Below, one piece after another: positions 1 through 64,000 of a DNA stretch of 64,000 nt. Position 1 is the first letter of the stretch; every line of letters begins with the position of its first letter. The notes beneath the pieces are model-generated. The model was given only the letters and a program-made list of their open reading frames with translations. It had not been told where the DNA came from and made no database searches. The DNA lies in the NCBI GenBank assembly GCA_006247105.1, contig CM016925.1:992001-1056000 (forward strand), in the 5' to 3' direction. Position numbers and translations under genes: made by a program. The DNA comes from Giardia muris. Taxonomy: Eukaryota; Fornicata; Diplomonadida; Hexamitidae.

Positions 1-87
1 GAGAACGTGATCGCGGCCTGCGAGCCGCTCCAGCTGCGGATGTTGACTACGCATTTCAATTTGGCATCGTATATTCGCTCACGCTAG
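1..87 (+). CDS. 3' end of an unknown protein (partial)
   Basis: Frame 1 is open from the window edge to a TAG at 85-87 and encodes 28 residues ending in ...NLASYIRSR. The gene starts outside the window. The fragment has no recognisable motif and is too short to assign. It is called coding because the frame is open and its composition resembles the neighbours; a chance open frame is possible. Confidence 0.4.
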   Translation, partial: ENVIAACEPLQLRMLTTHFNLASYIRSR

Positions 88-401
88 GTTACGTCATTAC
101 TGGATGAAATGGTCTACCTTATATCGAGGTCGTTGATGCGGATGAGGTATATAATGTGCCCCTGTGAACTAACATGTGGATAAGCCTCGCCAGGAGGTCA
201 GATTCACCCATGTCCCGATGCCTCAAAAAAGGGAAACAGAAAAGTTTGATGATATTTTTTTGAGCGGAGCTGTTTAGTCAACAACGGGTTACTGCAGAGG
301 AGAAGGTTGACCTATGTCGGAAAAGCTAAGAAAAGCTTCGGGAGAGTGCTCCTCACGCTTCTATGAGGCCAGGACTGTGTTGAAGGGCACCAAAAACAAA
401 T
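88..401. other. Intergenic stretch without a clear gene
   Basis: This 314-bp stretch lies between the partial gene and the TrpRS gene and is the longest non-coding gap in the window. No convincing ORF is seen; a 55-codon ORF starting at 315 runs into the TrpRS gene in another frame and looks spurious. The only notable element is a T7 tract at about 254-260, just after a TGATGA-like hexamer. It could be a Pol III-type terminator, an Sm-like site, or chance. The last bases before 402 are A-rich and fit the TrpRS initiator. Confidence 0.4.
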
Positions 402-1676
402 ATGGAGGTGGACGCTACAGCACAGGCAGCTCTTCTTCCACACGAGGCGATCATCACTACCTTTGGGGCAAGCTCGCTTGACGCGGAACTGCTGGCGCGT
501 TTCGAGCGTGTGACTGGAAAGAGGCCACACACGCTTCTCCGTAGAGGACTTTTCTTCGCCCACCGTGACTTTGATCGGTTCTTGGATGCGTATGAGCGGG
601 GGCAGCCGATCTACATCTATACGGGCCGTGGGCCATCATCGGACTCTTTGCATCTAGGACATCTTCTCCCCTTCATCTTCACGAAGTACTTGCAGGACGC
701 CTTCGATTGCCATGTGGTCATCCAAATAACTGACGACGAGAAGTTCCTACGGGATCGCTTCCTCACCTTCGATACGGTGTCCAAGTATGCAAAGGAGAAT
801 ATTCGTGACATAATAGCCTGCGGTTTCAATCCCGAGAAGACGTTCATCTTCATCAATTCCGACTATATGTGTCGTCCACCAGTCTATCGTCTTCTTTGTG
901 CCGTCGAGAGGATGCTTTCGATCAACCAGTTACGTGCTACGTTCGGCTTCGAAGATGCATCAAATGTCGGGTATATGTCATTCCCACCGAAGCAGATCCT
1001 CCCCATCTATAGCTCCTTCTTTGACGGGCTTTCTTTCACTCGTGTTCCAGTCGTTACTGAGATATCGACTGATGACGCTCCCAAGAAGAAGACTGGTAAA
1101 GCACGTAAGGATGCTGGGGTGGATGCGACCGAAGTTCTAGCCGAAATCTTCCCGGAGGCGAGCAACTATCAAAAGGCGACGTGTCTCATACCAGCTGGCT
1201 TAGAACAAGACTTGTACTTCAGATTGGGTAGAGATCTTGCCTCACGTCTTGGATTCCCTAAATGTACCCAGCTGATTGGACGCTTTCTACCTGGACTTCA
1301 TGGTGCCGAATCAAAGATGAGCGCATCAGACCCTAATAACGCGATATACTTGATGGATACTCCAAAGATGATCAAACAAAAGATCAATAAGCATGCTTTT
1401 TCGGGTGGGAGAGATACCGTTGAGGAACATCGTCTTCATGGAGCAAACCTTGACGTTGACGTATCCATCAAATATCTCGAGGTCTTTCTTGATTCCGACG
1501 AAGAGCTTGAGCGAATCAAGACCGAATATAAAGCTGGCCGTATGCTTACTGGCGAGGTTAAGAAGATCCTCATCGAGCTCCTTGGAAACCTTGTAGAAGA
1601 GCATAGAGCGCGTCGTGCCGCGGTGACCGATGAGCAGATCGCCGCCTTCACGTCCATTAGTGCTCGGTTCGGGTAA
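402..1676 (+). CDS. Tryptophanyl-tRNA synthetase, cytosolic (TrpRS)
   Basis: Class I aminoacyl-tRNA synthetase that charges tRNA-Trp with tryptophan for cytoplasmic translation. The 424-aa protein carries the HIGH-type signature HLGH at residues 84-87, preceded by TGRGPSSDSLHLGH. The class I loop KMSAS is at 305-309, within HGAESKMSASDPNNAIY, the hallmark of eukaryotic/archaeal TrpRS. Length fits the family core; there is no long WHEP extension. A short Lys-rich insert (about residues 226-240) separates parts of the Rossmann domain. The start is preceded by the A-rich stretch AAAAACAAAT, typical for this genome. The PP2C gene follows after only 4 bp. High confidence in identity. Confidence 0.95.
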   Translation: MEVDATAQAALLPHEAIITTFGASSLDAELLARFERVTGKRPHTLLRRGLFFAHRDFDRFLDAYERGQPIYIYTGRGPSSDSLHLGHLLPFIFTKYLQDAFDCHVVIQITDDEKFLRDRFLTFDTVSKYAKENIRDIIACGFNPEKTFIFINSDYMCRPPVYRLLCAVERMLSINQLRATFGFEDASNVGYMSFPPKQILPIYSSFFDGLSFTRVPVVTEISTDDAPKKKTGKARKDAGVDATEVLAEIFPEASNYQKATCLIPAGLEQDLYFRLGRDLASRLGFPKCTQLIGRFLPGLHGAESKMSASDPNNAIYLMDTPKMIKQKINKHAFSGGRDTVEEHRLHGANLDVDVSIKYLEVFLDSDEELERIKTEYKAGRMLTGEVKKILIELLGNLVEEHRARRAAVTDEQIAAFTSISARFG

Positions 1677-1680
1677 AAAA

Positions 1681-3216
1681 ATGGCCTTCTTCAGCAACCA
1701 GAGTTCTGCCTTCGTCTGGGGTTCCAGTATCTTCCACAACTCGAAGGGGCAGGACTGTCGCTCGCTCGACTTCTTCAAGGACTCGGAGCACTTCTTCGCG
1801 GTCGTGGGCGTGTACGACGGCCATGGAATGGCAGACTTCGCCTCCATGTATGCCTCTGAGTACCTCCCTTCCACCCTTGCCAAGGCGGTTTCGAAGGCCT
1901 TGAAGCAGCCCGACCATCGAGGTCAGAGCGAGGGTCATATAGTGGCCACCGCTCTTTGCAATGCCCTTTTGAATGCCGATGCTAGGTATGCGGTCTGTGA
2001 CCCTCCTGGCGCATCCTCGCGGTCCGGAAGCACGGTGGTGATGTGCCTTGAGATGGGGAACGACCTCTATTTCGTCAATACTGGAGACTCACGGGCGTGC
2101 GTTGGAGCTCTTGGAGTCAGTCAATCCGACGCGAACACATGCAATACCCTTCCTCTTGGGGCGAAAGTTGCGCGGCTCAACGCATTAAAGGGTATCGATC
2201 CTCCATATTGCGGTGGAGAATGTCTATCTCCTTCACAGCATCCGAATGATCGGATGAAGAATGGGGCGGTGGCGAGCGTTGAGCCGACGACCATAGACCA
2301 TTGCGCCTCGGAGAACCAGCGGGAGATCACGCGGTGTCGTCTAGCGGGCGCCACCATCTCACAGAATCGACTATTTCCGGAGACTTGTCTTCATTGGTGG
2401 TCTTTCATGCTTACTCGAACCTTTGGGAACACCTTCAGCAAGGGGAAGGCCATGATCGTGAACCCCGATATCTTTCATAAGCCTGTGATCATGACGCGGG
2501 AGGATATCAGGGCGATGGAGGAAGCAGGAGAGGAGGCGGCTGGAGATCGGCATGCGAAACTAACGAATCCGCATCAATTGAGAAACCCGTCCCAATACTA
2601 TGATTTGCGTACAGGGACTGTGGGGAGTGCAGGGACCTGTACTCCAGTCGATTATGTTATTTTGGCATCGGATGGGGTTTGGGCCGTCCTAAAGAACGAG
2701 GAGGTGCACCAGATCATCCACCAAAGCGTCCAGGACTACCTAGCCACGTCCGAGCCGGACTGCATCAACCCGTGTCTCATTGCATCCAGAATTACTCACG
2801 TGTGCATGGAGAAGGTCGCGAAGGATGATCTTTACTCAGATGATATCACCATCGTGTTAGGGCTACGCCGGGCCTGCATCTTCGCTGGTGACAAGGAGGC
2901 GGCGCGAGCCAACCCGGACGGGTTCCTCTGTAAGGAGACTGGGGAGTGCATTAACCTATCACGACAGAAGGAGGTCTTGAGTCGGCTCGACGCCTGGTAT
3001 TCAGAGATACAGGCCTTGTTTAAGGAGCATTACAAGCTTCTAGCGACACGCGAGCAGAACACGTACGAGACACTGTTGAAGTTGCTGTACACGGATAACA
3101 GCCAGCCAATGACACACCCAACGAACCGGTTCCGCTTCCTCTTCGATATCGATCGAGTTATTCGAAACTTGCACGTACGCTATCAGGCCTTGAAGGGCGA
3201 AGGGCGTAAGGAGTAG
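1681..3216 (+). CDS. PP2C-family Ser/Thr protein phosphatase
   Basis: Metal-dependent protein phosphatase (PPM/PP2C), 511 aa. Motifs in order are VVGVYDGHG (about residues 41-49, metal-binding Asp), SGSTVVMCL, NTGDSRACVG, ILASDGVW and YSDDITIVLGL, so the Mn/Mg-coordinating aspartates appear intact. It is larger than a minimal PP2C because of inserts between the second and third blocks and a C-terminal extension of about 110 aa without motif. An upstream in-frame ATG at 1630 lies inside the TrpRS gene. The ATG at 1681 is preferred because it directly follows TAAAAAA, four bases after the TrpRS stop. Its poly(A) signal AGTAAA lies at 3234-3239, inside the convergent RPB11 gene. Confidence 0.9.
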   Translation: MAFFSNQSSAFVWGSSIFHNSKGQDCRSLDFFKDSEHFFAVVGVYDGHGMADFASMYASEYLPSTLAKAVSKALKQPDHRGQSEGHIVATALCNALLNADARYAVCDPPGASSRSGSTVVMCLEMGNDLYFVNTGDSRACVGALGVSQSDANTCNTLPLGAKVARLNALKGIDPPYCGGECLSPSQHPNDRMKNGAVASVEPTTIDHCASENQREITRCRLAGATISQNRLFPETCLHWWSFMLTRTFGNTFSKGKAMIVNPDIFHKPVIMTREDIRAMEEAGEEAAGDRHAKLTNPHQLRNPSQYYDLRTGTVGSAGTCTPVDYVILASDGVWAVLKNEEVHQIIHQSVQDYLATSEPDCINPCLIASRITHVCMEKVAKDDLYSDDITIVLGLRRACIFAGDKEAARANPDGFLCKETGECINLSRQKEVLSRLDAWYSEIQALFKEHYKLLATREQNTYETLLKLLYTDNSQPMTHPTNRFRFLFDIDRVIRNLHVRYQALKGEGRKE

Positions 3217-3224
3217 CGACACAG

Positions 3225-3599
3225 TCATTCTGAAGTAAAGGCTTCCAAGGCGCTCTCGAACGCTTTCTCAATCTCCTCGACAGATTTTGAGACTCGATCC
3301 AGCGCATAGAACATGATCAGTTCTGGAGTGATATCCGGATCGGCCAATGCCTTTTGAGGATGTAGCTGCAAGCGTATCACGATCTTATTGTCCAATGGGT
3401 GTGGCATCTTCAACCCGACGAAGGCGACCTCCGGCCGGCTTGATAGCTCCTGTTTTAGGATATGCCCGATCGTATAGTCCTGGAAGGGGATGTGGAACTC
3501 GAGGGCGTCTGCCGTCCCGATCTGGTACACCTCGAACTGCGAGGCATTCCCGAGCTCGTAGTTCACGAGCGTCTTCAAACGGTCCGGGACGTTGTCCAT
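3225..3599 (-). CDS. RPB11: RNA polymerase II subunit RPB11-like
   Basis: Small subunit (124 aa) that heterodimerises with RPB3 through an alpha-NTD-like dimerisation fold and helps assemble Pol II. The diagnostic core is DYTIGHILKQEL, then RPEVAFVGLKMPHPLDNKIVIRLQ. This corresponds to the family pattern HTLGN...PxVxFAGYxxPHPLxxxIxIRVQ. The PHPL form points to RPB11 and not to the Pol I/III paralogue AC19, which usually has HPSE/HPTE; AC19 remains the main alternative. Length agrees with the family. The gene is convergent with PP2C, with 8 bp between stops. Its upstream neighbour, the Myb-like gene, ends 21 bp before this start. Confidence 0.78.
   Translation of the reverse strand: MDNVPDRLKTLVNYELGNASQFEVYQIGTADALEFHIPFQDYTIGHILKQELSSRPEVAFVGLKMPHPLDNKIVIRLQLHPQKALADPDITPELIMFYALDRVSKSVEEIEKAFESALEAFTSE
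3234..3239 (+). terminator. Poly(A) signal AGTAAA for the PP2C gene
   Basis: The Giardia-type AGTRAA hexamer lies 17 bp after the PP2C stop codon. It falls inside the 3' end of the convergent RPB11 coding sequence, so the two transcripts should overlap at their tails. Confidence 0.6.
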
Positions 3600-3620
3600 A
3601 CTTCAACGGAAGATGATATT

Positions 3621-4424
3621 TTAACACGCGAAAGAATTGAGAATGGCAATGGTCTCAGCCCTTTTAGGTGTGGGCTCGCTATTGTATGCTAACCATGCAT
3701 CTTGGAAGATCGGATTATTCTCACCATACATGGCACGACAGACCTTTTGTAATGAGTCCAGACTAGGTGATGTTGGAGTCTCCCTTGTCATTCGTATTCT
3801 ATGCTCAATGCGGGTGAGACGGACAAGGGTGTTCTGACGTTTCAGAACGCGTACTCGTATTCGTCGTCGTTGCCCTGTCTCTTTTGGCTTCTCCTTAATG
3901 GAACAGCGTTCTATTGCCTTCTCGCGTGCATGTTTGATAGCCTCCTCGATGATAGGAAACTTTCCCGTCAAAACGTATTCGGTATGAAAGGAACCAAGGG
4001 TCATACTTGCCTTCTCAACCTCGACGCTGAAGCGTTGCATGAAAAGGCCTATATCGTCCTGGCGCTTCCGAGCCACCACGGCGCTATGCCGCCGTAGGTT
4101 GTTGAACTTACACTTAATGACGCTTGGGGTACGTCCTGGAATATATTGGGAAGCACGGTCCCAATCCACCCCGAAGGCTAAATAGAAGCCTATCAGCTTC
4201 AATTCTTCGTCGCGCGTCCATTTGACCGAGGAGGAATCAATGGATAGCTTTGGGGGAGGGGTGGATGAGGGAGATGGGATTGAAAATATTACTAGGTCAG
4301 GGTTTTGAGCTTCCTCGTCTGCTGAGCCTTTAATGGTGCGACCCAGGCCATTGTTATTGACCTGGTACGATACTAAGTACTCGCTGGTCCAGGTGTTCAG
4401 GCTAGAAGGTGTTTCCAACGACAT
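3621..4424 (-). CDS. Myb/SANT-like DNA-binding protein
   Basis: Probable transcription factor or chromatin protein, 267 aa. A single Myb/SANT repeat is seen at about residues 66-112: WTRDEELKLIGFYLAFG, then DWDRASQYIPGRTPSVIKCK. Two of the three structural tryptophans are present and the third-helix Trp is replaced. The C-terminal third is basic (KRQNTLVRLTRIEHR) and could contact nucleic acid. The frame is open 63 codons further upstream. The ATG at 4424 is preferred because it is preceded by GGAAATAAAG and because the upstream stretch is hydrophobic and AT-rich like intergenic DNA here. The target is unknown. Confidence 0.7.
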   Translation of the reverse strand: MSLETPSSLNTWTSEYLVSYQVNNNGLGRTIKGSADEEAQNPDLVIFSIPSPSSTPPPKLSIDSSSVKWTRDEELKLIGFYLAFGVDWDRASQYIPGRTPSVIKCKFNNLRRHSAVVARKRQDDIGLFMQRFSVEVEKASMTLGSFHTEYVLTGKFPIIEEAIKHAREKAIERCSIKEKPKETGQRRRIRVRVLKRQNTLVRLTRIEHRIRMTRETPTSPSLDSLQKVCRAMYGENNPIFQDAWLAYNSEPTPKRAETIAILNSFAC

Positions 4425-4700
4425 CTTTATTTCCGGACCTATACGTGAATATATAATAGAAGAGAAGATGAGAGAGATGAGAGGATAGTAATGGCTCGGG
4501 TATGTAGTGAAAAGAAAGGGAGAAATGAAACGTTTCTTCATTGTAGGTAGATGGGGGTGTAGCAAAAGGAAAGTAGGCTGTGGAACTAATTTCTTTTCTT
4601 CTGAATAGGGCAAAAGGAAGTCAAGACTACACTCTTTTCATATCTCCTTTTCTTGCTCAGAAATGCGAGGAGTTCTTCCAACGACTCAAAAAAGGTATTC
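4425..4700. promoter_or_regulatory. Divergent spacer between the Myb-like gene and the gene at 4701
   Basis: This 276-bp purine-rich stretch separates two divergently transcribed genes. A-rich tracts lie against both start codons (ATAAAG before the Myb-like gene; CAAAAAAGGTATTC before 4701), so the two core promoters are probably at its edges. No ORF or RNA-like structure is recognisable in between. Confidence 0.4.
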
Positions 4701-5402
4701 ATGGATGCTAACGTACTATTCCAGGACAGTACGACCCCATACGAGACGTCCCTCACTCCGGGGTCTGTGATCCGGCTGTTCCATGGCCTGTTAGCACTAC
4801 CCACGCTCATCACGACTGAGACTGAGAAGCAATACCTTAAAGACCTTATTGGGTTTATAAGAGGACGAATAGTGGAACCAGAACCGACTGGGATTGCTCT
4901 AGACTTGCTTCGACGCTATCCACCACGATCAGAACCTCAACGAGAGCTTCTTGAAGTATTTGGTAATGTTATCGCTATCAAACGGAAGCTTTCAGCCACA
5001 TCTCCAACAAGTCTTCCAGCGACCTTCCAATCACGCCTGGAACGTGACGATTACAACCGACTATTGGATTTGAACTCACGTTGCATGACAGTGACACAAT
5101 TCACCATTCCTTTGAAGGAACGCGAACAGGAATTGCAACGTACTGAGGAATTGATATCCTCTCTCAATATAGACGAGATGAAGGCTGAAATCGAACGCTT
5201 ACAACGGGAAGAGGAAAAGCTTACTACTCTTAAGGAGAAGATCCTTCAGATGAAGATGGACTTGGTAAAGGAATGCGAGACACAAGTACGACAGATCCGA
5301 GGAGAGTTTCGGGTGCGTTTCCAGGAGATGTGCGATGAGATTCTTGAAGATAAAGAAGGGTCACCTGATATGTTGGATGCCGCGTCTAGTACTTCTGTCT
5401 AA
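4701..5402 (+). CDS. Unknown protein with C-terminal coiled coil
   Basis: A 233-aa protein that I do not recognise. Residues 1-130 look globular. Residues about 135-215 are a heptad-rich coiled coil (EREQELQRTEELISSLN, then EIERLQREEEKLTTLKEKI). The acidic C-terminus ends in SSTSV. The frame is open back to 4653, but only through a TTG codon. The first ATG is at 4701 and follows CAAAAAAGGTATTC, so it is taken as the start. Kinetochore, cytoskeletal or trafficking adaptors often have this layout, but no family can be claimed. Confidence 0.65.
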   Translation: MDANVLFQDSTTPYETSLTPGSVIRLFHGLLALPTLITTETEKQYLKDLIGFIRGRIVEPEPTGIALDLLRRYPPRSEPQRELLEVFGNVIAIKRKLSATSPTSLPATFQSRLERDDYNRLLDLNSRCMTVTQFTIPLKEREQELQRTEELISSLNIDEMKAEIERLQREEEKLTTLKEKILQMKMDLVKECETQVRQIRGEFRVRFQEMCDEILEDKEGSPDMLDAASSTSV

Positions 5403-5461
5403 TTTGGATCCTTGGGTATACTTCTTCTTCTCTAATTAAAGAAGGTTGTTAGCAACAATAA

Positions 5462-7252
5462 ATGATATCACATGTCCGTACAATCAGTGCCACTGACGAG
5501 GCGATTCATACGTATCCCCGTAGAGGCATGGCCATCCGTTCCGATAACTCCGAGATCGTGATGGATGCTTCTCTTCAATCACTAACGACGAATCTACACA
5601 TCTCCGAATCAAACTCGCAAACCTGTATCAATACAGCCTTACCATGGATTCCCTCTCTTCCGGACTCGGAGTTCTATGTCCTATACCCCACCCAGCTCCA
5701 ACATGGGTCATCCATAGCCGGGATCCTCTTTCTTATAGTTCGTTCCCATGCTAAGGAGTGTATGCTATCGTCTAGTATGATCTTAAGCCTGGCTTATGAG
5801 ATCGTCCTTTCGATTCAGTATGGGACTAGATCTGCCCTGACATCCGACTTCAATTGTCTAGATACTAATCTTGGTTCTATTCCACGGCTTTTATCTACAC
5901 CTCTTTCACGCTTCCAGACCATTAAGGACTTATTGACAAATGAAGCACGTGCAACGATCCTGAAGAATGCTCATATCATTTCCTCCGTCCCTATCGATGA
6001 GACTTCCACCTCCAGTCTTTTAACCGAACTCCTCCAGGCATACTTTGACGACCATGGGACCCCACGCTTCCCATTGGGGCGACGAGGGCTTGTCGCCTTC
6101 ACCATCGTCAATGATGCGCAATTCAATAGGTATGGCCGTTATTCCTTTGATCTCAGTTTAAGACACACCTCTCTTCTGAAGTATAGCCTATTCTGTTGTC
6201 CCTCATTTGCCCCATGCAGCTCGAAGGCTATTACCTCCCACCGTGCCGAGAAGCTGGTCGCGCGCCAGCCAGATGCCGTAGTCATGTTGTCGGAACAGTT
6301 TATCTTCTCCAGTAATGCGGGGTTCCCTTGGGACACTATCGAGACTGAGCCTCAGAACCACCCTTCTTCTGTCCTTGACTCATATAGTCCGCCGGATTTA
6401 ACCTTCTCTCCACGCTCATCCTATTCCCATTCCTCGCATAAGCGTTCCAGCGATGCACTTAATGCGCGCATATCCGGAGTCGTTGGTAGTACGCTCAAGC
6501 GTTCAAGTCGTGTGGATTCAGGAAAGTCCACCATAACGGCCGACCTTGGAGATGGTCTTGGTGGTCTTCTTTATCCCATGGAATCTCTTGAAGGCTACCA
6601 ACGTGAGGATTATTCGCTTAGAGATGGTTCGGATGTATCCGAACTGAGTCGTAGTGATTCACCTGAGGCCAGACGGCCTGCCATGAGCATGGGTATTCGA
6701 AAGTTCCGTGGTATCTCCTTAGGAAAGAAGAAAGAGAAGGTTGAGGGTCTTCCGGGAATTCATGCAGCCGCAAAGAAGGATGGTCTTCGGATGGATGTGA
6801 AGCAGCTTTCCCCAACCCTGATGTCTGGAAAAACACGCCCGCGTCGACTTGTCCTCGATAGGGTTTCTACTACAACTCTTCCATTGAACTACATGATGGA
6901 TTTGGGCAAGGATGGAAACCCTCTCCTATCGAACCGGGGTCCACATGGTGAGGATCGCTTCTATCACTTACAATTCACATGTGGCGATGGCGAGTTGATG
7001 ATGTTTTGCGAGTTCCAGAAGGATGGGACCGTCTTCGAGGATGGACATGTCATCATGGGACAACAGCACTTCCAAGAATCCATTGTTGTCGTCGCTGGCC
7101 CGCAGGTCTTGGATATCATCGTCGATGGCCGTTATAATGACAGCATATGTCTAATACATGAGGGGGATTATCGGATCTGCTTCCGTCTTCTTGAACGGCA
7201 CGCGTGGATCAACCTAGGGACGAAATATGATGTCTTCGCGCGAGTTCTATGA
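5462..7252 (+). CDS. Unknown 596-aa protein
   Basis: No family is recognised. There is no signal peptide and no convincing membrane helix. Residues about 290-480 are Ser-, Arg- and Lys-rich and probably disordered (SPRSSYSHSSHKRSSDA; KFRGISLGKKKEKVEG). The last 110 residues are again globular (LQFTCGDGELMMFCEF; VVVAGPQVLDIIVDGRYND). The start has the A-rich context CAACAATAA. The stop codon at 7250-7252 shares its last base with an AGTAAA poly(A) signal. The ankyrin gene begins 19 bp later in the same direction. Confidence 0.65.
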   Translation: MISHVRTISATDEAIHTYPRRGMAIRSDNSEIVMDASLQSLTTNLHISESNSQTCINTALPWIPSLPDSEFYVLYPTQLQHGSSIAGILFLIVRSHAKECMLSSSMILSLAYEIVLSIQYGTRSALTSDFNCLDTNLGSIPRLLSTPLSRFQTIKDLLTNEARATILKNAHIISSVPIDETSTSSLLTELLQAYFDDHGTPRFPLGRRGLVAFTIVNDAQFNRYGRYSFDLSLRHTSLLKYSLFCCPSFAPCSSKAITSHRAEKLVARQPDAVVMLSEQFIFSSNAGFPWDTIETEPQNHPSSVLDSYSPPDLTFSPRSSYSHSSHKRSSDALNARISGVVGSTLKRSSRVDSGKSTITADLGDGLGGLLYPMESLEGYQREDYSLRDGSDVSELSRSDSPEARRPAMSMGIRKFRGISLGKKKEKVEGLPGIHAAAKKDGLRMDVKQLSPTLMSGKTRPRRLVLDRVSTTTLPLNYMMDLGKDGNPLLSNRGPHGEDRFYHLQFTCGDGELMMFCEFQKDGTVFEDGHVIMGQQHFQESIVVVAGPQVLDIIVDGRYNDSICLIHEGDYRICFRLLERHAWINLGTKYDVFARVL

Positions 7253-7257
7253 GTAAA
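7252..7257 (+). terminator. Poly(A) signal AGTAAA overlapping a stop codon
   Basis: The sequence TGAGTAAA joins the stop of the preceding gene (TGA, 7250-7252) to the AGTRAA signal. The next ATG at 7272 is only 14 bp after the signal, so the 3' end of this transcript probably falls at or within the start of the next gene. Confidence 0.6.
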
Positions 7258-7271
7258 CAGACAAAGAAATC

Positions 7272-10200
7272 ATGCCTATCGTCGCCTTCATTCGAACCCA
7301 GATGGCAGTAGCCTCGGATGAGGATCCCGGATACATCCGGATGCTAGTCGAGACGGCAAAGCGTCTCTCCTCATCCTTCATCATTCGGCCATTAGCGTTG
7401 CTTCGATCTGGGAGTTCTCTCATGATTAACTACGATATGCCACGGAATGCGACCTCCTTGGCAGAGGTGATCGCCGAACGTAGTCTTTATTGTGAGCAAT
7501 TTCCAGAAGAACTACTTCGAAGAACCTTCTTTTGTCTTATTCAAGCAACGGAGGCATTGGAGCGTGCAAAGACTCCCTTCCCCACCTTCGCCGTCCCTGA
7601 GGCGATTTTCATCCTACCCACGGGTTTTCTTCAAGTCAGTCTTCCACATATCATTGCTAGAGGTGGACAACAAAGTTTAACCTCTAGTATGCAATTACAA
7701 GCGATTTGCATGTTTATTAGACAGTTGATTAAGTTCAATACGAATAGGCTCCATGCGATGGGCCAATCCGATAGTCCATTGCCTCGATTAACAAAACAGA
7801 TACGTAGTTCTTCAAAGAAAAAGCATGCATCCCCCACGTTGCAACGTGTTTCTTCTAGGACACACTTACAAATCTCTTTACTGAATCCTAGTGAGCAGGA
7901 TACCACAGAAAGCTGTGCCGTTCGGCCACGACGGTCTTTAAGCCGACCAGTACGTACATCATTGAAAGGTTCTTTACTTAGCTCTTCTTCCAGCACATCA
8001 ATTGGATTGAAAGTTGACCTCCCAAAACAGACTGACTTGGCTCAAACTCAAGGGACGTCTTTAGAGGGGATTCTAGCGGTCTTACAGCTTGAAACCTTCG
8101 AGAAAGACCTTTCAATTGAGACTCTGCTCGGAATTTCACGCGTACAGCGATGGTTTGGAGATCTATGTATCAGCATGTATAAGGGGCTCAAGGGTATCCA
8201 TTTTCCATCAACCGCACTGATTGATGCGGTGAAAAGTCGAAACCATGAGCAATTAGGACTTCTATTGCACTTGGTTGGGCATACCGACGATAGAGGGATG
8301 ACAGCGTTGATGTGGGCGGCTGCAACAAATAACAAACATGCCGTGTATCTTCTCAATGAATATGAGGCGGGATATATCGATATGCAAGGCTGTTCGGCCA
8401 CCTGTCACGCAATCATCGCTGGTAATAAAGAATGCTTCCTGATGCTCAAAGAGGTCGAGTCACATATCCATGAAGGTTGTGGGTTGACTCCACTTATCTT
8501 CGGACTCTGTCTTACACCTCACAACTGTGATTCCAAACAGCTTGTGCATGCCTCAACCGTGCTTAAATCCGGCCATACTCCATTAATGGTAGCGGCCATT
8601 TACAATTCCACAAGCTGGTTAGTTCCCTTGTTAAGAGCAGCACCTCATATGGCAGAACAATCACTCAAGGGAGATATAACCGCTCTTATGCTCGCTGTTG
8701 AATCTGGAGCACTATCCATGGCTCGAGCCCTTATTCATCATACTCCTCATATGATTGGAAAGGTTGATACCATGGGAAGAACTGCCTTGATGAGACTCAT
8801 GTTACTCCCTGCTCCCGAATTGCCACAATCTCCTGGGGCACCACCTTCTCCTGAACCACCTAAAACTCGAGCCGAACTAATGTCTGGCTTCCCACTACAT
8901 GACGTTTTACAGGAGGACTTCCTATTCGTCCTTGAAAGATTAGCTCCAAGCGAATCATCAATTTCGGAGAACGATGGAATGTTTGCTATTGACCTCGCTC
9001 TCAAAACTCGTAACGTCGAAGTGATTCAGCATATCTCGAGATACAGTTATAACGAGGTGAAAGACCCGGAAACAGGAATGACACGTCTAATGCACGCCTG
9101 TATAGAAGGAGACTTCGCCTTGGTCTGCGCCCTATACTCTGCAGAGGCGGGACTGGTTGATATCAACGGTCGTACAGCATTGATGCATATCGCTTTACGG
9201 AATGAGACTCCTGAAGGCTTACGTTGTCTTGAGCTCTTGGCACGTCTAGAGGCTAGTCGGAGAGATAATAATGGACGTACCGCCCTCATGTATGCTTGCA
9301 TCATGCAGAACTTCGGCCAGGTCATGGTACTTCATCAATTTGAGTCCGGGTTGCTTGATCACGAAGGAAAGAACGAGATAGATATTTCAAAAACCATTCC
9401 GAACAATACAGAAATCTATAACTACTTGTCAGCCCGCTTGCCAATGGTTCGACTCGAACATGATCGCACTCCTCTCATGCAAAGTATTCTTGAGAAGAAG
9501 ACGGCCTCTCTCGAAAGAAATCAACTAACAATGATGCTTCATAGTCAGAAAAAGCTCCGGGACGATCGGGGACGGACCGCACTCATGTACTGCGTCGAGT
9601 ACGGGAACCTGGATGTGTTTGAGCGTCTTAGAGACGTCGAGCTCTATTCAAGGACCTTTGAGAACACTACAACTCTGATGGAGTGTGCTAAACAGCCTCT
9701 AACCTCAGAGAATGCCGAAACTCTTATCCCGATGGTCAAGCGTCTCCTTTGTGAGTCCCAGATGACAGATCGTGACGGAAACACAGCACTCATCTATGCA
9801 GTTCGTGCAGGCTCTGCGAAGCTCATCCGGATCCTAGCTAGTAGAGAGGCTGGGATCCAGAACCATTATGGCGATACGGCCTTGCTTCTCGCCTTGCGTA
9901 ACTCTCGACTCAACTTCTGCGTTCAACACCTTTTCGAACGTGAGAGAGGGATCCGGACGTTATCGGGGCTTTCTCCGTTTATGGTCGCATGCCAAGTTGG
10001 AAACGAGGCTGTGGCACAGCAGCTATTTGATCCATCTCTATTAGGAGAGCTCGACGAGACCGGAAATACTGCGCTCATACATGCCTCTCATCATTGTATG
10101 GATCGAGTGATTCCTTATCTTATTGATGCGGAATGTGGCACGGTTTCCCGCAATCAGCAGTGCCCTACAGCTCTTCTGGCATATATTATGGCGCATGGCC

Positions 10201-11387
10201 AGAACACTGAGATTATTCAGAAGTTATGTGCCAAGGAAGGGACAATCCCAAGCGTCTACGGGACTCCCTTCCAACTAGCGTTGAAGCATCGTTGCATTGC
10301 TGCTCTTTCGGCTCTCCAGGATGTCATCAAGGAAACGTTCGATTGGAAAACTGGGAATACCCCGCTCATGGACGCGGTCGTTGCGCGTGATCTCAGTGCT
10401 ATTCGCCTTCTTGAGCCTTGCCTCGCAACGGTCAAGAACAAGAAGTCTGGGAAGACCGCATTGATCTTGGCCATTGAGACGGGGAACTTCGATGCGTGTG
10501 CGCTTCTACGCGAGCGAGAGGCTAGGATCGTCTGTCCGGATGGCCGTTCACCTTTGATGCTCGCTATTGATCTTCATCAGATAGATATAGCGGAGCTCCT
10601 TGTGGGGGTTGGAAGTGGAATCTCCACAGAGAAGGGCGGGTTCGCACTTCGGTCCGCACTTCTTGAAGGATATCCGGGGCTTGCACAGAAGCTTATTACC
10701 ACAGAGTTGAATTTGATGCGACAGTCAGGACTTACCCCATTGATGATAGCATCAGCACTTGGGCTGACAGATACGGCACTACACTATGCTGACGCGTACG
10801 CTGGAGAAGCTGGACCAGACGGAATTACCGCGCTGATGTATGCGGTTATGTCACGAAATAAGGCCATAGTCTCACACCTGGCATCAAAGGAGATGCATCT
10901 ACAAGATGCACTCGGCAGGACCGCTCTCATATTCACGGCCAAACATAACTACCCTGAAGGAACTCGTCTAGTCCTTCAAGAGGCCACAGCTCAGATGAAA
11001 AAGGGTTGGACGGCGTTGATGTGGGCTGCCACACGTGGTGCCACCGAATGTGTTGTCCTACTTCGCTCTTTAGAGAGTGGGATCAGGAATGATCGTGATG
11101 AAACAGCCCTCATGTTAGCAGCACAAGCCGGTCATCCGGATGCTGTCCGAGCTCTTTGCCCATATGAAGGCGGGTTACACATCACATCAGGAAAGAGCTT
11201 GAACAAGGGGTTTACTGCTTTGCACTTTGCGGCACTTAGTGGGAACGCCGATTGCGTAGAGGCACTTCTTGCCAGTGAAGCGGGTCTTGAGACGGCAGAA
11301 CATCCTGCCGAGTACTGGGCTCATCGAAATGGGAACACTAGATGCGCGCAGATGATTGAGGAGTATTTAGCGGGACGGAGTGATTAG
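7272..11387 (+). CDS. Large ankyrin-repeat protein with degenerate NEK-like kinase region
   Basis: A 1371-aa protein. Residues from about 310 to the end are tandem ankyrin repeats, roughly 30, with the TALM signature (GMTALMWAA, GRTALMYAC, GNTALIHAS and others) typical of Giardia NEK/'protein 21.1' families. The first ~170 residues keep the spacing of a kinase: LAEVIAERSLYCEQFPEELL, then FFCLIQATEALERA, then a VPEAIFILPTGFLQV block where NEKs have HRDLKP-NIFL-VKLGDFG. The HRD aspartate and the DFG are absent, so it should be catalytically dead. A Ser-rich insert (about 170-260) interrupts the degenerate domain. It probably acts as a scaffold. The ankyrin assignment is firm; the pseudokinase reading is inference. 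Confidence 0.8.
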   Translation: MPIVAFIRTQMAVASDEDPGYIRMLVETAKRLSSSFIIRPLALLRSGSSLMINYDMPRNATSLAEVIAERSLYCEQFPEELLRRTFFCLIQATEALERAKTPFPTFAVPEAIFILPTGFLQVSLPHIIARGGQQSLTSSMQLQAICMFIRQLIKFNTNRLHAMGQSDSPLPRLTKQIRSSSKKKHASPTLQRVSSRTHLQISLLNPSEQDTTESCAVRPRRSLSRPVRTSLKGSLLSSSSSTSIGLKVDLPKQTDLAQTQGTSLEGILAVLQLETFEKDLSIETLLGISRVQRWFGDLCISMYKGLKGIHFPSTALIDAVKSRNHEQLGLLLHLVGHTDDRGMTALMWAAATNNKHAVYLLNEYEAGYIDMQGCSATCHAIIAGNKECFLMLKEVESHIHEGCGLTPLIFGLCLTPHNCDSKQLVHASTVLKSGHTPLMVAAIYNSTSWLVPLLRAAPHMAEQSLKGDITALMLAVESGALSMARALIHHTPHMIGKVDTMGRTALMRLMLLPAPELPQSPGAPPSPEPPKTRAELMSGFPLHDVLQEDFLFVLERLAPSESSISENDGMFAIDLALKTRNVEVIQHISRYSYNEVKDPETGMTRLMHACIEGDFALVCALYSAEAGLVDINGRTALMHIALRNETPEGLRCLELLARLEASRRDNNGRTALMYACIMQNFGQVMVLHQFESGLLDHEGKNEIDISKTIPNNTEIYNYLSARLPMVRLEHDRTPLMQSILEKKTASLERNQLTMMLHSQKKLRDDRGRTALMYCVEYGNLDVFERLRDVELYSRTFENTTTLMECAKQPLTSENAETLIPMVKRLLCESQMTDRDGNTALIYAVRAGSAKLIRILASREAGIQNHYGDTALLLALRNSRLNFCVQHLFERERGIRTLSGLSPFMVACQVGNEAVAQQLFDPSLLGELDETGNTALIHASHHCMDRVIPYLIDAECGTVSRNQQCPTALLAYIMAHGQNTEIIQKLCAKEGTIPSVYGTPFQLALKHRCIAALSALQDVIKETFDWKTGNTPLMDAVVARDLSAIRLLEPCLATVKNKKSGKTALILAIETGNFDACALLREREARIVCPDGRSPLMLAIDLHQIDIAELLVGVGSGISTEKGGFALRSALLEGYPGLAQKLITTELNLMRQSGLTPLMIASALGLTDTALHYADAYAGEAGPDGITALMYAVMSRNKAIVSHLASKEMHLQDALGRTALIFTAKHNYPEGTRLVLQEATAQMKKGWTALMWAATRGATECVVLLRSLESGIRNDRDETALMLAAQAGHPDAVRALCPYEGGLHITSGKSLNKGFTALHFAALSGNADCVEALLASEAGLETAEHPAEYWAHRNGNTRCAQMIEEYLAGRSD

Positions 11388-14300
11388 CGGCGTGCACGCT
11401 GCGCGAAACGATGCAGGGCATCAATGACCCGCGACATGAGCGAATCAATAGAGTTCCGGATGACTCCGTGGATGTAATGAACCGCAACGTCCTTCGAAAG
11501 AGTTAGTTGGTAACGCTCCTCAATGACCCGGAAGTTATCCTGAGCCGCGTCCTCAAGGGGTTTGATGCTTCCGCCACGCATCATTTGCATGAAGGTTAAC
11601 GGTACGTACGCCTCCGAGCGAAGAATCGTGAAGCTCTCGGACATGTAGCTTTGAAACTGGGCAAAGCCGGCCGAGTCTTCGCCACCCATCCCTAGGACGA
11701 TATCCTTCGTGATTTTTACGGGTAGAGTGTACTTCGGATCCTGACCGAAACACCACCCGAAGTCGATATGGAACATGCGCCCATCAGGGCGGAATAGAAG
11801 ATTCTCCCCGTGCCTGTCTCCTATTGCGAGGAGATACGTCGCGATGGAATACCCAGCCGATGATCGGATGAAGTTCGACAGCTGGGACTCACAAGACATG
11901 CCCTCCATCAAGTCAAGCGTTTCAGGAGGCCCGCAAAAGTCTCTGAGCGCGCGGTTAAGCAAGTTCTGAACATTGGGATGGAGATTTGTGAAACCGACGG
12001 TCTGAAGTAACATAACTAACCGGGAGGCCACCCCTTGCGTCGTGACGGCTCGTCGAGGACGATCAACGGTAACAGGAGAGGCCATTGCGTCCACAACCTC
12101 CTTTACCCCCGTTTCTGAGCTTTCCTTTTCCTCCGGAACTCCGCTCAGGTGACTAGCGGTACGTGAATGGCGTGACACGGTGCCACTAGGCTTTCGTCGT
12201 CTGCGAATAGCCTCCCCACCATCCATTGAGGGTTGAGAAACCTCCTTTCGTACCGAAGCGTCGACAGCCTTCGATCCGTTAAGGTTACCAGAAGCTTGAG
12301 GTAGAAGACGAGAGCTAGTCCCCTCCTCACCAAGAAGTGCTACCTGGTTTGTCGCAATTAAGCTTCCAACTGCTTGGTCAATGATATGGGGCATCCGAGA
12401 CAAGGCGGTAGAGAAGGCTTCGGGGTATACCTGGGAACGGTACTTGCATATCATGAGATTCAGATAAGCTTGGACGGAGCCGAAGCCTCGGCCTTTAGCA
12501 ATATCATCTTGTGACACTGAAGGGAGAATGCACTCTACAAAGCCCTCCGTGGGGCTAATTGCAAAGCACTTGTAAATGCTGAAGCGGAGATCCAAGTTGT
12601 GTGTTATCAACGCGTCATTCATGTGTGAGAAAAGCTGGATTGTCAGCATGTCAAGACGAAGGTCATCATCTCTCTTTATCAGGATCGGGATCTTTCGCCC
12701 AGTATCGGCCTCGATCAGGGTTAGCATCACTGGAGACTTAGCAGACTTGAAGACGCGAGCCGTTGGCTCAACTCGAGAAATGTGTACAAAACGTGTCCGA
12801 AAAGAGGCGTATATCTCATGCCGATCGGAATGAAGCGCCTTTCCTTGCATACTACTAACACCGGAGAGATGCGTGAGCCCTATGTATCCGGATGGAGACG
12901 TAGCATTCAGAGGGGTATCGCCCTCAATTGTTGTATTGACAACAGAGCCAAGTGCACTTAGTGTGTCATGACCAAGCTGTGTGGTTGTGCAGGACGCAGT
13001 CCTACGATGTCGTTTCTTTCGCATATAAGTCTCCTGGACAGGGGGCGTGACGAACGGAAAGATCACGCCATTATCACCTTGCACATCATCTTCAGCAGCT
13101 TCAGTCACGTCAAGAAAGGATGGGACCTTTGCAAGAGATGGGAAGGTAGCCGGATCCTTGAGTCGGGCAATCAAAGCCTCTGCTTGCCTTTCGCGACCGC
13201 CTTTGACTTCGCTCTTGACGGTAGCAACAAGATTGAGGAGCTCTCCCGTGAAGTGCTTTGTCCGCATGACCCGGTTGTAACAGGAATGGTCCTTTAGCTT
13301 CAGAATATCTCTGTACGCTTCCAGACACATATTGAACTTATTTTTGGCCTCCTCATCGCCTCTAGCACATGCATCTTTGTACCACAATTCAATATAGAAG
13401 GGAAGCAAGTAATAGGTGTACGGGGCCGAAACTGCTCGTACGACAAGGAGATCAGATAAACTGACGAAGGGGAAGTCATGTGATTTAGCAAGCTTGGTCA
13501 TATGGAGGCTCTGTCGTGAGGGATTGCGGCCATGAATCGAGAGGAGCTCTTCGTCGGTATTCTGAGGACGACTCTCGATCTCCTGCACTCTTGGCTGCAC
13601 CAGCTCAATGTCAAGGTCATCAGATGATATCGTGATATTCGAAAAGCTATTCTTAAGAGAGTCATCACCGAACAAGCCGAAGGTTCCGGACTTGAGTAAT
13701 AGCTCGACAGATTGAATACTGTCCGAACTGGACTCGTTGGCCTGCTCAAGATCGACATTAGGGGCGCTCCCAGCCAACGTTGGATGATCGTCATCATCCG
13801 ATGCTCGCGTCTTATAGATGTCCTGATAGGTCCAGCAGTTGTACTTGCATATCTCCTCGTCGTGCATAATGCAAAGGGTCAAAGGGAAGAGGTACTTGAC
13901 GATGACATCGTCCGGATACTCGTGAAGCCGCATCAACGCATATCTTCGGATGATGGGCGTACTAAGCTCCTTCGTCGAATACGGCCGTGTAAGAAGTATG
14001 AGTATCTGATCGAGGGCCGGCATCTCCCAGGTCATCAGAAGGTTTGCAAGCTCAGCCTCAATGGCCTGCTGGGTCGCATCGGACGCAGGGCTCGCAGCCG
14101 TGATCGAGCGCGACATCATCTCCATATAGGCATTTGGCATTGCGTGGAACGTGGCAAGAAGTGCACGGGGATGCTTGCGCATATAATACCGGTACTTCCA
14201 GACGAGTTGCCGCTCCTGTGGCTTCATCCTCGACGGGAAAAGACTAGAACAGATCCGAAGTAATTGGGCCAGAGTAATGCTATCCGGAACGAGCGTTTCC

Positions 14301-15583
14301 GGGTGCGCATCCATACGAGGGGCCAGCTCCGAGAGGATCATCGCGTTCTGATCGCGAACATCGTCTCGGTCGTCGTTTTGGTACGATAAGGCAAGTACAT
14401 AGTCAAGAGGATTGTACGAGCTCAGCTTCAAGCCTTGCATCGTTGTCATCCTCATCACATCGTCTGTCATGGTGCGTGCCTCTACAGATGGCTTCTTCTC
14501 TAGCGTTCCAAAGACAGACTGGACAGTATTTTTTTCATCAAAGTAATTTGTGAGAGAGCTGATACGGGAACGAATCAGTGTGAGAGCCTCCTGGTTGGTA
14601 AACTGGGCAGGTCGCGAGTTGAGAGTCTTGATGGTTGCGTGTCCAGAAGCATGGTTCCGAATATGGGTTGCATACTTGAGTGCCGCGTTGATTGCCTGAA
14701 GTCCATCGCCAGACCAAGCAGCCTGCTCTTCAGCGATCGCCTCGTGAGGGTCAAACGCCGAATACAAGGTCGAGACCGATTGACAATTCACGGGGCTTGT
14801 CTGGGAGACTATGACGGACTCGTGCATGAACCCAAACTGTTTCGAGGGCGTTCTTGTGTCGTAGATGTTCTCCTTTAAGGAGAGGTACTTGAAGTGGTTG
14901 GTGATCAACCGTGCGTGATTAGGGGTGAGAGGACCCAAGATAGACCGATCAAGGAGAGCGGATAGCTCATCACGGGTGAAGGCGATATCGGCCTGGCTAT
15001 AATCGGCGGCAAGTGTGAATCTTGGTTCTCCTGAGAAGGTGGTGAAACCACGCGGGCAATAACAGATAGGCTGTGGGATGGATGTTTCCAACATGAGTGC
15101 CGTTAGGACAGTATTCTGGGGATCACAGACCAAAGACTGGGTTAAAGAAGTATAGGCCGCTAGGGGAATCCGGACCTGTACGGTCGAAGGAGTGAAGAGC
15201 AACCCACGATAAAGAGGGACATCTGTCGTTCCAGCCTTCTGATCATTGAGCAAGAGGGTCATACGGAGGAAGGAACCGGGACGCAAATGGGAAATGAATG
15301 TAGAGAAACTAAGAGGTTGATATGACCAGGTATAAAGGAGTTCTGAGGCGTCCTGACGAATGGTGTCCTGAGTGGGTAAAGGAATACTAGGGGTGAGTGG
15401 CTCATTCTCTAAACGGAACAGCTGTATGGAAAACCCGATATCTGGGAACATCTCTATTGCGGTCTTTGGTAGAATGGCCGAGGGGGCCCGGGCATATTGG
15501 AGGGACACGCGTAGAGGGGTGGAGGCGCTATATGAGAGGGCGACAGACGTGTCGGGCGGTGCGTCCCCACACTGAGGAGACAT
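11384..15583 (-). CDS. Class III phosphatidylinositol 3-kinase (Vps34-like)
   Basis: Lipid kinase that makes PI3P on endosomal or vacuolar membranes, 1399 aa. A C2-like N-terminus is followed by a helical PIK domain (VWKYRYYMRKHPRALL; IIRRYALMRLHEYPDD). The catalytic domain has KRDDDLRLDMLTIQL, the catalytic loop IGDRHGENLL (about residue 1254), and FHIDFGWCFGQDPK with the DFG at about 1274. The end, VAVHYIHGVIRNSIDSLM...IDALHRFAQ, closely follows Vps34 C-termini. It is much longer than yeast or human Vps34. Inserts lie in the helical region and, about 180 aa of it Ser/Arg-rich, between SVQAYL and the catalytic loop. Kinase-domain inserts have been described for Giardia PI3Ks. The stop overlaps the convergent ankyrin gene's stop. 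Confidence 0.92.
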   Translation of the reverse strand: MSPQCGDAPPDTSVALSYSASTPLRVSLQYARAPSAILPKTAIEMFPDIGFSIQLFRLENEPLTPSIPLPTQDTIRQDASELLYTWSYQPLSFSTFISHLRPGSFLRMTLLLNDQKAGTTDVPLYRGLLFTPSTVQVRIPLAAYTSLTQSLVCDPQNTVLTALMLETSIPQPICYCPRGFTTFSGEPRFTLAADYSQADIAFTRDELSALLDRSILGPLTPNHARLITNHFKYLSLKENIYDTRTPSKQFGFMHESVIVSQTSPVNCQSVSTLYSAFDPHEAIAEEQAAWSGDGLQAINAALKYATHIRNHASGHATIKTLNSRPAQFTNQEALTLIRSRISSLTNYFDEKNTVQSVFGTLEKKPSVEARTMTDDVMRMTTMQGLKLSSYNPLDYVLALSYQNDDRDDVRDQNAMILSELAPRMDAHPETLVPDSITLAQLLRICSSLFPSRMKPQERQLVWKYRYYMRKHPRALLATFHAMPNAYMEMMSRSITAASPASDATQQAIEAELANLLMTWEMPALDQILILLTRPYSTKELSTPIIRRYALMRLHEYPDDVIVKYLFPLTLCIMHDEEICKYNCWTYQDIYKTRASDDDDHPTLAGSAPNVDLEQANESSSDSIQSVELLLKSGTFGLFGDDSLKNSFSNITISSDDLDIELVQPRVQEIESRPQNTDEELLSIHGRNPSRQSLHMTKLAKSHDFPFVSLSDLLVVRAVSAPYTYYLLPFYIELWYKDACARGDEEAKNKFNMCLEAYRDILKLKDHSCYNRVMRTKHFTGELLNLVATVKSEVKGGRERQAEALIARLKDPATFPSLAKVPSFLDVTEAAEDDVQGDNGVIFPFVTPPVQETYMRKKRHRRTASCTTTQLGHDTLSALGSVVNTTIEGDTPLNATSPSGYIGLTHLSGVSSMQGKALHSDRHEIYASFRTRFVHISRVEPTARVFKSAKSPVMLTLIEADTGRKIPILIKRDDDLRLDMLTIQLFSHMNDALITHNLDLRFSIYKCFAISPTEGFVECILPSVSQDDIAKGRGFGSVQAYLNLMICKYRSQVYPEAFSTALSRMPHIIDQAVGSLIATNQVALLGEEGTSSRLLPQASGNLNGSKAVDASVRKEVSQPSMDGGEAIRRRRKPSGTVSRHSRTASHLSGVPEEKESSETGVKEVVDAMASPVTVDRPRRAVTTQGVASRLVMLLQTVGFTNLHPNVQNLLNRALRDFCGPPETLDLMEGMSCESQLSNFIRSSAGYSIATYLLAIGDRHGENLLFRPDGRMFHIDFGWCFGQDPKYTLPVKITKDIVLGMGGEDSAGFAQFQSYMSESFTILRSEAYVPLTFMQMMRGGSIKPLEDAAQDNFRVIEERYQLTLSKDVAVHYIHGVIRNSIDSLMSRVIDALHRFAQRARR

Positions 15584-16129
15584 TTATTTTGGCCTTGGCT
15601 TCGTCACGTCTTGAAAGGCATATAAGGGCGGCATGGATAGGAGTAGGAGCTTCCCATATGAAGGAACCCCCACCAGAACCGGAATAGGTGCAACCCTTGT
15701 CATCAGTTCTCGAAGGGTGAAAAGGTGTTCTGATGAAAGCTTGGGTACGATGAGAAGAATAGCATCTGGTGGTTCGTCTTGAAGCGTTCGATATGTATAT
15801 TGACGCCTAGTTGATTGGAAGAGATACCAACAATGATATTCTGAGAAGGGAGGAACAAATCTTACGAAGTACTTCGCCGTCTTCAAGCGTTGATACAGCG
15901 TTATTATGGCGTCCATGAGTTGCCCATACTCCTCCCAAACGCCCTGCAACGCCTTACGGATGAGGGGGGACTTGCTTGGTAACTTTCCTTGAGCATGGAA
16001 ATATAGAACTTCAAGACTAGCAAAGAAGTGAATCCCGTCACGCCATAGTCCAAGGCGTGTCCCAATGCTTCCGGTTAGCTCGCAGACGTGGGAATAAGTC
16101 TCGGATATATACGTTTCCGGAGATACCAT
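15584..16129 (-). CDS. Unknown 181-aa protein
   Basis: No family is recognised. It appears to be a compact alpha/beta protein without signal peptide; hydrophobic stretches such as DAILLIVPKL and VLVGVPSYGKLLLLSMP look like core strands rather than membrane spans. Its TAA stop directly abuts the ATG of the PI3-kinase downstream (TAAATG, zero spacer), so the two may be co-expressed. Its start codon overlaps, head to head, the first ATG of the NlpC/P60-like gene. The upstream context AGAATTTTCGC is AT-rich and supports this start. Confidence 0.6.
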   Translation of the reverse strand: MVSPETYISETYSHVCELTGSIGTRLGLWRDGIHFFASLEVLYFHAQGKLPSKSPLIRKALQGVWEEYGQLMDAIITLYQRLKTAKYFVRFVPPFSEYHCWYLFQSTRRQYTYRTLQDEPPDAILLIVPKLSSEHLFTLRELMTRVAPIPVLVGVPSYGKLLLLSMPPLYAFQDVTKPRPK

Positions 16130-16850
16130 GCGAAAATTCTACCAGATGTCATTACAAGAATCATTTCTCGTCTTCTTGGAGAAGAAGCGAGCAGAGCGTG
16201 CACAGATGCGTGCGCGAGCGAAGACGAACGAAAGGACTCCTGAAGAACGTCAGGCCTTACGCCGTCAGTTTGTGGAGAAGGCATTGAGCTATTGTGGAAC
16301 TCCATATTCTCGTAAGGAACACCCAGAAGGATCCGAATTAGCCACCTGGCCGATTCAACTCGACTGTTGTGGCCTCGTTCGTCAAGTACTCTATGATATG
16401 GAGGAACAACTCGGATTTCGTCCTTTGCCTTACAATCAGGCATACCAGTTCGATACCTTACCAGACCGTTACGAGTCACATACTCAACTTCAACCAGGAG
16501 ACCTGATCTTCTATGAGGGAACGTACTTCGACGCGAAGAAGCGTCCACAGAAGCATAATATGGTTCACGTCGAAATCTATCTCGGTGGAGATGGGTCTGA
16601 GGAGAGTTGCGTTGGAAGCCGTTTCAGAAAGCAGACCGTCTCCGTCTTCGATAGCTACCGCTTCACAAGCACTTCTTGGGAGTTGAAGAAGATTCATTAT
16701 TGCTCAATCGAACCCTGGCTCAATGGAGTCTGCGTCTCGGCATGCCCTCTTCATCAGTGGGAGAAGGGAGCGGGCGGCCGCCGCATCAAAGGAAGCATCT
16801 TTGACCCCCTCGAAGAGGAGGATCTATGTTCAGATGCTGGGGACGAGTAA
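16128..16850 (+). CDS. NlpC/P60-fold protein (papain-like cysteine hydrolase family)
   Basis: A 240-aa protein (234 aa if the second ATG at 16146 is used). After an Arg/Lys-rich helix (about residues 20-50) comes the fold: FVEKALSYCGTPY, LDCCGLVRQVLYDM with the likely nucleophile Cys80 (Cys81 adjacent), LQPGDLIFYEG (122-131), and MVHVEIYLGGDG with the likely His147. This matches the NlpC/P60 order DCSGLV - LQPGDLVFF - HVGIYLG. No signal peptide is seen, so it is probably cytosolic and may have a substrate other than peptidoglycan. The second ATG may be the true start because it leaves CGAAAATTCTACCAG as a shared divergent promoter. The stop TAA is embedded in AGTAAA. Confidence 0.65.
   Translation: MRKFYQMSLQESFLVFLEKKRAERAQMRARAKTNERTPEERQALRRQFVEKALSYCGTPYSRKEHPEGSELATWPIQLDCCGLVRQVLYDMEEQLGFRPLPYNQAYQFDTLPDRYESHTQLQPGDLIFYEGTYFDAKKRPQKHNMVHVEIYLGGDGSEESCVGSRFRKQTVSVFDSYRFTSTSWELKKIHYCSIEPWLNGVCVSACPLHQWEKGAGGRRIKGSIFDPLEEEDLCSDAGDE
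16131..16145. promoter_or_regulatory. Possible bidirectional AT-rich initiator
   Basis: The 15 bases CGAAAATTCTACCAG lie between the ATG of the minus-strand gene (16129) and the second ATG of the plus-strand gene (16146). They hold the only AT-rich block available to both genes, so a shared initiator is likely if the second ATG is used. Confidence 0.35.
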
Positions 16851-16851
16851 A
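16846..16851 (+). terminator. Poly(A) signal AGTAAA containing the stop codon
   Basis: The TAA stop (16848-16850) of the NlpC/P60-like gene forms the middle of an AGTAAA signal. The next gene starts at 16866, only 14 bp beyond it. Confidence 0.6.
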
Positions 16852-16865
16852 ATACGAGAACACAT

Positions 16866-18530
16866 ATGGAAGCCCCTGAGCCGGAGCAGGTCGACTTCAT
16901 CACCCAGCGCCTCGCGGAGACGTACGCGCCGCGGATACCTCCGGGAGGAACGCATGGCTCGCGAGGAGAAGCCTCTCGTACCCGGACTAACCAAAGCGTC
17001 CTTGACCTCCGTGCGGACCAGCAGAAAAAGCGCGCCCCCATGGCCCTCTATGAGGCCGACCAGCGCCACAACGGGATGAACCATAAGCTGTACTTGGCCG
17101 TCCGGAAGAGCACTCAACTCAACGACGATCAGCAACTCGAATCGATCTTGGCTAGCCGGATTCGGAACTCGCAACGCCCCATCAATACGACGCGGCCCAT
17201 GGGGTCGGCGCTCTCGGCAGCGGGAGTCGGTTCTCTATACGATCAGCCCGGTAGTATGCATTCCAGCCATCTAGCCAGCTCCGGGATACATCGTGGGGTA
17301 GCATCTTCACAACTCTCGACGTCTGGGCTTAACACAAGCCGTGGACAAGTACAGGGTAACCGTCAAGGCTCTCGATCTGAACAACGTTTAAATAGAAGTG
17401 CACAAGGAACAATGGGAAGGTCTATGGGATACCATGATGGGACCGTCATCACGGTCTCACATGAGGGGGCCAAAATCCCACCACTTCCGGCATATATGTT
17501 GGAAGCGATGGAGAACAATCCAGAGCCCCAAAAGAATGGTGTACGGACAGAGGAGGACCTAAACGTCGATATGCTATCGTATTCCCCACACATCCGGCCT
17601 TTACAGAAGACGATAACAGCGAATCGGTTCAACGACGGCCTCAAAGTCCTTCGAGAAGCGAACCTACGCTATGGACTAGGCAATATGGAGCCAAATAGCC
17701 GTCCCATCCTGGTCAATAGCGCCTTGACGGTCCCGGGGATTGTCCAGCCAATTCAATCCGTACTTTCCGAACAAATGATGATCGCCTCTTCAGACATCTC
17801 TCTTACGATGAAGGAGCTCACGCTTTCTTCCGCAGGAATCAACACTCGCGGGTTGAGTGAGAAGGAGCGGGAGGATATCAACACTCAATACATTGCCTTC
17901 GGAACTGTGAAGCCGCATACGAGTACAGCGCCGAAGGGTGGGGTTTCTGTTAAGAAAACACCACAAACGGCACGGACTAAGATCGAGACACTTCGCTCGG
18001 CTCGTCTTCGAAAAGGGCTTTCGAACAGTGGGGTTGGAGCACAAGAGCTCGATGCTGAGACGACAATTTCATCGGCTATCAAACGGAAGAAGGCTAGGGA
18101 ATTGCAACAGAAGTTTCCGGACGTGTACATCACGGGGGCGAACGAGGGTTCGTTGGCATCTTTCGAGGGTGCGAAGATCGTCGATAATACACAGCACCTT
18201 CGTGGATTTTCTTCCACAGTGACCACGAGTCAGACCTCGAAGAGTGGGATTTCGATGACTCGTAGTCGATTGGGGCAGTCGAGCCGAGTGGACTTTCGTG
18301 ACGACCCTGAAGAGCTCTCGCTTTCCAACTTGAACGTTAACGAGTCAAATGATGAGATTCTTGCAGATGACCCGCTTGAGGAGGATCCTGAGCAGCGGGT
18401 CGACTCGGGCTTCAATGCTGTCTTCGGATACCGTCCACCAAACACACTTGCACAGTCCTCGGCAAAAGCACGGGTTGATCTGGATGGAAACCTTGAGGGA
18501 GGGCAAAAATGGAAGACACGTCACTCCTGA
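16866..18530 (+). CDS. Unknown 554-aa protein, largely disordered
   Basis: No family is recognised. Residues 1-105 are charged and possibly helical (DFITQRLAETYAPR; ALYEADQRHNGMNHKLYLAV). The middle (about 110-200) is Ser/Gly/Arg/Gln-rich and low in complexity. The region about 240-370 has better-defined helices (SEQMMIASSDISLTMKELTL). The C-terminus is acidic. Such layouts are common in structural or axoneme-associated proteins, but nothing specific can be claimed. Its last 22 bp overlap the beginning of the MED6-like gene, whose initiator AAAAATG lies inside this coding sequence. Confidence 0.6.
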   Translation: MEAPEPEQVDFITQRLAETYAPRIPPGGTHGSRGEASRTRTNQSVLDLRADQQKKRAPMALYEADQRHNGMNHKLYLAVRKSTQLNDDQQLESILASRIRNSQRPINTTRPMGSALSAAGVGSLYDQPGSMHSSHLASSGIHRGVASSQLSTSGLNTSRGQVQGNRQGSRSEQRLNRSAQGTMGRSMGYHDGTVITVSHEGAKIPPLPAYMLEAMENNPEPQKNGVRTEEDLNVDMLSYSPHIRPLQKTITANRFNDGLKVLREANLRYGLGNMEPNSRPILVNSALTVPGIVQPIQSVLSEQMMIASSDISLTMKELTLSSAGINTRGLSEKEREDINTQYIAFGTVKPHTSTAPKGGVSVKKTPQTARTKIETLRSARLRKGLSNSGVGAQELDAETTISSAIKRKKARELQQKFPDVYITGANEGSLASFEGAKIVDNTQHLRGFSSTVTTSQTSKSGISMTRSRLGQSSRVDFRDDPEELSLSNLNVNESNDEILADDPLEEDPEQRVDSGFNAVFGYRPPNTLAQSSAKARVDLDGNLEGGQKWKTRHS

Positions 18531-19024
18531 TGCCATCCTGGTCGAGCCATGTTGCCTTCAACGACCCAAAACTCCGAGAGGAGGGGTCGACAGAGGAGGA
18601 CTTGGTCCTTGCGTACTTCTTACGATCCCCTTTCTATTCTAACGATCCATGTCGTGATATCTATTCGACTGGTCGTCGACCAACCGAATTTAAGCGTTGG
18701 ATAGAGCGGCACCCCGAGGAGGTCGGGCACTGCTTTGAGGATGACAAGATTGAGCGTGGAGAGACGATCATTTACGGCATTATCGAATCCTGTCTTCCGA
18801 GAAGTGCATTGATTGGAGGGTACTTTTTGAAGCCAGATCGGACCGTTGCTCAGACTCCCGTCACCATGCATTGTTATCTTGGTGAAGACGCTAGGATCTA
18901 TAAGCTCCCAACCTTCAAACGTTACCTTGACGTGGTTGCACATAACGTCCAGTTTGCTCTTTCGCATGCAGCACAAGAGATTCGTAGACGAGCGGAAGAG
19001 GCAGAGGAAGAGGGGGATTGGTAG
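18509..19024 (+). CDS. Mediator subunit MED6-like
   Basis: Probable head-module subunit of Mediator, which links activators to RNA polymerase II. The 171-aa protein shows the two MED6 signature regions. First, VLAYFLRSPFYSNDPCRDIY (about residues 33-52) resembles VLxYFxxSPFYDxxSNNExL. Second, TPVTMHCYLGEDARIYKLPT (116-135), followed by YLDVVAHNVQFALSHA, resembles the PxxxYYIxxGxIYQAPxxxxVxxSR...LxxAFxxA block. The C-terminus is a short acidic/Arg helix. Identity rests on motif resemblance only. The start at 18509 has the context CAAAAATG; an in-frame ATG at 18530 overlaps the upstream stop as TGATG and is an alternative. Confidence 0.6.
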   Translation: MEDTSLLMPSWSSHVAFNDPKLREEGSTEEDLVLAYFLRSPFYSNDPCRDIYSTGRRPTEFKRWIERHPEEVGHCFEDDKIERGETIIYGIIESCLPRSALIGGYFLKPDRTVAQTPVTMHCYLGEDARIYKLPTFKRYLDVVAHNVQFALSHAAQEIRRRAEEAEEEGDW

Positions 19025-19028
19025 TAAA
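19023..19028 (+). terminator. Poly(A) signal AGTAAA merged with stop and next initiator
   Basis: TAGTAAAAATATG combines the MED6-like stop (TAG, 19022-19024), an AGTAAA signal and the A-rich initiator of the next gene (ATG at 19032) within 13 bp. Confidence 0.6.
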
Positions 19029-19031
19029 AAT

Positions 19032-22000
19032 ATGACCAAGGAAGAGAATGTCATCATAGCTAGTGAGCAAGTCATAGAGGAGATCCGTTCGCCAGTCTTC
19101 TTAAACGAGGTATTGAACAATGCGCATGGATATGCATGCACCTTGCTTGATGGGGGTGCGAACGCAGAGGAATGCGTCCCTCAAGCCTTACTTGCTTTGG
19201 GGAAGTGCCGTAGTCTCGTTAACTTCTTAAGCTTCTTATTACCACTTTATCCGACCTTAGGTGCATCGTTAGTATCAAGGGCGAAGAGCCGTTTCCTAGC
19301 CAAATGGACGATATCGCATGATATTTTCCGTCTCCATCGTTTCCTTGATAGCTTCGACGTCACCCCTAACGTCGTTCATGGGAGTTGCGACCCTGTCTAT
19401 AGAGCCGATCGTGCAGTCACTATTCTTTCAAGACGAACAGGTACTACTAAGTTTCTTGCGCGCTGGCCTTTCATCACTCCTCCATATGACTCCTTGCAGG
19501 TAGAAAAGGACGTATATGACCGTGATGTCAAGGAACAGTATCGAAAAGCTCGTGAGGATTGGATTTGTCGCTATCTTCTTCGAGAACACAAGCTTGATAG
19601 GATGTCGATTGGGATCATGAATAATACCGTCTATCTTCAAACTGCTCTATATCATTGCTCTCTGGATTCGAATCCAAATTATTATCTCGAAGAGAACATA
19701 CCAGTATTGCCCCTTCTTTCTCCACGGATCATCTTTCGTTCCCCAATCTTCCGCCAGATGAATAAGCTCCAGAAACAGGTGGGAATTCTTGTTACAGAAG
19801 GGATCGGAAACATAGACATACAATCGAATTCATGTCGAATCGATAGACCTATGCGTATCCATAGACTTCTACGCGTAGATGCATGCATAGTTGCCTCGGT
19901 TGCTGTACATGTGGCTCATGACGTCTGGATGGAAGCCATTGCCACTAAACCCAATATTGATAACTGTGGCCTCTTTACAAACCCTGAGTTCTTATCGAAC
20001 CCAGAGAAGGTCGTTCAGACCGTGAGCGAATGCTTATATCAGCTTTCAGTCCCATCGCTTGGGCCTCGTAACGCTCATCTTGATCGTCACTTTCTTCAAT
20101 CTCTTCTTGCACCAATTTTCGTTATTGCTTGTAAGGTCCCGGATGCCGAGGAGGTACGCCAGGCCGTAGACGAGCTTGGAGGTTGTTATGCACGAGACCT
20201 GAAGGCTGAGGAACGCGAGTTTTTCGGTGGTTTGACAAATGTAGATGAAACGAAGAAGTCAACAGTTCGGGATCTATCTAATGTTCGGACTTCAAACTAT
20301 GCCCTTTTCTTCTTCCGGATTTGCTATCACGAGCCTTATGGTTTCGTGGCGCTCTTGAATAGTGAGCAGGATGCAGATCCTGATAGGAGTAAGTTAGCAG
20401 CGCGTATCCCCTTTTTGTTGGATCAACAAGAAATGACATCTGCAAGTGACACGACGATAGTGGCCGCCCAGAAGATTCATGATCATGCCATTTCCATCTC
20501 GAAGAAGCTAGCACAAGCCACAAGACCGCACATCCAGGTTCTTACAGATCGATTACAAGCGATTTCGCAACTCAAAGACTGTGTCTTCGAAACATTGGTT
20601 GAGAACGGTGTTGCACATACCCTTCGTGTCGTTTTGAATCCAACGGCTCAAATACGGATTATTCTTGCCTTTACCCTTCAGGTGGATGACTCTCTTGAAA
20701 TATACGTTGCGGAGAAGGTTGAAAGGTGCGTCACGGAGGATATCCGTAAGGTTCTAGCTTCTGGGATATATAAGCACAAGGAGGTCATACCAGATGTCTT
20801 TGGACAACTCCGAGCGTTTCTGTTATGGCTCCTGGACGTTCCCGATGACATCTCTCTTTTCACCATCTCAAACCCATATTATCAAGAGTGTCTACGTACG
20901 GATGAGACGCAAGGCTTTATTAGGGATTCTGAGAGACGGAACGCCTTGGTCTCCCTTCTCTTCGATAAGCTTAGCTCTGCAGCCAGAATGTTCTACTTCT
21001 CCGCGGATATTCCATATGTTCGTTTCACATTATATGCGCATGAGGTGAATGCTGCACGGAAGTCATGCGAGGCAGTACGTAGACATATTCCGAACATGGA
21101 GAACATCACGCAAAGCTTTCTGGCGTACCAAGGAGGATACTTCATACCAACATTACCGGACTTTTCGTATGTCTCAGTGACGATGTGGGCTACAGATGAG
21201 GTGGAAGTCTTATTGACGTTGATCTATTTAATTCCGACCAAGTTCCATCGTCATGGCCGTATAGCGCTAGCAGAGGGCATTTCGGACGAGCAATGTATTC
21301 ATACTCAAGCACGTGTCTTCCCAATAGAAGGGAAGTTCTTGGATAGCCTTCTTTGCGATAAGCCATATCGAGGAGACTTCGACCTTGTCTACAAGACGTT
21401 TAATATCAACCTCACGATGTATAGCTCGAGTTGGCGTTCTCTTTGTCTTAGTCGTCTACATGGGCTTGTCGCGCATATCGATCAATTGTTATGGACAAAG
21501 GCCCTTGAGAAGTTCATTCTATCCACCATACCATCACAGGAAGAAGCCTGTCAAGTCCTACTTGGTTTTAAACAAGTTATGAATACATCTCAGAACAGTT
21601 ATGCGGAATATGAAATCCCGCTTTATGGCCAAGCACTGTTGCAAGGTCAAAGGCGTATTCCATTTGGGCTTCATATCTTCAAGACCTTTGAACAAACCAC
21701 GCCAGAAGCACCTCTTCTTTATCGATGGCAGCATAAGCTTACTCGACCTTTACGGCAATGTGCCACCTGCAGTTGTGACATCCGCGAGCCTTGTCGTATC
21801 AAATACCGGCGTTATATCCAGATATACTTGAATCTATATCAGGAAGGGGAAGGAGGCTTAATCCTGGGACGAAAGATTTGTCTTTTCAATGGCCAAGCGA
21901 GTTATTCGACGGTGTTTACCGTGCTTAGTTCTGTGGTACCAACGATCTACCGTACACTCCTCAATACATGTCTGGATGACCTTCTTCCTATCCATCCATA

Positions 22001-24380
22001 TATTGAACCCTTACCACCACCACCGCCGTCTTCATCATCTTCTTCGTCAAAGGAGAAGAAAAGAGACACCTTCTTCTACGATACACGCCCCTTGACAGCC
22101 CTGGATCGTTACCTCATCCTTAACGTCATCCCAAGACGGATGTGCATTTCCCTTCGGTTTGGGCTCTCAGAACTCTTTCGTTTCCTTTCCAATCATATGG
22201 CATTAAGCAAGGGAATAGACCTCTCAGGTATCAAGGATGACCCTTCTTTGACCGTCATTTTCACGTATCTTAAGTACTTGATGAGTAGCTTTTATCTACG
22301 TCGTAGCATTCGCCGTTGTACACATTCGTTCAAGCTCCCCACCCAACGGGTACCCATTGTTCCTTCTCCACGTAGACTTGCTCACCGTCAAGGAGAGATT
22401 GACCCTCGTACAGACCTGATTTATCGTCAACGGTCCTGCATCTATAATGAGACAACAAAGGACGACCTTCAGCTCAATGACCTTTATTTGAACTACAAGG
22501 ATAGGCCTCAGTACCTTTATGGCATCACAGACGAGGTTGAAGTCGTCTTCCACTTTGGGGTCACACAATTATGTCATGTCATCACCTCCCATACCGCGCG
22601 CGTCAGTTATTACCATCATTCACGCCTGGAGAGGGATAAGGGTGACAGAAGTGATAGAAGTGACAGGGGGGACAGAGGCGATAGGTTCCTGAACGTACAT
22701 CACAAGTATGCGAATATCCTTGTCGGAAGCTTTCCGGCTTATATGCTATATGAGAATGCGGCCGTTCATGTCCCTTCTAGTGACCCTTATAGTCGTCTTC
22801 CTACGACCAAGCGTTTCATGGCGAAGGTAAGTGATGCGATCACTCAGGTGGCTACTGGCGTTGGGTTACTTTTACGTCTGGCGTATCTTCCCATCTATGA
22901 ATGCGCTCCAGAGGCTAGGCCGACCTTCTTCTGTTGGGATTCTCTTACCCTCAGCTTGATTAACTCAGCAATTGAGATCCAAGCACATTTTACGACCTCG
23001 GCTCAATATTATAACGAGACAGACACAGAAATGAGTTCTCAGCACGTCCCAAGTAACCTTCCCATGTTCACACGCCTCTTACGCTTCGTTGGAATGGTCC
23101 CAGATGATAGAACCCATCAGCAATCGAATCTTCTCATTCTCACTTCACGTGTCCTTACAAACTTAGTTCCCTCGCCACTTGAGAATAGACCAGTCAATTA
23201 TGCCTTCGCATTCAACAATGGCCCGGCACATATGTATTCACAGCTATTAGAACAAGAGTCTAGAGACCCCTATCCCTTCTCACTCCAACGTCTGGATGGC
23301 ACTCTTCATAGCTTGAATTTCCAATGCATCTTCGATGCACCACCGTTTAGGGTGAGGCGTTCCAGTTCTTCTCGCCCCGGGATCTATCGTTTCTACAACT
23401 ACGAGATCCAGTTCAACTTATCATTAGGCTCGAACTTCCAGAACCCACGGGAATTACCGGCCCAATTGAGATGGTCGCGCGAGTATACGCAAAGAAAGCG
23501 TAGGATCGCGGCTGCCGAAGCCTCCGCTATGGCTTTTGCTAGGCAGGACAACATCAATCTCAAGGACTTCGCTCAGGGAATGAAGTCATTATTCAGTAAG
23601 CTTCAGCGCACGAGAAGCCACGATCTGAAGGGTGCCATCTCAAAGGGGGTATATCAGCAGATAAAGAATTTACTCCTCCAGTATTCCGTCCCCTCCTTCA
23701 TGATCGAACTGCTTAGTTTGTCACTTGATAAGCTCGAGTCGATCACTGAGATGTTCACCAGCTTCAGTGCACTGGTTGTACACTTCAACGAGCTTTCGAC
23801 CACATCTCCAAGCGACAGCCTCATCTTTGAGCTTCCTCAAGAGTGGATCACCAGGAATAGTGGACGTTTCGGGCAAACCCTCACCCCGATCATTGCGTTA
23901 GCATCACACTTGCACTGTTTCGCGGGCCGTGTAACTATCTTCGACTTTGTACGGCGCAATGCCGATGCCTTCGAAAACCCAGTCGTTCTTCGTGGTGAGA
24001 AGGTACCACAGTTCTCATTGATGAGTGTAACACGTCCAAAATGGCATATCACCATTCCTTTACAAGCTCCTCCAGAATATGATGCTGATCGGGTTCGTGT
24101 CTTACATCTAGCGGTTCTCCTCTACCCAGATATGAGCGAGTTGCCACAGGACATGTACTGGTTAGATTTCCGACAACTTGGCGTCCCACGCTTCGAGAAG
24201 TCACGACTTTTACTGGTCACGGATACGGTCGCACAATGGAACATCGACGCACGCCTCGCATATCAAGTTCGGTTCGGAGATGTTCGACTCCTTCGTGTCC
24301 TTGAGAAGGGTGCTCCCCCGAAGCATGCCTCCCAGAAGCACCCGCCCCTGGGCGCCGGGCAAGTTTGGCCGAGTGGTTAA
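19032..24380 (+). CDS. Unknown very large protein (1782 aa)
   Basis: I do not recognise this protein. It is mostly globular and rich in Leu, Tyr and Arg, without signal peptide. Landmarks are a Cys cluster CATCSCDIREPC (about residue 917), a poly-Pro/poly-Ser linker (about 994-1008; DNA 22010-22051), and a DRSDRSDRGDRGDR repeat (about 1204-1218). The frame is open to 18846, but that part overlaps the MED6-like gene. ATG 19032 follows AGTAAAAAT and is preferred. The stop TAA (24378-24380) lies inside the tRNA-Leu gene, so the last seven codons and the stop are read from tRNA sequence. It could be a scaffold or trafficking protein; no function is claimed. Confidence 0.65.
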   Translation: MTKEENVIIASEQVIEEIRSPVFLNEVLNNAHGYACTLLDGGANAEECVPQALLALGKCRSLVNFLSFLLPLYPTLGASLVSRAKSRFLAKWTISHDIFRLHRFLDSFDVTPNVVHGSCDPVYRADRAVTILSRRTGTTKFLARWPFITPPYDSLQVEKDVYDRDVKEQYRKAREDWICRYLLREHKLDRMSIGIMNNTVYLQTALYHCSLDSNPNYYLEENIPVLPLLSPRIIFRSPIFRQMNKLQKQVGILVTEGIGNIDIQSNSCRIDRPMRIHRLLRVDACIVASVAVHVAHDVWMEAIATKPNIDNCGLFTNPEFLSNPEKVVQTVSECLYQLSVPSLGPRNAHLDRHFLQSLLAPIFVIACKVPDAEEVRQAVDELGGCYARDLKAEEREFFGGLTNVDETKKSTVRDLSNVRTSNYALFFFRICYHEPYGFVALLNSEQDADPDRSKLAARIPFLLDQQEMTSASDTTIVAAQKIHDHAISISKKLAQATRPHIQVLTDRLQAISQLKDCVFETLVENGVAHTLRVVLNPTAQIRIILAFTLQVDDSLEIYVAEKVERCVTEDIRKVLASGIYKHKEVIPDVFGQLRAFLLWLLDVPDDISLFTISNPYYQECLRTDETQGFIRDSERRNALVSLLFDKLSSAARMFYFSADIPYVRFTLYAHEVNAARKSCEAVRRHIPNMENITQSFLAYQGGYFIPTLPDFSYVSVTMWATDEVEVLLTLIYLIPTKFHRHGRIALAEGISDEQCIHTQARVFPIEGKFLDSLLCDKPYRGDFDLVYKTFNINLTMYSSSWRSLCLSRLHGLVAHIDQLLWTKALEKFILSTIPSQEEACQVLLGFKQVMNTSQNSYAEYEIPLYGQALLQGQRRIPFGLHIFKTFEQTTPEAPLLYRWQHKLTRPLRQCATCSCDIREPCRIKYRRYIQIYLNLYQEGEGGLILGRKICLFNGQASYSTVFTVLSSVVPTIYRTLLNTCLDDLLPIHPYIEPLPPPPPSSSSSSSKEKKRDTFFYDTRPLTALDRYLILNVIPRRMCISLRFGLSELFRFLSNHMALSKGIDLSGIKDDPSLTVIFTYLKYLMSSFYLRRSIRRCTHSFKLPTQRVPIVPSPRRLAHRQGEIDPRTDLIYRQRSCIYNETTKDDLQLNDLYLNYKDRPQYLYGITDEVEVVFHFGVTQLCHVITSHTARVSYYHHSRLERDKGDRSDRSDRGDRGDRFLNVHHKYANILVGSFPAYMLYENAAVHVPSSDPYSRLPTTKRFMAKVSDAITQVATGVGLLLRLAYLPIYECAPEARPTFFCWDSLTLSLINSAIEIQAHFTTSAQYYNETDTEMSSQHVPSNLPMFTRLLRFVGMVPDDRTHQQSNLLILTSRVLTNLVPSPLENRPVNYAFAFNNGPAHMYSQLLEQESRDPYPFSLQRLDGTLHSLNFQCIFDAPPFRVRRSSSSRPGIYRFYNYEIQFNLSLGSNFQNPRELPAQLRWSREYTQRKRRIAAAEASAMAFARQDNINLKDFAQGMKSLFSKLQRTRSHDLKGAISKGVYQQIKNLLLQYSVPSFMIELLSLSLDKLESITEMFTSFSALVVHFNELSTTSPSDSLIFELPQEWITRNSGRFGQTLTPIIALASHLHCFAGRVTIFDFVRRNADAFENPVVLRGEKVPQFSLMSVTRPKWHITIPLQAPPEYDADRVRVLHLAVLLYPDMSELPQDMYWLDFRQLGVPRFEKSRLLLVTDTVAQWNIDARLAYQVRFGDVRLLRVLEKGAPPKHASQKHPPLGAGQVWPSG

Positions 24381-24441
24381 GGCGCCACGTTCAGGTCGTG
24401 GTGGGAGTCATCCCGCGTGGGTTCGAGCCCCACAGCTTGCA
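24359..24441 (+). tRNA. tRNA-Leu (anticodon CAG)
   Basis: An 83-nt cloverleaf without intron. The acceptor stem is GCAAGTT/AGCTTGC with one G-U pair and discriminator A. The D arm is GCC...GGC. The anticodon stem is CCACG/CGTGG with loop TTCAGGT, giving CAG at 24392-24394. A long variable arm (GGGA/TCCC) is typical for class II tRNA-Leu. The T arm is GTGGG-TTCGAGC-CCCAC. The internal promoter A box TGGCCGAGTGG and B box GGTTCGAGCCC are present. The downstream T stretch is short (TTT at 24443). The 5' 22 nt overlap the end of the 1782-aa coding sequence. Confidence 0.95.
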
Positions 24442-24530
24442 CTTTCGCGTATATTTACAAAAGGGAGGTATTGAGCATCGTGCCTATAGACTTCGGACTG
24501 GGTCAGGAACAGGGAGAATATACGTTTCCT

Positions 24531-26969
24531 TTAGTCTTTTGGTCCGAAGGAGCTTCTAGATAGGTTGTGGGCTGGTTCTTGCTTAATCATCTTGAGTTGA
24601 GGCTCTTGGAAAGGCTTTTTAGTGTGCGACAAGGTGAGTGGCGACTGAGATAGGGCTTCATCAACACTGATATCGGAATCGTCTTGACCACAAGCCTGTG
24701 GACTATGCTGTTTGTTCTCGAATATTTCTTGAGGCTTCCCTCTTAACATAGCGGTAAGTTGGGCTTGTGGGCTAGTGACTAGGTCTCTTTGAAGGGTCAT
24801 CTTCCGTTGGAGGAGATGCATGTCAGACTTCAAGTTAGCGATTTTGGTTTCTCTCTCGCGGAGGTTTTTGTTGAGTGATTCGGCTTCAGCCTCCTTATAG
24901 GCCAGGGTGTTTTGGAGTGTGTCCTTCTCGGTCCTAAGAGTATCGATTTGGCCTTGTAGCTCCTCGAAGGTCTTGAGTTCTCTCTTCAGCCTAACGGCGT
25001 CAGCTTTGAGCTCATTGATCTCTTTCTCCTGGCTATCCTTCACCTTCTTATGAGCTGTGAGTTCTTTGGCCGCGTTTTCGAGACGACGATTGAGTGAATT
25101 GCACATGGTGGAAAGGTCAGACTCCGATTCCTTGAGAGCATTGCACTGTGCCTTCTGGTCCTCCAATTGTCTCTCCAATTCGTCGTTCTTTGCTATGACC
25201 ACATTGTATCGATCCTCATGTTCCTTGATATCAGCCTCATACCTCTTCTGAAGGTTGTTGCACTTCTTTCTTAAGCCTTCTGATTTCTTCTGTTCATTGG
25301 CCACCACCTGTTCGAGGAGAGCCGTTTGCCCATTAAGATCTGAGAGCATGTTTGTCGTGGTTTTATGACATGCTTCCAGGTCGGTATGTTTATTTTCCAG
25401 GACATTCATGTTGTTCTTCAGGGTGTCATATTCGTTTTGGAGCCGCTGTAAGCACTCAGTCAGTTGAGCGGCCTCTGCTCCCTTCTTATTCAGTTGGGAT
25501 TGCATACCTGCCTTTTCTTGGACGAGGTGTGCATTCTTAGCTTTCAATTGCTTGACTAATGCGCCATTCTCATCAACCATCTTCGACAGCGTATCCTGTT
25601 GCGCCTTTGCCTCACTAAGCTCAGCGTTTAAACCATTACGAGAGGCGTCGAGGCGGTTAATGCTGGCTTCCAGCGCTGCACTCTTTCTCCGTTCAGACTC
25701 CAATTGAGTTTGAGTTGTCGCAATCAGATCACTAAGTGTAATGTGTTTCCCATTCAGCTCGGATATCGTATCCTCCTTTTCCTTAAGCTTCTTCGTAGTC
25801 TCGTCCCTTTCTTGGGTTAGTCTTTTGTTTTGAGCCTCCAGACACAAGTGATTCTTCTGTGCTTCCTTTTTTTGTGTTTGAATGGCATCTTGAAGGTCTC
25901 TGATGCGTTGAAGTAAACCCTGGTTCTCAAGCCGAAGGGCATCGACTTCAGTGGTTCGTTGACGAAGGAGTTGAAGCTCTTTTGTAGCATTACTTTGAGT
26001 CTTCCTCAATCTTTCCTTCTCCTGAGTGAGAAGGGAGTTCTCGCTTCGTACTCGATCAAGTCTTGCGCGGGTTTTCTCAGTGCTTTGAGTTAGCTCCAGA
26101 ATCTTTTGTCGAAGATGTCGTACGCGTTCCTTCCCCATATCCGCCATCAGAAGAGCTTCATCACGTTCCTTCACACACGATTCCAACCGCTTTTGAAGGG
26201 AGAGGATGATGTCGGGGCTAAGAGGGGGTGGTGGTGACATGGCGAAATTAGAAGACTGCGAAGAGATAGGAAAGGCATGCATTGGAGTGGGGTTGCTCTC
26301 ATATTCCTGAAGAAGAGCACGGCAACGGGAATAATCGCCCTTCAAGGGGTTTCCAGTAATATCAAGAGGGTGTTCTGCATGCCATAACGCTGTATGACCA
26401 GCCTCATCACATAAATCGTATTCATACGGTAAAAGAACACTGACAATCTCCGGATGGTTCCAACGCGCCGCAAGCATCAAGGCGGACATTCCAATGGGGT
26501 AGTCGCCCCACCGTTGTATTGTTTGATCTCGTGCCTCGACGAGCAATGCATTAACACTAGTGAGATGGCCATGACAAGCGGCACGCATAAGGGCCGTCGC
26601 ACCATTAGCATCCTGGATCCTACTCTCGCAAAAACTAAGAAGCGAGACGCATTCGTGATGGCCCTTCAAGGCGGCTAACATTAAGGGGGTCCAATGATCA
26701 TTCGTTTGTACTTGAGCCTCGACCCCAATCAAAACCCTAACGATGTCGGTATGCCCATTATCAGCCGCAAAATGTAAGGCGTAGAGCCCCTGTGGAGTAC
26801 ATAGCTTAGCTTCGTGAGGAAGAAGAAGACAAACACAATGGAAATGTCCATTGTTTGCAGCGTGCATGAGGGCGGTCATTCCATCAGAGTCCTTCTCGCC
26901 CGCTTGAGAGATGAGGCGTTGCACCTCCAAAACCTCTCCAACCTTGGCGGCCTCAATGAGGCTGCTCAT
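24531..26969 (-). CDS. Ankyrin-repeat and coiled-coil protein ('protein 21.1' type)
   Basis: An 812-aa protein. Residues 1 to about 225 form six to seven ankyrin repeats with TALM-type cores (GMTALMHAANNGH, NGATALMRAACHGH, GMSALMLAARWNH). Residues about 255-750 are one continuous coiled coil rich in Lys, Glu, Gln and Leu heptads. The C-terminal 60 residues are polar. This ankyrin-then-coiled-coil layout is common among Giardia 21.1-type proteins, many of which are cytoskeletal, but the partner is unknown. The start is preceded by AAATAACCAAC. The gene converges on the tRNA-Leu gene with an 89-bp spacer and heads the long minus-strand block of the window. Confidence 0.88.
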   Translation of the reverse strand: MSSLIEAAKVGEVLEVQRLISQAGEKDSDGMTALMHAANNGHFHCVCLLLPHEAKLCTPQGLYALHFAADNGHTDIVRVLIGVEAQVQTNDHWTPLMLAALKGHHECVSLLSFCESRIQDANGATALMRAACHGHLTSVNALLVEARDQTIQRWGDYPIGMSALMLAARWNHPEIVSVLLPYEYDLCDEAGHTALWHAEHPLDITGNPLKGDYSRCRALLQEYESNPTPMHAFPISSQSSNFAMSPPPPLSPDIILSLQKRLESCVKERDEALLMADMGKERVRHLRQKILELTQSTEKTRARLDRVRSENSLLTQEKERLRKTQSNATKELQLLRQRTTEVDALRLENQGLLQRIRDLQDAIQTQKKEAQKNHLCLEAQNKRLTQERDETTKKLKEKEDTISELNGKHITLSDLIATTQTQLESERRKSAALEASINRLDASRNGLNAELSEAKAQQDTLSKMVDENGALVKQLKAKNAHLVQEKAGMQSQLNKKGAEAAQLTECLQRLQNEYDTLKNNMNVLENKHTDLEACHKTTTNMLSDLNGQTALLEQVVANEQKKSEGLRKKCNNLQKRYEADIKEHEDRYNVVIAKNDELERQLEDQKAQCNALKESESDLSTMCNSLNRRLENAAKELTAHKKVKDSQEKEINELKADAVRLKRELKTFEELQGQIDTLRTEKDTLQNTLAYKEAEAESLNKNLRERETKIANLKSDMHLLQRKMTLQRDLVTSPQAQLTAMLRGKPQEIFENKQHSPQACGQDDSDISVDEALSQSPLTLSHTKKPFQEPQLKMIKQEPAHNLSRSSFGPKD

Positions 26970-26988
26970 GTTGGTTATTTTCTACCAT

Positions 26989-27363
26989 TTACTGCATCAT
27001 TTCACTGAAGACCTGGTCTAAGGTGATCCCATGTTGAGTCATGTACTCCTCAATCATTGGTAAGACCTTTGACTCAAGAAGGTCCTTTGGAATGACAAGG
27101 CCATTACAAATGACGAATTTGTGCCCACGTAACTCGACGACGTCTCCGAACTCCGTCTCGTCCGCCCCAAGGTCATCCTCCTCAAGGGTAGGCTCAGTTG
27201 CAGTCCCAATTGGAGGTGACGTCATCGAGGTATGACGACCCGCCAAAATCTCCGCGGCCCATTGGCGTAGCGTCGCTGCCGGCACGAGCTTCGCTGTCGG
27301 GTTCACCCCGCAGATCTCCTGGACCTTCGCCTCTATCTGTTGAGAGCTGATCTTGTCAGACAT
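26989..27363 (-). CDS. Unknown small protein (124 aa)
   Basis: No family is recognised. The N-terminal helical part (SQQIEAKVQEICGVNPTAK; LRQWAAEILAGR) is followed by an acidic linker (LEEDDLGADETEFGD) and a C-terminal segment GHKFVICNGLVIPKDLLESK ending in a helix (FSEMMQ). The first ATG is at 27363; a longer frame exists only through a GTG codon. It ends 19 bp before the start of the ankyrin/coiled-coil gene in the same direction. Confidence 0.6.
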   Translation of the reverse strand: MSDKISSQQIEAKVQEICGVNPTAKLVPAATLRQWAAEILAGRHTSMTSPPIGTATEPTLEEDDLGADETEFGDVVELRGHKFVICNGLVIPKDLLESKVLPMIEEYMTQHGITLDQVFSEMMQ

Positions 27364-27383
27364 ACTCACAGTTTTAATCCTAT

Positions 27384-28079
27384 TTAAGTTCCAATTTGAC
27401 GTCGAAGTTGACCGATCCGAGTGACCAGGGTCTGCAGATCCGTGCTTAATGTCTCGAGTTCAGCGTCCAAGGAATCCCGCCGTGCGGTAATGGCCGCTAA
27501 CTCCTTTTGTGCCTCCAATAGAGAATTATATGCTTGCTGTCCTGGATCATTAAGGGCGGCCTTAGTAAACGTTACGAATTGCGCACTCTCGAACTCACGC
27601 TTCTTTTGCACTCGTTGGTATTCATCCTGGAAGAACTTGGCTTGTGCTTCAAGTTGCTCGCAACGACCCAGTTCTCCTGCAAGAATCGCTTCGGCCTCGG
27701 CACGTGCCTCATTCCCAGCTATCTCCGCTTCCTTGATTTGCTTCTGAAGGCTTTCTGCAATCAGCTTTGATTCCTGTACAAGACGTTGACGCTGTGCCTT
27801 GTACTCATTGGCCTTCTGTAACGCTAACTGTTGTGCCTCATCAATTGACTCTCCAAGGTCATCGAGTGCACTGAGTCGTGCCTCATGATCTGCACGAAGC
27901 TCTGAAATCTGACCTCGTAACTCATCCTGAAGTGCTTGTAGACGTTGTTGTTCCAGCTTCCGAAGCTCGGTTTCGAAGCGTGCGGCCTCAGCCTTCCGCC
28001 AGAGGTTAAACTCCCACGCGATCGCGGCATCGCGCTCATCCTCATAATCGATCAGTCCATCAGGCCCAATCCTTTCCAT
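27384..28079 (-). CDS. Coiled-coil protein resembling the CEP120 C-terminus
   Basis: A 231-aa protein that is almost wholly coiled coil. The segment AIAWEFNLWRKAEAARFETE, followed by LRKLEQQRLQALQDEL (about residues 19-54), resembles the start of the C-terminal coiled coil of the centriolar protein CEP120 (ELELWKEEQE..F...LKQKE...ALAEEW). The later block EAQKELAAITARRDSLDAEL is also compatible. If right, it would be a basal-body assembly protein reduced to the coiled coil, since no C2-like domain is present. Coiled coils give weak similarity, so the assignment is tentative. The start follows CTAGAGAGAA. Confidence 0.45.
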   Translation of the reverse strand: MERIGPDGLIDYEDERDAAIAWEFNLWRKAEAARFETELRKLEQQRLQALQDELRGQISELRADHEARLSALDDLGESIDEAQQLALQKANEYKAQRQRLVQESKLIAESLQKQIKEAEIAGNEARAEAEAILAGELGRCEQLEAQAKFFQDEYQRVQKKREFESAQFVTFTKAALNDPGQQAYNSLLEAQKELAAITARRDSLDAELETLSTDLQTLVTRIGQLRRQIGT

Positions 28080-28116
28080 TTCTCTCTAGATATCATACGA
28101 TTTACTGATACAGGTC

Positions 28117-31100
28117 TTACATCGAGAAGGTCGATTGGTATGGGAGAAGGCTACCCGGGGTATACGCCGGCGTATATGCGGCTGGGATGGTTGGCCGAGT
28201 CAAATCCGTTGTCCCCGGAAGAGTGGAACCAATTCCCAAGGTAGTCGATGGTGCAAGGCTCCCACCGATCGAGGGCTTGGGTAAACTAGACGTAGACATT
28301 GAGCGAGGGTATGAGGGCATAGGACCCGATCCCATTGCCGCAGGAGTTGTAACCATCTTCGCCGTATATGGGATCTTCATGGGAAGAGTAACAGAAGGTG
28401 GTGCTGATATCCCCGAACGTGAGACACCAGATGACCGCCCTAGAACACTCCCAAGCGTCCCAGGGTTCAGCGTCAATTGTGAAGGCATACCCGTACTAGG
28501 TGCGATCCCACCCGTGGCGGCTGGAATGTTCGTCGTCGGGTTCGCAGCCGTCAGAACACTCTGATATCCGCCAGAAAGCATCGAACTTGGATGACCAGTC
28601 ATGACACTCCCTCCATAAGCACTCAAATCACGCCTTCGAAGAGTAAGATCACTGGGACCAAGTGGCGCAGATGAAGGAGCATGCGAAAGAGTACTCACGG
28701 AGTCAATGCGCGGTGCCAGAACGCTAGCGGACGCACTACGACCCATAACGTTGTAATTAGTCGTCAGATCTCGATTCTCAAGCTGTGCCTTCCTAAGCTC
28801 AATATCCAATTGAGATTTCTCCCTTTCAACGTATTCAACCTTTTTCCGCTCCTCAGAAACCTCCGCACGAGCTGCCGTAAGCTCCCCACGAAGGTGTCGA
28901 AGCTCCTCATGATCATATTGATACTTGAGCCCAGCTTTAATCAAAGCCACAAGGTCATCAACATCCCTATCATGAGGAAGGGCAATCTGGGCCATCGCTT
29001 GCGTCGGAGCCGAATCGTAGCTCCCAGTCCCCGAAGGACTGGCTCGATCGTCCAGGATCACGGAAATGTCGTCATCGAAAAGCCCACTATCCCCAATCGT
29101 GCTATTCAAGTTGCTCTTCTTCAACCGCTGCCCACCAAGGGAAAGCGTGACGTCCGGAGTTAAGGCCACGTACCGAACCCGTCCTTCCGAAGCCAACGCA
29201 AGCTTCTCAAAGGACGCGGCAAGAGACGCTACCTTCCGACGAAGAAGTTTGGTGATCTGGGCGAGCTTTTCCGCACGTGCCCGAAGAGTCCCAGCGTCTG
29301 CAAGCTGGTCTTGGGCCTCTTTAAGAGCTTTCTCTGCCTGGACCTTATCGGTATAGTAATTCTTGATCTCGGTGAGTACTTCCTGGTATCGACGTTCGGC
29401 TTGTTTCAATTGCTCCTGACACCGAGCAGCTTCGGCGGCTGCCACGCTATCTGCAGCCATCTGTTGCTCCTGGACGCGCGCGGCAAAGGCCTTATCGTAC
29501 TCTGCGCGGATGGACTGTTCCTGCAAATGTTGGCCAAGCTCGGCCTGTTGAAGCCGAGTCTTCAGCTCCTCGACTTCCCGAGTGTACCGACTCGCAAGCT
29601 CTGCGTGCTCCTCCTTCTTTTCGGCTAGCATCGTCTCGAGCCGCCCTATCTCACGCTTGAGCGCGGCTGCCTCGACGAGATTTCCTGTCGCATCAGAACG
29701 GACGTTACTGATCTGGCCCTCGGCGGCGTTTGCCCGTTGCCGTTCATGATCGTAGTCCCGCTCGAGCTTCTGTAAGGTGATCTGCGCCTCCGCCAGAAGC
29801 GCGTGCATCTCCTCGTTCTCTTGCTGACAGACCTCACGTGCCGTCACAAGCTCCGTCATCCGCTGCTCCATTAAAAGGTCCCGCTCCGACAGGTCGGAGA
29901 CCTGGCGATTCAAGGTGTCCAGGTCCAATCGCTGCCGTTCAACGAGGTCGACACGCTCCTGAAGCTCGGCCGTCAGTCGCTTAACTTCTTTTCGCAGTTC
30001 CGTGACAGTCCCCGCTGCCTCATCGCTCTCTCGCCGCAAAGTCTCTAGCTCCCGCTGTGCAATCCGCTTCTCGGACTGGGCACTGAGCATCTCCTCATGT
30101 GCCTGCCGCTTCTCTTGATTAGCGTTGTGTATTTCTGCCTCGAGTTTCTTCTGATATTCCTTGAGTTGGGCCACCTCTCCCTCATGCAGAGGGATCTTCT
30201 CCCGAAGCCCGCTCGTCTGTCGCACCAGCTCATTCAGCTCATCAGTCTTTGCCTTCAACTTCGCCTCCATTGCGCGAGCGAGTTGGACCAGCTCTTTGTT
30301 CTTGTCGACAGCCTCGTTGCGTGCGGAAGTCGTCGCATTGTGCTGCTCCGAAAGAGTAGTGATTTGAAGTATAGCCTGGTCCCGCTCCTGGACAAGGGAC
30401 ATGATCTTCTTATCCGCTCGCTGAAGGTCCTGACGCATCTTCTGATTCTCCTCCCGAAGGGCATCCCGTTCACGTGCGACTTCATGTTGGACCCGTTCAC
30501 CACGCTCGACCTTTCCTTGCATCTCGGAGATATGACCCTCCATCGTCGTGACCCGGACAGCCTCGCTCTTCAGGACGACGATCTCGTTCTTCAGGTCTGC
30601 AAACTCGCGTTGCTTGTCGTGTACCTTCTGCTCCAGGTCCAGAATCTGCTTCTGAGCCGTGTCGTAGTCGGCGTTGCGAGCAGCATAGCGCTGTGCAAGA
30701 TCGTCAAGGTCCCGCTGCTTCAGGTCAAGTAACTCCTTATGCTGTTTGAGTTGCTCCTCAATGGTGAGTGTAATTCGGCTCAGGTCTGCGACCATCTTTG
30801 GAACGATGCGATCGTTCGTTTCCGCCTCTTTGAGGACCGCTGCAAGGCGCTCAAGAACGGACACGAGGTCCATGTTCGTGGGAGAGATCTTTTGAAGGAG
30901 GACGGAGAGGTTACCACTAAGAAGCTCGTCAACAAAGCCTTCGGGCAGTCCTTCCGTTGGGAGCACCGTGCGGTTATAGATGTCCTCAGCAGACTGAATC
31001 CCCAGGTTCTTCCGGATAGTAGCCTTTTCTTCCCAAAGACACATCGATAGCAACGACTTGACGATCGAAGCAGCGTTAATGGCGATCTGCTGGACAAACC

Positions 31101-32622
31101 CGGCCTCCGACAACGGAGAGGCTTGAGAAGACGCCGCAGCCTTTCCACGTAACGCCTCGATGCAGCTTTCAATCCCATAGCGCACGGCCAAAGCCAGCGC
31201 CCCAACCTTCTGGCATTCAGAGAGCGTTTCCTTGGCAGTATCAGAAATGAGCGGATTAGAAGCAACGTCCACTGGGAGTTGTGGAGGGGCGGGCATTTGG
31301 ATGTCTATTCCAAGAGCATCCGCCCCCAAAGCCTGTTGGATGATGGCCATGACCTCCTGGAGTAACTCACTAACACACACGGTGCGCACATTCGTCGTCA
31401 GGACGTTATCGGCGATCCACTTCCGCCCTGTCCCGGCCGCTGGCGCACGGACACTAAAAACTTCCTGCCGGAACGAGCCGACGACGTCTGCGAGGGTCTT
31501 ATCCAGGGCGGCCTGGTGCTCGTGCATTGCCTGCGCCATATCTTGCTGGTAGGACTGGAAGGCGACGTCGACATCCTTCAGCTTATGTGCAAGAGTCGCG
31601 AGGTCACGGTTCTCGGCCTCGACGGCTGCGAGCCGCGCCTCCAAGGCGTGGAGCTCCGCGTCCTTCGTGGCGAGAGCGCCTCGAGACCGCGCGATGACGC
31701 TGTCAATGGCGGCCTTGAGCTTGACGAGCCCCGTCGCGATGCTATCGGTTCCCACGATGTTCATAAGCTGATTCGAGGCGATCTGTTCGAGCGTCTGAGG
31801 GTCGGCGTCGGGAGGAAGGAAGAGATTACAGAGAACCGTGAAGTCTGCGAGCTGCTTCAGGAACGTCCGCTCATCCTCGCGCGGTTGTCCATCCGACACT
31901 GGGATCTCCCCCGTGCCGTGGAGATTAAGCTTCGGAAGAGTGTAGTAGCCTTCTGAGCCCGGGTTCATGACGCCCTCGCCCCGCAGCGTCCGTTCGAGAT
32001 CAGTCAAAAGACGCCCGACGTCCAAGTCATGGGTCCGGGAGGCGGCTGTCGGAGTGACCCCCTTCATGATCTTCTGAATATCAGCCTTCGCACGTATATG
32101 GTCTATCGATGGTGCGTCGGTGCACGCCTTTAGGCGCTCCTCGAGTGAGAGTGCGACCGCGGTCACCTCCTTTGTACGGCTCGCGAGGTTCTCATATTTG
32201 ATCAGCAGGACCTGGCACATCTCGCAGTAGTCCGGTGCCGCCTCAACCTTCGCACGAAGGTCGCGCAAGGCCTTATCATACCCCTCCCGTTCGAGCGAGA
32301 TCTTCTGAAGGAGGTCATGCGAGGCGATCATGGCCGACCCAGCCGGCTGACCCATCGCCGCATAACGGTAGGCCTTGCACTTCGCATAGAGGTGATTTGC
32401 CAGCGACTGGAGGTACTCCGCGTTGTGCGGGGACTCACAGACCGCTCTGATATTGCGCTCCGCAGAGTGGAAATGTGGTTCCTCGTGCAGAAACGCGATC
32501 TGGGCGAACGCTTCGAGGTCATCCGTCTCGGGGTCCACCCCGATCTGGACCTCGGGCGCGCTCAGGCCGGAGTCGTCCAGGCCTTGAAGGCTTCGGCCTG
32601 GATGTGGACGCGCGATCTCCAT
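28117..32622 (-). CDS. Giant coiled-coil protein (1501 aa)
   Basis: Probable cytoskeletal or basal-body/axoneme structural protein; no specific family is recognised. Residues 1 to about 170 look globular (FAQIAFLHEEPHFHSAERN; CEMCQVLLIKYENLA). Residues about 300-420 and 610-1170 are long coiled coils with regular heptads. Residues about 1180-1240 hold a less helical patch (ALTPDVTLSLGGQRLKKSNL). After another helix, the last ~180 residues are Ser/Thr/Pro/Gly-rich and disordered. The start has an A8 tract (GAAAAAAAACATG). The gene is GC-richer than its neighbours toward its 5' end, in line with its Ala- and Arg-rich coils. Confidence 0.75.
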   Translation of the reverse strand: MEIARPHPGRSLQGLDDSGLSAPEVQIGVDPETDDLEAFAQIAFLHEEPHFHSAERNIRAVCESPHNAEYLQSLANHLYAKCKAYRYAAMGQPAGSAMIASHDLLQKISLEREGYDKALRDLRAKVEAAPDYCEMCQVLLIKYENLASRTKEVTAVALSLEERLKACTDAPSIDHIRAKADIQKIMKGVTPTAASRTHDLDVGRLLTDLERTLRGEGVMNPGSEGYYTLPKLNLHGTGEIPVSDGQPREDERTFLKQLADFTVLCNLFLPPDADPQTLEQIASNQLMNIVGTDSIATGLVKLKAAIDSVIARSRGALATKDAELHALEARLAAVEAENRDLATLAHKLKDVDVAFQSYQQDMAQAMHEHQAALDKTLADVVGSFRQEVFSVRAPAAGTGRKWIADNVLTTNVRTVCVSELLQEVMAIIQQALGADALGIDIQMPAPPQLPVDVASNPLISDTAKETLSECQKVGALALAVRYGIESCIEALRGKAAASSQASPLSEAGFVQQIAINAASIVKSLLSMCLWEEKATIRKNLGIQSAEDIYNRTVLPTEGLPEGFVDELLSGNLSVLLQKISPTNMDLVSVLERLAAVLKEAETNDRIVPKMVADLSRITLTIEEQLKQHKELLDLKQRDLDDLAQRYAARNADYDTAQKQILDLEQKVHDKQREFADLKNEIVVLKSEAVRVTTMEGHISEMQGKVERGERVQHEVARERDALREENQKMRQDLQRADKKIMSLVQERDQAILQITTLSEQHNATTSARNEAVDKNKELVQLARAMEAKLKAKTDELNELVRQTSGLREKIPLHEGEVAQLKEYQKKLEAEIHNANQEKRQAHEEMLSAQSEKRIAQRELETLRRESDEAAGTVTELRKEVKRLTAELQERVDLVERQRLDLDTLNRQVSDLSERDLLMEQRMTELVTAREVCQQENEEMHALLAEAQITLQKLERDYDHERQRANAAEGQISNVRSDATGNLVEAAALKREIGRLETMLAEKKEEHAELASRYTREVEELKTRLQQAELGQHLQEQSIRAEYDKAFAARVQEQQMAADSVAAAEAARCQEQLKQAERRYQEVLTEIKNYYTDKVQAEKALKEAQDQLADAGTLRARAEKLAQITKLLRRKVASLAASFEKLALASEGRVRYVALTPDVTLSLGGQRLKKSNLNSTIGDSGLFDDDISVILDDRASPSGTGSYDSAPTQAMAQIALPHDRDVDDLVALIKAGLKYQYDHEELRHLRGELTAARAEVSEERKKVEYVEREKSQLDIELRKAQLENRDLTTNYNVMGRSASASVLAPRIDSVSTLSHAPSSAPLGPSDLTLRRRDLSAYGGSVMTGHPSSMLSGGYQSVLTAANPTTNIPAATGGIAPSTGMPSQLTLNPGTLGSVLGRSSGVSRSGISAPPSVTLPMKIPYTAKMVTTPAAMGSGPMPSYPRSMSTSSLPKPSIGGSLAPSTTLGIGSTLPGTTDLTRPTIPAAYTPAYTPGSLLPYQSTFSM

Positions 32623-32678
32623 GTTTTTTTTCAGATTTTACTCTCCTCAACGAGGTCCTGACAGAGCCAGACGGGCTT

Positions 32679-34592
32679 CTAGTCGAGGCGACGGCCTTGG
32701 ACATTACTCCGCTCGCGAAACTGCAAAAGGGCTTGCCGCTGGCGTTCGGCATTGACAACTCTGGCGAAGTTAGTGTTTCGCTCTCGTCGCTCTCGTTTGA
32801 GTTCCTTTATCTGCCGCTTCCGCTCTTTGCGATCGTTCCCATCCTCTGTACGCGCCCGTGCCGAGGGTAGGGTGTACCGAGTATACGTATCATGTTCTTC
32901 GGCCTCATCATGGTCATAAGGGCCTCTCTTTCGAGTCTTTTCTGGTCGCATGGCTGGGAACTTTCCAAGAACCTCGACGGGGACCCCTGTCGAGGGCATG
33001 ATGATGATCTTGGTGGGGGGGCGATCAAACATGGCCTTACTTCCTCGATCTTGCTCGTCGTCCTCGATCGTTCGCGCGTACGCGGCAACACGCTTCTCGT
33101 ACCCGCCTCCGGTCTTGTTCCAGTTGTGCTTGATGAGGTTCTGGACTGGGGACTCGCAGGCGGTCTGAAGAATTGGCTCATAGAACTCCGGGTCATTGAA
33201 GAGGCGCATGTCGAGGACGTTATCGAGGCCATGGTTCTCATCGTCCTGCATAGAATAGAGGTTCTCGAGGATGGCAGCCTCCATCGCCTCGGGGGTCAAG
33301 CGCGTAAGTTTCTCGGCGTTTGTTAAGAATGGTTCATCCGTCTCAGGAATAGGGGGTGGTGCGACGGAGATTCGATCTCGTTCCATAGTCAAAAGGTCTT
33401 CAAGACGTGAGTCAATAGTATCACTGCCATATAAAGGTTCAGACCTCATACGACCGCAACGCATAGCACGCGAACCATAGAAGGACCGGGTACTTTTCCT
33501 ACTGGTCGCTGTGAGTCCTGTCAAACTCGTTCGACATGAACGCTCCGAACGAGGCCTTAGAGAGTCATTGTCATCATATCCATCACAACCCTCCTCCCCA
33601 TTCTCATTTTTCTTCTCAAACCCAATGATCGTACGAAGCTTATCGAGGTTATCTCTAGACAAGGCTTCTTTCCTTCCTCGATCCTCAACGTCATCAGCGG
33701 CAAAGAAGGCCGCCGCCTCTCGGGCCTCACGTTCAAATGTATCCTGATCAGGTTGCTCCCGCTTGTCAGGAGCGTATTCCAGTCCGGCCATATCGGCGGC
33801 CGTAAGAGAAGGAAGGTCTCCAAATAGCTCCGTGAGAATATGTTTCTTCGTTTCTAAGCTCGCTGGGACGACTCGCGTTGTACCTATCAAGAAGCGGCTT
33901 CCAACAGGCTTGTCATCTATCCCCCCCTCGTCGGCGTGCGGCCTTTGAAGATCTAGGCACATCGTTTGAATGTTCGTGTACTGGTCCCACTGGAGTTGCT
34001 CCATACCAGGTTCGACATAGGAGGTCATATCAGCAATATCCGCGTTCATGACTTCATCCAGCTCTGCGTCGAGTGCGTCCAATTCGCTTCCACTAACATC
34101 CTCCTGGACAAACTCATTGGGTGTCTTAAGAACATTAAGAACAAGATCGTCCAGTTCTTCTTGATCTTTCACGCTCAATCCCTCCTGCATCTGCGTCTGA
34201 GTCTGTATTAAGAAATCCTTTCCAGCGTCAAGCGTCGCACTGGATGCCACCCCCCTTTGAGTCTTCTCCATCAGATTCCTAGTAGGTCTCTGATCTATAG
34301 CGAATCGAGTGTAGATAGTCTCGTCATCTTGTCCATCCTGTCTAGAGCCGACTTCCGAATCCGAGTCCTGCTCAGTCCTACTCTCCTTTGTGTCGTATAT
34401 GGAAGATTCCTCTTGAATGGCACCGATGATGGCAAACCCATTCTCGTCAAGCATCTGGTCCAAGTCCGGGATGTTCAGGTGCCTCTCGGGCTTATGTGGC
34501 CGGGTCACCTCTTGAAGGGCGATGGCCGGGCGCCCCTCCGCATCGACCGTCCGGACGACCTCGAACTGACGACGCTTCTTTGCTGGCGGCAT
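32679..34592 (-). CDS. LTV1: LTV1-like 40S ribosome biogenesis factor
   Basis: LTV1 is a late pre-40S assembly and export factor. This 637-aa protein shows the family order. It has a basic start MPPAKKRRQFEVV and acidic disordered stretches. SEPLYGSDTIDSRLEDLL (about residue 390) matches the LTV1 ERFEKFL region. A segment KIIIMPSTGVPVEVLGKFP (about 530-550) matches IRISSKTGIPLNVLPK. The basic tail KERKRQIKELKRERRERN (about 590-605) matches the KAIKEERKERR tail. It is somewhat longer than yeast and human LTV1. The longer open frame begins only with GTG; ATG 34592 follows GGTATCATCAAA. Identity rests on motif order. Confidence 0.72.
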   Translation of the reverse strand: MPPAKKRRQFEVVRTVDAEGRPAIALQEVTRPHKPERHLNIPDLDQMLDENGFAIIGAIQEESSIYDTKESRTEQDSDSEVGSRQDGQDDETIYTRFAIDQRPTRNLMEKTQRGVASSATLDAGKDFLIQTQTQMQEGLSVKDQEELDDLVLNVLKTPNEFVQEDVSGSELDALDAELDEVMNADIADMTSYVEPGMEQLQWDQYTNIQTMCLDLQRPHADEGGIDDKPVGSRFLIGTTRVVPASLETKKHILTELFGDLPSLTAADMAGLEYAPDKREQPDQDTFEREAREAAAFFAADDVEDRGRKEALSRDNLDKLRTIIGFEKKNENGEEGCDGYDDNDSLRPRSERSCRTSLTGLTATSRKSTRSFYGSRAMRCGRMRSEPLYGSDTIDSRLEDLLTMERDRISVAPPPIPETDEPFLTNAEKLTRLTPEAMEAAILENLYSMQDDENHGLDNVLDMRLFNDPEFYEPILQTACESPVQNLIKHNWNKTGGGYEKRVAAYARTIEDDEQDRGSKAMFDRPPTKIIIMPSTGVPVEVLGKFPAMRPEKTRKRGPYDHDEAEEHDTYTRYTLPSARARTEDGNDRKERKRQIKELKRERRERNTNFARVVNAERQRQALLQFRERSNVQGRRLD

Positions 34593-34609
34593 TTTGATGA
34601 TACCACAAT

Positions 34610-37372
34610 TCACTTCTGATCAAGAGCAGTAGGGACGGCGATCTCACCCTCATATGGATCAAGGAGCCTGACGCACTCGAGATGATTGCCTTGAGCAGCA
34701 ATCATCATCGCAGATATTCCAGCCGGTGTCACCAGCCGTGCCTCAAATGGAATCAGCACTCTGACGACCTCCACATACCCCCTTTGAGCAGCCACCATGA
34801 GAGCGGTGAAACCCGCATTATCTCTCAAGCCCTTCTCATGAGGCGCAAGTACTCTGACGCTTTGAATGGCATTGTGCTCTGCCGCAATGATCATCGCGGT
34901 CGCCCCCGTATACCTCGTCCGTTGCATCCCCGCCTCATGCCCTACAAGAAGCTCGACGATGTCGCTACGGTCATGAAGGGCGGCATACATCAGCGCCGTC
35001 CATTGGTCGTCCGACGTCATCCGTGCCTCCTTAGGTATCAGTGCACGAACGCAGGCCGCGTTCCCGCGCTGCGAAGAGTACATTAGCGCGGTTATGGTGT
35101 TCTTCGCTGGAATCCCCCCCTCGATGTCAAGAAGAAGCTCGACAATCCCCACGTGGTTCGCACGGGCCGCAAGGACGAGTGCGGTATGCCCCTTCACGTG
35201 GGTTAACCCGGCCTCTTGCGGCTTCAGTAGCTTCACCACCTCAATATGCCCAGCGTTCGCGGCAAGCATCATCGCGGTTGTACCATCATCCCGCTGCATC
35301 CCTCCCTCCTGTCCCGCAAGAACCCGTACGCATTTGTCGTAGTTCTTTTGGGAGGCGATCATAAGAGCCGTCCAGCCCCCGCTTTTCGTCTGCCTGGCTT
35401 CCGACAAGAGATGCTCAACAAGCTCCGCATTCCCTTGTGCCGCCGCGTTCATCAATGGGGTCGTGGAACCCTCGATGAAGATGTTGCTCTCACTGTCAAT
35501 AAGTCGGAGGGCGACGTCCGTGACATTGTGCATCGTCGCCAAAAGGAGAGCGGTGGCTCCATCAAGCCGCTGGTGTCCAGCCTCGAAAGTGAGAGATAAT
35601 GCGATGTCAAAGTGCTTCTTCTCGAGAGCAAGAATAAGTGCCGTCGTCCCCTTCTGTTTCCCTTCTTCGATCTGCATGTTCCCCTCGTACTCGGAAAGCA
35701 CCTGGACCGCCTGAGCGCAACCAGCCTCGGCGGCAAGCATGAGTGCGGTACGCCCATCTTCTAATCGGGCTCCGGCGTCGTCTATGGTCGCGTAGATACT
35801 GTTAACGTCATTATTAAGTGCAGCTCGCATCAAGGCGGTATACCCCTGCGCATCCCGTACCGGTGTACGAAGGGCGGAGAGTGGAAGATCAACCACTGGC
35901 TCATGCCTTGGAGAACGGATGGTAGGTGCTCTATCCGTGGCTTGCTGTTGTGCACTTAGGACTGGTGACATTACGGCCGAGCGAGATGGTGAGGCGACCG
36001 CCAGATGGAAGGTACTACGAGAGCGAGGACTATCAAGACGACTACGACTACGCCCACGCAATAAAATGGTCGAGTCTCCAGGTCCGGATCGGCCACGCCG
36101 CGTCGAAAGGCTTCGGACCGACTCTATGAGAGAACTCATAATAGGCTCGAAGGAGGGTTTCTGAGAGGTAATGGGCTGTTGGATTGGAGCCCAGGCATAG
36201 ATAGCTTTGTCGACCATTGTCCGTCCCTGGGCCTTTGGAGAGGTCGCCCCTCGTCGAACATCAGTAGTCCCCTTCTCTGGAGATTTATCAGATACATTCG
36301 CTTTGGAGAGAGCGCAAGTCCGATTATATATGTCTGTGACGGAATTGATGAGCATCTTTCCGAAAGCCCCATGTGCCGAGGCCACTGCTCGAGAGAGTTG
36401 CCGAGAGCCTTTAGCAAGATCACTAACCTGCATTCGAATCGATCGGATATCAGTGCGTAGCTTTTCGCGAACCAGATCCCGTTCTGCAGCTAGGCGTACG
36501 ACATCGTCGATGATAGCTTTCTGAACGGCGGCATGGGAGAGCTCTACATTTTGACCCAGTGGCTCACAAAGACTAACGGCACGAGACTTCGGAAGAATTC
36601 TCTTGAGGGAACGAAGAATCCCGGAGTAAGCCTCCTCGACCGTTATGCAGTTGATGTTGTTTGCCAACAACGCTTTTAAGGAGTCTTCCTTCGCCTCGAG
36701 CTCCGCGATCCGCATGGTCAGTTGTTCAATCTTTTGCTCGCGCTCAGTAACGAGTCGAATCATACACTCCATGTTTTCCTGGTAGTTCTGAAGACTTTCC
36801 TCATCAGGCTCGTCTAAGGCGAGCTCTTCTGCATCCTGCATGGCCTCGGCAAGCATCTCTCGGATATCGACATCCTGAGTGACCGTGAGGGAATAATAGT
36901 ACGCATTCTGCACCTGTGCCCGCGTAAACTTACTTGATCCCAAGAGGAGACTAAGATTATCGGACCGTGAGCCAAGCGTTGCATACTCCAGAGCTGTCCG
37001 ATAATGAGAGTCACTCTCCCCACCCAAGTATTGGAGGAGTATCTCGGTGATCTCCGCACTTGCCTCCGACGCAGCGACCATCAGAGCGGTTGCCCCATCA
37101 CTTGTGCGTAATGAATACTCAAGTTCGACAAGAAGACGGACAATGGCCAAGCGGTTCTCCTTTACGGCGAGAATGAGGGCCGTCGTGTCCGTAACGCGAC
37201 CCGCCTCGGCAGCTCGGAGGAGCTCCACTGCTCCAGTATGCCCGTGCTGGGCCGCAAGCATGAGCGCGGTCCGCTCCTCCCCATTTGTGAGGGTCGCGAA
37301 GTTAGCGATGTGCGTGCGGAGGAAGGCGATGTTCCCGTGCCGCGCGGCCAAAAACCAATCCTTCATGGACAT
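34610..37372 (-). CDS. Ankyrin-repeat protein with central coiled coil
   Basis: A 920-aa protein. Four to five ankyrin repeats lie at residues about 1-150 (RTALMLAAQHGHTGAVELL; TTALILAVKENR). A short coiled coil follows at about 195-245. A mixed Ser/Arg-rich region spans about 250-510. At least 12 further repeats run from about 515 to 905 (GYTALMRAALNND, GWTALMIASQKN, GFTALMVAAQRGY). No kinase domain is seen, so it is of the 'protein 21.1' type. It probably serves as a binding scaffold. Two in-frame ATGs (37372, 37366) start the frame; the coding sequence overlaps the stop of the upstream gene by 4-10 bp. Confidence 0.85.
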   Translation of the reverse strand: MSMKDWFLAARHGNIAFLRTHIANFATLTNGEERTALMLAAQHGHTGAVELLRAAEAGRVTDTTALILAVKENRLAIVRLLVELEYSLRTSDGATALMVAASEASAEITEILLQYLGGESDSHYRTALEYATLGSRSDNLSLLLGSSKFTRAQVQNAYYYSLTVTQDVDIREMLAEAMQDAEELALDEPDEESLQNYQENMECMIRLVTEREQKIEQLTMRIAELEAKEDSLKALLANNINCITVEEAYSGILRSLKRILPKSRAVSLCEPLGQNVELSHAAVQKAIIDDVVRLAAERDLVREKLRTDIRSIRMQVSDLAKGSRQLSRAVASAHGAFGKMLINSVTDIYNRTCALSKANVSDKSPEKGTTDVRRGATSPKAQGRTMVDKAIYAWAPIQQPITSQKPSFEPIMSSLIESVRSLSTRRGRSGPGDSTILLRGRSRSRLDSPRSRSTFHLAVASPSRSAVMSPVLSAQQQATDRAPTIRSPRHEPVVDLPLSALRTPVRDAQGYTALMRAALNNDVNSIYATIDDAGARLEDGRTALMLAAEAGCAQAVQVLSEYEGNMQIEEGKQKGTTALILALEKKHFDIALSLTFEAGHQRLDGATALLLATMHNVTDVALRLIDSESNIFIEGSTTPLMNAAAQGNAELVEHLLSEARQTKSGGWTALMIASQKNYDKCVRVLAGQEGGMQRDDGTTAMMLAANAGHIEVVKLLKPQEAGLTHVKGHTALVLAARANHVGIVELLLDIEGGIPAKNTITALMYSSQRGNAACVRALIPKEARMTSDDQWTALMYAALHDRSDIVELLVGHEAGMQRTRYTGATAMIIAAEHNAIQSVRVLAPHEKGLRDNAGFTALMVAAQRGYVEVVRVLIPFEARLVTPAGISAMMIAAQGNHLECVRLLDPYEGEIAVPTALDQK

Positions 37373-40300
37373 TTATCCAAAGGGGGCATTGCGTTGAGGG
37401 CCGAGACGTCACGGACAGTGCGCTGCTCGAGGGCGGTTGGAAGCCGTAGCTTCCCATCGGCACTCAACTTGAACCCCCGGGATGTAATGATACGGGGTTG
37501 AGAGTCCCGCATCGTCCCAGCCATGTCGAGGGGATCTGCAGCGTACCGCGTCGGCGACTTCAAGATCAGTTGCCGCGCCATGATCGAGAGCGGCTCTCCA
37601 GCACTCGTATTGACCGAACAGTTCATGAAGGCGCTTCGAGGTCTCTTCCCAAGCATAGAAGTTGGAGGTATTGATTCTGCAGCAGACCTCGAACGCGAAG
37701 TGCTCCCAGGAGGCCCCCTCCCAATGGTACTAGTTCTTGATGTGCCTTCTCGAGACTCTGACGCTCGTCGGCCTCGAATCTGTGCGTTAGATGATGCTGC
37801 GCGTGCTGTGGTATTCAGCTTTGGTTGGAGTGGCGTCTCGCTAACGGAGGAGTGGGTTCGAACCGATGAGGTGCCGATGCGAAGTGCCGACCGACTCATC
37901 CCACTAGTTCTAAGTTGTGAGAGACTAACTGGGATTCCAACCGAAAGCTTCTTGGGTGACCGGTTCCGAGGCTCATCGAGAGTGTGTGCGCTAGTCAGAC
38001 CCATGGGACGATCACTATAGAAGACGGTCGTCTTCATACGTGTACCTTGTGCACTTTCAAGGGTTCGAGTCTCGTAGGTCGCAAATTGTGAAGGGAGCAC
38101 TTTGCGAAGTTCATCTTGACCAGTTCTCGCGGGTTCGGGCATCTGCAAAACAGATCGAGTAGGTTGGCCGTTTCCGATAGCCGACTCGGTCAGGGTATTA
38201 TTCATACTACCCTTGTAATGTTCCAGTAGCTTATTTGCCTTCTGAAGTGAGCCAACTGGCATAAGAGGCTTGCTAGATCGTCCCAGACTCGACCGAGAAC
38301 GTGATGATCCTCCCAATTGCTGCACCAGGCTTTTGATCACGTCGGTCTTCGGCTTGGCACGTGCACCTTGATACGCTGGACCCGGTGGTGGCCGAAGAGT
38401 ATGTTCAAGCGTTGAGCCATGAAGTAATTCTGAGATATCGCTTGGGACATTCAAATCGTTCCCAGAGGGCTGTGTAAAGCTATGAAGCGCAGGCTTATCT
38501 GCAACTTTGCTACCTGATGATGCTATTATGTTCGATGTTGATGTACCCTCTTGCAACTGCGGCGAGCTGATACACAATGATTCAAGGGTCATTACAGAGC
38601 TTACTGGACGAGCATTTCCATGTTCCGGCCCCATCGGTTCAGGAGGTGTTGCCACAACTATACCTTGCATTGATCGTTGTGTCATTTGCGCGATCTGTGC
38701 AAATTCTGTCTCAACTAGGCTCTTATCCGGAGCAGTGGCTACATTCCCTTCAAGACTTGTATTCGAGGCACCAGCTACCCAACTCCTTGAACTGAACTGA
38801 GCCTTTTTTCGGCCTGCTCTCTCGGAAGAGAGAGGAGTGGTTGCTCGCACAGCGGCCACCTCTCGCCACGTGGAACCGGTGATAGGACCGGTGTCTTCCG
38901 GAATCTTGATCTGCATTCTCGGAGAAGACCGAGTGGGCTGCTTTAACCCGTTAACCTCAGTTGATATATCGATAATTCCCTCCGACCCCGAGGCAAGAAG
39001 GGGGAAGTTAGCGTCGACAACTTCAAGGACCATCCGTGGCTCATAGCTTGGTACCATGCTTCCTTCGGGAATATCCATAGGAGTTGTCTCATTGTCCGAA
39101 AAGACAGAGGCCTCTGTTAGTGTCCTGAAATTGGCTTGTTCTGGAAGTTCTGCGGGCGATGCAGCACTGTTACATGTAGCACTTTCCCGTTGGAGCCGTG
39201 CAAGGGCGGATTCTCCTAGGGAGGTCGAGGTCTCGGGAACTTGTGTAAAACTATCTTGAAGTGTTGAGATGAGTGGGGTTGTCGTAGGTGCACGATCTAC
39301 CAGAGTCCGAATGCGGTTCTTTGGGGTATCAGGCTCCGATATCGCGGCATCTACGACAGTACCAGCTTTGGATTGACAAGGCTCGGGGTCTTTGATACGG
39401 ACACAGCTTCCACGCCCCTCAGTTAGGTCTCCTGGTTCTTGAGCGGTCCAATCGTTTTCTCCATTGGCTGAGACGGTTGCCTTGATCGTGATTAGCGTAG
39501 CTGCGTCCAAACCAAGCCCCCCACTGCCCGATGTTCCGAAGAACTTCCGCGCGTCAAGCGGTTGTTTTACGATATTATAAGAAGCCTTCTTTTGTACCGG
39601 CCGGTTCTGCTCGAGGGCCTTCTGAAAGGACGCGACGGCCGACTCTTGACCATCCCTGCGTCCAGACATAAGTATGTGCTTTTCGACAAGCTTGCTTCCG
39701 GAAGCCTTGAATGATTGGCTGTTTGACCAATCCGTCTTTGGACTTAGTCGACTGGTCATCCCTCCTGCACGCTTCTCGGCGGAGGGGACCCGGGTCAAGC
39801 GTTGAGCACCCGACTGCGACGTACTACCTTCTAGAAAGGTCGAAGCGGAGGCGTGAGCACCACAATATGAATCGGTCTCTGCCATGGGTCGGCCAAGGAG
39901 GTGACTGGCCATGAGCTGATCGTCATCTAGAAGAGGATCGGAGTTACTAGGCGACTGGAACTGCAAGGACATGACAGGGAGGTGCAAGGAATCATTTGGC
40001 CCAACTGTATCCCGATCCACTCGTGATACGGTGAGGCCCTGGACCCCTTCCTGGGCGATCTCCGACCCCCCATCTGCATCCGTGGTTATTGGCTGTGCGG
40101 TTTGGGACTGTCCGAACAATGCAACTGAGGGCTCATCCGACACACTATGTTTCTCCTGTTGTGCACTGACGATGAAGGCAATGGACTCACTAAGGACGGA
40201 GGTGGCCTTCGTGTCATTGTACAAACTTAAGTCGACCTTCAAAGGAGCATCTAAGAGATCCCGTTGCTGTTCAATCACGGCCTCGGGTTGTGCTCCAGCA

Positions 40301-40665
40301 CTATGTGAGCGTCGGGTGAACCTGTCATGTAGTTCTTCCATGACTGCGCTGTCAGTATTGGCGATCGTCCGGAGTGACCCGGTAAGGGTGGCACGAATAA
40401 ATGGAAGTTCCTGAACGGCTAGGTCCGTCTCGATGACTCGCGAGCGCGAGGTGGTGGAGGTAAAGACCTTCTGCTTCATGGAGGTGGAAAGCGGGCGCCG
40501 TAAGCGCGTGGGAGAGTTATGCTCATGCCGAACCTCGGATGCGGCCCGACGGATCAGGCTATCGTGCTCGAAGCTTGCCTTCTCTTGGTGACTAAGGAAA
40601 TCCCGCTCGTAGTATACCTGAACGGGGCCTAACGGGTTTGGGGACTGAATGTAGTGACGGTCCAT
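37363..40665 (-). CDS. Unknown 1100-aa protein, mostly disordered
   Basis: No domain is recognised. The composition is Ser-, Thr-, Pro- and Arg-rich throughout, with few predicted structured segments. The C-terminus carries many SR/RS dipeptides (GSSRSRSSLGRSSK; STSRSRSAAES). Such proteins are often phosphorylated scaffolds, but this is only inference. ATGs at 40719 and 40698 lie within or before the end of the preceding gene. ATG 40665 is preferred because it follows AGTAAAACATTG and lies after that gene's stop. The stop TGA overlaps the start of the downstream ankyrin gene. Confidence 0.6.
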   Translation of the reverse strand: MDRHYIQSPNPLGPVQVYYERDFLSHQEKASFEHDSLIRRAASEVRHEHNSPTRLRRPLSTSMKQKVFTSTTSRSRVIETDLAVQELPFIRATLTGSLRTIANTDSAVMEELHDRFTRRSHSAGAQPEAVIEQQRDLLDAPLKVDLSLYNDTKATSVLSESIAFIVSAQQEKHSVSDEPSVALFGQSQTAQPITTDADGGSEIAQEGVQGLTVSRVDRDTVGPNDSLHLPVMSLQFQSPSNSDPLLDDDQLMASHLLGRPMAETDSYCGAHASASTFLEGSTSQSGAQRLTRVPSAEKRAGGMTSRLSPKTDWSNSQSFKASGSKLVEKHILMSGRRDGQESAVASFQKALEQNRPVQKKASYNIVKQPLDARKFFGTSGSGGLGLDAATLITIKATVSANGENDWTAQEPGDLTEGRGSCVRIKDPEPCQSKAGTVVDAAISEPDTPKNRIRTLVDRAPTTTPLISTLQDSFTQVPETSTSLGESALARLQRESATCNSAASPAELPEQANFRTLTEASVFSDNETTPMDIPEGSMVPSYEPRMVLEVVDANFPLLASGSEGIIDISTEVNGLKQPTRSSPRMQIKIPEDTGPITGSTWREVAAVRATTPLSSERAGRKKAQFSSRSWVAGASNTSLEGNVATAPDKSLVETEFAQIAQMTQRSMQGIVVATPPEPMGPEHGNARPVSSVMTLESLCISSPQLQEGTSTSNIIASSGSKVADKPALHSFTQPSGNDLNVPSDISELLHGSTLEHTLRPPPGPAYQGARAKPKTDVIKSLVQQLGGSSRSRSSLGRSSKPLMPVGSLQKANKLLEHYKGSMNNTLTESAIGNGQPTRSVLQMPEPARTGQDELRKVLPSQFATYETRTLESAQGTRMKTTVFYSDRPMGLTSAHTLDEPRNRSPKKLSVGIPVSLSQLRTSGMSRSALRIGTSSVRTHSSVSETPLQPKLNTTARAASSNAQIRGRRASESREGTSRTSTIGRGPPGSTSRSRSAAESIPPTSMLGKRPRSAFMNCSVNTSAGEPLSIMARQLILKSPTRYAADPLDMAGTMRDSQPRIITSRGFKLSADGKLRLPTALEQRTVRDVSALNAMPPLDKCP

Positions 40666-40671
40666 CAATGT

Positions 40672-40677
40672 TTTACT
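40672..40677 (-). terminator. Poly(A) signal AGTAAA for the 208-aa protein gene
   Basis: On the minus strand, AGTAAA lies 10 bp after the TAG stop at 40688-40690. The next gene's preferred ATG at 40665 is 6 bp beyond the signal, so the signal doubles as A-rich initiator sequence. Confidence 0.5.
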
Positions 40678-40687
40678 CGTAAGAGAC

Positions 40688-41314
40688 CTACCGGCCATTT
40701 GCTTGCGCCTCGTTCTCATTGACCATCCGCATGTATGCCTCCTTCTGTCGCCGCAGACCGTTGATCCGCTCCGCCTCCCGTCGTTGGAACTCTACCTCCT
40801 CCTGGCCATACGTTGATTTGATACGTTCTTCATTCCGATGTCGGATCCCAAGCTTGGAAGCCGTGATCCTTGCTGCCACTGCCTTGTCCTCTTGTCCAAT
40901 TAGCTCGGGGCACCGTTGATAACGTTGGCTTGACCGTCCTGAAAGACCACAGTTCGGAGGGGGAGTGAAGGCTTCGGGATGGTCGAATTTGCGAATTGGT
41001 TGAGGTGGACGTTCAGTATGTAAGAGAGAATCCCGGACAAACCCTTCTGGGCGAACGGATACTGGATCCCCGGTCGGCTTCTTGAGCGCCTGTGTCACTA
41101 CCTTCTCGTACCTGGGCTGAGTAAAGTCGGCGCGGTGATGTGTCGACGTCGTAGTGGCCGAGACTGTCGAATCCAATCGCCGCATGTTCTGCTTGCAACA
41201 AGAGGGGATGTATGTCTCGATATCTCGTGGTCGGAACGCCGTTGAGCGTGTCCCGTCGAACGCCGGGAAGTCTGACGCATTGTGTGCCGCTCTGTTGTTC
41301 CTAGTCATTAGCAT
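40688..41314 (-). CDS. Unknown basic 208-aa protein
   Basis: No family is recognised. The protein is rich in Arg, Pro, Ser and Thr, with isolated motifs such as PSCCKQNMRRL and HPEAFTPPPNCGLSG. The C-terminal 60 residues are a charged helix (EEVEFQRREAERINGLRRQK). Small basic proteins of this type occur among microtubule-associated and flagellar proteins, but there is no direct evidence. The start ATG at 41314 follows GATCAAAA; a second ATG lies two codons on. Confidence 0.55.
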   Translation of the reverse strand: MLMTRNNRAAHNASDFPAFDGTRSTAFRPRDIETYIPSCCKQNMRRLDSTVSATTTSTHHRADFTQPRYEKVVTQALKKPTGDPVSVRPEGFVRDSLLHTERPPQPIRKFDHPEAFTPPPNCGLSGRSSQRYQRCPELIGQEDKAVAARITASKLGIRHRNEERIKSTYGQEEVEFQRREAERINGLRRQKEAYMRMVNENEAQANGR

Positions 41315-41345
41315 TTTTGATCAGACGGTCCTCCTCTTCTATTCA

Positions 41346-42839
41346 CTAATGACTGGGCGAGTCGCTGAGATAATTGTACAAGGCGCTGAGCGAGATCTTG
41401 AGGCTCTTCTTGACGGCTCGAAGCTCATCGGGAGTATACTCGGAGAAGTCTGTAATTGGTGCGGGAATACGGATAAGTTGTTCAAGAGCGCATACGCGAG
41501 AGTTAGCCGTCCGGAGCTCTTCCTCATACACTGAGAGCCGGCTCATGATGTCTGCCAGCTGGCCTTCAAGTGCTCTATTCCTTTGTGCGATCAGTTGGAC
41601 ATCCGTGTCAACATAAAGCTGATCCGATTGAAGAGGGGTAGTGTGCTTGAGTGGTGCATCAATGTCAGCAATGGGGCCCTTTGGCGAGGTCTGTTGTGGA
41701 GATAGCCAAGCCTCATCTCGAAGACATTCCAAACGCGAGGGAGGAGTTTTGCGAACGAAAAGGGGGTTTTCATCCTCCCCAGCGAGGATTTGAGCCACCT
41801 CATCATGGCCAAGTTCCCGTGCGCGTGTAAATGCTGTCTTTAGTGCCCCATCAGTTAGTCCGAACTCATAAGGAAGTAGAAGACTTGCAGGCTCGGGATG
41901 GTTACCTATCGCGGCGAACATCAGCGCCGTCGCCCCATCAGAGATATTCACGGGCCATGTTATCTGCTCAGACGTTCGCCGAGATGCTTCACAGAGAAGA
42001 CTACGGACGCAATCGACACGATTTGCGAACGCCGCCATCATCAGCGCGGTCACCCCGTTCCTCAAGCAGAGCCCCGCCTCCCACTCGGCAAGTAGACGTA
42101 CACACTCTACACTGTTACACTCCACCGCATACATTAGAGCGGAACGGCCCGCATCATTCTGAAGCCCACTTTCGCAACTCTGGAGAAGCGGAACACACGC
42201 TGCATGCCCGTTCATCGCGGCAAACATAAGTGCAGTGGTCCCCGCGGGGATAGCGGCATGGCCGGGAGCGATCGCAATAGCCTCAGTCTTCTCTGTCTGA
42301 AGATTTGCTTCAATAAGAAGTTGTCGGACACAACAGGCGTGCCCGCAGCCCGCGGCGAACATGAGGGCGGTGTATCCCTTGTAATTCGAACGCAAATGAT
42401 CCATGTGCATTCGTAGAAGGTCGACGTCCCCGTTGAGCGCAGCCACCATCAGAGGGGTGAAGGAGACACTCTCGTGTTCCCGTGGGTATAACAGAGGTAT
42501 TATACTGAAGTGGCCGCTATATAATGCAGTCTTTAGAGCGGTATGCCCGAAGATCGTCTTGAACCCCGCCTCCCGCTCGAGAAGAAGCTGTACACACTCT
42601 CGATGCCCGTTTCCAGCCGCAAAAATCAGTGCAGTACAGCCTTGGAGCTGACCTGCCTTGATTTGCAGTCCTCCTTCTCGCGCCGCTAAGACCCGTACAC
42701 ATTCTGTATTACCGTGGTAAGCAGCCCACATCAAGGCCGTCTTCCCAGTCCCATCGGTTTGACCGGCTTGTTTGATATGCCGGGCGACCGCACTTGCATC
42801 TCCACAGATTGCAGCCTCAATTAACTCCGTCCGTACCAT
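41346..42839 (-). CDS. Ankyrin-repeat protein ('protein 21.1' type)
   Basis: A 497-aa protein. Residues 1 to about 350 contain around ten ankyrin repeats (GKTALMWAAYHGN, GCTALIFAAGNGH, GTTALMFAAMNGH, GRSALMYAVECN and others). A polar linker and a short C-terminal coiled coil follow (about 400-465, AQRNRALEGQLADIMSRL). No kinase domain is present. The frame is open four codons upstream only through GTG. ATG 42839 follows GAGATCAAAA and lies 11 bp after the ABC-transporter stop. Function is presumably protein binding. Confidence 0.87.
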   Translation of the reverse strand: MVRTELIEAAICGDASAVARHIKQAGQTDGTGKTALMWAAYHGNTECVRVLAAREGGLQIKAGQLQGCTALIFAAGNGHRECVQLLLEREAGFKTIFGHTALKTALYSGHFSIIPLLYPREHESVSFTPLMVAALNGDVDLLRMHMDHLRSNYKGYTALMFAAGCGHACCVRQLLIEANLQTEKTEAIAIAPGHAAIPAGTTALMFAAMNGHAACVPLLQSCESGLQNDAGRSALMYAVECNSVECVRLLAEWEAGLCLRNGVTALMMAAFANRVDCVRSLLCEASRRTSEQITWPVNISDGATALMFAAIGNHPEPASLLLPYEFGLTDGALKTAFTRARELGHDEVAQILAGEDENPLFVRKTPPSRLECLRDEAWLSPQQTSPKGPIADIDAPLKHTTPLQSDQLYVDTDVQLIAQRNRALEGQLADIMSRLSVYEEELRTANSRVCALEQLIRIPAPITDFSEYTPDELRAVKKSLKISLSALYNYLSDSPSH

Positions 42840-42850
42840 TTTTGATCTCA

Positions 42851-45800
42851 CTATTCACTCACTGCAGCGCGACGGCGCTCGGACTCGAAGGCAACGTCAC
42901 GGAGATGCTGTGCGGTCTCCGGACCTGTCTTCTCAACGAGTTGGGAGAAGATGCTCCCTTCACGACGAAGCAGGTTTGCAGGAGTGTCGTACTCCGCGAT
43001 CTTTCCTGCATCAACAACAAGGATGCGATCAAAGTCAATGACCGTGTCGAGACGGTGCGCAATCGAGAAGATCGTCGTCGAGGCCATCGTCTCACGAATA
43101 GTGTCCTGGATCAAGCGGTCGTTCTCGCGGTCGACCTGTGCAGTTGCCTCGTCGAGGATGACGATCTTCGGATCACGGACAAGAGCACGGGCGACACAGA
43201 CGAGTTGGCGCTGTCCAGCCGAAAGATTATCCCCGTTGGCCGCGATCTCCGCATCAAGCCCGCCTGGCTGCTTCTCGAAGTACTCACGCATCTGGACTTG
43301 TTCTAAGACGCGCCAGAGCTTCTCGTCGGGGATCCTCTCAACGCCAGGAGGAGGTGGAAGACCTTCTGCAATGGCACTCGAGTAGACGCAAAGGGACTGA
43401 CGAAGGGTTCCGGAGAAGAGAAAAGGCTCCTGAGGGATGATGGCGAATGCACCACGAGCTTGATACAGACCGATATCCGTCAAGATATTGACTCCGTCGA
43501 TCTCGATGGAACTTCCCGGGTCTGCCTCCGCAATTCGGAAGAACGCTTGAGTCAGGGAGGACTTCCCCGCCCCTGTGCGTCCAACAACTCCGACGTGCTC
43601 ACCGGGACGAACCTCAAACGTACAACCCTTGAGTGTGAGACTCAGTTCTGGACGATAACGATAGCGGAGGTCTTTGACGTTGATCCCCGCCCCCTCCTTA
43701 CGCGGCCAAGGCGTTCCTGCTGCTGCAAGCTCCTTAACACGCTGACATTCCTTTGGCACGATGTCTTCGGGTGGGAGGGCTGTATATTCGATAATGCGTT
43801 CAACAGATGTCATCTCGGACTCGAACAGACCGAGAGTCGTGATGAACCAGGACACAAGCATCTGCAACCAGAAGCTATAGCCAATAATGAGACCCACATA
43901 ATTATCCAGTATTCCTTGCGGGGCAATAATTGAGAGTCCAAGTATGATGAGGAATCCAAAGACTGTTGAGATAATGTTCAGACGCAGGATAAACCAGCGA
44001 GTGAGGGAAAGGTGAGAGTAGTACGCTGATAGGTACGCGTCAAGGTGAGTCCGACTGTTCTTGACGAAATTCATTTCAGCCTGATACGCACGAATGCATT
44101 GAAGTGACGTCATGACCTCATTGCACAGGTTGTAGACAGGGGACTTCGCCGCTCCCTCGAGCCGTTTCATCTGTGGTGCTGATCTGCGGAAGCTTCCGTA
44201 TGTGACAAAGTAGACTATAACAATAGGAACAATAATAATAATGGTTGGCCACGCCAACACACACATCGTGACTAAAATCCCTAGGAACTCGGAAGCACCT
44301 TGGGTGGTCTGCATAATGAATAGAAACAGAAGCATATCGACGCTTGCAAAGTCTTTCGATAACCGATTCAGGATGCGCCCGAGAGGCGTTGTATCAAAGA
44401 ACCTCAGCGGTGAATGCAACAGAGAAGTGATCATATCCTGAAAGAGAGAACGACTGCTCTCAAGGAGGAACGGGGTAGTTCCAACGGCAGTCCCCCAGGA
44501 AAGGGCTGCAGCTACAATGACAATTGCTGCATAGATCCCGAAATATCCGTATGGATGGGAAATGGACGGAAACTGAGTCGAAGCCCAGGCTTGCACAAAA
44601 ACATACTGATACTGATAGGCTACTTGCCAACAGACTGGGATGATTAAGTAAAGTCCAATACGCCAATAAGTACCAGACTTAAACCAACGTTTGTACATCT
44701 TGCAGGATAGACTGCCTGCCTCAAGTTCCTCGGTCGACTGCTGCTGAACGTCTGGTGGTGTCTTAAGGAACGCCCGATCGAGCATTTCCTGCGTGTACTC
44801 GTTCTTCTGGACATTCTCACTGCTAAACCCTGGCATACTCGGATGCGCACGAAGAGCGGCATTGACAATTCCTGTTGCTGACATCACCGTTTGCATACCA
44901 GAAATAGTATCAGCTGACGATACTTGGCGCAGGAACTCGGGACGTTCAAGAGGATCCGCATTCATCACGTCAGACATACACTCGTTATAGATAACCTTCC
45001 CGCTGGCCATCTGGAGAAGTCGGTCACAGTCCTTGAAGTATTGCGTCTGATGCGATGCAATGATGACGGTCTTCCCTCTGGCCCGGAGATATCCAAGGAT
45101 CACATTCTCCCAAAGCTGCTGCCCAACATGTGCATCAACAGCAGAAAGAGGGTCATCTAGGAAATAGATATCTGCATCGGCGTAGACCGCACGGGCTAGG
45201 GCCACGCGTGCCTTCTGTCCTCCTGAAAGCGAAACACCCTTCTCCCCGATCTCCGTGAGGTCCCCATAATCCTGCATGAGAAGATCTGGAATGAGGCAGC
45301 AGATCTTACAGACCTCCTGATACCGCTCCTCATCATAGGGACGGTAGAAGAGGATGTTGTCGCGAATGCTCCCAGAGAAGATCACTGATGCTTGCGTGAA
45401 GTACGCAATGCGACCTGCAAGCCGGACGCGTGTATCGAAGATTCGGTTCTCGGGCATGCTGTGTCCTGTCTCGTAGTCGAAAATGAGGTAGGAGTCCTCA
45501 AGTGCGTAAGATGAGAAGTTCTCATGTGAGTAACGAGAGCTGCGATGAAGACGGAGCTCTCCCAGGAGTGCACTGAAGAGGGACGTCTTTCCACACCCAA
45601 CCGTTCCAAAGAGTCCGACAAGCTCTCCGCGGCGAATAGTCAGCTCGAGTTCATGAAGAGCTATAGGACTGTCGTCCATCTTCTCGATCTTTCGGTAGCG
45701 CTCAAGGAGAATGTGGTGCGACTGCTCGGGGTCTTTCCGACAACGCTGGGCACGCTTGTGAAATGCCTGTTGCTCGACCGATGTCGCGTAAAGGCCCTCG

Positions 45801-47575
45801 ACTGCGAGTGCGTGAAGTGTACTGTAGCACACACGATCGTATTGAGAAGAGCCTTTTGGGGGGCGGTAGAGTCCCTTGTCGTACGCGCTGACCTTCGTGA
45901 CCAGATCGCATGGAGGAAGGTTCAGACGCGCGCTCCAGAGATTGAGTGTCTGAATCGCGCTTTCGTCCGACTTCTGAACAAGCTCAAGTGTGCGTGGGAA
46001 GTCCTCTATCAGACGACATTCGTCCTCGGGAACGGAGATGGTTCCTGCACGAACGCACTTAAGGAGCGCTGCCGCTTCCTTCTTCTGCTTGGAGATAAGC
46101 TTGTTTCGCCCCCGGATGATATCTTTCTGCCTCTTTAGGTTATCCTCATAATCCCCATCGAGTAACGGTGGAATTACCTTGTCCTCCAGCAGTCCATAGC
46201 AGAAGGAGGGCTTACCTATGACCTCTATTGCGTTTTCGATATCATCGGTCATTGGGACACGCTCGACAACCCCGCGATCGACGGTTGGAAGGGTCAGGAA
46301 TGCTCGGATGCGCGATGCAGAAACTCCCGACTCCATTGACCATGAGATGAACGCAGGGAGAAAGACAAACGCACGGCCCAACTGCATGAATAAATATGCC
46401 GCAGTATACACGTTATCAGGTCTCAATTTGTCATTCATGCTCATGAAAAGAAAAGCGAAGAGAGACATCACAGGTGCAGCACCACGTCCAATAATTGAGA
46501 AGATAGACAGAGATAGCTCGAACTTCCGATTGACCTTCAACTCGGCATTGCGGCTGTTCATGACGCGGCGATGCTGTATTTCCTCCATCGTGAAGAGCTT
46601 CACGACCTTGATCCCGTCAAGTACCTCTGTGACCGTTTGGACCCTCTTGTCTGTCAGAGACATCAGGCTCACAAGGGTGGAGTTGAAACCGTTGATAATA
46701 TAGTAGAAGGCTGGGATAAAGACAATAAGTGCAATAAGACATGCCAGTGCTGATGGATCAATACGGACACCGAGATACACAAGGTTAATGACGAAATTGA
46801 TAGGGATCGTGATGTAGTAGTAGAGAAACTGGAGCATATTCGCGATACGCATCGTATCCGAGAAGAGCAAATTCGTCATATTGCTCGAAGCACTGCTCTG
46901 GCGGGCTATATCCGACATTGCGAGGACCTTGTTGACCATCACGTCGAGAGTACTTCCGACAAAGCGGACAAGGACATCATAGAGCACGTACCATAGACAG
47001 GACTCAAATATAGTCTGAGTGGTCTGTGCTGCAACAACACCGATGATATGCCCCCAGGTTTGCTTAAGAACATCAGAGATCGATTTTCCCTCAAGCTTAT
47101 TTGGGCTCAACTTTTCTGATAGGTCCTGGGTAATATAAGGGAGTGCAATCTGTACCCCTATTAGTGGAATGATGATTAGTGCGGCCCAGAGAAAGCTGGA
47201 CTTGTTTGCCACAAATGCCGCCCAAATGAGGTTCGGATTCTTTCCCTTTTTGACACTCTTGTTCCAGTTTGCAGCTAAGTGGGTGGCAGATGTCTTGGGA
47301 TTGTGCTTTCTCGAGGGGGGATAGAGATCGCACAAATAGTAGCAGAGCTGACGCTTGCAGACACGCACGGCAGGGGTCATGTATGCGAAGAAGGGGCGCA
47401 AGCAGCGACAAGTGCGTTCGTCCATCGGGACCTTCCCTTCAAAGTTAACGATGAAGTGCTTGGGCGGTGGGGGCGGTGGGCCTTTCTTCCGCACAGGAGT
47501 CTTCTTCGGGAGGTCGAGGGCAGTCGTCTCCGCGTCCGTACGAGACGCCCTCAGCTCAATTGCACTATCGATCAT
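42851..47575 (-). CDS. ABC transporter, ABCC/MRP subfamily
   Basis: ATP-driven membrane exporter, 1574 aa, with the full TMD1-NBD1-TMD2-NBD2 plan. TMD1 spans roughly residues 130-440. NBD1 has Walker A GLFGTVGCGKTSLF, signature LSGGQKARVALARA and Walker B IYFLDDPLSAVDAH. TMD2 spans about 990-1280. NBD2 has Walker A VGVVGRTGAGKSSL, a variant signature LSAGQRQLVCVARA (second Gly replaced by Ala) and Walker B IVILDEATAQVD. A lone catalytic Asp and Asp-Pro pattern in NBD1 against Glu in NBD2 is typical of ABCC. No extra N-terminal TMD0 is seen; a Pro-rich segment (GPPPPPPKHF) lies at about 32-41. Substrates may be conjugates or drugs, but this is not shown by the sequence. Confidence 0.95.
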   Translation of the reverse strand: MIDSAIELRASRTDAETTALDLPKKTPVRKKGPPPPPPKHFIVNFEGKVPMDERTCRCLRPFFAYMTPAVRVCKRQLCYYLCDLYPPSRKHNPKTSATHLAANWNKSVKKGKNPNLIWAAFVANKSSFLWAALIIIPLIGVQIALPYITQDLSEKLSPNKLEGKSISDVLKQTWGHIIGVVAAQTTQTIFESCLWYVLYDVLVRFVGSTLDVMVNKVLAMSDIARQSSASSNMTNLLFSDTMRIANMLQFLYYYITIPINFVINLVYLGVRIDPSALACLIALIVFIPAFYYIINGFNSTLVSLMSLTDKRVQTVTEVLDGIKVVKLFTMEEIQHRRVMNSRNAELKVNRKFELSLSIFSIIGRGAAPVMSLFAFLFMSMNDKLRPDNVYTAAYLFMQLGRAFVFLPAFISWSMESGVSASRIRAFLTLPTVDRGVVERVPMTDDIENAIEVIGKPSFCYGLLEDKVIPPLLDGDYEDNLKRQKDIIRGRNKLISKQKKEAAALLKCVRAGTISVPEDECRLIEDFPRTLELVQKSDESAIQTLNLWSARLNLPPCDLVTKVSAYDKGLYRPPKGSSQYDRVCYSTLHALAVEGLYATSVEQQAFHKRAQRCRKDPEQSHHILLERYRKIEKMDDSPIALHELELTIRRGELVGLFGTVGCGKTSLFSALLGELRLHRSSRYSHENFSSYALEDSYLIFDYETGHSMPENRIFDTRVRLAGRIAYFTQASVIFSGSIRDNILFYRPYDEERYQEVCKICCLIPDLLMQDYGDLTEIGEKGVSLSGGQKARVALARAVYADADIYFLDDPLSAVDAHVGQQLWENVILGYLRARGKTVIIASHQTQYFKDCDRLLQMASGKVIYNECMSDVMNADPLERPEFLRQVSSADTISGMQTVMSATGIVNAALRAHPSMPGFSSENVQKNEYTQEMLDRAFLKTPPDVQQQSTEELEAGSLSCKMYKRWFKSGTYWRIGLYLIIPVCWQVAYQYQYVFVQAWASTQFPSISHPYGYFGIYAAIVIVAAALSWGTAVGTTPFLLESSRSLFQDMITSLLHSPLRFFDTTPLGRILNRLSKDFASVDMLLFLFIMQTTQGASEFLGILVTMCVLAWPTIIIIVPIVIVYFVTYGSFRRSAPQMKRLEGAAKSPVYNLCNEVMTSLQCIRAYQAEMNFVKNSRTHLDAYLSAYYSHLSLTRWFILRLNIISTVFGFLIILGLSIIAPQGILDNYVGLIIGYSFWLQMLVSWFITTLGLFESEMTSVERIIEYTALPPEDIVPKECQRVKELAAAGTPWPRKEGAGINVKDLRYRYRPELSLTLKGCTFEVRPGEHVGVVGRTGAGKSSLTQAFFRIAEADPGSSIEIDGVNILTDIGLYQARGAFAIIPQEPFLFSGTLRQSLCVYSSAIAEGLPPPPGVERIPDEKLWRVLEQVQMREYFEKQPGGLDAEIAANGDNLSAGQRQLVCVARALVRDPKIVILDEATAQVDRENDRLIQDTIRETMASTTIFSIAHRLDTVIDFDRILVVDAGKIAEYDTPANLLRREGSIFSQLVEKTGPETAQHLRDVAFESERRRAAVSE

Positions 47576-47641
47576 TCTAATTTATCCGCAGATCAATCCA
47601 TCTAGCTTAGCAACGACGTCCTCGACTCGTAGATTGCCCGT

Positions 47642-48658
47642 TTACTCGACCTCAAACTTTTCGCGGTCGGGCATGGTCACGTAGAACTTGTAGATGGACG
47701 CCTTACAGGTCGGGCATACCGACTCGCGGAGGCTTTTGTTCTCCTCCGAGCAACACACGAGATGGCGGCAGGGAAGGCAGAAGATTTTCGACTCAGCGCG
47801 GCTGAGCCTCATACTTGCGAGAGCGGAGGTCCCAGAAGTCGGTCCCACTTGGTCCGTACGGCCGGGATCGAAGATTGTTTCCTTAATGTCCTGTAGCTCC
47901 TTTGCCTGGACCGTCAGCATGCCCTTGAGCTCCTGAAACTCGTTCTCCTTGCCAGCCGCGAGCGACTTCAGATGGAGGATATCTGACTCGCGGGCCCTCA
48001 AGGTGTTACGAAGGGTGGAGTTCTCCGCCTGGAGCGTTAGGACTTGCTTCATCAAGCCCTCTGGATCGTCTATCATCTCGAGGGCCTGGTTTGCATTGTC
48101 AAGCAAGTGCGCCAGATCAGAAGCCTCTGCCTCCTTCTGTCTCAGCTTCTCTTTGAGGGTTTGGACCTTTCCTTTCAGGACGTCGATGGGACTTTCTTGT
48201 TCCAGCTCTTGACCCTCCGCATCAAGGAGCTTCGCGATCTCATAGTATCCACGTTCGGATGCGATCATCAACGCTGTCTTCCCTTCGGCATTGTAACGGC
48301 CCTGTTCGTGATCTTTCAATAGTTCGACTAGCCTTGGAGAACGCTTTGTTGTGGCTAGCATTAGGGCCGTCATCCCAGTCTTTGTCTGAAGCCCCGCTTC
48401 GTGTGGAAGGAGAGCCGTTATCAGTTCTTCGTTCTCCTTTTGTACTGCGAACATCAATGCAGACCAGCCGTCCTTCTTTTGCATCCCAACCTCATACTCG
48501 ATGAGAAAGCGCGCAACTTCTGTCTGGCCGTAGTTCGTCGCGATCATGAGGGCTGTCCAGCCATAAAGGTCCTGGGAGCGAGCATTGCGCTTGACAAGCT
48601 TCTTGACGAGCTCGAGATCGCCGTTCTGCGCGGCCTCCTGAAAAGCGTTCCAGGGCAT
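47642..48658 (-). CDS. Ankyrin-repeat protein with C-terminal RING-like zinc finger
   Basis: A 338-aa protein. Residues 1-150 contain about five ankyrin repeats (GWTALMIATNYGQ; GMTALMLATTKRS; GKTALMIASERGY). Residues about 155-265 are a coiled coil. Near the C-terminus is CLPCRHLVCCSEENKSLRES, followed by VCPTCKASIY. This fits the second half of a C3HC4 RING (PCxHxxxC...CPxC), but the first Cys-x2-Cys pair is missing in the preceding sequence. It may be a divergent or one-site RING with uncertain E3 ligase activity. The start follows GAAAAGAAAAAG. Confidence 0.85.
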   Translation of the reverse strand: MPWNAFQEAAQNGDLELVKKLVKRNARSQDLYGWTALMIATNYGQTEVARFLIEYEVGMQKKDGWSALMFAVQKENEELITALLPHEAGLQTKTGMTALMLATTKRSPRLVELLKDHEQGRYNAEGKTALMIASERGYYEIAKLLDAEGQELEQESPIDVLKGKVQTLKEKLRQKEAEASDLAHLLDNANQALEMIDDPEGLMKQVLTLQAENSTLRNTLRARESDILHLKSLAAGKENEFQELKGMLTVQAKELQDIKETIFDPGRTDQVGPTSGTSALASMRLSRAESKIFCLPCRHLVCCSEENKSLRESVCPTCKASIYKFYVTMPDREKFEVE

Positions 48659-48662
48659 CTTT

Positions 48663-48898
48663 TTCTTTTCAGTAAGTGTTCACACCATATCGTGACAGCA
48701 CCTCCCTAGAAGCTCATGTATCATCGCCTCTCCCATGGCCCGGCTAAGCGATTTGAAACTGATTCTTGCGCAATTTTTCTCTCGGAGGGTCGAGCCGTCC
48801 GCCCACGCCCTCAGGCCACCAGGCGGCGGCGTGGGCGGTACACGATCCGGGATGCCATGAGCCCGCGTAGCGGGTACCATACCCCCGGGTACACCTTC
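48663..48898 (-). ncRNA. Candidate structured non-coding RNA
   Basis: The 251-bp spacer between the ankyrin-RING and CFAP57 genes has no good ORF but strong potential RNA structure. One hairpin has an 11-bp perfect stem (48799-48809 with 48828-48838). A second arm pairs 48889-48895 with 48837-48843 (7 bp including two G-U pairs), continues with CCGGG/CCCGG, and ends in a CCCGC-TAC-GCGGG hairpin. The G-U pairs form only in minus-strand RNA, which suggests the strand. The remainder contains AGAGAAAAATTGCGCAAG and, more weakly, a C-box-like GATGATA (48725-48719) and a CTGA (48672-48669). I cannot assign an RNA family; the ends are guesses. Confidence 0.4.
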
Positions 48899-48909
48899 AT
48901 TCAACCACA

Positions 48910-51900
48910 TCATTCAGTAACCTCTGGGAGGAAGGCACCTCCGATGACGCTTCCGGCCTCAAGCTTCCGGATGAGGGCGCGGAGCCGTAGGATCTCCTGT
49001 TTCCGCGCCTCGTACTCCTCAAGAAGCCGCGGGTCGATCTTCGACTCTGCGTTCGAGTTGACCTGAGCGACATGTAGCTCGCGTCTGAGGTGGTTAATCT
49101 CCTGAAGCAGAAGAGCATTCTGCTGGATAACTGCGGATGTCGACGACTTCTTTGTCGCTCGGTTGCTGCTGAGCTTCCGCTCAAGGCTACAGATCGTCTT
49201 CTCTAGGTTCGAGAAGTTTCCTTCCTCCTTCCTGCGTTCCTTCTCGACGGTATAATCATTCTTCTTCGCAGTGAGTGCGAGGTGAGCTTGCTTCAATGCT
49301 TTCACGAGTCTCTTGTGTGTCACATTCTCTCCAGGAGCTGCGACAACCCGAGTATGGTAGTTCTGTTGTGAAGTTGGCTTTGCAGCTCCCTTCGGATCAC
49401 TAGCAAGACCTAGTACGCGCTGCTGACCTTGGGGTTGTCCCGCAGTCTTCGGACGAATGCCTCCCTGGCGAGAGGACGCTCCAGGACGTCCAGGCATCAT
49501 TCCACCAGAGGGACCGTTGCCCCCAACGCCTCCAAGACGTGGAAGTAACCCCTCTCCCTGACCATCGGTCTGACCCGATGGAGGCCCCATCACGATGGCA
49601 CCAATGCCACCGGCCGCTCCAACCTTCCCTGCACTAACCTCGCCTCCAAGTAAGAGTGCCAGGGACTGGGGCTTCGGCTCGACATCTTCATATGCGATGA
49701 GTCCAAGCTCGTTAATAAAGGGTTTCAGCTCTCCAATTCGCTTCTCTGTCACGGCGCTACTCCCTTGGACCTCCTGGATCTGCTTGGTGAGCGTTGCGTT
49801 TCGTTGCTCGAGATCCTTCTGGGTGCTCTTAAGCTGGAGTAGGGTTGTGCGGTAGGACTGTAGTTCTGCATTCATCTCATTAAGTCGAACCTTCAATGAG
49901 GAGAGTTGAACATCTCGAGGCTCAACCTGACGGCTGTACTCCCGAATCTTATAATCAAGAACGAACTTGACCTTGACGAGCTCGCGGATCTTCTTACGGA
50001 GCTCAAAGACACGACGCTCACGGTTAGCGATGGTATCATCGCGGCTGGAAATCTCGAGGCGGAGGTTACTTAGGTCCTTCTGTTGTGAGCTGATAACGGC
50101 TTTCACGTCTGCAATTTCCTTCTCCTTTGTGAGAAGCACTCGTTTCTGATCGAGGAGCTGTGACTCAAGCTCGGAGTAGCGAGCTTTGACGTCCGAGTTG
50201 TACTTCTCAATGTCATTAAGGTTTTGGCAGGCCCGCTGGATCCTTCGCTCGTAGACCGCCGTCACCTGATCGCTTTCGACGTACAGTTCGTTCTCGGAGG
50301 CATTAAAGAGGAGCTCATCGGCCTGGCGTTGTGCCTCGATATCCTTCTCTATACCTTCGACCACCATGCGAAGCCGGTTGAGCTCCGAGTCGCGCTTCTC
50401 ACACATATCGTGGACCAGTCGTTCGGTTTCCTCTTGAAAGTCCTTGATCTGCTCCTCGACCTCCTTGTCGAAGGACAGCTTCTGCCCCGCTAGGACTGCG
50501 AGGTTATCATTGATGAGGACGAGCCGACGCTGATATTGGCCCTGGAGCGCCTCGAGAGAATCCTTGAAGACGTTCTCGTTATTGGCGATCTGACGCTTTA
50601 ATAAGATCGCCTTCGAGTCATGTTCGGCCTCGATCCGACTATACTCGCTCAGATACTGCGAGATCTCGTCACTGGTCTGTTGCCTGAGCAGATTTATCGA
50701 CTTGTTGAACTCCGTGTCAAGGAAGGCCACCTTCTCCTCGAGCTTCCGCTTCGCTGTGGTGATAACCCCACGTGTACGGAGAATCCGCGCGAAGATCCCT
50801 GTGAGAGTCGCGCGTTTAATAAAGGTGGGGGTGATATGCGTATGCAAATGAAGTGGGTCTCCACCGGCAACCGTATCGCCTACTAGGCCAAGTCCCATGT
50901 TGGCCGACTTCTGCATCGTCGTAGGGCTCTTAGAGAGGACGATGGTACGCGGAGGAAGGTTCTTATTGATGAGAATGGAATAAACAACGCCGTCCAAGGT
51001 TCCCGCGAAGAAGCCATTGTTCGATGGGTTACAGGCGAGAGAGGTAATTGCGCCGCTTGAGACGGGAATGACGACCTCCTTGCTACCCTCTCCAGGCATC
51101 TCCCCATTCATCAGATTTGTGATGCTTCGAATGCTAACAAACCCGAACTCATGCCCAAGGACAAGGAAGTTCATTACATTGAGAGCACACATAACACGAC
51201 CCTTCAGAAACTGGACCCCCGTCGTCCCTGCACATTGGACACTTGACGTTGCGTTCAAGTAGTCGGAATACTTCTTGTTCTCCACGATGTCCGCGGTGAG
51301 TGCGGAAATCACACCCTCGGATGTAATCCCGAAGAAGAGGGGCTGCGCCGGTATCAAGCTTGAACTACTCTGGACGGTATTTCCGGCGGTTCTAGATGTC
51401 GTCGAGATGATTCCTTGTCCTGCCGCTTGGATCGAGCTACATAAGTAGAAGGCGGCTGAGAGTGGTGCGGCAGCGGTGAAATGCATTGCCCTTAGCATCG
51501 CCAGACGCGTCCGGGCTAACTCGGTGATATTGAAACGGCACGCACTCCCATCCGAACAGACGACAATCAGATCGTGGGCGTAGCGAAGAGGCGTGAAGTC
51601 TCTAGTGACGGGGAAAACGGCAACGATCCTCCCGCTGAAGTCTCCGATCTTAGTGATCTCCGTGCGTGTATAAAAATTATAGAGGTAGAGATAGCTTCCG
51701 GAGCCTGCGGCAAGGACTCCTCCATCGGCCGTGAAGCACATGCACTTGCAGAAGGGGATTGGGAACTGATGGATCCGCTCGACACGAGTGTTATACATCG
51801 TACAGAGGAGGACATACTCTGTGGAGGCGATTGCAAGGTAGTTCCCACTCGGATGGAAGATGCACGTCCCCACGACCTCGTTAAACTTCGTGCAGGACTT

Positions 51901-53511
51901 CTCCTCGAGGTACGGGGAGCTGAACACACGGACGACCCGATCTGTCGTCACTATCGCGACCGTGTCCGAGAGAGGACATGTGGAGATGGAGTAGACGTTC
52001 CCACTACTCATCGTCGGCTTGAGCAGGTAGAGCTCCGTGTTCTCGCTGGAGTAGGGGTCTAGTAGGAAGGCCTTCGAGTCCGCTTGAGCATCCTGGTCGA
52101 AGACGTCTTGAGAGGTAATGAAGACGGTCATATCGATAGGGTCTATCACCTCGCCCTGTAAGTATCCGGATGTCGAATTCGTGGGTTGTGGAGCATCTCC
52201 TTTATGGCTGTGGGACGTTAAGAGGCGGAACCGATCAAGGTCTTCTGCACGTTTGACTAATGTCTGGACACGTAACACAAAAAGGGCTTTGAAGAGGTCG
52301 GAGCTTCCAAGACAAATGGCGGCCCGCTCATTGGTGGTAAGGGCGACGGAATGGAAATGAAAGACCGGATTTGAGCGTGCCAGGTAGTGATCGAGCAATG
52401 CACTGGCAGAATAAGTAAAAAGGTGCGTGAAGACGCTATTCAGGTTCAGTTTTCCCTCAATACGTGCCGAGTTCCCATACACGACAGACGTCACGAACGT
52501 GCATATGGGGGATAGAAGGAGCCCGAAGACGTTTATGATCCCGCCGTAACAACAGGTCACCACGAAACATGCACTAAGCTCCTCGGCCTTCCGCTTCAAG
52601 GAGTCTGAAATCGCGTCGAAGAGCTTGACCGAGTTTCCTCCGAGATGCTTAAGGTCCTCGGTCTGCTGTGGGCCAGACGTGGGAGTCCAGAGCATGATCG
52701 TCGAGATACTAGGGCTCTTGATATTACTGCTCTTATATTCTCCGATGATGGTGTTATTGAACATGAAAACTAAGGAACCCTCCGTCGTACTAAGAAGGAT
52801 GAGACGGTCGTTATCCATTGGGATCTCTGGGAACTGTTTGCGAAGGGCGGGGTTAAGGTATACAATGTCCGTAAAAATCCTCTGTCCAGTGAGGATTCCA
52901 AGCCCCGTTGGAGGTAAGACACGCGCACTTGACTCACCAAGCTTGACACATCTGAGGGTGGTGCCTGAACAGATGAGAAGATCCTTTTGGGTGAGCTTCA
53001 AAGCTCGGAAACGAGTCAAAGACGCCGACCGCTCTCCAGGTTGAAGGGCATCATGCAAAAGACCATCGTAAGTAATCGTGAGCATGAAGTTGGGGGTTGC
53101 AGACTTGCTATTATTGTCATAGACGCGCAATGTGTAGTCTGGAGCACCCGTGATGACATAGAGACGCGTGGGGGTGATGAGATCTGCATAGAAGAGTGTT
53201 CCAGGAGTATCGGAAACGGCTAGTCGATACTTGAAACTATAGGTGATCGGTGCGGTTTTCTCATAGAGTGCGACACTCGTTCCATCGCGTCTCTCCTCAC
53301 ACACGAGTAGGAGGTCACGGGATTCAGTGAAGAGGTAACATGGAATGGCACTAAGCCCGCCTCCAAGGGATAGGACCTTGACAGTTGAACCATCGGTAAT
53401 ATTCTGGAAGACGATATGGAAGCCTGAGAGGTAGGAGCAGATTTCGTTGCCGAGGTAATATATGGAGGAGGCCGTAGTGGTACAGATCCCGAACGTTGAG
53501 AGTACTGACAT
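48910..53511 (-). CDS. CFAP57: CFAP57 (WDR65) homologue, flagellar WD-repeat/coiled-coil protein
   Basis: Cilia- and flagella-associated protein 57, an axonemal component linked to inner-arm dyneins. The 1533-aa protein has an N-terminal half of beta-propeller WD-like repeats (to about residue 860; for example VSDTPGTLFYADLITPTRLY). Long coiled coils follow. Near residue 1180 FVLDYKIREYSRQVEPRD matches the highly typical CFAP57 stretch FVLDYKIKELKRQIEPRE. Near the end, QQNALLLQEINHLRRELHVA matches QENVSLIKEINELRREL. A Gly/Pro-rich insert (about 1330-1400) is unusual. ATG 53511 follows an A8 tract (CCCCAAAAAAAAGAC); the frame is open further upstream only from a TTG codon. Confidence 0.9.
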   Translation of the reverse strand: MSVLSTFGICTTTASSIYYLGNEICSYLSGFHIVFQNITDGSTVKVLSLGGGLSAIPCYLFTESRDLLLVCEERRDGTSVALYEKTAPITYSFKYRLAVSDTPGTLFYADLITPTRLYVITGAPDYTLRVYDNNSKSATPNFMLTITYDGLLHDALQPGERSASLTRFRALKLTQKDLLICSGTTLRCVKLGESSARVLPPTGLGILTGQRIFTDIVYLNPALRKQFPEIPMDNDRLILLSTTEGSLVFMFNNTIIGEYKSSNIKSPSISTIMLWTPTSGPQQTEDLKHLGGNSVKLFDAISDSLKRKAEELSACFVVTCCYGGIINVFGLLLSPICTFVTSVVYGNSARIEGKLNLNSVFTHLFTYSASALLDHYLARSNPVFHFHSVALTTNERAAICLGSSDLFKALFVLRVQTLVKRAEDLDRFRLLTSHSHKGDAPQPTNSTSGYLQGEVIDPIDMTVFITSQDVFDQDAQADSKAFLLDPYSSENTELYLLKPTMSSGNVYSISTCPLSDTVAIVTTDRVVRVFSSPYLEEKSCTKFNEVVGTCIFHPSGNYLAIASTEYVLLCTMYNTRVERIHQFPIPFCKCMCFTADGGVLAAGSGSYLYLYNFYTRTEITKIGDFSGRIVAVFPVTRDFTPLRYAHDLIVVCSDGSACRFNITELARTRLAMLRAMHFTAAAPLSAAFYLCSSIQAAGQGIISTTSRTAGNTVQSSSSLIPAQPLFFGITSEGVISALTADIVENKKYSDYLNATSSVQCAGTTGVQFLKGRVMCALNVMNFLVLGHEFGFVSIRSITNLMNGEMPGEGSKEVVIPVSSGAITSLACNPSNNGFFAGTLDGVVYSILINKNLPPRTIVLSKSPTTMQKSANMGLGLVGDTVAGGDPLHLHTHITPTFIKRATLTGIFARILRTRGVITTAKRKLEEKVAFLDTEFNKSINLLRQQTSDEISQYLSEYSRIEAEHDSKAILLKRQIANNENVFKDSLEALQGQYQRRLVLINDNLAVLAGQKLSFDKEVEEQIKDFQEETERLVHDMCEKRDSELNRLRMVVEGIEKDIEAQRQADELLFNASENELYVESDQVTAVYERRIQRACQNLNDIEKYNSDVKARYSELESQLLDQKRVLLTKEKEIADVKAVISSQQKDLSNLRLEISSRDDTIANRERRVFELRKKIRELVKVKFVLDYKIREYSRQVEPRDVQLSSLKVRLNEMNAELQSYRTTLLQLKSTQKDLEQRNATLTKQIQEVQGSSAVTEKRIGELKPFINELGLIAYEDVEPKPQSLALLLGGEVSAGKVGAAGGIGAIVMGPPSGQTDGQGEGLLPRLGGVGGNGPSGGMMPGRPGASSRQGGIRPKTAGQPQGQQRVLGLASDPKGAAKPTSQQNYHTRVVAAPGENVTHKRLVKALKQAHLALTAKKNDYTVEKERRKEEGNFSNLEKTICSLERKLSSNRATKKSSTSAVIQQNALLLQEINHLRRELHVAQVNSNAESKIDPRLLEEYEARKQEILRLRALIRKLEAGSVIGGAFLPEVTE

Positions 53512-53649
53512 GTCTTTTTTTTGGGGATGAGAAACTAAAGATTCCTGATCAGACACGGTAGAAAAGGAGAAGAGGGGATCGATAGGAATGATCATTCCCA
53601 TGTTAGATGGAAGGATTCTCAATAGGGGGACTGAAAGAAAAAGTGAGCG
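53512..53649. promoter_or_regulatory. Divergent spacer between CFAP57 and MED31
   Basis: This 138-bp stretch has an A8 tract next to the CFAP57 start (minus strand) and GAAAGAAAAAG shortly before the MED31 start (plus strand). These are likely two separate initiators. No ORF is convincing here. Confidence 0.45.
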
Positions 53650-53973
53650 ATGACCGAAGAGTCACGGGAGCGATTAGCGTTGGATTTGGAGTTCGTCAAC
53701 CTTCTGGCGATCCCCGAGTACGTTCAGGCGTTGGCGGACGCCGAGTACTTCAAGGACGAGCGGTTTCTGACGTATCTGCAATATCTTCAATACTTCCGGC
53801 ATTTACCATACGTACGTCTTCTGAGATATCCGCGCTCCCTCTTCATGCTGGAGCACCTGCTTGACCCCGCATTCCGGGCGACCCTGAACGAGCCCGTAAC
53901 CGAGCTCTCCAACCATAGCCGCCTGGACTTCTATCGGATTCAATTCATGCTGGATACCATTCAGCCGGAGTGA
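53650..53973 (+). CDS. MED31: Mediator subunit MED31
   Basis: Middle-module subunit of Mediator (Soh1 family), which supports RNA polymerase II initiation. The 107-aa protein matches the family almost over its full length: LDLEFVNLLAIPEYVQALAD, YFKDERFLTYLQYLQYFRHL, PYVRLLRYPRSLFMLEHL, then HSRLDFYRIQFM. This follows the MED31 order LEFVQCLANPNYL - YFKDxxFVNYLKYLxYW - PEYxKYLxYPxCLxML. Length is typical. It is tightly linked to IMP3: the TGA stop is embedded in AGTGAA and the IMP3 ATG comes 3 bp later. Together with a MED6-like gene at 18509 it supports a working Mediator in this organism. Confidence 0.93.
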   Translation: MTEESRERLALDLEFVNLLAIPEYVQALADAEYFKDERFLTYLQYLQYFRHLPYVRLLRYPRSLFMLEHLLDPAFRATLNEPVTELSNHSRLDFYRIQFMLDTIQPE

Positions 53974-53974
53974 A
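53969..53974 (+). terminator. Poly(A) signal AGTGAA containing the MED31 stop codon
   Basis: GAGTGAAAAATG merges the MED31 stop (TGA, 53971-53973), an AGTRAA signal and the A-rich initiator of IMP3 (ATG at 53977). Cleavage at the usual distance would lie inside the IMP3 coding sequence. Confidence 0.6.
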
Positions 53975-53976
53975 AA

Positions 53977-54531
53977 ATGCGTTCCTTAAGGTACCACGAG
54001 GCGAAACTATTGAAGAAGGCGAGCCTCTACGATTGGAAGGGGGAGCACGCCATCCCCGACCACGTCATCTTGCGGCGGAATGGGATCACCGAACGGAAGG
54101 AGTTAATAGTATATCGCAGGACCATAGCCAAGATACAAGAGATGGTCAGACTGCTGGTTCAGTTGCCCCAGGATAACCGCGTCCGTGTCGAGCTGTCACG
54201 CAGGCTGACGCGCGTGCTATATGACATGGGAGTCATCAATAACGTCAGCGCGACTTTACTCGACCTTCGAGATATCAAGTCGCAAGCCTTCCTGGATAGA
54301 CGCTTGCCTTGTGTCATGTTGCGCCTCAAGATGGCGGAGTCCATTGAGGATGCCGTTAGGTATGTACGTCAAGGACATGTCCGCGTTGGTCCCAACGTCA
54401 TCTCGGAGCCATCCCATCACGTAGTTAGAGCGCATGAGGACTTCGTCACCTGGACTAGCAACTCGACGATCAAGCGGAAGATCCTGCGCTATGCCGACTC
54501 TATCGACACCTACGACCTGCTTGGGATGTGA
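53977..54531 (+). CDS. IMP3: U3 snoRNP protein IMP3
   Basis: Nucleolar protein of the small-subunit processome that helps U3 snoRNA pair with pre-18S rRNA. The 184-aa protein follows IMP3 closely: MRSLRYHEAKLLKKASLYDW at the N-terminus, then an S4-type RNA-binding domain with LPCVMLRLKMAESIEDAVRY and VRQGHVRVGPNVISEP, and the tail EDFVTWTSNSTIKRKILRY. The alignable order and length match the eukaryotic protein (about 184 aa in human). The start is 3 bp after the MED31 stop. The gene converges with the CDK gene (67-bp spacer rich in pyrimidines). Confidence 0.95.
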   Translation: MRSLRYHEAKLLKKASLYDWKGEHAIPDHVILRRNGITERKELIVYRRTIAKIQEMVRLLVQLPQDNRVRVELSRRLTRVLYDMGVINNVSATLLDLRDIKSQAFLDRRLPCVMLRLKMAESIEDAVRYVRQGHVRVGPNVISEPSHHVVRAHEDFVTWTSNSTIKRKILRYADSIDTYDLLGM

Positions 54532-54598
54532 TGGTGATATCCCTTCCTTCCCTTTCCTTTCCTCTTCGTCGCATCTACCCTCTACTCACTGCCACGCC

Positions 54599-55642
54599 TC
54601 AGGCGTCCTTGTCGGCGAACCACGGGTGATGTAAAGCCTCCTCGCACGAGATACGTTGCGACGGATTGAGACACATCATCTTATAGAAGAGATCCTTCCC
54701 TTGATCGTCAACGACGATGTCGACCTCGACCCGTTGCCGGTCGGGATTGTTCAGGGCGCCCAGATCGATCGCCTGGTTCGTCCCGACGAAGCTAGACCAG
54801 CCTGGCAGGACCGAGATCTCTCTGACCGAGGCTGGGCCGGTATAGAAGTAACTGAAGGCCTGCTGGAGCAGGTCGAAATCCTTCCGAACTTGAAAGAGGG
54901 CCTTACGATTAGCCAAGAAATACATGATGCACCCTGTCGACCAGACGTCAACTGCGGTCGAATAACTCTTTGAGGAGAGGATCAGTTCCGGTGCGCGGTA
55001 CCATAGGGAGACCACGTTAGCGGAGATCGACGTGACGTTGATCCCGTAAGAGCGGGCAAGCCCGAAATCTGTAAGCTTGAGGATGCAATCGTCGGCTTCA
55101 GGCCTAGGTTCCGTCCTGGTTTGGGCAAAGTTCAGGCCTGTATCCCCCTCCCCATTCGCTTGGATGTGCGGGAACTTCAGGAGGAGGTTGTTTGGTTTGA
55201 TATCTCGATGCAGTATCTCGTTCTTATGCACTACGTTCAGCCCGTTAAGAAGCTGATACATCAGCCTCTTGATCTGGCGCTGGGAGAGGACGTTCGTCTT
55301 CAAGTACTGGTCAAGATCAATGGAGCAGTACTCAAACACCAGGAAGATATTGCTCAAGTCGTAGATGACATCTATGAGGTTGATGATGTTTGCGGCCCCG
55401 AGATCGTGAAGGATCCCCTGCTCGACCATCTCCCGTTGTCTCGTGTTGAGAGCCTTAAGAATTGCAACTTCCCGAAGGGTTGTGGCAGGAACGCCCTTGG
55501 ATGACGAGTCCATCTTGATCCGCTTGACGGCCAGGAGCTGGTCTCCGTACGCGCACTTGCAGACCGTCCCATACGTCCCCTCCCCGATCTGCTCGATGAA
55601 GACATAGTCATTGGGGAGCGCATGCGGTTGTGGTGCCGACAT
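54599..55642 (-). CDS. Cyclin-dependent protein kinase (CDK-like)
   Basis: Ser/Thr kinase of the CMGC group, 347 aa. It has the Gly loop IGEGTYGTV, catalytic Lys40 (AVKRIK), a C-helix VPATTLREVAIL in place of PSTAIRE (Glu58), HRDIKPNN (Asp147), DFGLAR (192-197), and an activation loop SISANVVSLWYRAPE with Ser207 at the usual phospho-Thr position. VDVWSTGCIMYFLANRKALF is typical of CDKs. A ~30-aa insert lies between NNLLL and the DFG. All catalytic residues are present, so it should be active once bound by a cyclin; a Pho80-type cyclin gene lies 1.2 kb away. ATG 55642 directly follows an A7 tract. Confidence 0.92.
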   Translation of the reverse strand: MSAPQPHALPNDYVFIEQIGEGTYGTVCKCAYGDQLLAVKRIKMDSSSKGVPATTLREVAILKALNTRQREMVEQGILHDLGAANIINLIDVIYDLSNIFLVFEYCSIDLDQYLKTNVLSQRQIKRLMYQLLNGLNVVHKNEILHRDIKPNNLLLKFPHIQANGEGDTGLNFAQTRTEPRPEADDCILKLTDFGLARSYGINVTSISANVVSLWYRAPELILSSKSYSTAVDVWSTGCIMYFLANRKALFQVRKDFDLLQQAFSYFYTGPASVREISVLPGWSSFVGTNQAIDLGALNNPDRQRVEVDIVVDDQGKDLFYKMMCLNPSQRISCEEALHHPWFADKDA

Positions 55643-55651
55643 TTTTTTTGG
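55643..55651. promoter_or_regulatory. 9-bp divergent spacer, probable bidirectional initiator
   Basis: Only TTTTTTTGG separates the CDK start codon (minus strand) from the ATG of the plus-strand gene at 55652. On the minus strand it supplies A7 directly before the ATG. Any upstream elements of each gene must lie in the coding sequence of the other. Confidence 0.5.
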
Positions 55652-56698
55652 ATGGCCTCCACATACCCTCAAGAGCTTGATTTGACCCCATATGAGCGCT
55701 TCATCCCCCTTCTCAACCATCCCGCTCATTATGGGTCAGTTGATGCTTTAACACCCGAAGGATTCAGATTTCGTCAACAACGATTCACGAAGCTTTTGGA
55801 CGAACAAGAAGCCTTGGCTTATGGCCGCTCGGTGCAAGGAAGACTGGGTGTGGGGTCGGCTCTTCTTGATGCCCAGGACATTGCCGCCATCTCTGGGCTT
55901 CAGAAAGAGGCTATGGATGCCATGGTCGATTTCTCTCGCACTCGACTGCTTGAGTCACATGCATCAATGCCTCCTGAGGTCCCTGCCGGCTGGGTTGGTC
56001 CTCCACGAGACCCTGCTAAGGTCTGTCAAACTTCTGGCTTAGTCAAGTCGAAAGCAGATTCTCAAAGGCGTGTTGTTGAGACCATTCAGCTTGCCGACCC
56101 ACCCTTTGGACCAATTGAGCCAGTACTTGAGGAGGAGCTTGAGTTAGAGGTCCCATCTTTTCGTCCCACCCCAGCCTCGTTGATGGAACTACATCTTGAC
56201 CGTCTGCAGCGCTTCAAGAACGCCGTCAATACGGTTGTCATCAGAAATAGGGCGACCTATGCCCTTGGGAAGATACAGGAGGCATACGGGCGATCGTTAC
56301 CACTGTATCAGCGCAGGCTTTTCAACGAGCGACGAAGACCCGACGTCAACAACTACGCCGTGAAGCTTGCGGCGGAGCTCGTCGCCCCCGAGGCCGACTC
56401 GGGTCGGATCGATGCTTATCGGGTTTATCAGGACTTCCTTAGGACGTTCTGCCCTGAGGCAGTCACTCAGGAGGTCACCATCGCTCAGTCCAGCTCCGTC
56501 GCCTTCGTCCCCTTCTCCATCTGCACACGAGAACCGGCCCTCGTCTATGCAGACGAGCAAAAGACTTGCTATGAAAAATGCCTTCCCGAACTTCCCGTCT
56601 ATCAATTCGTCGCCCCAGATAACTGTCTGGATACGTTGAGGGTTGATAGGGAACAGGTCGTGGGAAGACAACAAAGTTTACTCCAACAGTTCTTCTGA
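55652..56698 (+). CDS. Unknown 348-aa protein
   Basis: No family is firmly recognised. The N-terminus (FIPLLNHPAHYGSVDALTPE) and a basic helix LDRLQRFKNAVNTVVIRNRA (about residues 187-206), followed by a Pro- and Val-rich C-terminal part, faintly recall axonemal proteins of the CFAP221 type. This is a weak impression only. A longer frame starts at 55622, within the CDK coding region; ATG 55652 is preferred because it lies just after the TTTTTTTGG spacer. The 3' end is convergent with the cyclin gene, 114 bp away. Confidence 0.6.
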   Translation: MASTYPQELDLTPYERFIPLLNHPAHYGSVDALTPEGFRFRQQRFTKLLDEQEALAYGRSVQGRLGVGSALLDAQDIAAISGLQKEAMDAMVDFSRTRLLESHASMPPEVPAGWVGPPRDPAKVCQTSGLVKSKADSQRRVVETIQLADPPFGPIEPVLEEELELEVPSFRPTPASLMELHLDRLQRFKNAVNTVVIRNRATYALGKIQEAYGRSLPLYQRRLFNERRRPDVNNYAVKLAAELVAPEADSGRIDAYRVYQDFLRTFCPEAVTQEVTIAQSSSVAFVPFSICTREPALVYADEQKTCYEKCLPELPVYQFVAPDNCLDTLRVDREQVVGRQQSLLQQFF

Positions 56699-56777
56699 AT
56701 GAGCGAATAAGCCAGGGGGGGCACGTCCTCGCTAGTCATCAGAATTGATTGACAACTAACACGATTAGGATGATAGG

Positions 56778-56783
56778 TTCACT
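56778..56783 (-). terminator. Poly(A) signal AGTGAA for the cyclin gene
   Basis: On the minus strand AGTGAA lies 29 bp after the cyclin TAA stop (56813-56815), within the 114-bp convergent spacer. Position and sequence fit the AGTRAA rule seen at other genes of the window. Confidence 0.5.
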
Positions 56784-56812
56784 ATCCTTCGCTCTCATAC
56801 GGGCTCACCTCG

Positions 56813-57742
56813 TTAGAGCTTCTTATCGGGAAGGACGACGCCGCCAAGGGAGCCCTTCTCACCCTTCTCTTCCATCCCAAGAAGCTTCGTCTTCTGTAGG
56901 TTGGGGTCATCATGGGCCGTCACAGGCCTATCCTCCTCGGAATGCTCTGCCACGTCATCCTTCTCGTCCTGGTGCGTCTCCTTCATCGGCTGAACGGTTC
57001 CCTTCGCCTGGATCGTCTTCCCAAGAATGTCTCCAACGTCCTTGACAGACGAGAGAGCGAAAGTATTGAGAGTCGACATCGGGGAGCAGACATACGCCTC
57101 GCGGAGCGCAGTGTCCTCGTACTTCATTGTGATGTAGTTTCTATAGCGGTTGTAGTGCTGCTGAGAGACGAGGAGGTCATACTTGACCAGCTTGAGGAAC
57201 GAGTGCTCCGCACGCGCGAGGACGTTCTGAGGGATGTTGACAACGCGAGCATAATCCTTCAGGGAGTAGTGGAAGTCGTCGTACATCTTCTGGACCGAGA
57301 TTAGGCACATGACCGTGACGAGGAGCCAGTTCTGACGTGTAACAACAATCCCGCTCGCGTCAACGATGCGATCCAGGTAAACTAGGGCTCCGACAAGCGC
57401 CTCATTGCGCATGCGCGTGCGATACGCGAAGTTGTGGACGAACTTCTTGATACGGGTTTGAACTAGTTCCAAAGTCTGGGCGGTGAACTCGGGGGTATTC
57501 GCCGTGATCGAGAGCTCGGGATCGGCCATGGTAAAGAAGGAGATCATCTTCGGACAACGGTATTGAGGTTGATTAGGGTGGATCGACTTCAAGTATTGCT
57601 CGTTCTGCTGGATCACCCGGGAGAAGATGACCGCAACGGCGTCGACGGTCTTGTTCGGGTGCGGCGACGTCGGAGAGTCGAGGGGGAGCATGTAATTGTT
57701 CTTGTGGTTGGGTATCTCAAGATGCAATGCTGGAGCAGCCAT
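56813..57742 (-). CDS. Pho80/cyclin-P (PCL-type) cyclin
   Basis: CDK regulatory subunit, 309 aa, with a single cyclin box at about residues 95-205: RNEALVGALVYLDRIVDAS, NWLLVTVMCLISVQKMYDDF, YSLKDYARVVNIPQNVLARA, then FLKLVKYDLLVSQQHYNRY. This corresponds to the Pho80-type pattern ALIYIDR - RLLITSVMVAAKFxDD - YYxxxYAKVGGI - LExxFLxLLDFxLxVS. The N-terminal 90 residues and an acidic, Lys-rich C-terminus are probably disordered. It is a natural candidate partner for the CDK at 54599, though co-location alone does not prove binding. ATG 57742 follows AAAATACAAAA; the longer frame runs into the neighbouring gene. Confidence 0.88.
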   Translation of the reverse strand: MAAPALHLEIPNHKNNYMLPLDSPTSPHPNKTVDAVAVIFSRVIQQNEQYLKSIHPNQPQYRCPKMISFFTMADPELSITANTPEFTAQTLELVQTRIKKFVHNFAYRTRMRNEALVGALVYLDRIVDASGIVVTRQNWLLVTVMCLISVQKMYDDFHYSLKDYARVVNIPQNVLARAEHSFLKLVKYDLLVSQQHYNRYRNYITMKYEDTALREAYVCSPMSTLNTFALSSVKDVGDILGKTIQAKGTVQPMKETHQDEKDDVAEHSEEDRPVTAHDDPNLQKTKLLGMEEKGEKGSLGGVVLPDKKL

Positions 57743-57797
57743 TTTTGTATTTTCCCTTCTTTTTAAAGCTCGGCGTGAGTCACGTGCCAAAAAGTTG
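57743..57797. promoter_or_regulatory. 55-bp divergent promoter region (cyclin / DENN-like gene)
   Basis: A short spacer between divergent genes. It has TTTTGTATTTTCCC on the cyclin side and CCAAAAAGTTG on the other, both AT-rich next to start codons. A palindromic CACGTG sits near its right end (about 57781-57786); whether it is functional is unknown. Confidence 0.4.
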
Positions 57798-60785
57798 ATG
57801 CTCTGCGACCCGGACGCGCTTCTCGTCGTTGAGTTCTGCCAGGTCCAGGGCCCGACGGTCGTTGCCTCTCTCCCGGCGTTTCCCTGCTTCGTCGGATACA
57901 CGCACCAAGAGACTTTGCATCTACTCTCTGCTGTTGTTCTGCGGACTATGTCAGCAGACCATAAACCCCTTCCGGGCGCGTCCCGACTGGAAGCCTTGCA
58001 GGCGTCCTATAACGACGAGACGTTTGCACATCTATCATACCCAATTGCAGAGTTAGCGGCACAGAACCCACCGAAGTTCTTCGAGGCCTGGGGCCAAAAG
58101 GAGAGCCGGACGCTGCACCTTCTATACACGTCGACGTACCTTCCAGACATTAGCGCTCGTGGATATGTTCGGCGCTTTGGGTGCATATATCTCTCATTTG
58201 ATGCGGCCAAGCTCCTCAACTTCAAGTTTGGGATTCTGCATGCACTTCGGGAGTGCATGGCGATTGTGAAGATGGGAGCCGTCATCACAGCACGAGTGGA
58301 TGCTGCACGTTATGTCTCTGCTCTAAACAAGGCGGTTCTGGAGCTTGAGCGATTGAAGGTGGCATATGATGACCTAACAGAACCACTCGGTCCCGATGAG
58401 CAACCGCGGAAGGATATCCCATACGATTCTCTTAATAAGCAGGGGTTTACGACGCCTTTCCTAACAACGGTTGGACAAAACATCTCCTTCGATTGTCTTG
58501 GAGACTACCTCGTGGCGGCAGATGGGTATCGCCAAGAGATCATCAAGCATTTTGGAGCTCTTAGAACCACGACACTCCCACCCCTATTATGCCTTGCAAT
58601 GTCTGAGGCACACGATACTTGGTTCGACAGACCCTACCATCGCCTACTCAACGACCCATTAATGGTCTCTCTTCTTGTCGAAGCCCCAGTCCTATCGACG
58701 GAGCTCACCATGGATGACGTTAATGCTATTTATGATCCTTCTCTTTTGGCAGGAATCACGTCTCTATTGGAATGCCACCCTCACTTCATCCCATGCCAAG
58801 CTCCAGACCTATACGTTCAGGCCAAGGCACCTCTACGTGCACTTCATCGATTCCTCCACCCTCTCTTCCATACCCTCTTCCTCTCCCTCCTGGAGAACGT
58901 GTACGCATACTATAGAAACACCATCGTCGATATCGTCTATGCTCAGCAATGCGACGCATCTCCTATGGTCATCCGTTTCGGTTCTGCCTTCCTCTTCCCC
59001 CGCACATACTCCACGACGGCTTCAAGCATGTTCACCAACGCCGTTCTTCACTCCTCTTTCACCATCGAACTTAGCCTCTTTGATGAGCGAGCCCGTTCTC
59101 AGTTGCATACAATTGGTACCCCTCCCAGATTCGCCCTCATCCCTGCCATTGATGAGGATGCTATCTTCCGTCTGGTTCGGTGCGTCTGGTTCCGTCTATA
59201 CACGCATCCAACAAAGCCCCCTCTTCAATCCATAGATGGTAGTGTCTGGCCGCCCTTCAGCGCCAACATTAATGCTCTTCAATTGCATCTGGATGGCCTT
59301 CGAGTCCTTCCTCTTCGTACAGCCCTTCATTATAACTATGACGCACACGTTGGACACCTCTTTCTTGCATGCTACCATTTCCTTGGCCCACGCATCTTCA
59401 ATAACGTCTGCACCATCATACTTCAAGGGATGTCCCTCATTCTCTTCTGTGATAGTCTCGTTGTTGGCCAGTTGATCGCTTGCTTCCTCCATACCTTCTC
59501 CATTGAACTCTTGACACAGGCTGAAAGTGGTACACGGACCGTTGACCGATCTCTTGAGGTTCAGATGAAGATCTGTCGCTCCGTTCCGGACTTCATCGCC
59601 TATTGTCGTTCTGACCTTGCAACACGCCAGCCAGGTCAGGCCGCCCTTACCATCTTGTGTCTCGATCAGTATCGCCCCTTTCTTGAGGCCCGTCACCCAG
59701 AAACCCTACGAACTGATGCCTTCGAAGTCTCTCTAAACTCCTTTGCCACGACAACAAACCTATCCATCAAGGCTCCGGTCCAGATGGTCGAGGTCGGAGG
59801 CGACGTTAGACTGTCCAGATCGGCCCTTGATATGACTGAGAGCAAGAACGTTTATTCCCATGTCTGCTCTGTCTATAGAACTGGGGTGAGCCTTGGGAGC
59901 TTGGCCGCAGATTCCGCTAACCCTGTGGAGGAGAGTGAGGAGAAGTCTCCAATCAATCATGTCAGTACTCCAACCTGGCAGAAGCCATTATTTCATAGTG
60001 ATTCGGACTTGCGTCTCACACATCTGGAGTCGCTCCGCTGTCCCGTTGAGGAGAGCACTGGCTCAGAATACGTGGAGTCTCACCACCATATTCGGAACCT
60101 CTTCGCTGATATTTTCCTGAACCACTCCCACGAGCTGGAAGAAATCCTGATGACTTCGAATGATGTGCGCGGCCTTCTAATCGAGTCGGTTGGCAGGATC
60201 CATTACTGGCCTAAGGAGAAAAGGAATACGAGCATTGTTCGGCGTGTCACAGGACATGTGAAGGATATCCGTTCTGAGAAGTGTAATAGCGCGGAACAGA
60301 TAGGGCGAAAGCTCCAGAACAGCATTTCTCGCCTCCTTCTTCAGGTTTTTAAGCCTGGTGAGTTTGATGATGAAACGCGGCCAAGTTTGACCATGCATCA
60401 CGAAGATTGTGATATCTCAGATAGTGACGATCGACGAGCTACAGAAGACCATTCTATAAGCCTTCTGCGTGAGGTTCATCCTCAAACGAAACAAGAGAAG
60501 CTCAATCAGCGCTTACATATCAATGACGCCCAAATAATCGCGCGAATCCGTCGAGCACTCGGACGGATCGAGATGGATTTGGATGCGGATGGGTCTTCTT
60601 GTGTAGAACGATCCAACTTCAAGGTCCAAGCTGTCGATATTGCTTCCCGCTTTAAGGTGAATAGCGGGCAGCATGACAGACTCAAACACGAAACGCTCAC
60701 GAAGCGTTTCGACTCTCTCCACGAGGTCCTTGAGGATTGCGGGATCGATCTGATTGATCACTTCCTATCCTTACGGTTCCAATAG
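57798..60785 (+). CDS. SMCR8/folliculin-like longin-DENN protein
   Basis: A 995-aa protein whose N-terminus resembles the longin-DENN modules of SMCR8 and folliculin, regulators of small GTPases on lysosomal membranes. The resemblance is in LLVVEFCQVQGPTVVASLP (about residues 7-25), a VVLRTMSADHK strand (about 47-57), and LYTSTYLPDISARGYVRRFG followed by CIYLSF (about 112-135). The last matches the SMCR8/FLCN pattern hhLxDxxARGFxRxFxxxYIS. A helix with a long DENN-like region follows. The C-terminal ~250 residues are polar, probably with helices. Assignment rests on these blocks only; another DENN-family member is the main alternative. ATG 57798 is preferred over a longer frame that overlaps the cyclin gene. 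Confidence 0.55.
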   Translation: MLCDPDALLVVEFCQVQGPTVVASLPAFPCFVGYTHQETLHLLSAVVLRTMSADHKPLPGASRLEALQASYNDETFAHLSYPIAELAAQNPPKFFEAWGQKESRTLHLLYTSTYLPDISARGYVRRFGCIYLSFDAAKLLNFKFGILHALRECMAIVKMGAVITARVDAARYVSALNKAVLELERLKVAYDDLTEPLGPDEQPRKDIPYDSLNKQGFTTPFLTTVGQNISFDCLGDYLVAADGYRQEIIKHFGALRTTTLPPLLCLAMSEAHDTWFDRPYHRLLNDPLMVSLLVEAPVLSTELTMDDVNAIYDPSLLAGITSLLECHPHFIPCQAPDLYVQAKAPLRALHRFLHPLFHTLFLSLLENVYAYYRNTIVDIVYAQQCDASPMVIRFGSAFLFPRTYSTTASSMFTNAVLHSSFTIELSLFDERARSQLHTIGTPPRFALIPAIDEDAIFRLVRCVWFRLYTHPTKPPLQSIDGSVWPPFSANINALQLHLDGLRVLPLRTALHYNYDAHVGHLFLACYHFLGPRIFNNVCTIILQGMSLILFCDSLVVGQLIACFLHTFSIELLTQAESGTRTVDRSLEVQMKICRSVPDFIAYCRSDLATRQPGQAALTILCLDQYRPFLEARHPETLRTDAFEVSLNSFATTTNLSIKAPVQMVEVGGDVRLSRSALDMTESKNVYSHVCSVYRTGVSLGSLAADSANPVEESEEKSPINHVSTPTWQKPLFHSDSDLRLTHLESLRCPVEESTGSEYVESHHHIRNLFADIFLNHSHELEEILMTSNDVRGLLIESVGRIHYWPKEKRNTSIVRRVTGHVKDIRSEKCNSAEQIGRKLQNSISRLLLQVFKPGEFDDETRPSLTMHHEDCDISDSDDRRATEDHSISLLREVHPQTKQEKLNQRLHINDAQIIARIRRALGRIEMDLDADGSSCVERSNFKVQAVDIASRFKVNSGQHDRLKHETLTKRFDSLHEVLEDCGIDLIDHFLSLRFQ

Positions 60786-60786
60786 T

Positions 60787-61872
60787 TCACTTGCTGACGA
60801 CGCGACCGAGGATATCCCTAAAGTCCTTGAGCGTGGTACCTTTCACATTATCAAGGGAGGGTATGACAACGGTGACGTCGACGAAGAGATCTCCATGAGC
60901 TCCACGTATGTCATTAAGACGCGGCATCCCTTCGCCTGGGATCCTGATGGTTTCTCCGGGCTGTGTGATCCCAGTTCGTGAGACTGGGACTAGGTGACCA
61001 TCTAAGTGAACGATCGTTCTATTGAAGCCAAAGAAGGCCTCGTAAAGGTTAATAGTAAGTTTATGACGTAGGTGGATGGTGTTTTCGCGCGTAAAGCGTG
61101 GATGCTTACGTTCCCGAATGACATAGATCAAATCTCCTGGTAAATAACGGAAGTCGAGCACTTGATCTCCCATGCCTTCAAAAACAAGCTGATGGCCATC
61201 TGGAGCGCCCGGAGGGACCTCGAGGAAGACGTAGTCCTCGACGACCTTGACCGTCGCCGCGTGACAAACCCGACAGCGCTTCTTGATTAAACGGCCTTCG
61301 CCACCACATTTCCAACAGGAGTGTTGATATTGTTGATAATAGCCATTCCCAAGGTCGTGGCGTTCAATGACGACGCCTCTACCGTTGCAGTTATCACATT
61401 TTGGATAATCAGCGTCGGAATCAGCACCAGTTCCATGACAATGTGGACATTTCACCTTGTGTCGAACAAGGGTGCTCTGGCTCTTCCCAGCGTAGAGAGT
61501 CTCCAATGGGAGGGAAAGCTCGACGACAGTCGCTTGTCCCTTCGGTTGTGCACCTCCATGCCAGTTATTAAACAGTGCTTGTTGCTGATTTGGATTATGA
61601 TTACTCTCGAAGCCAAGCAGAGCTTCCTCTCCACCCTGGTCGTAGACTCGCCGCTTCTCCTCGTCCGAAAGGACTTCATACGCGCGGGTGATGTCCTGGA
61701 ATCGTGACGTACACGCCGCACGCTCCGCCTCAGTACAACGGTCCGGATGATTGGCTACTGACTTCTTATGGTAGGCTTTCTTCAGTTCAGCTGCCCCCGC
61801 ACGACGCCCCACTCCGAGGATGGCATAGAAGTCTCGCTCCGCTAGAACTAAGACTAAGAGACCCAGTATCAT
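60787..61872 (-). CDS. DnaJ/Hsp40 co-chaperone, ER-type (ERdj3/Scj1-like)
   Basis: A 361-aa J-protein that would stimulate an Hsp70, probably BiP. A hydrophobic start MILGLLVLVLAERDFYAILG looks like a short signal peptide running into the J domain (about 13-78), with HPD at 42-44 (VANHPDRCTE). A zinc-binding region has four CxxCxGxG-type repeats: CPHCHGTG, CDNCNGRG, CWKCGGEG and CRVCHAAT, the last degenerate. C-terminal substrate-binding beta domains follow (VFLEVPPGAPDGHQLVFEG; GDLIYVIRERKHPRFTR). No KDEL-type retention signal is present (it ends GRVVSK). Its ATG abuts the TAA of the upstream gene. Its stop is one base from the convergent DENN-like gene's stop. Confidence 0.92.
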   Translation of the reverse strand: MILGLLVLVLAERDFYAILGVGRRAGAAELKKAYHKKSVANHPDRCTEAERAACTSRFQDITRAYEVLSDEEKRRVYDQGGEEALLGFESNHNPNQQQALFNNWHGGAQPKGQATVVELSLPLETLYAGKSQSTLVRHKVKCPHCHGTGADSDADYPKCDNCNGRGVVIERHDLGNGYYQQYQHSCWKCGGEGRLIKKRCRVCHAATVKVVEDYVFLEVPPGAPDGHQLVFEGMGDQVLDFRYLPGDLIYVIRERKHPRFTRENTIHLRHKLTINLYEAFFGFNRTIVHLDGHLVPVSRTGITQPGETIRIPGEGMPRLNDIRGAHGDLFVDVTVVIPSLDNVKGTTLKDFRDILGRVVSK

Positions 61873-63399
61873 TTATTGTCTCCCATCAGTTTGCATCATC
61901 CGAATCCGACGTTTTATATCGCTACAGTTCTTTTCGAGCGTAGCTATCTCATCCGTCAGGAAGCGGATCCGAAGGAGGTCACGATGCGTCCGCTTCGTAC
62001 GGTTTTCTAGTCCATCAAGTTCTCGCCGATGTTGTTCGATCTGCTGTAGTAATGCACAATGGTCCGTCTCCATTGTCAGTAGTAGCTTGTACCGGGGGTC
62101 ATCCTTCTGAAGCTCCCCAAGCGGTGGAGTTATAGTTGTGTTAGGAACCGCACTTGTTGTAGTCGAATTTGGCATAATTTTAGACTTCGGTTCCAATGCC
62201 TCTGCAGGCTCAAGCACTTGCGCCAATTGTTCCTGCATGACCCGGATTCGATTATCAAGCTCATCACGTCTCCGCTCGTCGCGCTGTTGTAACTCCTCTA
62301 GGGCTGCTGCTTGTGCACGTTGCCGAACAAACGCCTCGAAGGACATAACATTGTTCTCCCTTGCGACAGGCTGATCCTCAAGCTTCGGATGAATTTCGTG
62401 CCGATAATGTTGCTCATGAGTGGGCTGTTCCGTCTTGATCGAAGAAGTAGGTCGTTCTTCGGGTGTGGAATAGAGTGTGCTTCCAACAGAATCCTTCGGC
62501 TTGAAGTTCTTCGATGGTACTACTGTTGGTTGAGTCTCTGTCTTCCCATACCCTTGTATCTGCGCTTGTGTCTGTCCTTGCGTTTGCGCTTGCGCCTGCG
62601 CCTGCGCTTGAGTTTGCGTCTGTATTTGTGCCTGTGCTTGTTTGAGAGCACGACGGAGCTCCGCAAGCTCGTCATCCTGGCGTGAAATCTTATTAAGAGC
62701 CACTCCATAATCTTCCTCTTGCTTCCGTAATTGTGTACGGACTGTCTTAAGCTCCTGCTCAAGTTCTGTTTGCCGACCCGTTGCAATCTTTAGGTCGATA
62801 CCCATACGACGTCGATAATCCGCATACTCCGTTTGAACCGCCTGAAGGGCCTCTTGCAATCGAACCAATTCATCCGATTGCAGCGATTGCAGGGGTGAGT
62901 GTTGTGATATGCGCTTGGGCGGTGGGCTCACTTCTTTCACGGGTGTTCCCATTGGAGGCGAGGGGCTTGCCGTTTTGGCTCTTGCTGGCTGTGCAATTGG
63001 GCTCACCCGTCTTTCTTCCTTCTCACCGCTCTCCACAGACGGGGTCGGAGCTGAAGGTACTGTACTCGGTATGGAAGCGGAGGCTTGTCCATGCGGCTGG
63101 GGTTGGGACTGCGGTTGGGACTGTGGCTGTGATGCAAGGGCTGCTGTGACTGCTGCCGAAACGGCCGCCGCGGTCTGTGCAGACATCAAGGAAAGCGCGT
63201 TGGCATCGAGTCCATACGCCGGACGATTTGGAGAACGATTGGGATTAGGAGAGGTCATTGCAGAGACCCGCGCAGGTGATGGGCGGGAGACAAACGTACG
63301 TACGGGCTCCTCGTTGTCATAGCTGTCATCATCACTGTAGCTATCCTCGCTGTACGAGTAACTGTAACTATAGGAGTAACTGTCATCTTCTGACCGCAT
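61873..63399 (-). CDS. Unknown coiled-coil protein with Q- and SY-rich repeats
   Basis: A 508-aa protein; no family is recognised. It starts with an acidic SY repeat (DDSYSYSYSYSYSEDSYSDD). Residues about 75-110 are Ala- and Gln/Pro-rich (QPQSQPQSQPQPHGQ). A Pro/Ser region follows. A coiled coil spans about 170-255 and runs into a Gln-Ala/Gln-Thr repeat (about 255-285; DNA about 62540-62640). Two more coiled coils lie at about 350-395 and 440-505. Probably a structural protein. The TAA stop is directly followed by the ATG of the DnaJ gene (TAAATG). Confidence 0.65.
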   Translation of the reverse strand: MRSEDDSYSYSYSYSYSEDSYSDDDSYDNEEPVRTFVSRPSPARVSAMTSPNPNRSPNRPAYGLDANALSLMSAQTAAAVSAAVTAALASQPQSQPQSQPQPHGQASASIPSTVPSAPTPSVESGEKEERRVSPIAQPARAKTASPSPPMGTPVKEVSPPPKRISQHSPLQSLQSDELVRLQEALQAVQTEYADYRRRMGIDLKIATGRQTELEQELKTVRTQLRKQEEDYGVALNKISRQDDELAELRRALKQAQAQIQTQTQAQAQAQAQTQGQTQAQIQGYGKTETQPTVVPSKNFKPKDSVGSTLYSTPEERPTSSIKTEQPTHEQHYRHEIHPKLEDQPVARENNVMSFEAFVRQRAQAAALEELQQRDERRRDELDNRIRVMQEQLAQVLEPAEALEPKSKIMPNSTTTSAVPNTTITPPLGELQKDDPRYKLLLTMETDHCALLQQIEQHRRELDGLENRTKRTHRDLLRIRFLTDEIATLEKNCSDIKRRIRMMQTDGRQ

Positions 63400-63425
63400 T
63401 TTGTGTCGTTTACCCCATTGGCTTG

Positions 63426-64000
63426 TTATGAGAGGTGCCGTCGTCTCAAAATAAGCTCGACGACGAGGAGAGAACCGCGCATCGCCCGCCTTGTCGTTAG
63501 CGTGTAACCCGGTCGTCGATCCGAGTCTCCCTCCAATGGGCGTCCAACTACTTCCCCTTCAAATCTTGCCTTATGTACTGATTGCTTCCGTGCAACCCCA
63601 AGGCTAGAACGCCAGACGTGTGCATCTCCAACCCGAGAGTCCAGATAGAAGAGAACGCTGCATGACATAGCTTGTCTTGGAAGGTCCTTCTGAGGGTGCC
63701 AGACGACCTGTGCCGCCAATGACTCGGGAGTTTTGTAACATGCGTCCTCGATTTGAGGGGTGACAACCGATTCCTCCCCTGAAAAGAGCCGCTCAGGCGT
63801 CGAAAAGGAACGAGGACTGGTTCTTATGCGGCGTCTTATTCGGGTTTCACGTAAGCGCGTTCGTGACAACGTCCTGACCTCCAAGATCTCCGAGCACATC
63901 CCCACATCCATATTGAGTAACGTTTCGACATCCTCAGCCACGTCAATCGATCCAACGAGTGTGCATGTGGGATCAGCCCCAAAACTAAGCCGATACACGT
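63426..64000 (-). CDS. 3' part of an unknown protein (partial)
   Basis: An open frame that runs off the right edge and ends with TAA at 63426-63428; about 191 residues are visible. No motif is recognised. Segments such as VLFYLDSRVGDAHVWRSSLG and a strongly basic tail (RRAMRGSLLVVELILRRRHL) are seen. No ATG occurs before the edge in a sensible position, so the start is outside the window. The gene is co-oriented with the downstream coiled-coil gene, 26 bp away. Confidence 0.5.
   Translation of the reverse strand, partial: VYRLSFGADPTCTLVGSIDVAEDVETLLNMDVGMCSEILEVRTLSRTRLRETRIRRRIRTSPRSFSTPERLFSGEESVVTPQIEDACYKTPESLAAQVVWHPQKDLPRQAMSCSVLFYLDSRVGDAHVWRSSLGVARKQSVHKARFEGEVVGRPLEGDSDRRPGYTLTTRRAMRGSLLVVELILRRRHLS

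Follow-up and report, generated by a model that had tools for sequence, protein, structure and literature searches.

A Giardia muris reading frame with its stop codon in a tRNA-Leu gene: a probable one-base length difference near the presumed inherited end

Reading frame and tRNA gene at the locus

The window examined here, a 64,000-nt stretch of the Giardia muris genome, contains an ORF on the + strand (18966-24380) that encodes 1804 aa from its first ATG. A further in-frame ATG at 19032 is residue 23 of that ORF and opens a reading frame of 1782 codons plus a stop (19032-24380, + strand). The start at 19032 is supported by P0002, the relative described below, since P0002 has its first residue there and lacks the 22 residues that the ATG at 18966 would add. 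The window protein, P0001, has no assigned function; it matched no Pfam family at E <= 1 (nor at E <= 0.001 in an earlier scan) and no PDB entry at E <= 1. A Pfam match of P0002 to GlpM (E 0.0077) fell below the cut-off and was taken as chance.

The end of the frame runs into a tRNA-Leu(CAG) gene on the same strand. The tRNA gene is intact, being recognized by ARAGORN at 24359-24442 and by Rfam (RF00005) at 24359-24441 (54.8 bits, E 5.8e-11), and it carries the sole CAG anticodon among the tRNAs read in the genome. Compared with the commonly quoted consensus sequences, it has an A-box match at 24366-24376 that starts at tRNA position 8, a second A-box match that begins at position 16, and a B-box match at 24420-24430 (tRNA position 62), all on the + strand. 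Its tRNA fold together with A and B boxes places it among the Pol III type 2 (tRNA) genes, and it is presumably an ordinary Pol III gene that is transcribed independently. No run of four T occurs within 80 nt downstream, the sole T run nearby being TTT at 24443-24445 (+ strand). Lack of TTTT is the norm in this genome, since only 11 of the 63 tRNA genes found, a lower bound (the published genome is given 68; PMC7641422), have TTTT within 80 nt, and 6 of the 63 have it within 20 nt. Among 56 distinct 30-nt tRNA trailers, TTT is present in 45 (shuffle mean 24) and TTTT in 7 (shuffle mean 7.3), and Pol III termination may take place with three T in this genome.

The first in-frame stop of the long frame is the TAA at 24378-24380 (+ strand), which forms positions 20-22 of the tRNA in the D loop. 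The initial annotation had reported this absence of any earlier stop as well as the location of box A within the tRNA-derived end of the frame, and the sequence confirms both. The frame and tRNA-Leu(CAG) share 22 nt (24359-24380) and form an overlapping gene pair in the sense of having bases in common. The shared bases comprise the third base of a GGG codon, six whole sense codons and the stop, so that the seven tRNA-derived codons first counted amount to six whole codons and a single base of the seventh.

The end of the gene in its only relative

Among 5.8 billion proteins a single relative was found, P0002, which has 1735 aa and shares 82% identity over 97% of the query. A profile search added no further one. 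When P0001 was used to scan viral_contigs and genome_contigs, 3 and 29 pattern matches, respectively, were obtained, and none of them was a relative. P0002 aligns collinearly with the window frame as far as residue 1778 and has just one more residue before its end (...RFGDVRLLRIP), and the window frame runs 26 residues past residue 1778. At the place of P0002's end (24294-24304, + strand) the window frame reads R-V, and another frame reads CCT TGA (24299-24304), i.e., a Pro codon directly followed by a stop (TGA, 24302-24304). The remaining stretch before the tRNA (24300-24358, + strand) is both the tRNA 5' flank and an extension of the frame that has no counterpart in P0002. Comparison with a relative had been proposed as a check on the tRNA-embedded end, and that end is not common to P0002, which stops about 25 residues earlier; this is a comparison at the protein level with one relative, a single predicted protein that is the one member on one contig of 14.8 kb.

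We consider it fairly probable that the inherited end of the gene lies about 26 codons upstream of the tRNA-embedded stop, where P0002 ends, and that the overlap arose from a one-base length difference near that point without any special machinery. The inherited stop would have been left out of frame, the frame would then continue through the tRNA 5' flank, and it would take the first stop that the tRNA offers, in the D loop. As judged from the two sequences, the one-base difference is the most likely source of the last 26 or so codons, and it is doubtful that the true end of the frame is in the tRNA. The case for a one-base difference is strong, though it is not proof. The initial annotation had named an indel giving an earlier stop as the result that would overturn its reading. 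An out-of-frame TGA is indeed present at P0002's end; the indel that would have displaced it is deduced from the alignment.

Both a real mutation in this lineage and a residual assembly error are possible. According to its published account, the assembly was built from PacBio data (HGAP, Quiver), and Illumina reads served to correct 8 deletions, 46 insertions and 16 SNPs; most of these corrections concerned indels that had been seen to shift a reading frame. The genes were curated manually with RNA-seq (PMC7641422). Illumina correction and RNA-seq curation, as described there, lower the odds of an assembly error. The genome was published as 9.8 Mbp in 59 contigs with 54.7% G+C (PMC7641422), and the sequence scanned here comprised 9,737,486 bases in 52 contigs. 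Ankyrin and kinase families, a high gene density and AGTRAA at stop codons are found in it.

Two other readings accept the longer end. One possibility, which we regard as doubtful though worth weighing, is that the overlap is a true one: the protein would really end in tRNA-Leu sequence whatever the origin of that end, the mRNA 3' end would lie inside or beyond the tRNA, and Pol III would make the tRNA separately. The assembled frame, which has no earlier stop, favors a true overlap, and the absence of the extension from P0002 and the out-of-frame Pro-stop at P0002's end speak against it. The other is that the longer end is ancestral and the end of P0002 was shortened or wrongly predicted. With a single known relative, two sequences cannot be polarised, which leaves room for an ancestral longer end; we nonetheless consider this quite improbable, because the window has its own out-of-frame stop at P0002's end and after the same residue (Pro).

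Composition and coding content of the extension

The 59 nt before the tRNA (24300-24358) have a G+C content of 0.71 vs 0.52 for the window (51.7%). The last 40 nt upstream of the 63 tRNAs have a G+C content of 0.64 to 0.79 per 10-nt bin, and the extension is thus composed like a tRNA 5' flank, a further point against a true overlap. The codon content of the extension, on the other hand, is compatible with coding and favors one. Ranked among real-frame windows, the codon score of the 20 codons before the tRNA is at the 25th percentile, and among off-frame windows free of stops it is at the 94th; the corresponding figures for the 26 codons to the stop are the 6th and 80th percentiles. A less fair comparison, with off-frame windows containing stops, placed the extension at the 9th percentile of real-frame and the 96th of off-frame windows. 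The other two frames of the extension score below the assembled frame. By codon content the extension is not clearly non-coding, which leans mildly against the explanation by a one-base difference, and our confidence in that explanation is lowered because both codon scorings lean against a plainly non-coding extension.

A run-on of about 26 codons in a frame that has passed its own stop is unremarkable, given that 51 to 59% of the sense frames upstream of tRNAs are open. In each of six 60-nt blocks upstream of the 63 tRNAs, blocks that take in coding sequence as well, 96 to 111 of the 189 sense frames are open. We considered whether the G+C-rich flanks hold frames open, and rejected this idea on finding 111/189 open frames in the block that touches the tRNA vs 96 to 111 in the other five. 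The notion that tRNAs are special donors of stops was likewise rejected: in 45 unique tRNAs, 86 of the 135 sense frames contain a stop, and shuffled sequences give 78 on average (range 64-94). In these 45 tRNAs, first stops lie most often at positions 8, 13 and 20. The signal AGTRAA does not occur on the + strand in 24001-24800, and hence at neither of the two stops; its absence is weak evidence, AGTGAA and AGTAAA being near at most 43 of 134 stops.

Transcription and 3' end formation

The initial annotation had envisaged one DNA stretch serving both a Pol II mRNA 3' end and a Pol III promoter and gene body. The two genes do share DNA; that the protein gene was built to end there is doubtful in light of P0002's earlier end and the out-of-frame Pro-stop in the window. 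As a general idea for this genome, such double use of a stretch would be plausible, because other frames end in or against tRNAs and because a poly(A)-site table for G. intestinalis WB gives a median of 80 nt, taken here as the 3' UTR length (PMC3610916). The same source reports that 46.8% of the G. intestinalis WB poly(A) sites lack a prominent signal (PMC3610916), and on these two figures an mRNA with its stop at 24302 would often end in or beyond the tRNA. In the reading that we prefer, with the inherited end upstream, tRNA-Leu(CAG) would be transcribed alone by Pol III next to a Pol II protein gene. The 3' ends of neighboring genes often reach to or into tRNAs in this very compact genome, and no special machinery would be required.

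In animal mitochondria, tRNA punctuation operates, in which excision of a tRNA by RNase P makes the mRNA 3' end. The locus resembles that arrangement in having a protein frame that abuts or overlaps a same-strand tRNA, and differs from it in that excision here would remove the stop and in that tRNA-Leu(CAG) has its own A and B boxes. Processing of the tRNA out of the mRNA, as had been suggested for this locus, would require one transcript over both genes from which RNase P excision of the tRNA forms the mRNA 3' end. There is a partial precedent in Giardia, where ncRNAs can share a precursor with a downstream ORF and are then cut out, these being snoRNA- or snRNA-like ncRNAs rather than tRNAs in the data reported (PMC3510501). 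Nevertheless, we give tRNA punctuation hardly any weight, because excision at 24358/24359 removes the only in-frame stop and leaves the assembled frame without one. No in-frame stop precedes 24359, and a cut at the tRNA 5' end would therefore leave an incomplete frame whose last bases, GG, could not be made into a stop by polyadenylation. Excision of the tRNA and ordinary translation would be mutually exclusive for any one molecule.

Relation to known overlaps

Overlap between neighboring genes in G. muris has already been published: 441 genes (9.5%) overlap their neighbors, by 21 bp on average, and the median intergenic distance is 37 bp (PMC7641422). These genes speak for a true overlap at the present locus, which is like them in that the end of a gene shares bases with the next gene, here over 22 nt. 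It differs in that the extension is absent from the relative P0002, and the published account as consulted does not state whether tRNA genes are among the 441 (PMC7641422). Relative to that account, the locus is one more, doubtful, instance of compaction. Nucleomorphs, which likewise have very compact eukaryotic genomes, show overlapping transcription in which small-RNA and protein genes have 13-43 nt in common; the overlaps described there involve other small RNAs and have read support (PMC6461891), whereas here the small RNA is a tRNA and the overlap is read from the assembly. A literature search of titles and the starts of abstracts did not find nuclear protein genes ending inside tRNA genes, which is weak evidence of absence.

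tRNA overlaps elsewhere in the genome

Among ORFs of at least 150 aa, 25 end on the same strand within 100 nt before a tRNA or in it, and 7 of these enter the tRNA (6 stop inside and 1 ends 8 nt past it), a proportion that favors a true overlap at the locus. Of 28 convergent ORFs that end in a tRNA or no more than 100 nt from one, five overlap it. Cases of 100-149 aa, e.g., at C5:124222, C4:372905, C1:2429966 and C2:1203304 (contig:position), fall outside this count. The six inside stops begin at tRNA positions 8, 13, 13, 20, 33 and 33, which are all positions where first stops are relatively frequent in tRNAs. Two of the cases, both at tRNA-Ile with near-identical flanks and a stop ending at +35, may be one event, and the same holds for two convergent cases on C5. 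Overlap with a tRNA is not unusual in this genome, and the locus is a doubtful instance of ordinary genome compaction.

The overlap of a TrmO homologue with tRNA-Glu(TTC) is the best-supported sense overlap and, on sequence comparison, appears better supported than that at tRNA-Leu(CAG). The homologue (353 aa; TrmO_N, PF01980; L059:1454-2572, contig C1 of G000) has its stop five codons, stop included, into tRNA-Glu(TTC) at 2020358-2020429, the only tRNA-Glu(TTC) found in the genome. Its C-terminal part is common to P0004 (37% by BLAST, 42% in the alignment) up to an FY that lies eight codons before the tRNA; nine residues follow the FY in P0004 and twelve in the homologue from the window's genome, of which the final LGMV, like the stop, is encoded by tRNA sequence. 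This overlap looks genuine, though P0004 is a distant protein and its tail aligns loosely, and a frame that is conserved almost to a tRNA and stops inside it lends support to a true overlap in the window as well.

It is conceivable, if unlikely, that a class of protein genes genuinely ends in same-strand tRNAs, with the TrmO homologue and tRNA-Glu(TTC) as its best example and perhaps the window gene and tRNA-Leu(CAG) as another, and that a transcript spanning both genes serves as mRNA or as tRNA precursor and not as both. In that event tRNA processing would be coupled to mRNA fate. If sense overlaps of the TrmO type are real, they would show how a Pol III promoter and the formation of a Pol II 3' end make use of the same bases in a nucleus, and whether an mRNA can be ruined when RNase P takes away its stop codon. 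The TrmO homologue and its tRNA deserve more attention than the tRNA-Leu(CAG) locus. The main lesson of the locus itself is one of caution: where a gene seems to end within a tRNA, comparison with a relative should come before any proposal of a mechanism.

Several smaller observations concern individual tRNAs. The two tRNA-Ile(GAT) cases (L007, C1:1437158; L008, C1:1508876) involve similar kinase frames with near-identical flanks and a stop at tRNA positions 33-35. Both frames look truncated, the Pfam kinase match stopping at profile position 199 of 263. Two tRNA-Gly(GCC) genes, at C2:34196 and C3:1011971, have identical 60-nt upstream flanks, but they differ in the convergent frame, whose stop is 5 nt short of the tRNA in one copy and which overlaps the tRNA by 60 nt in the other. 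TTYACT occurs just after some tRNAs, e.g., at C1:2435246, C1:1957856 and C2:984699. TTYACT(C) in tRNA trailers was considered as a Giardia ncRNA processing motif and rejected, since 12 of 15 occurrences, read on the opposite strand, are the AG-TRA-A of a convergent frame that is open over at least 100 codons leading up to it. Convergent mRNAs with such a stop and poly(A) signal at a tRNA trailer probably end antisense within the tRNA gene. Finally, a tRNA at C4:903896 (L057), left unassigned by ARAGORN with a four-base anticodon (gtag), is perhaps, as a guess, an intron-containing tRNA-Tyr.
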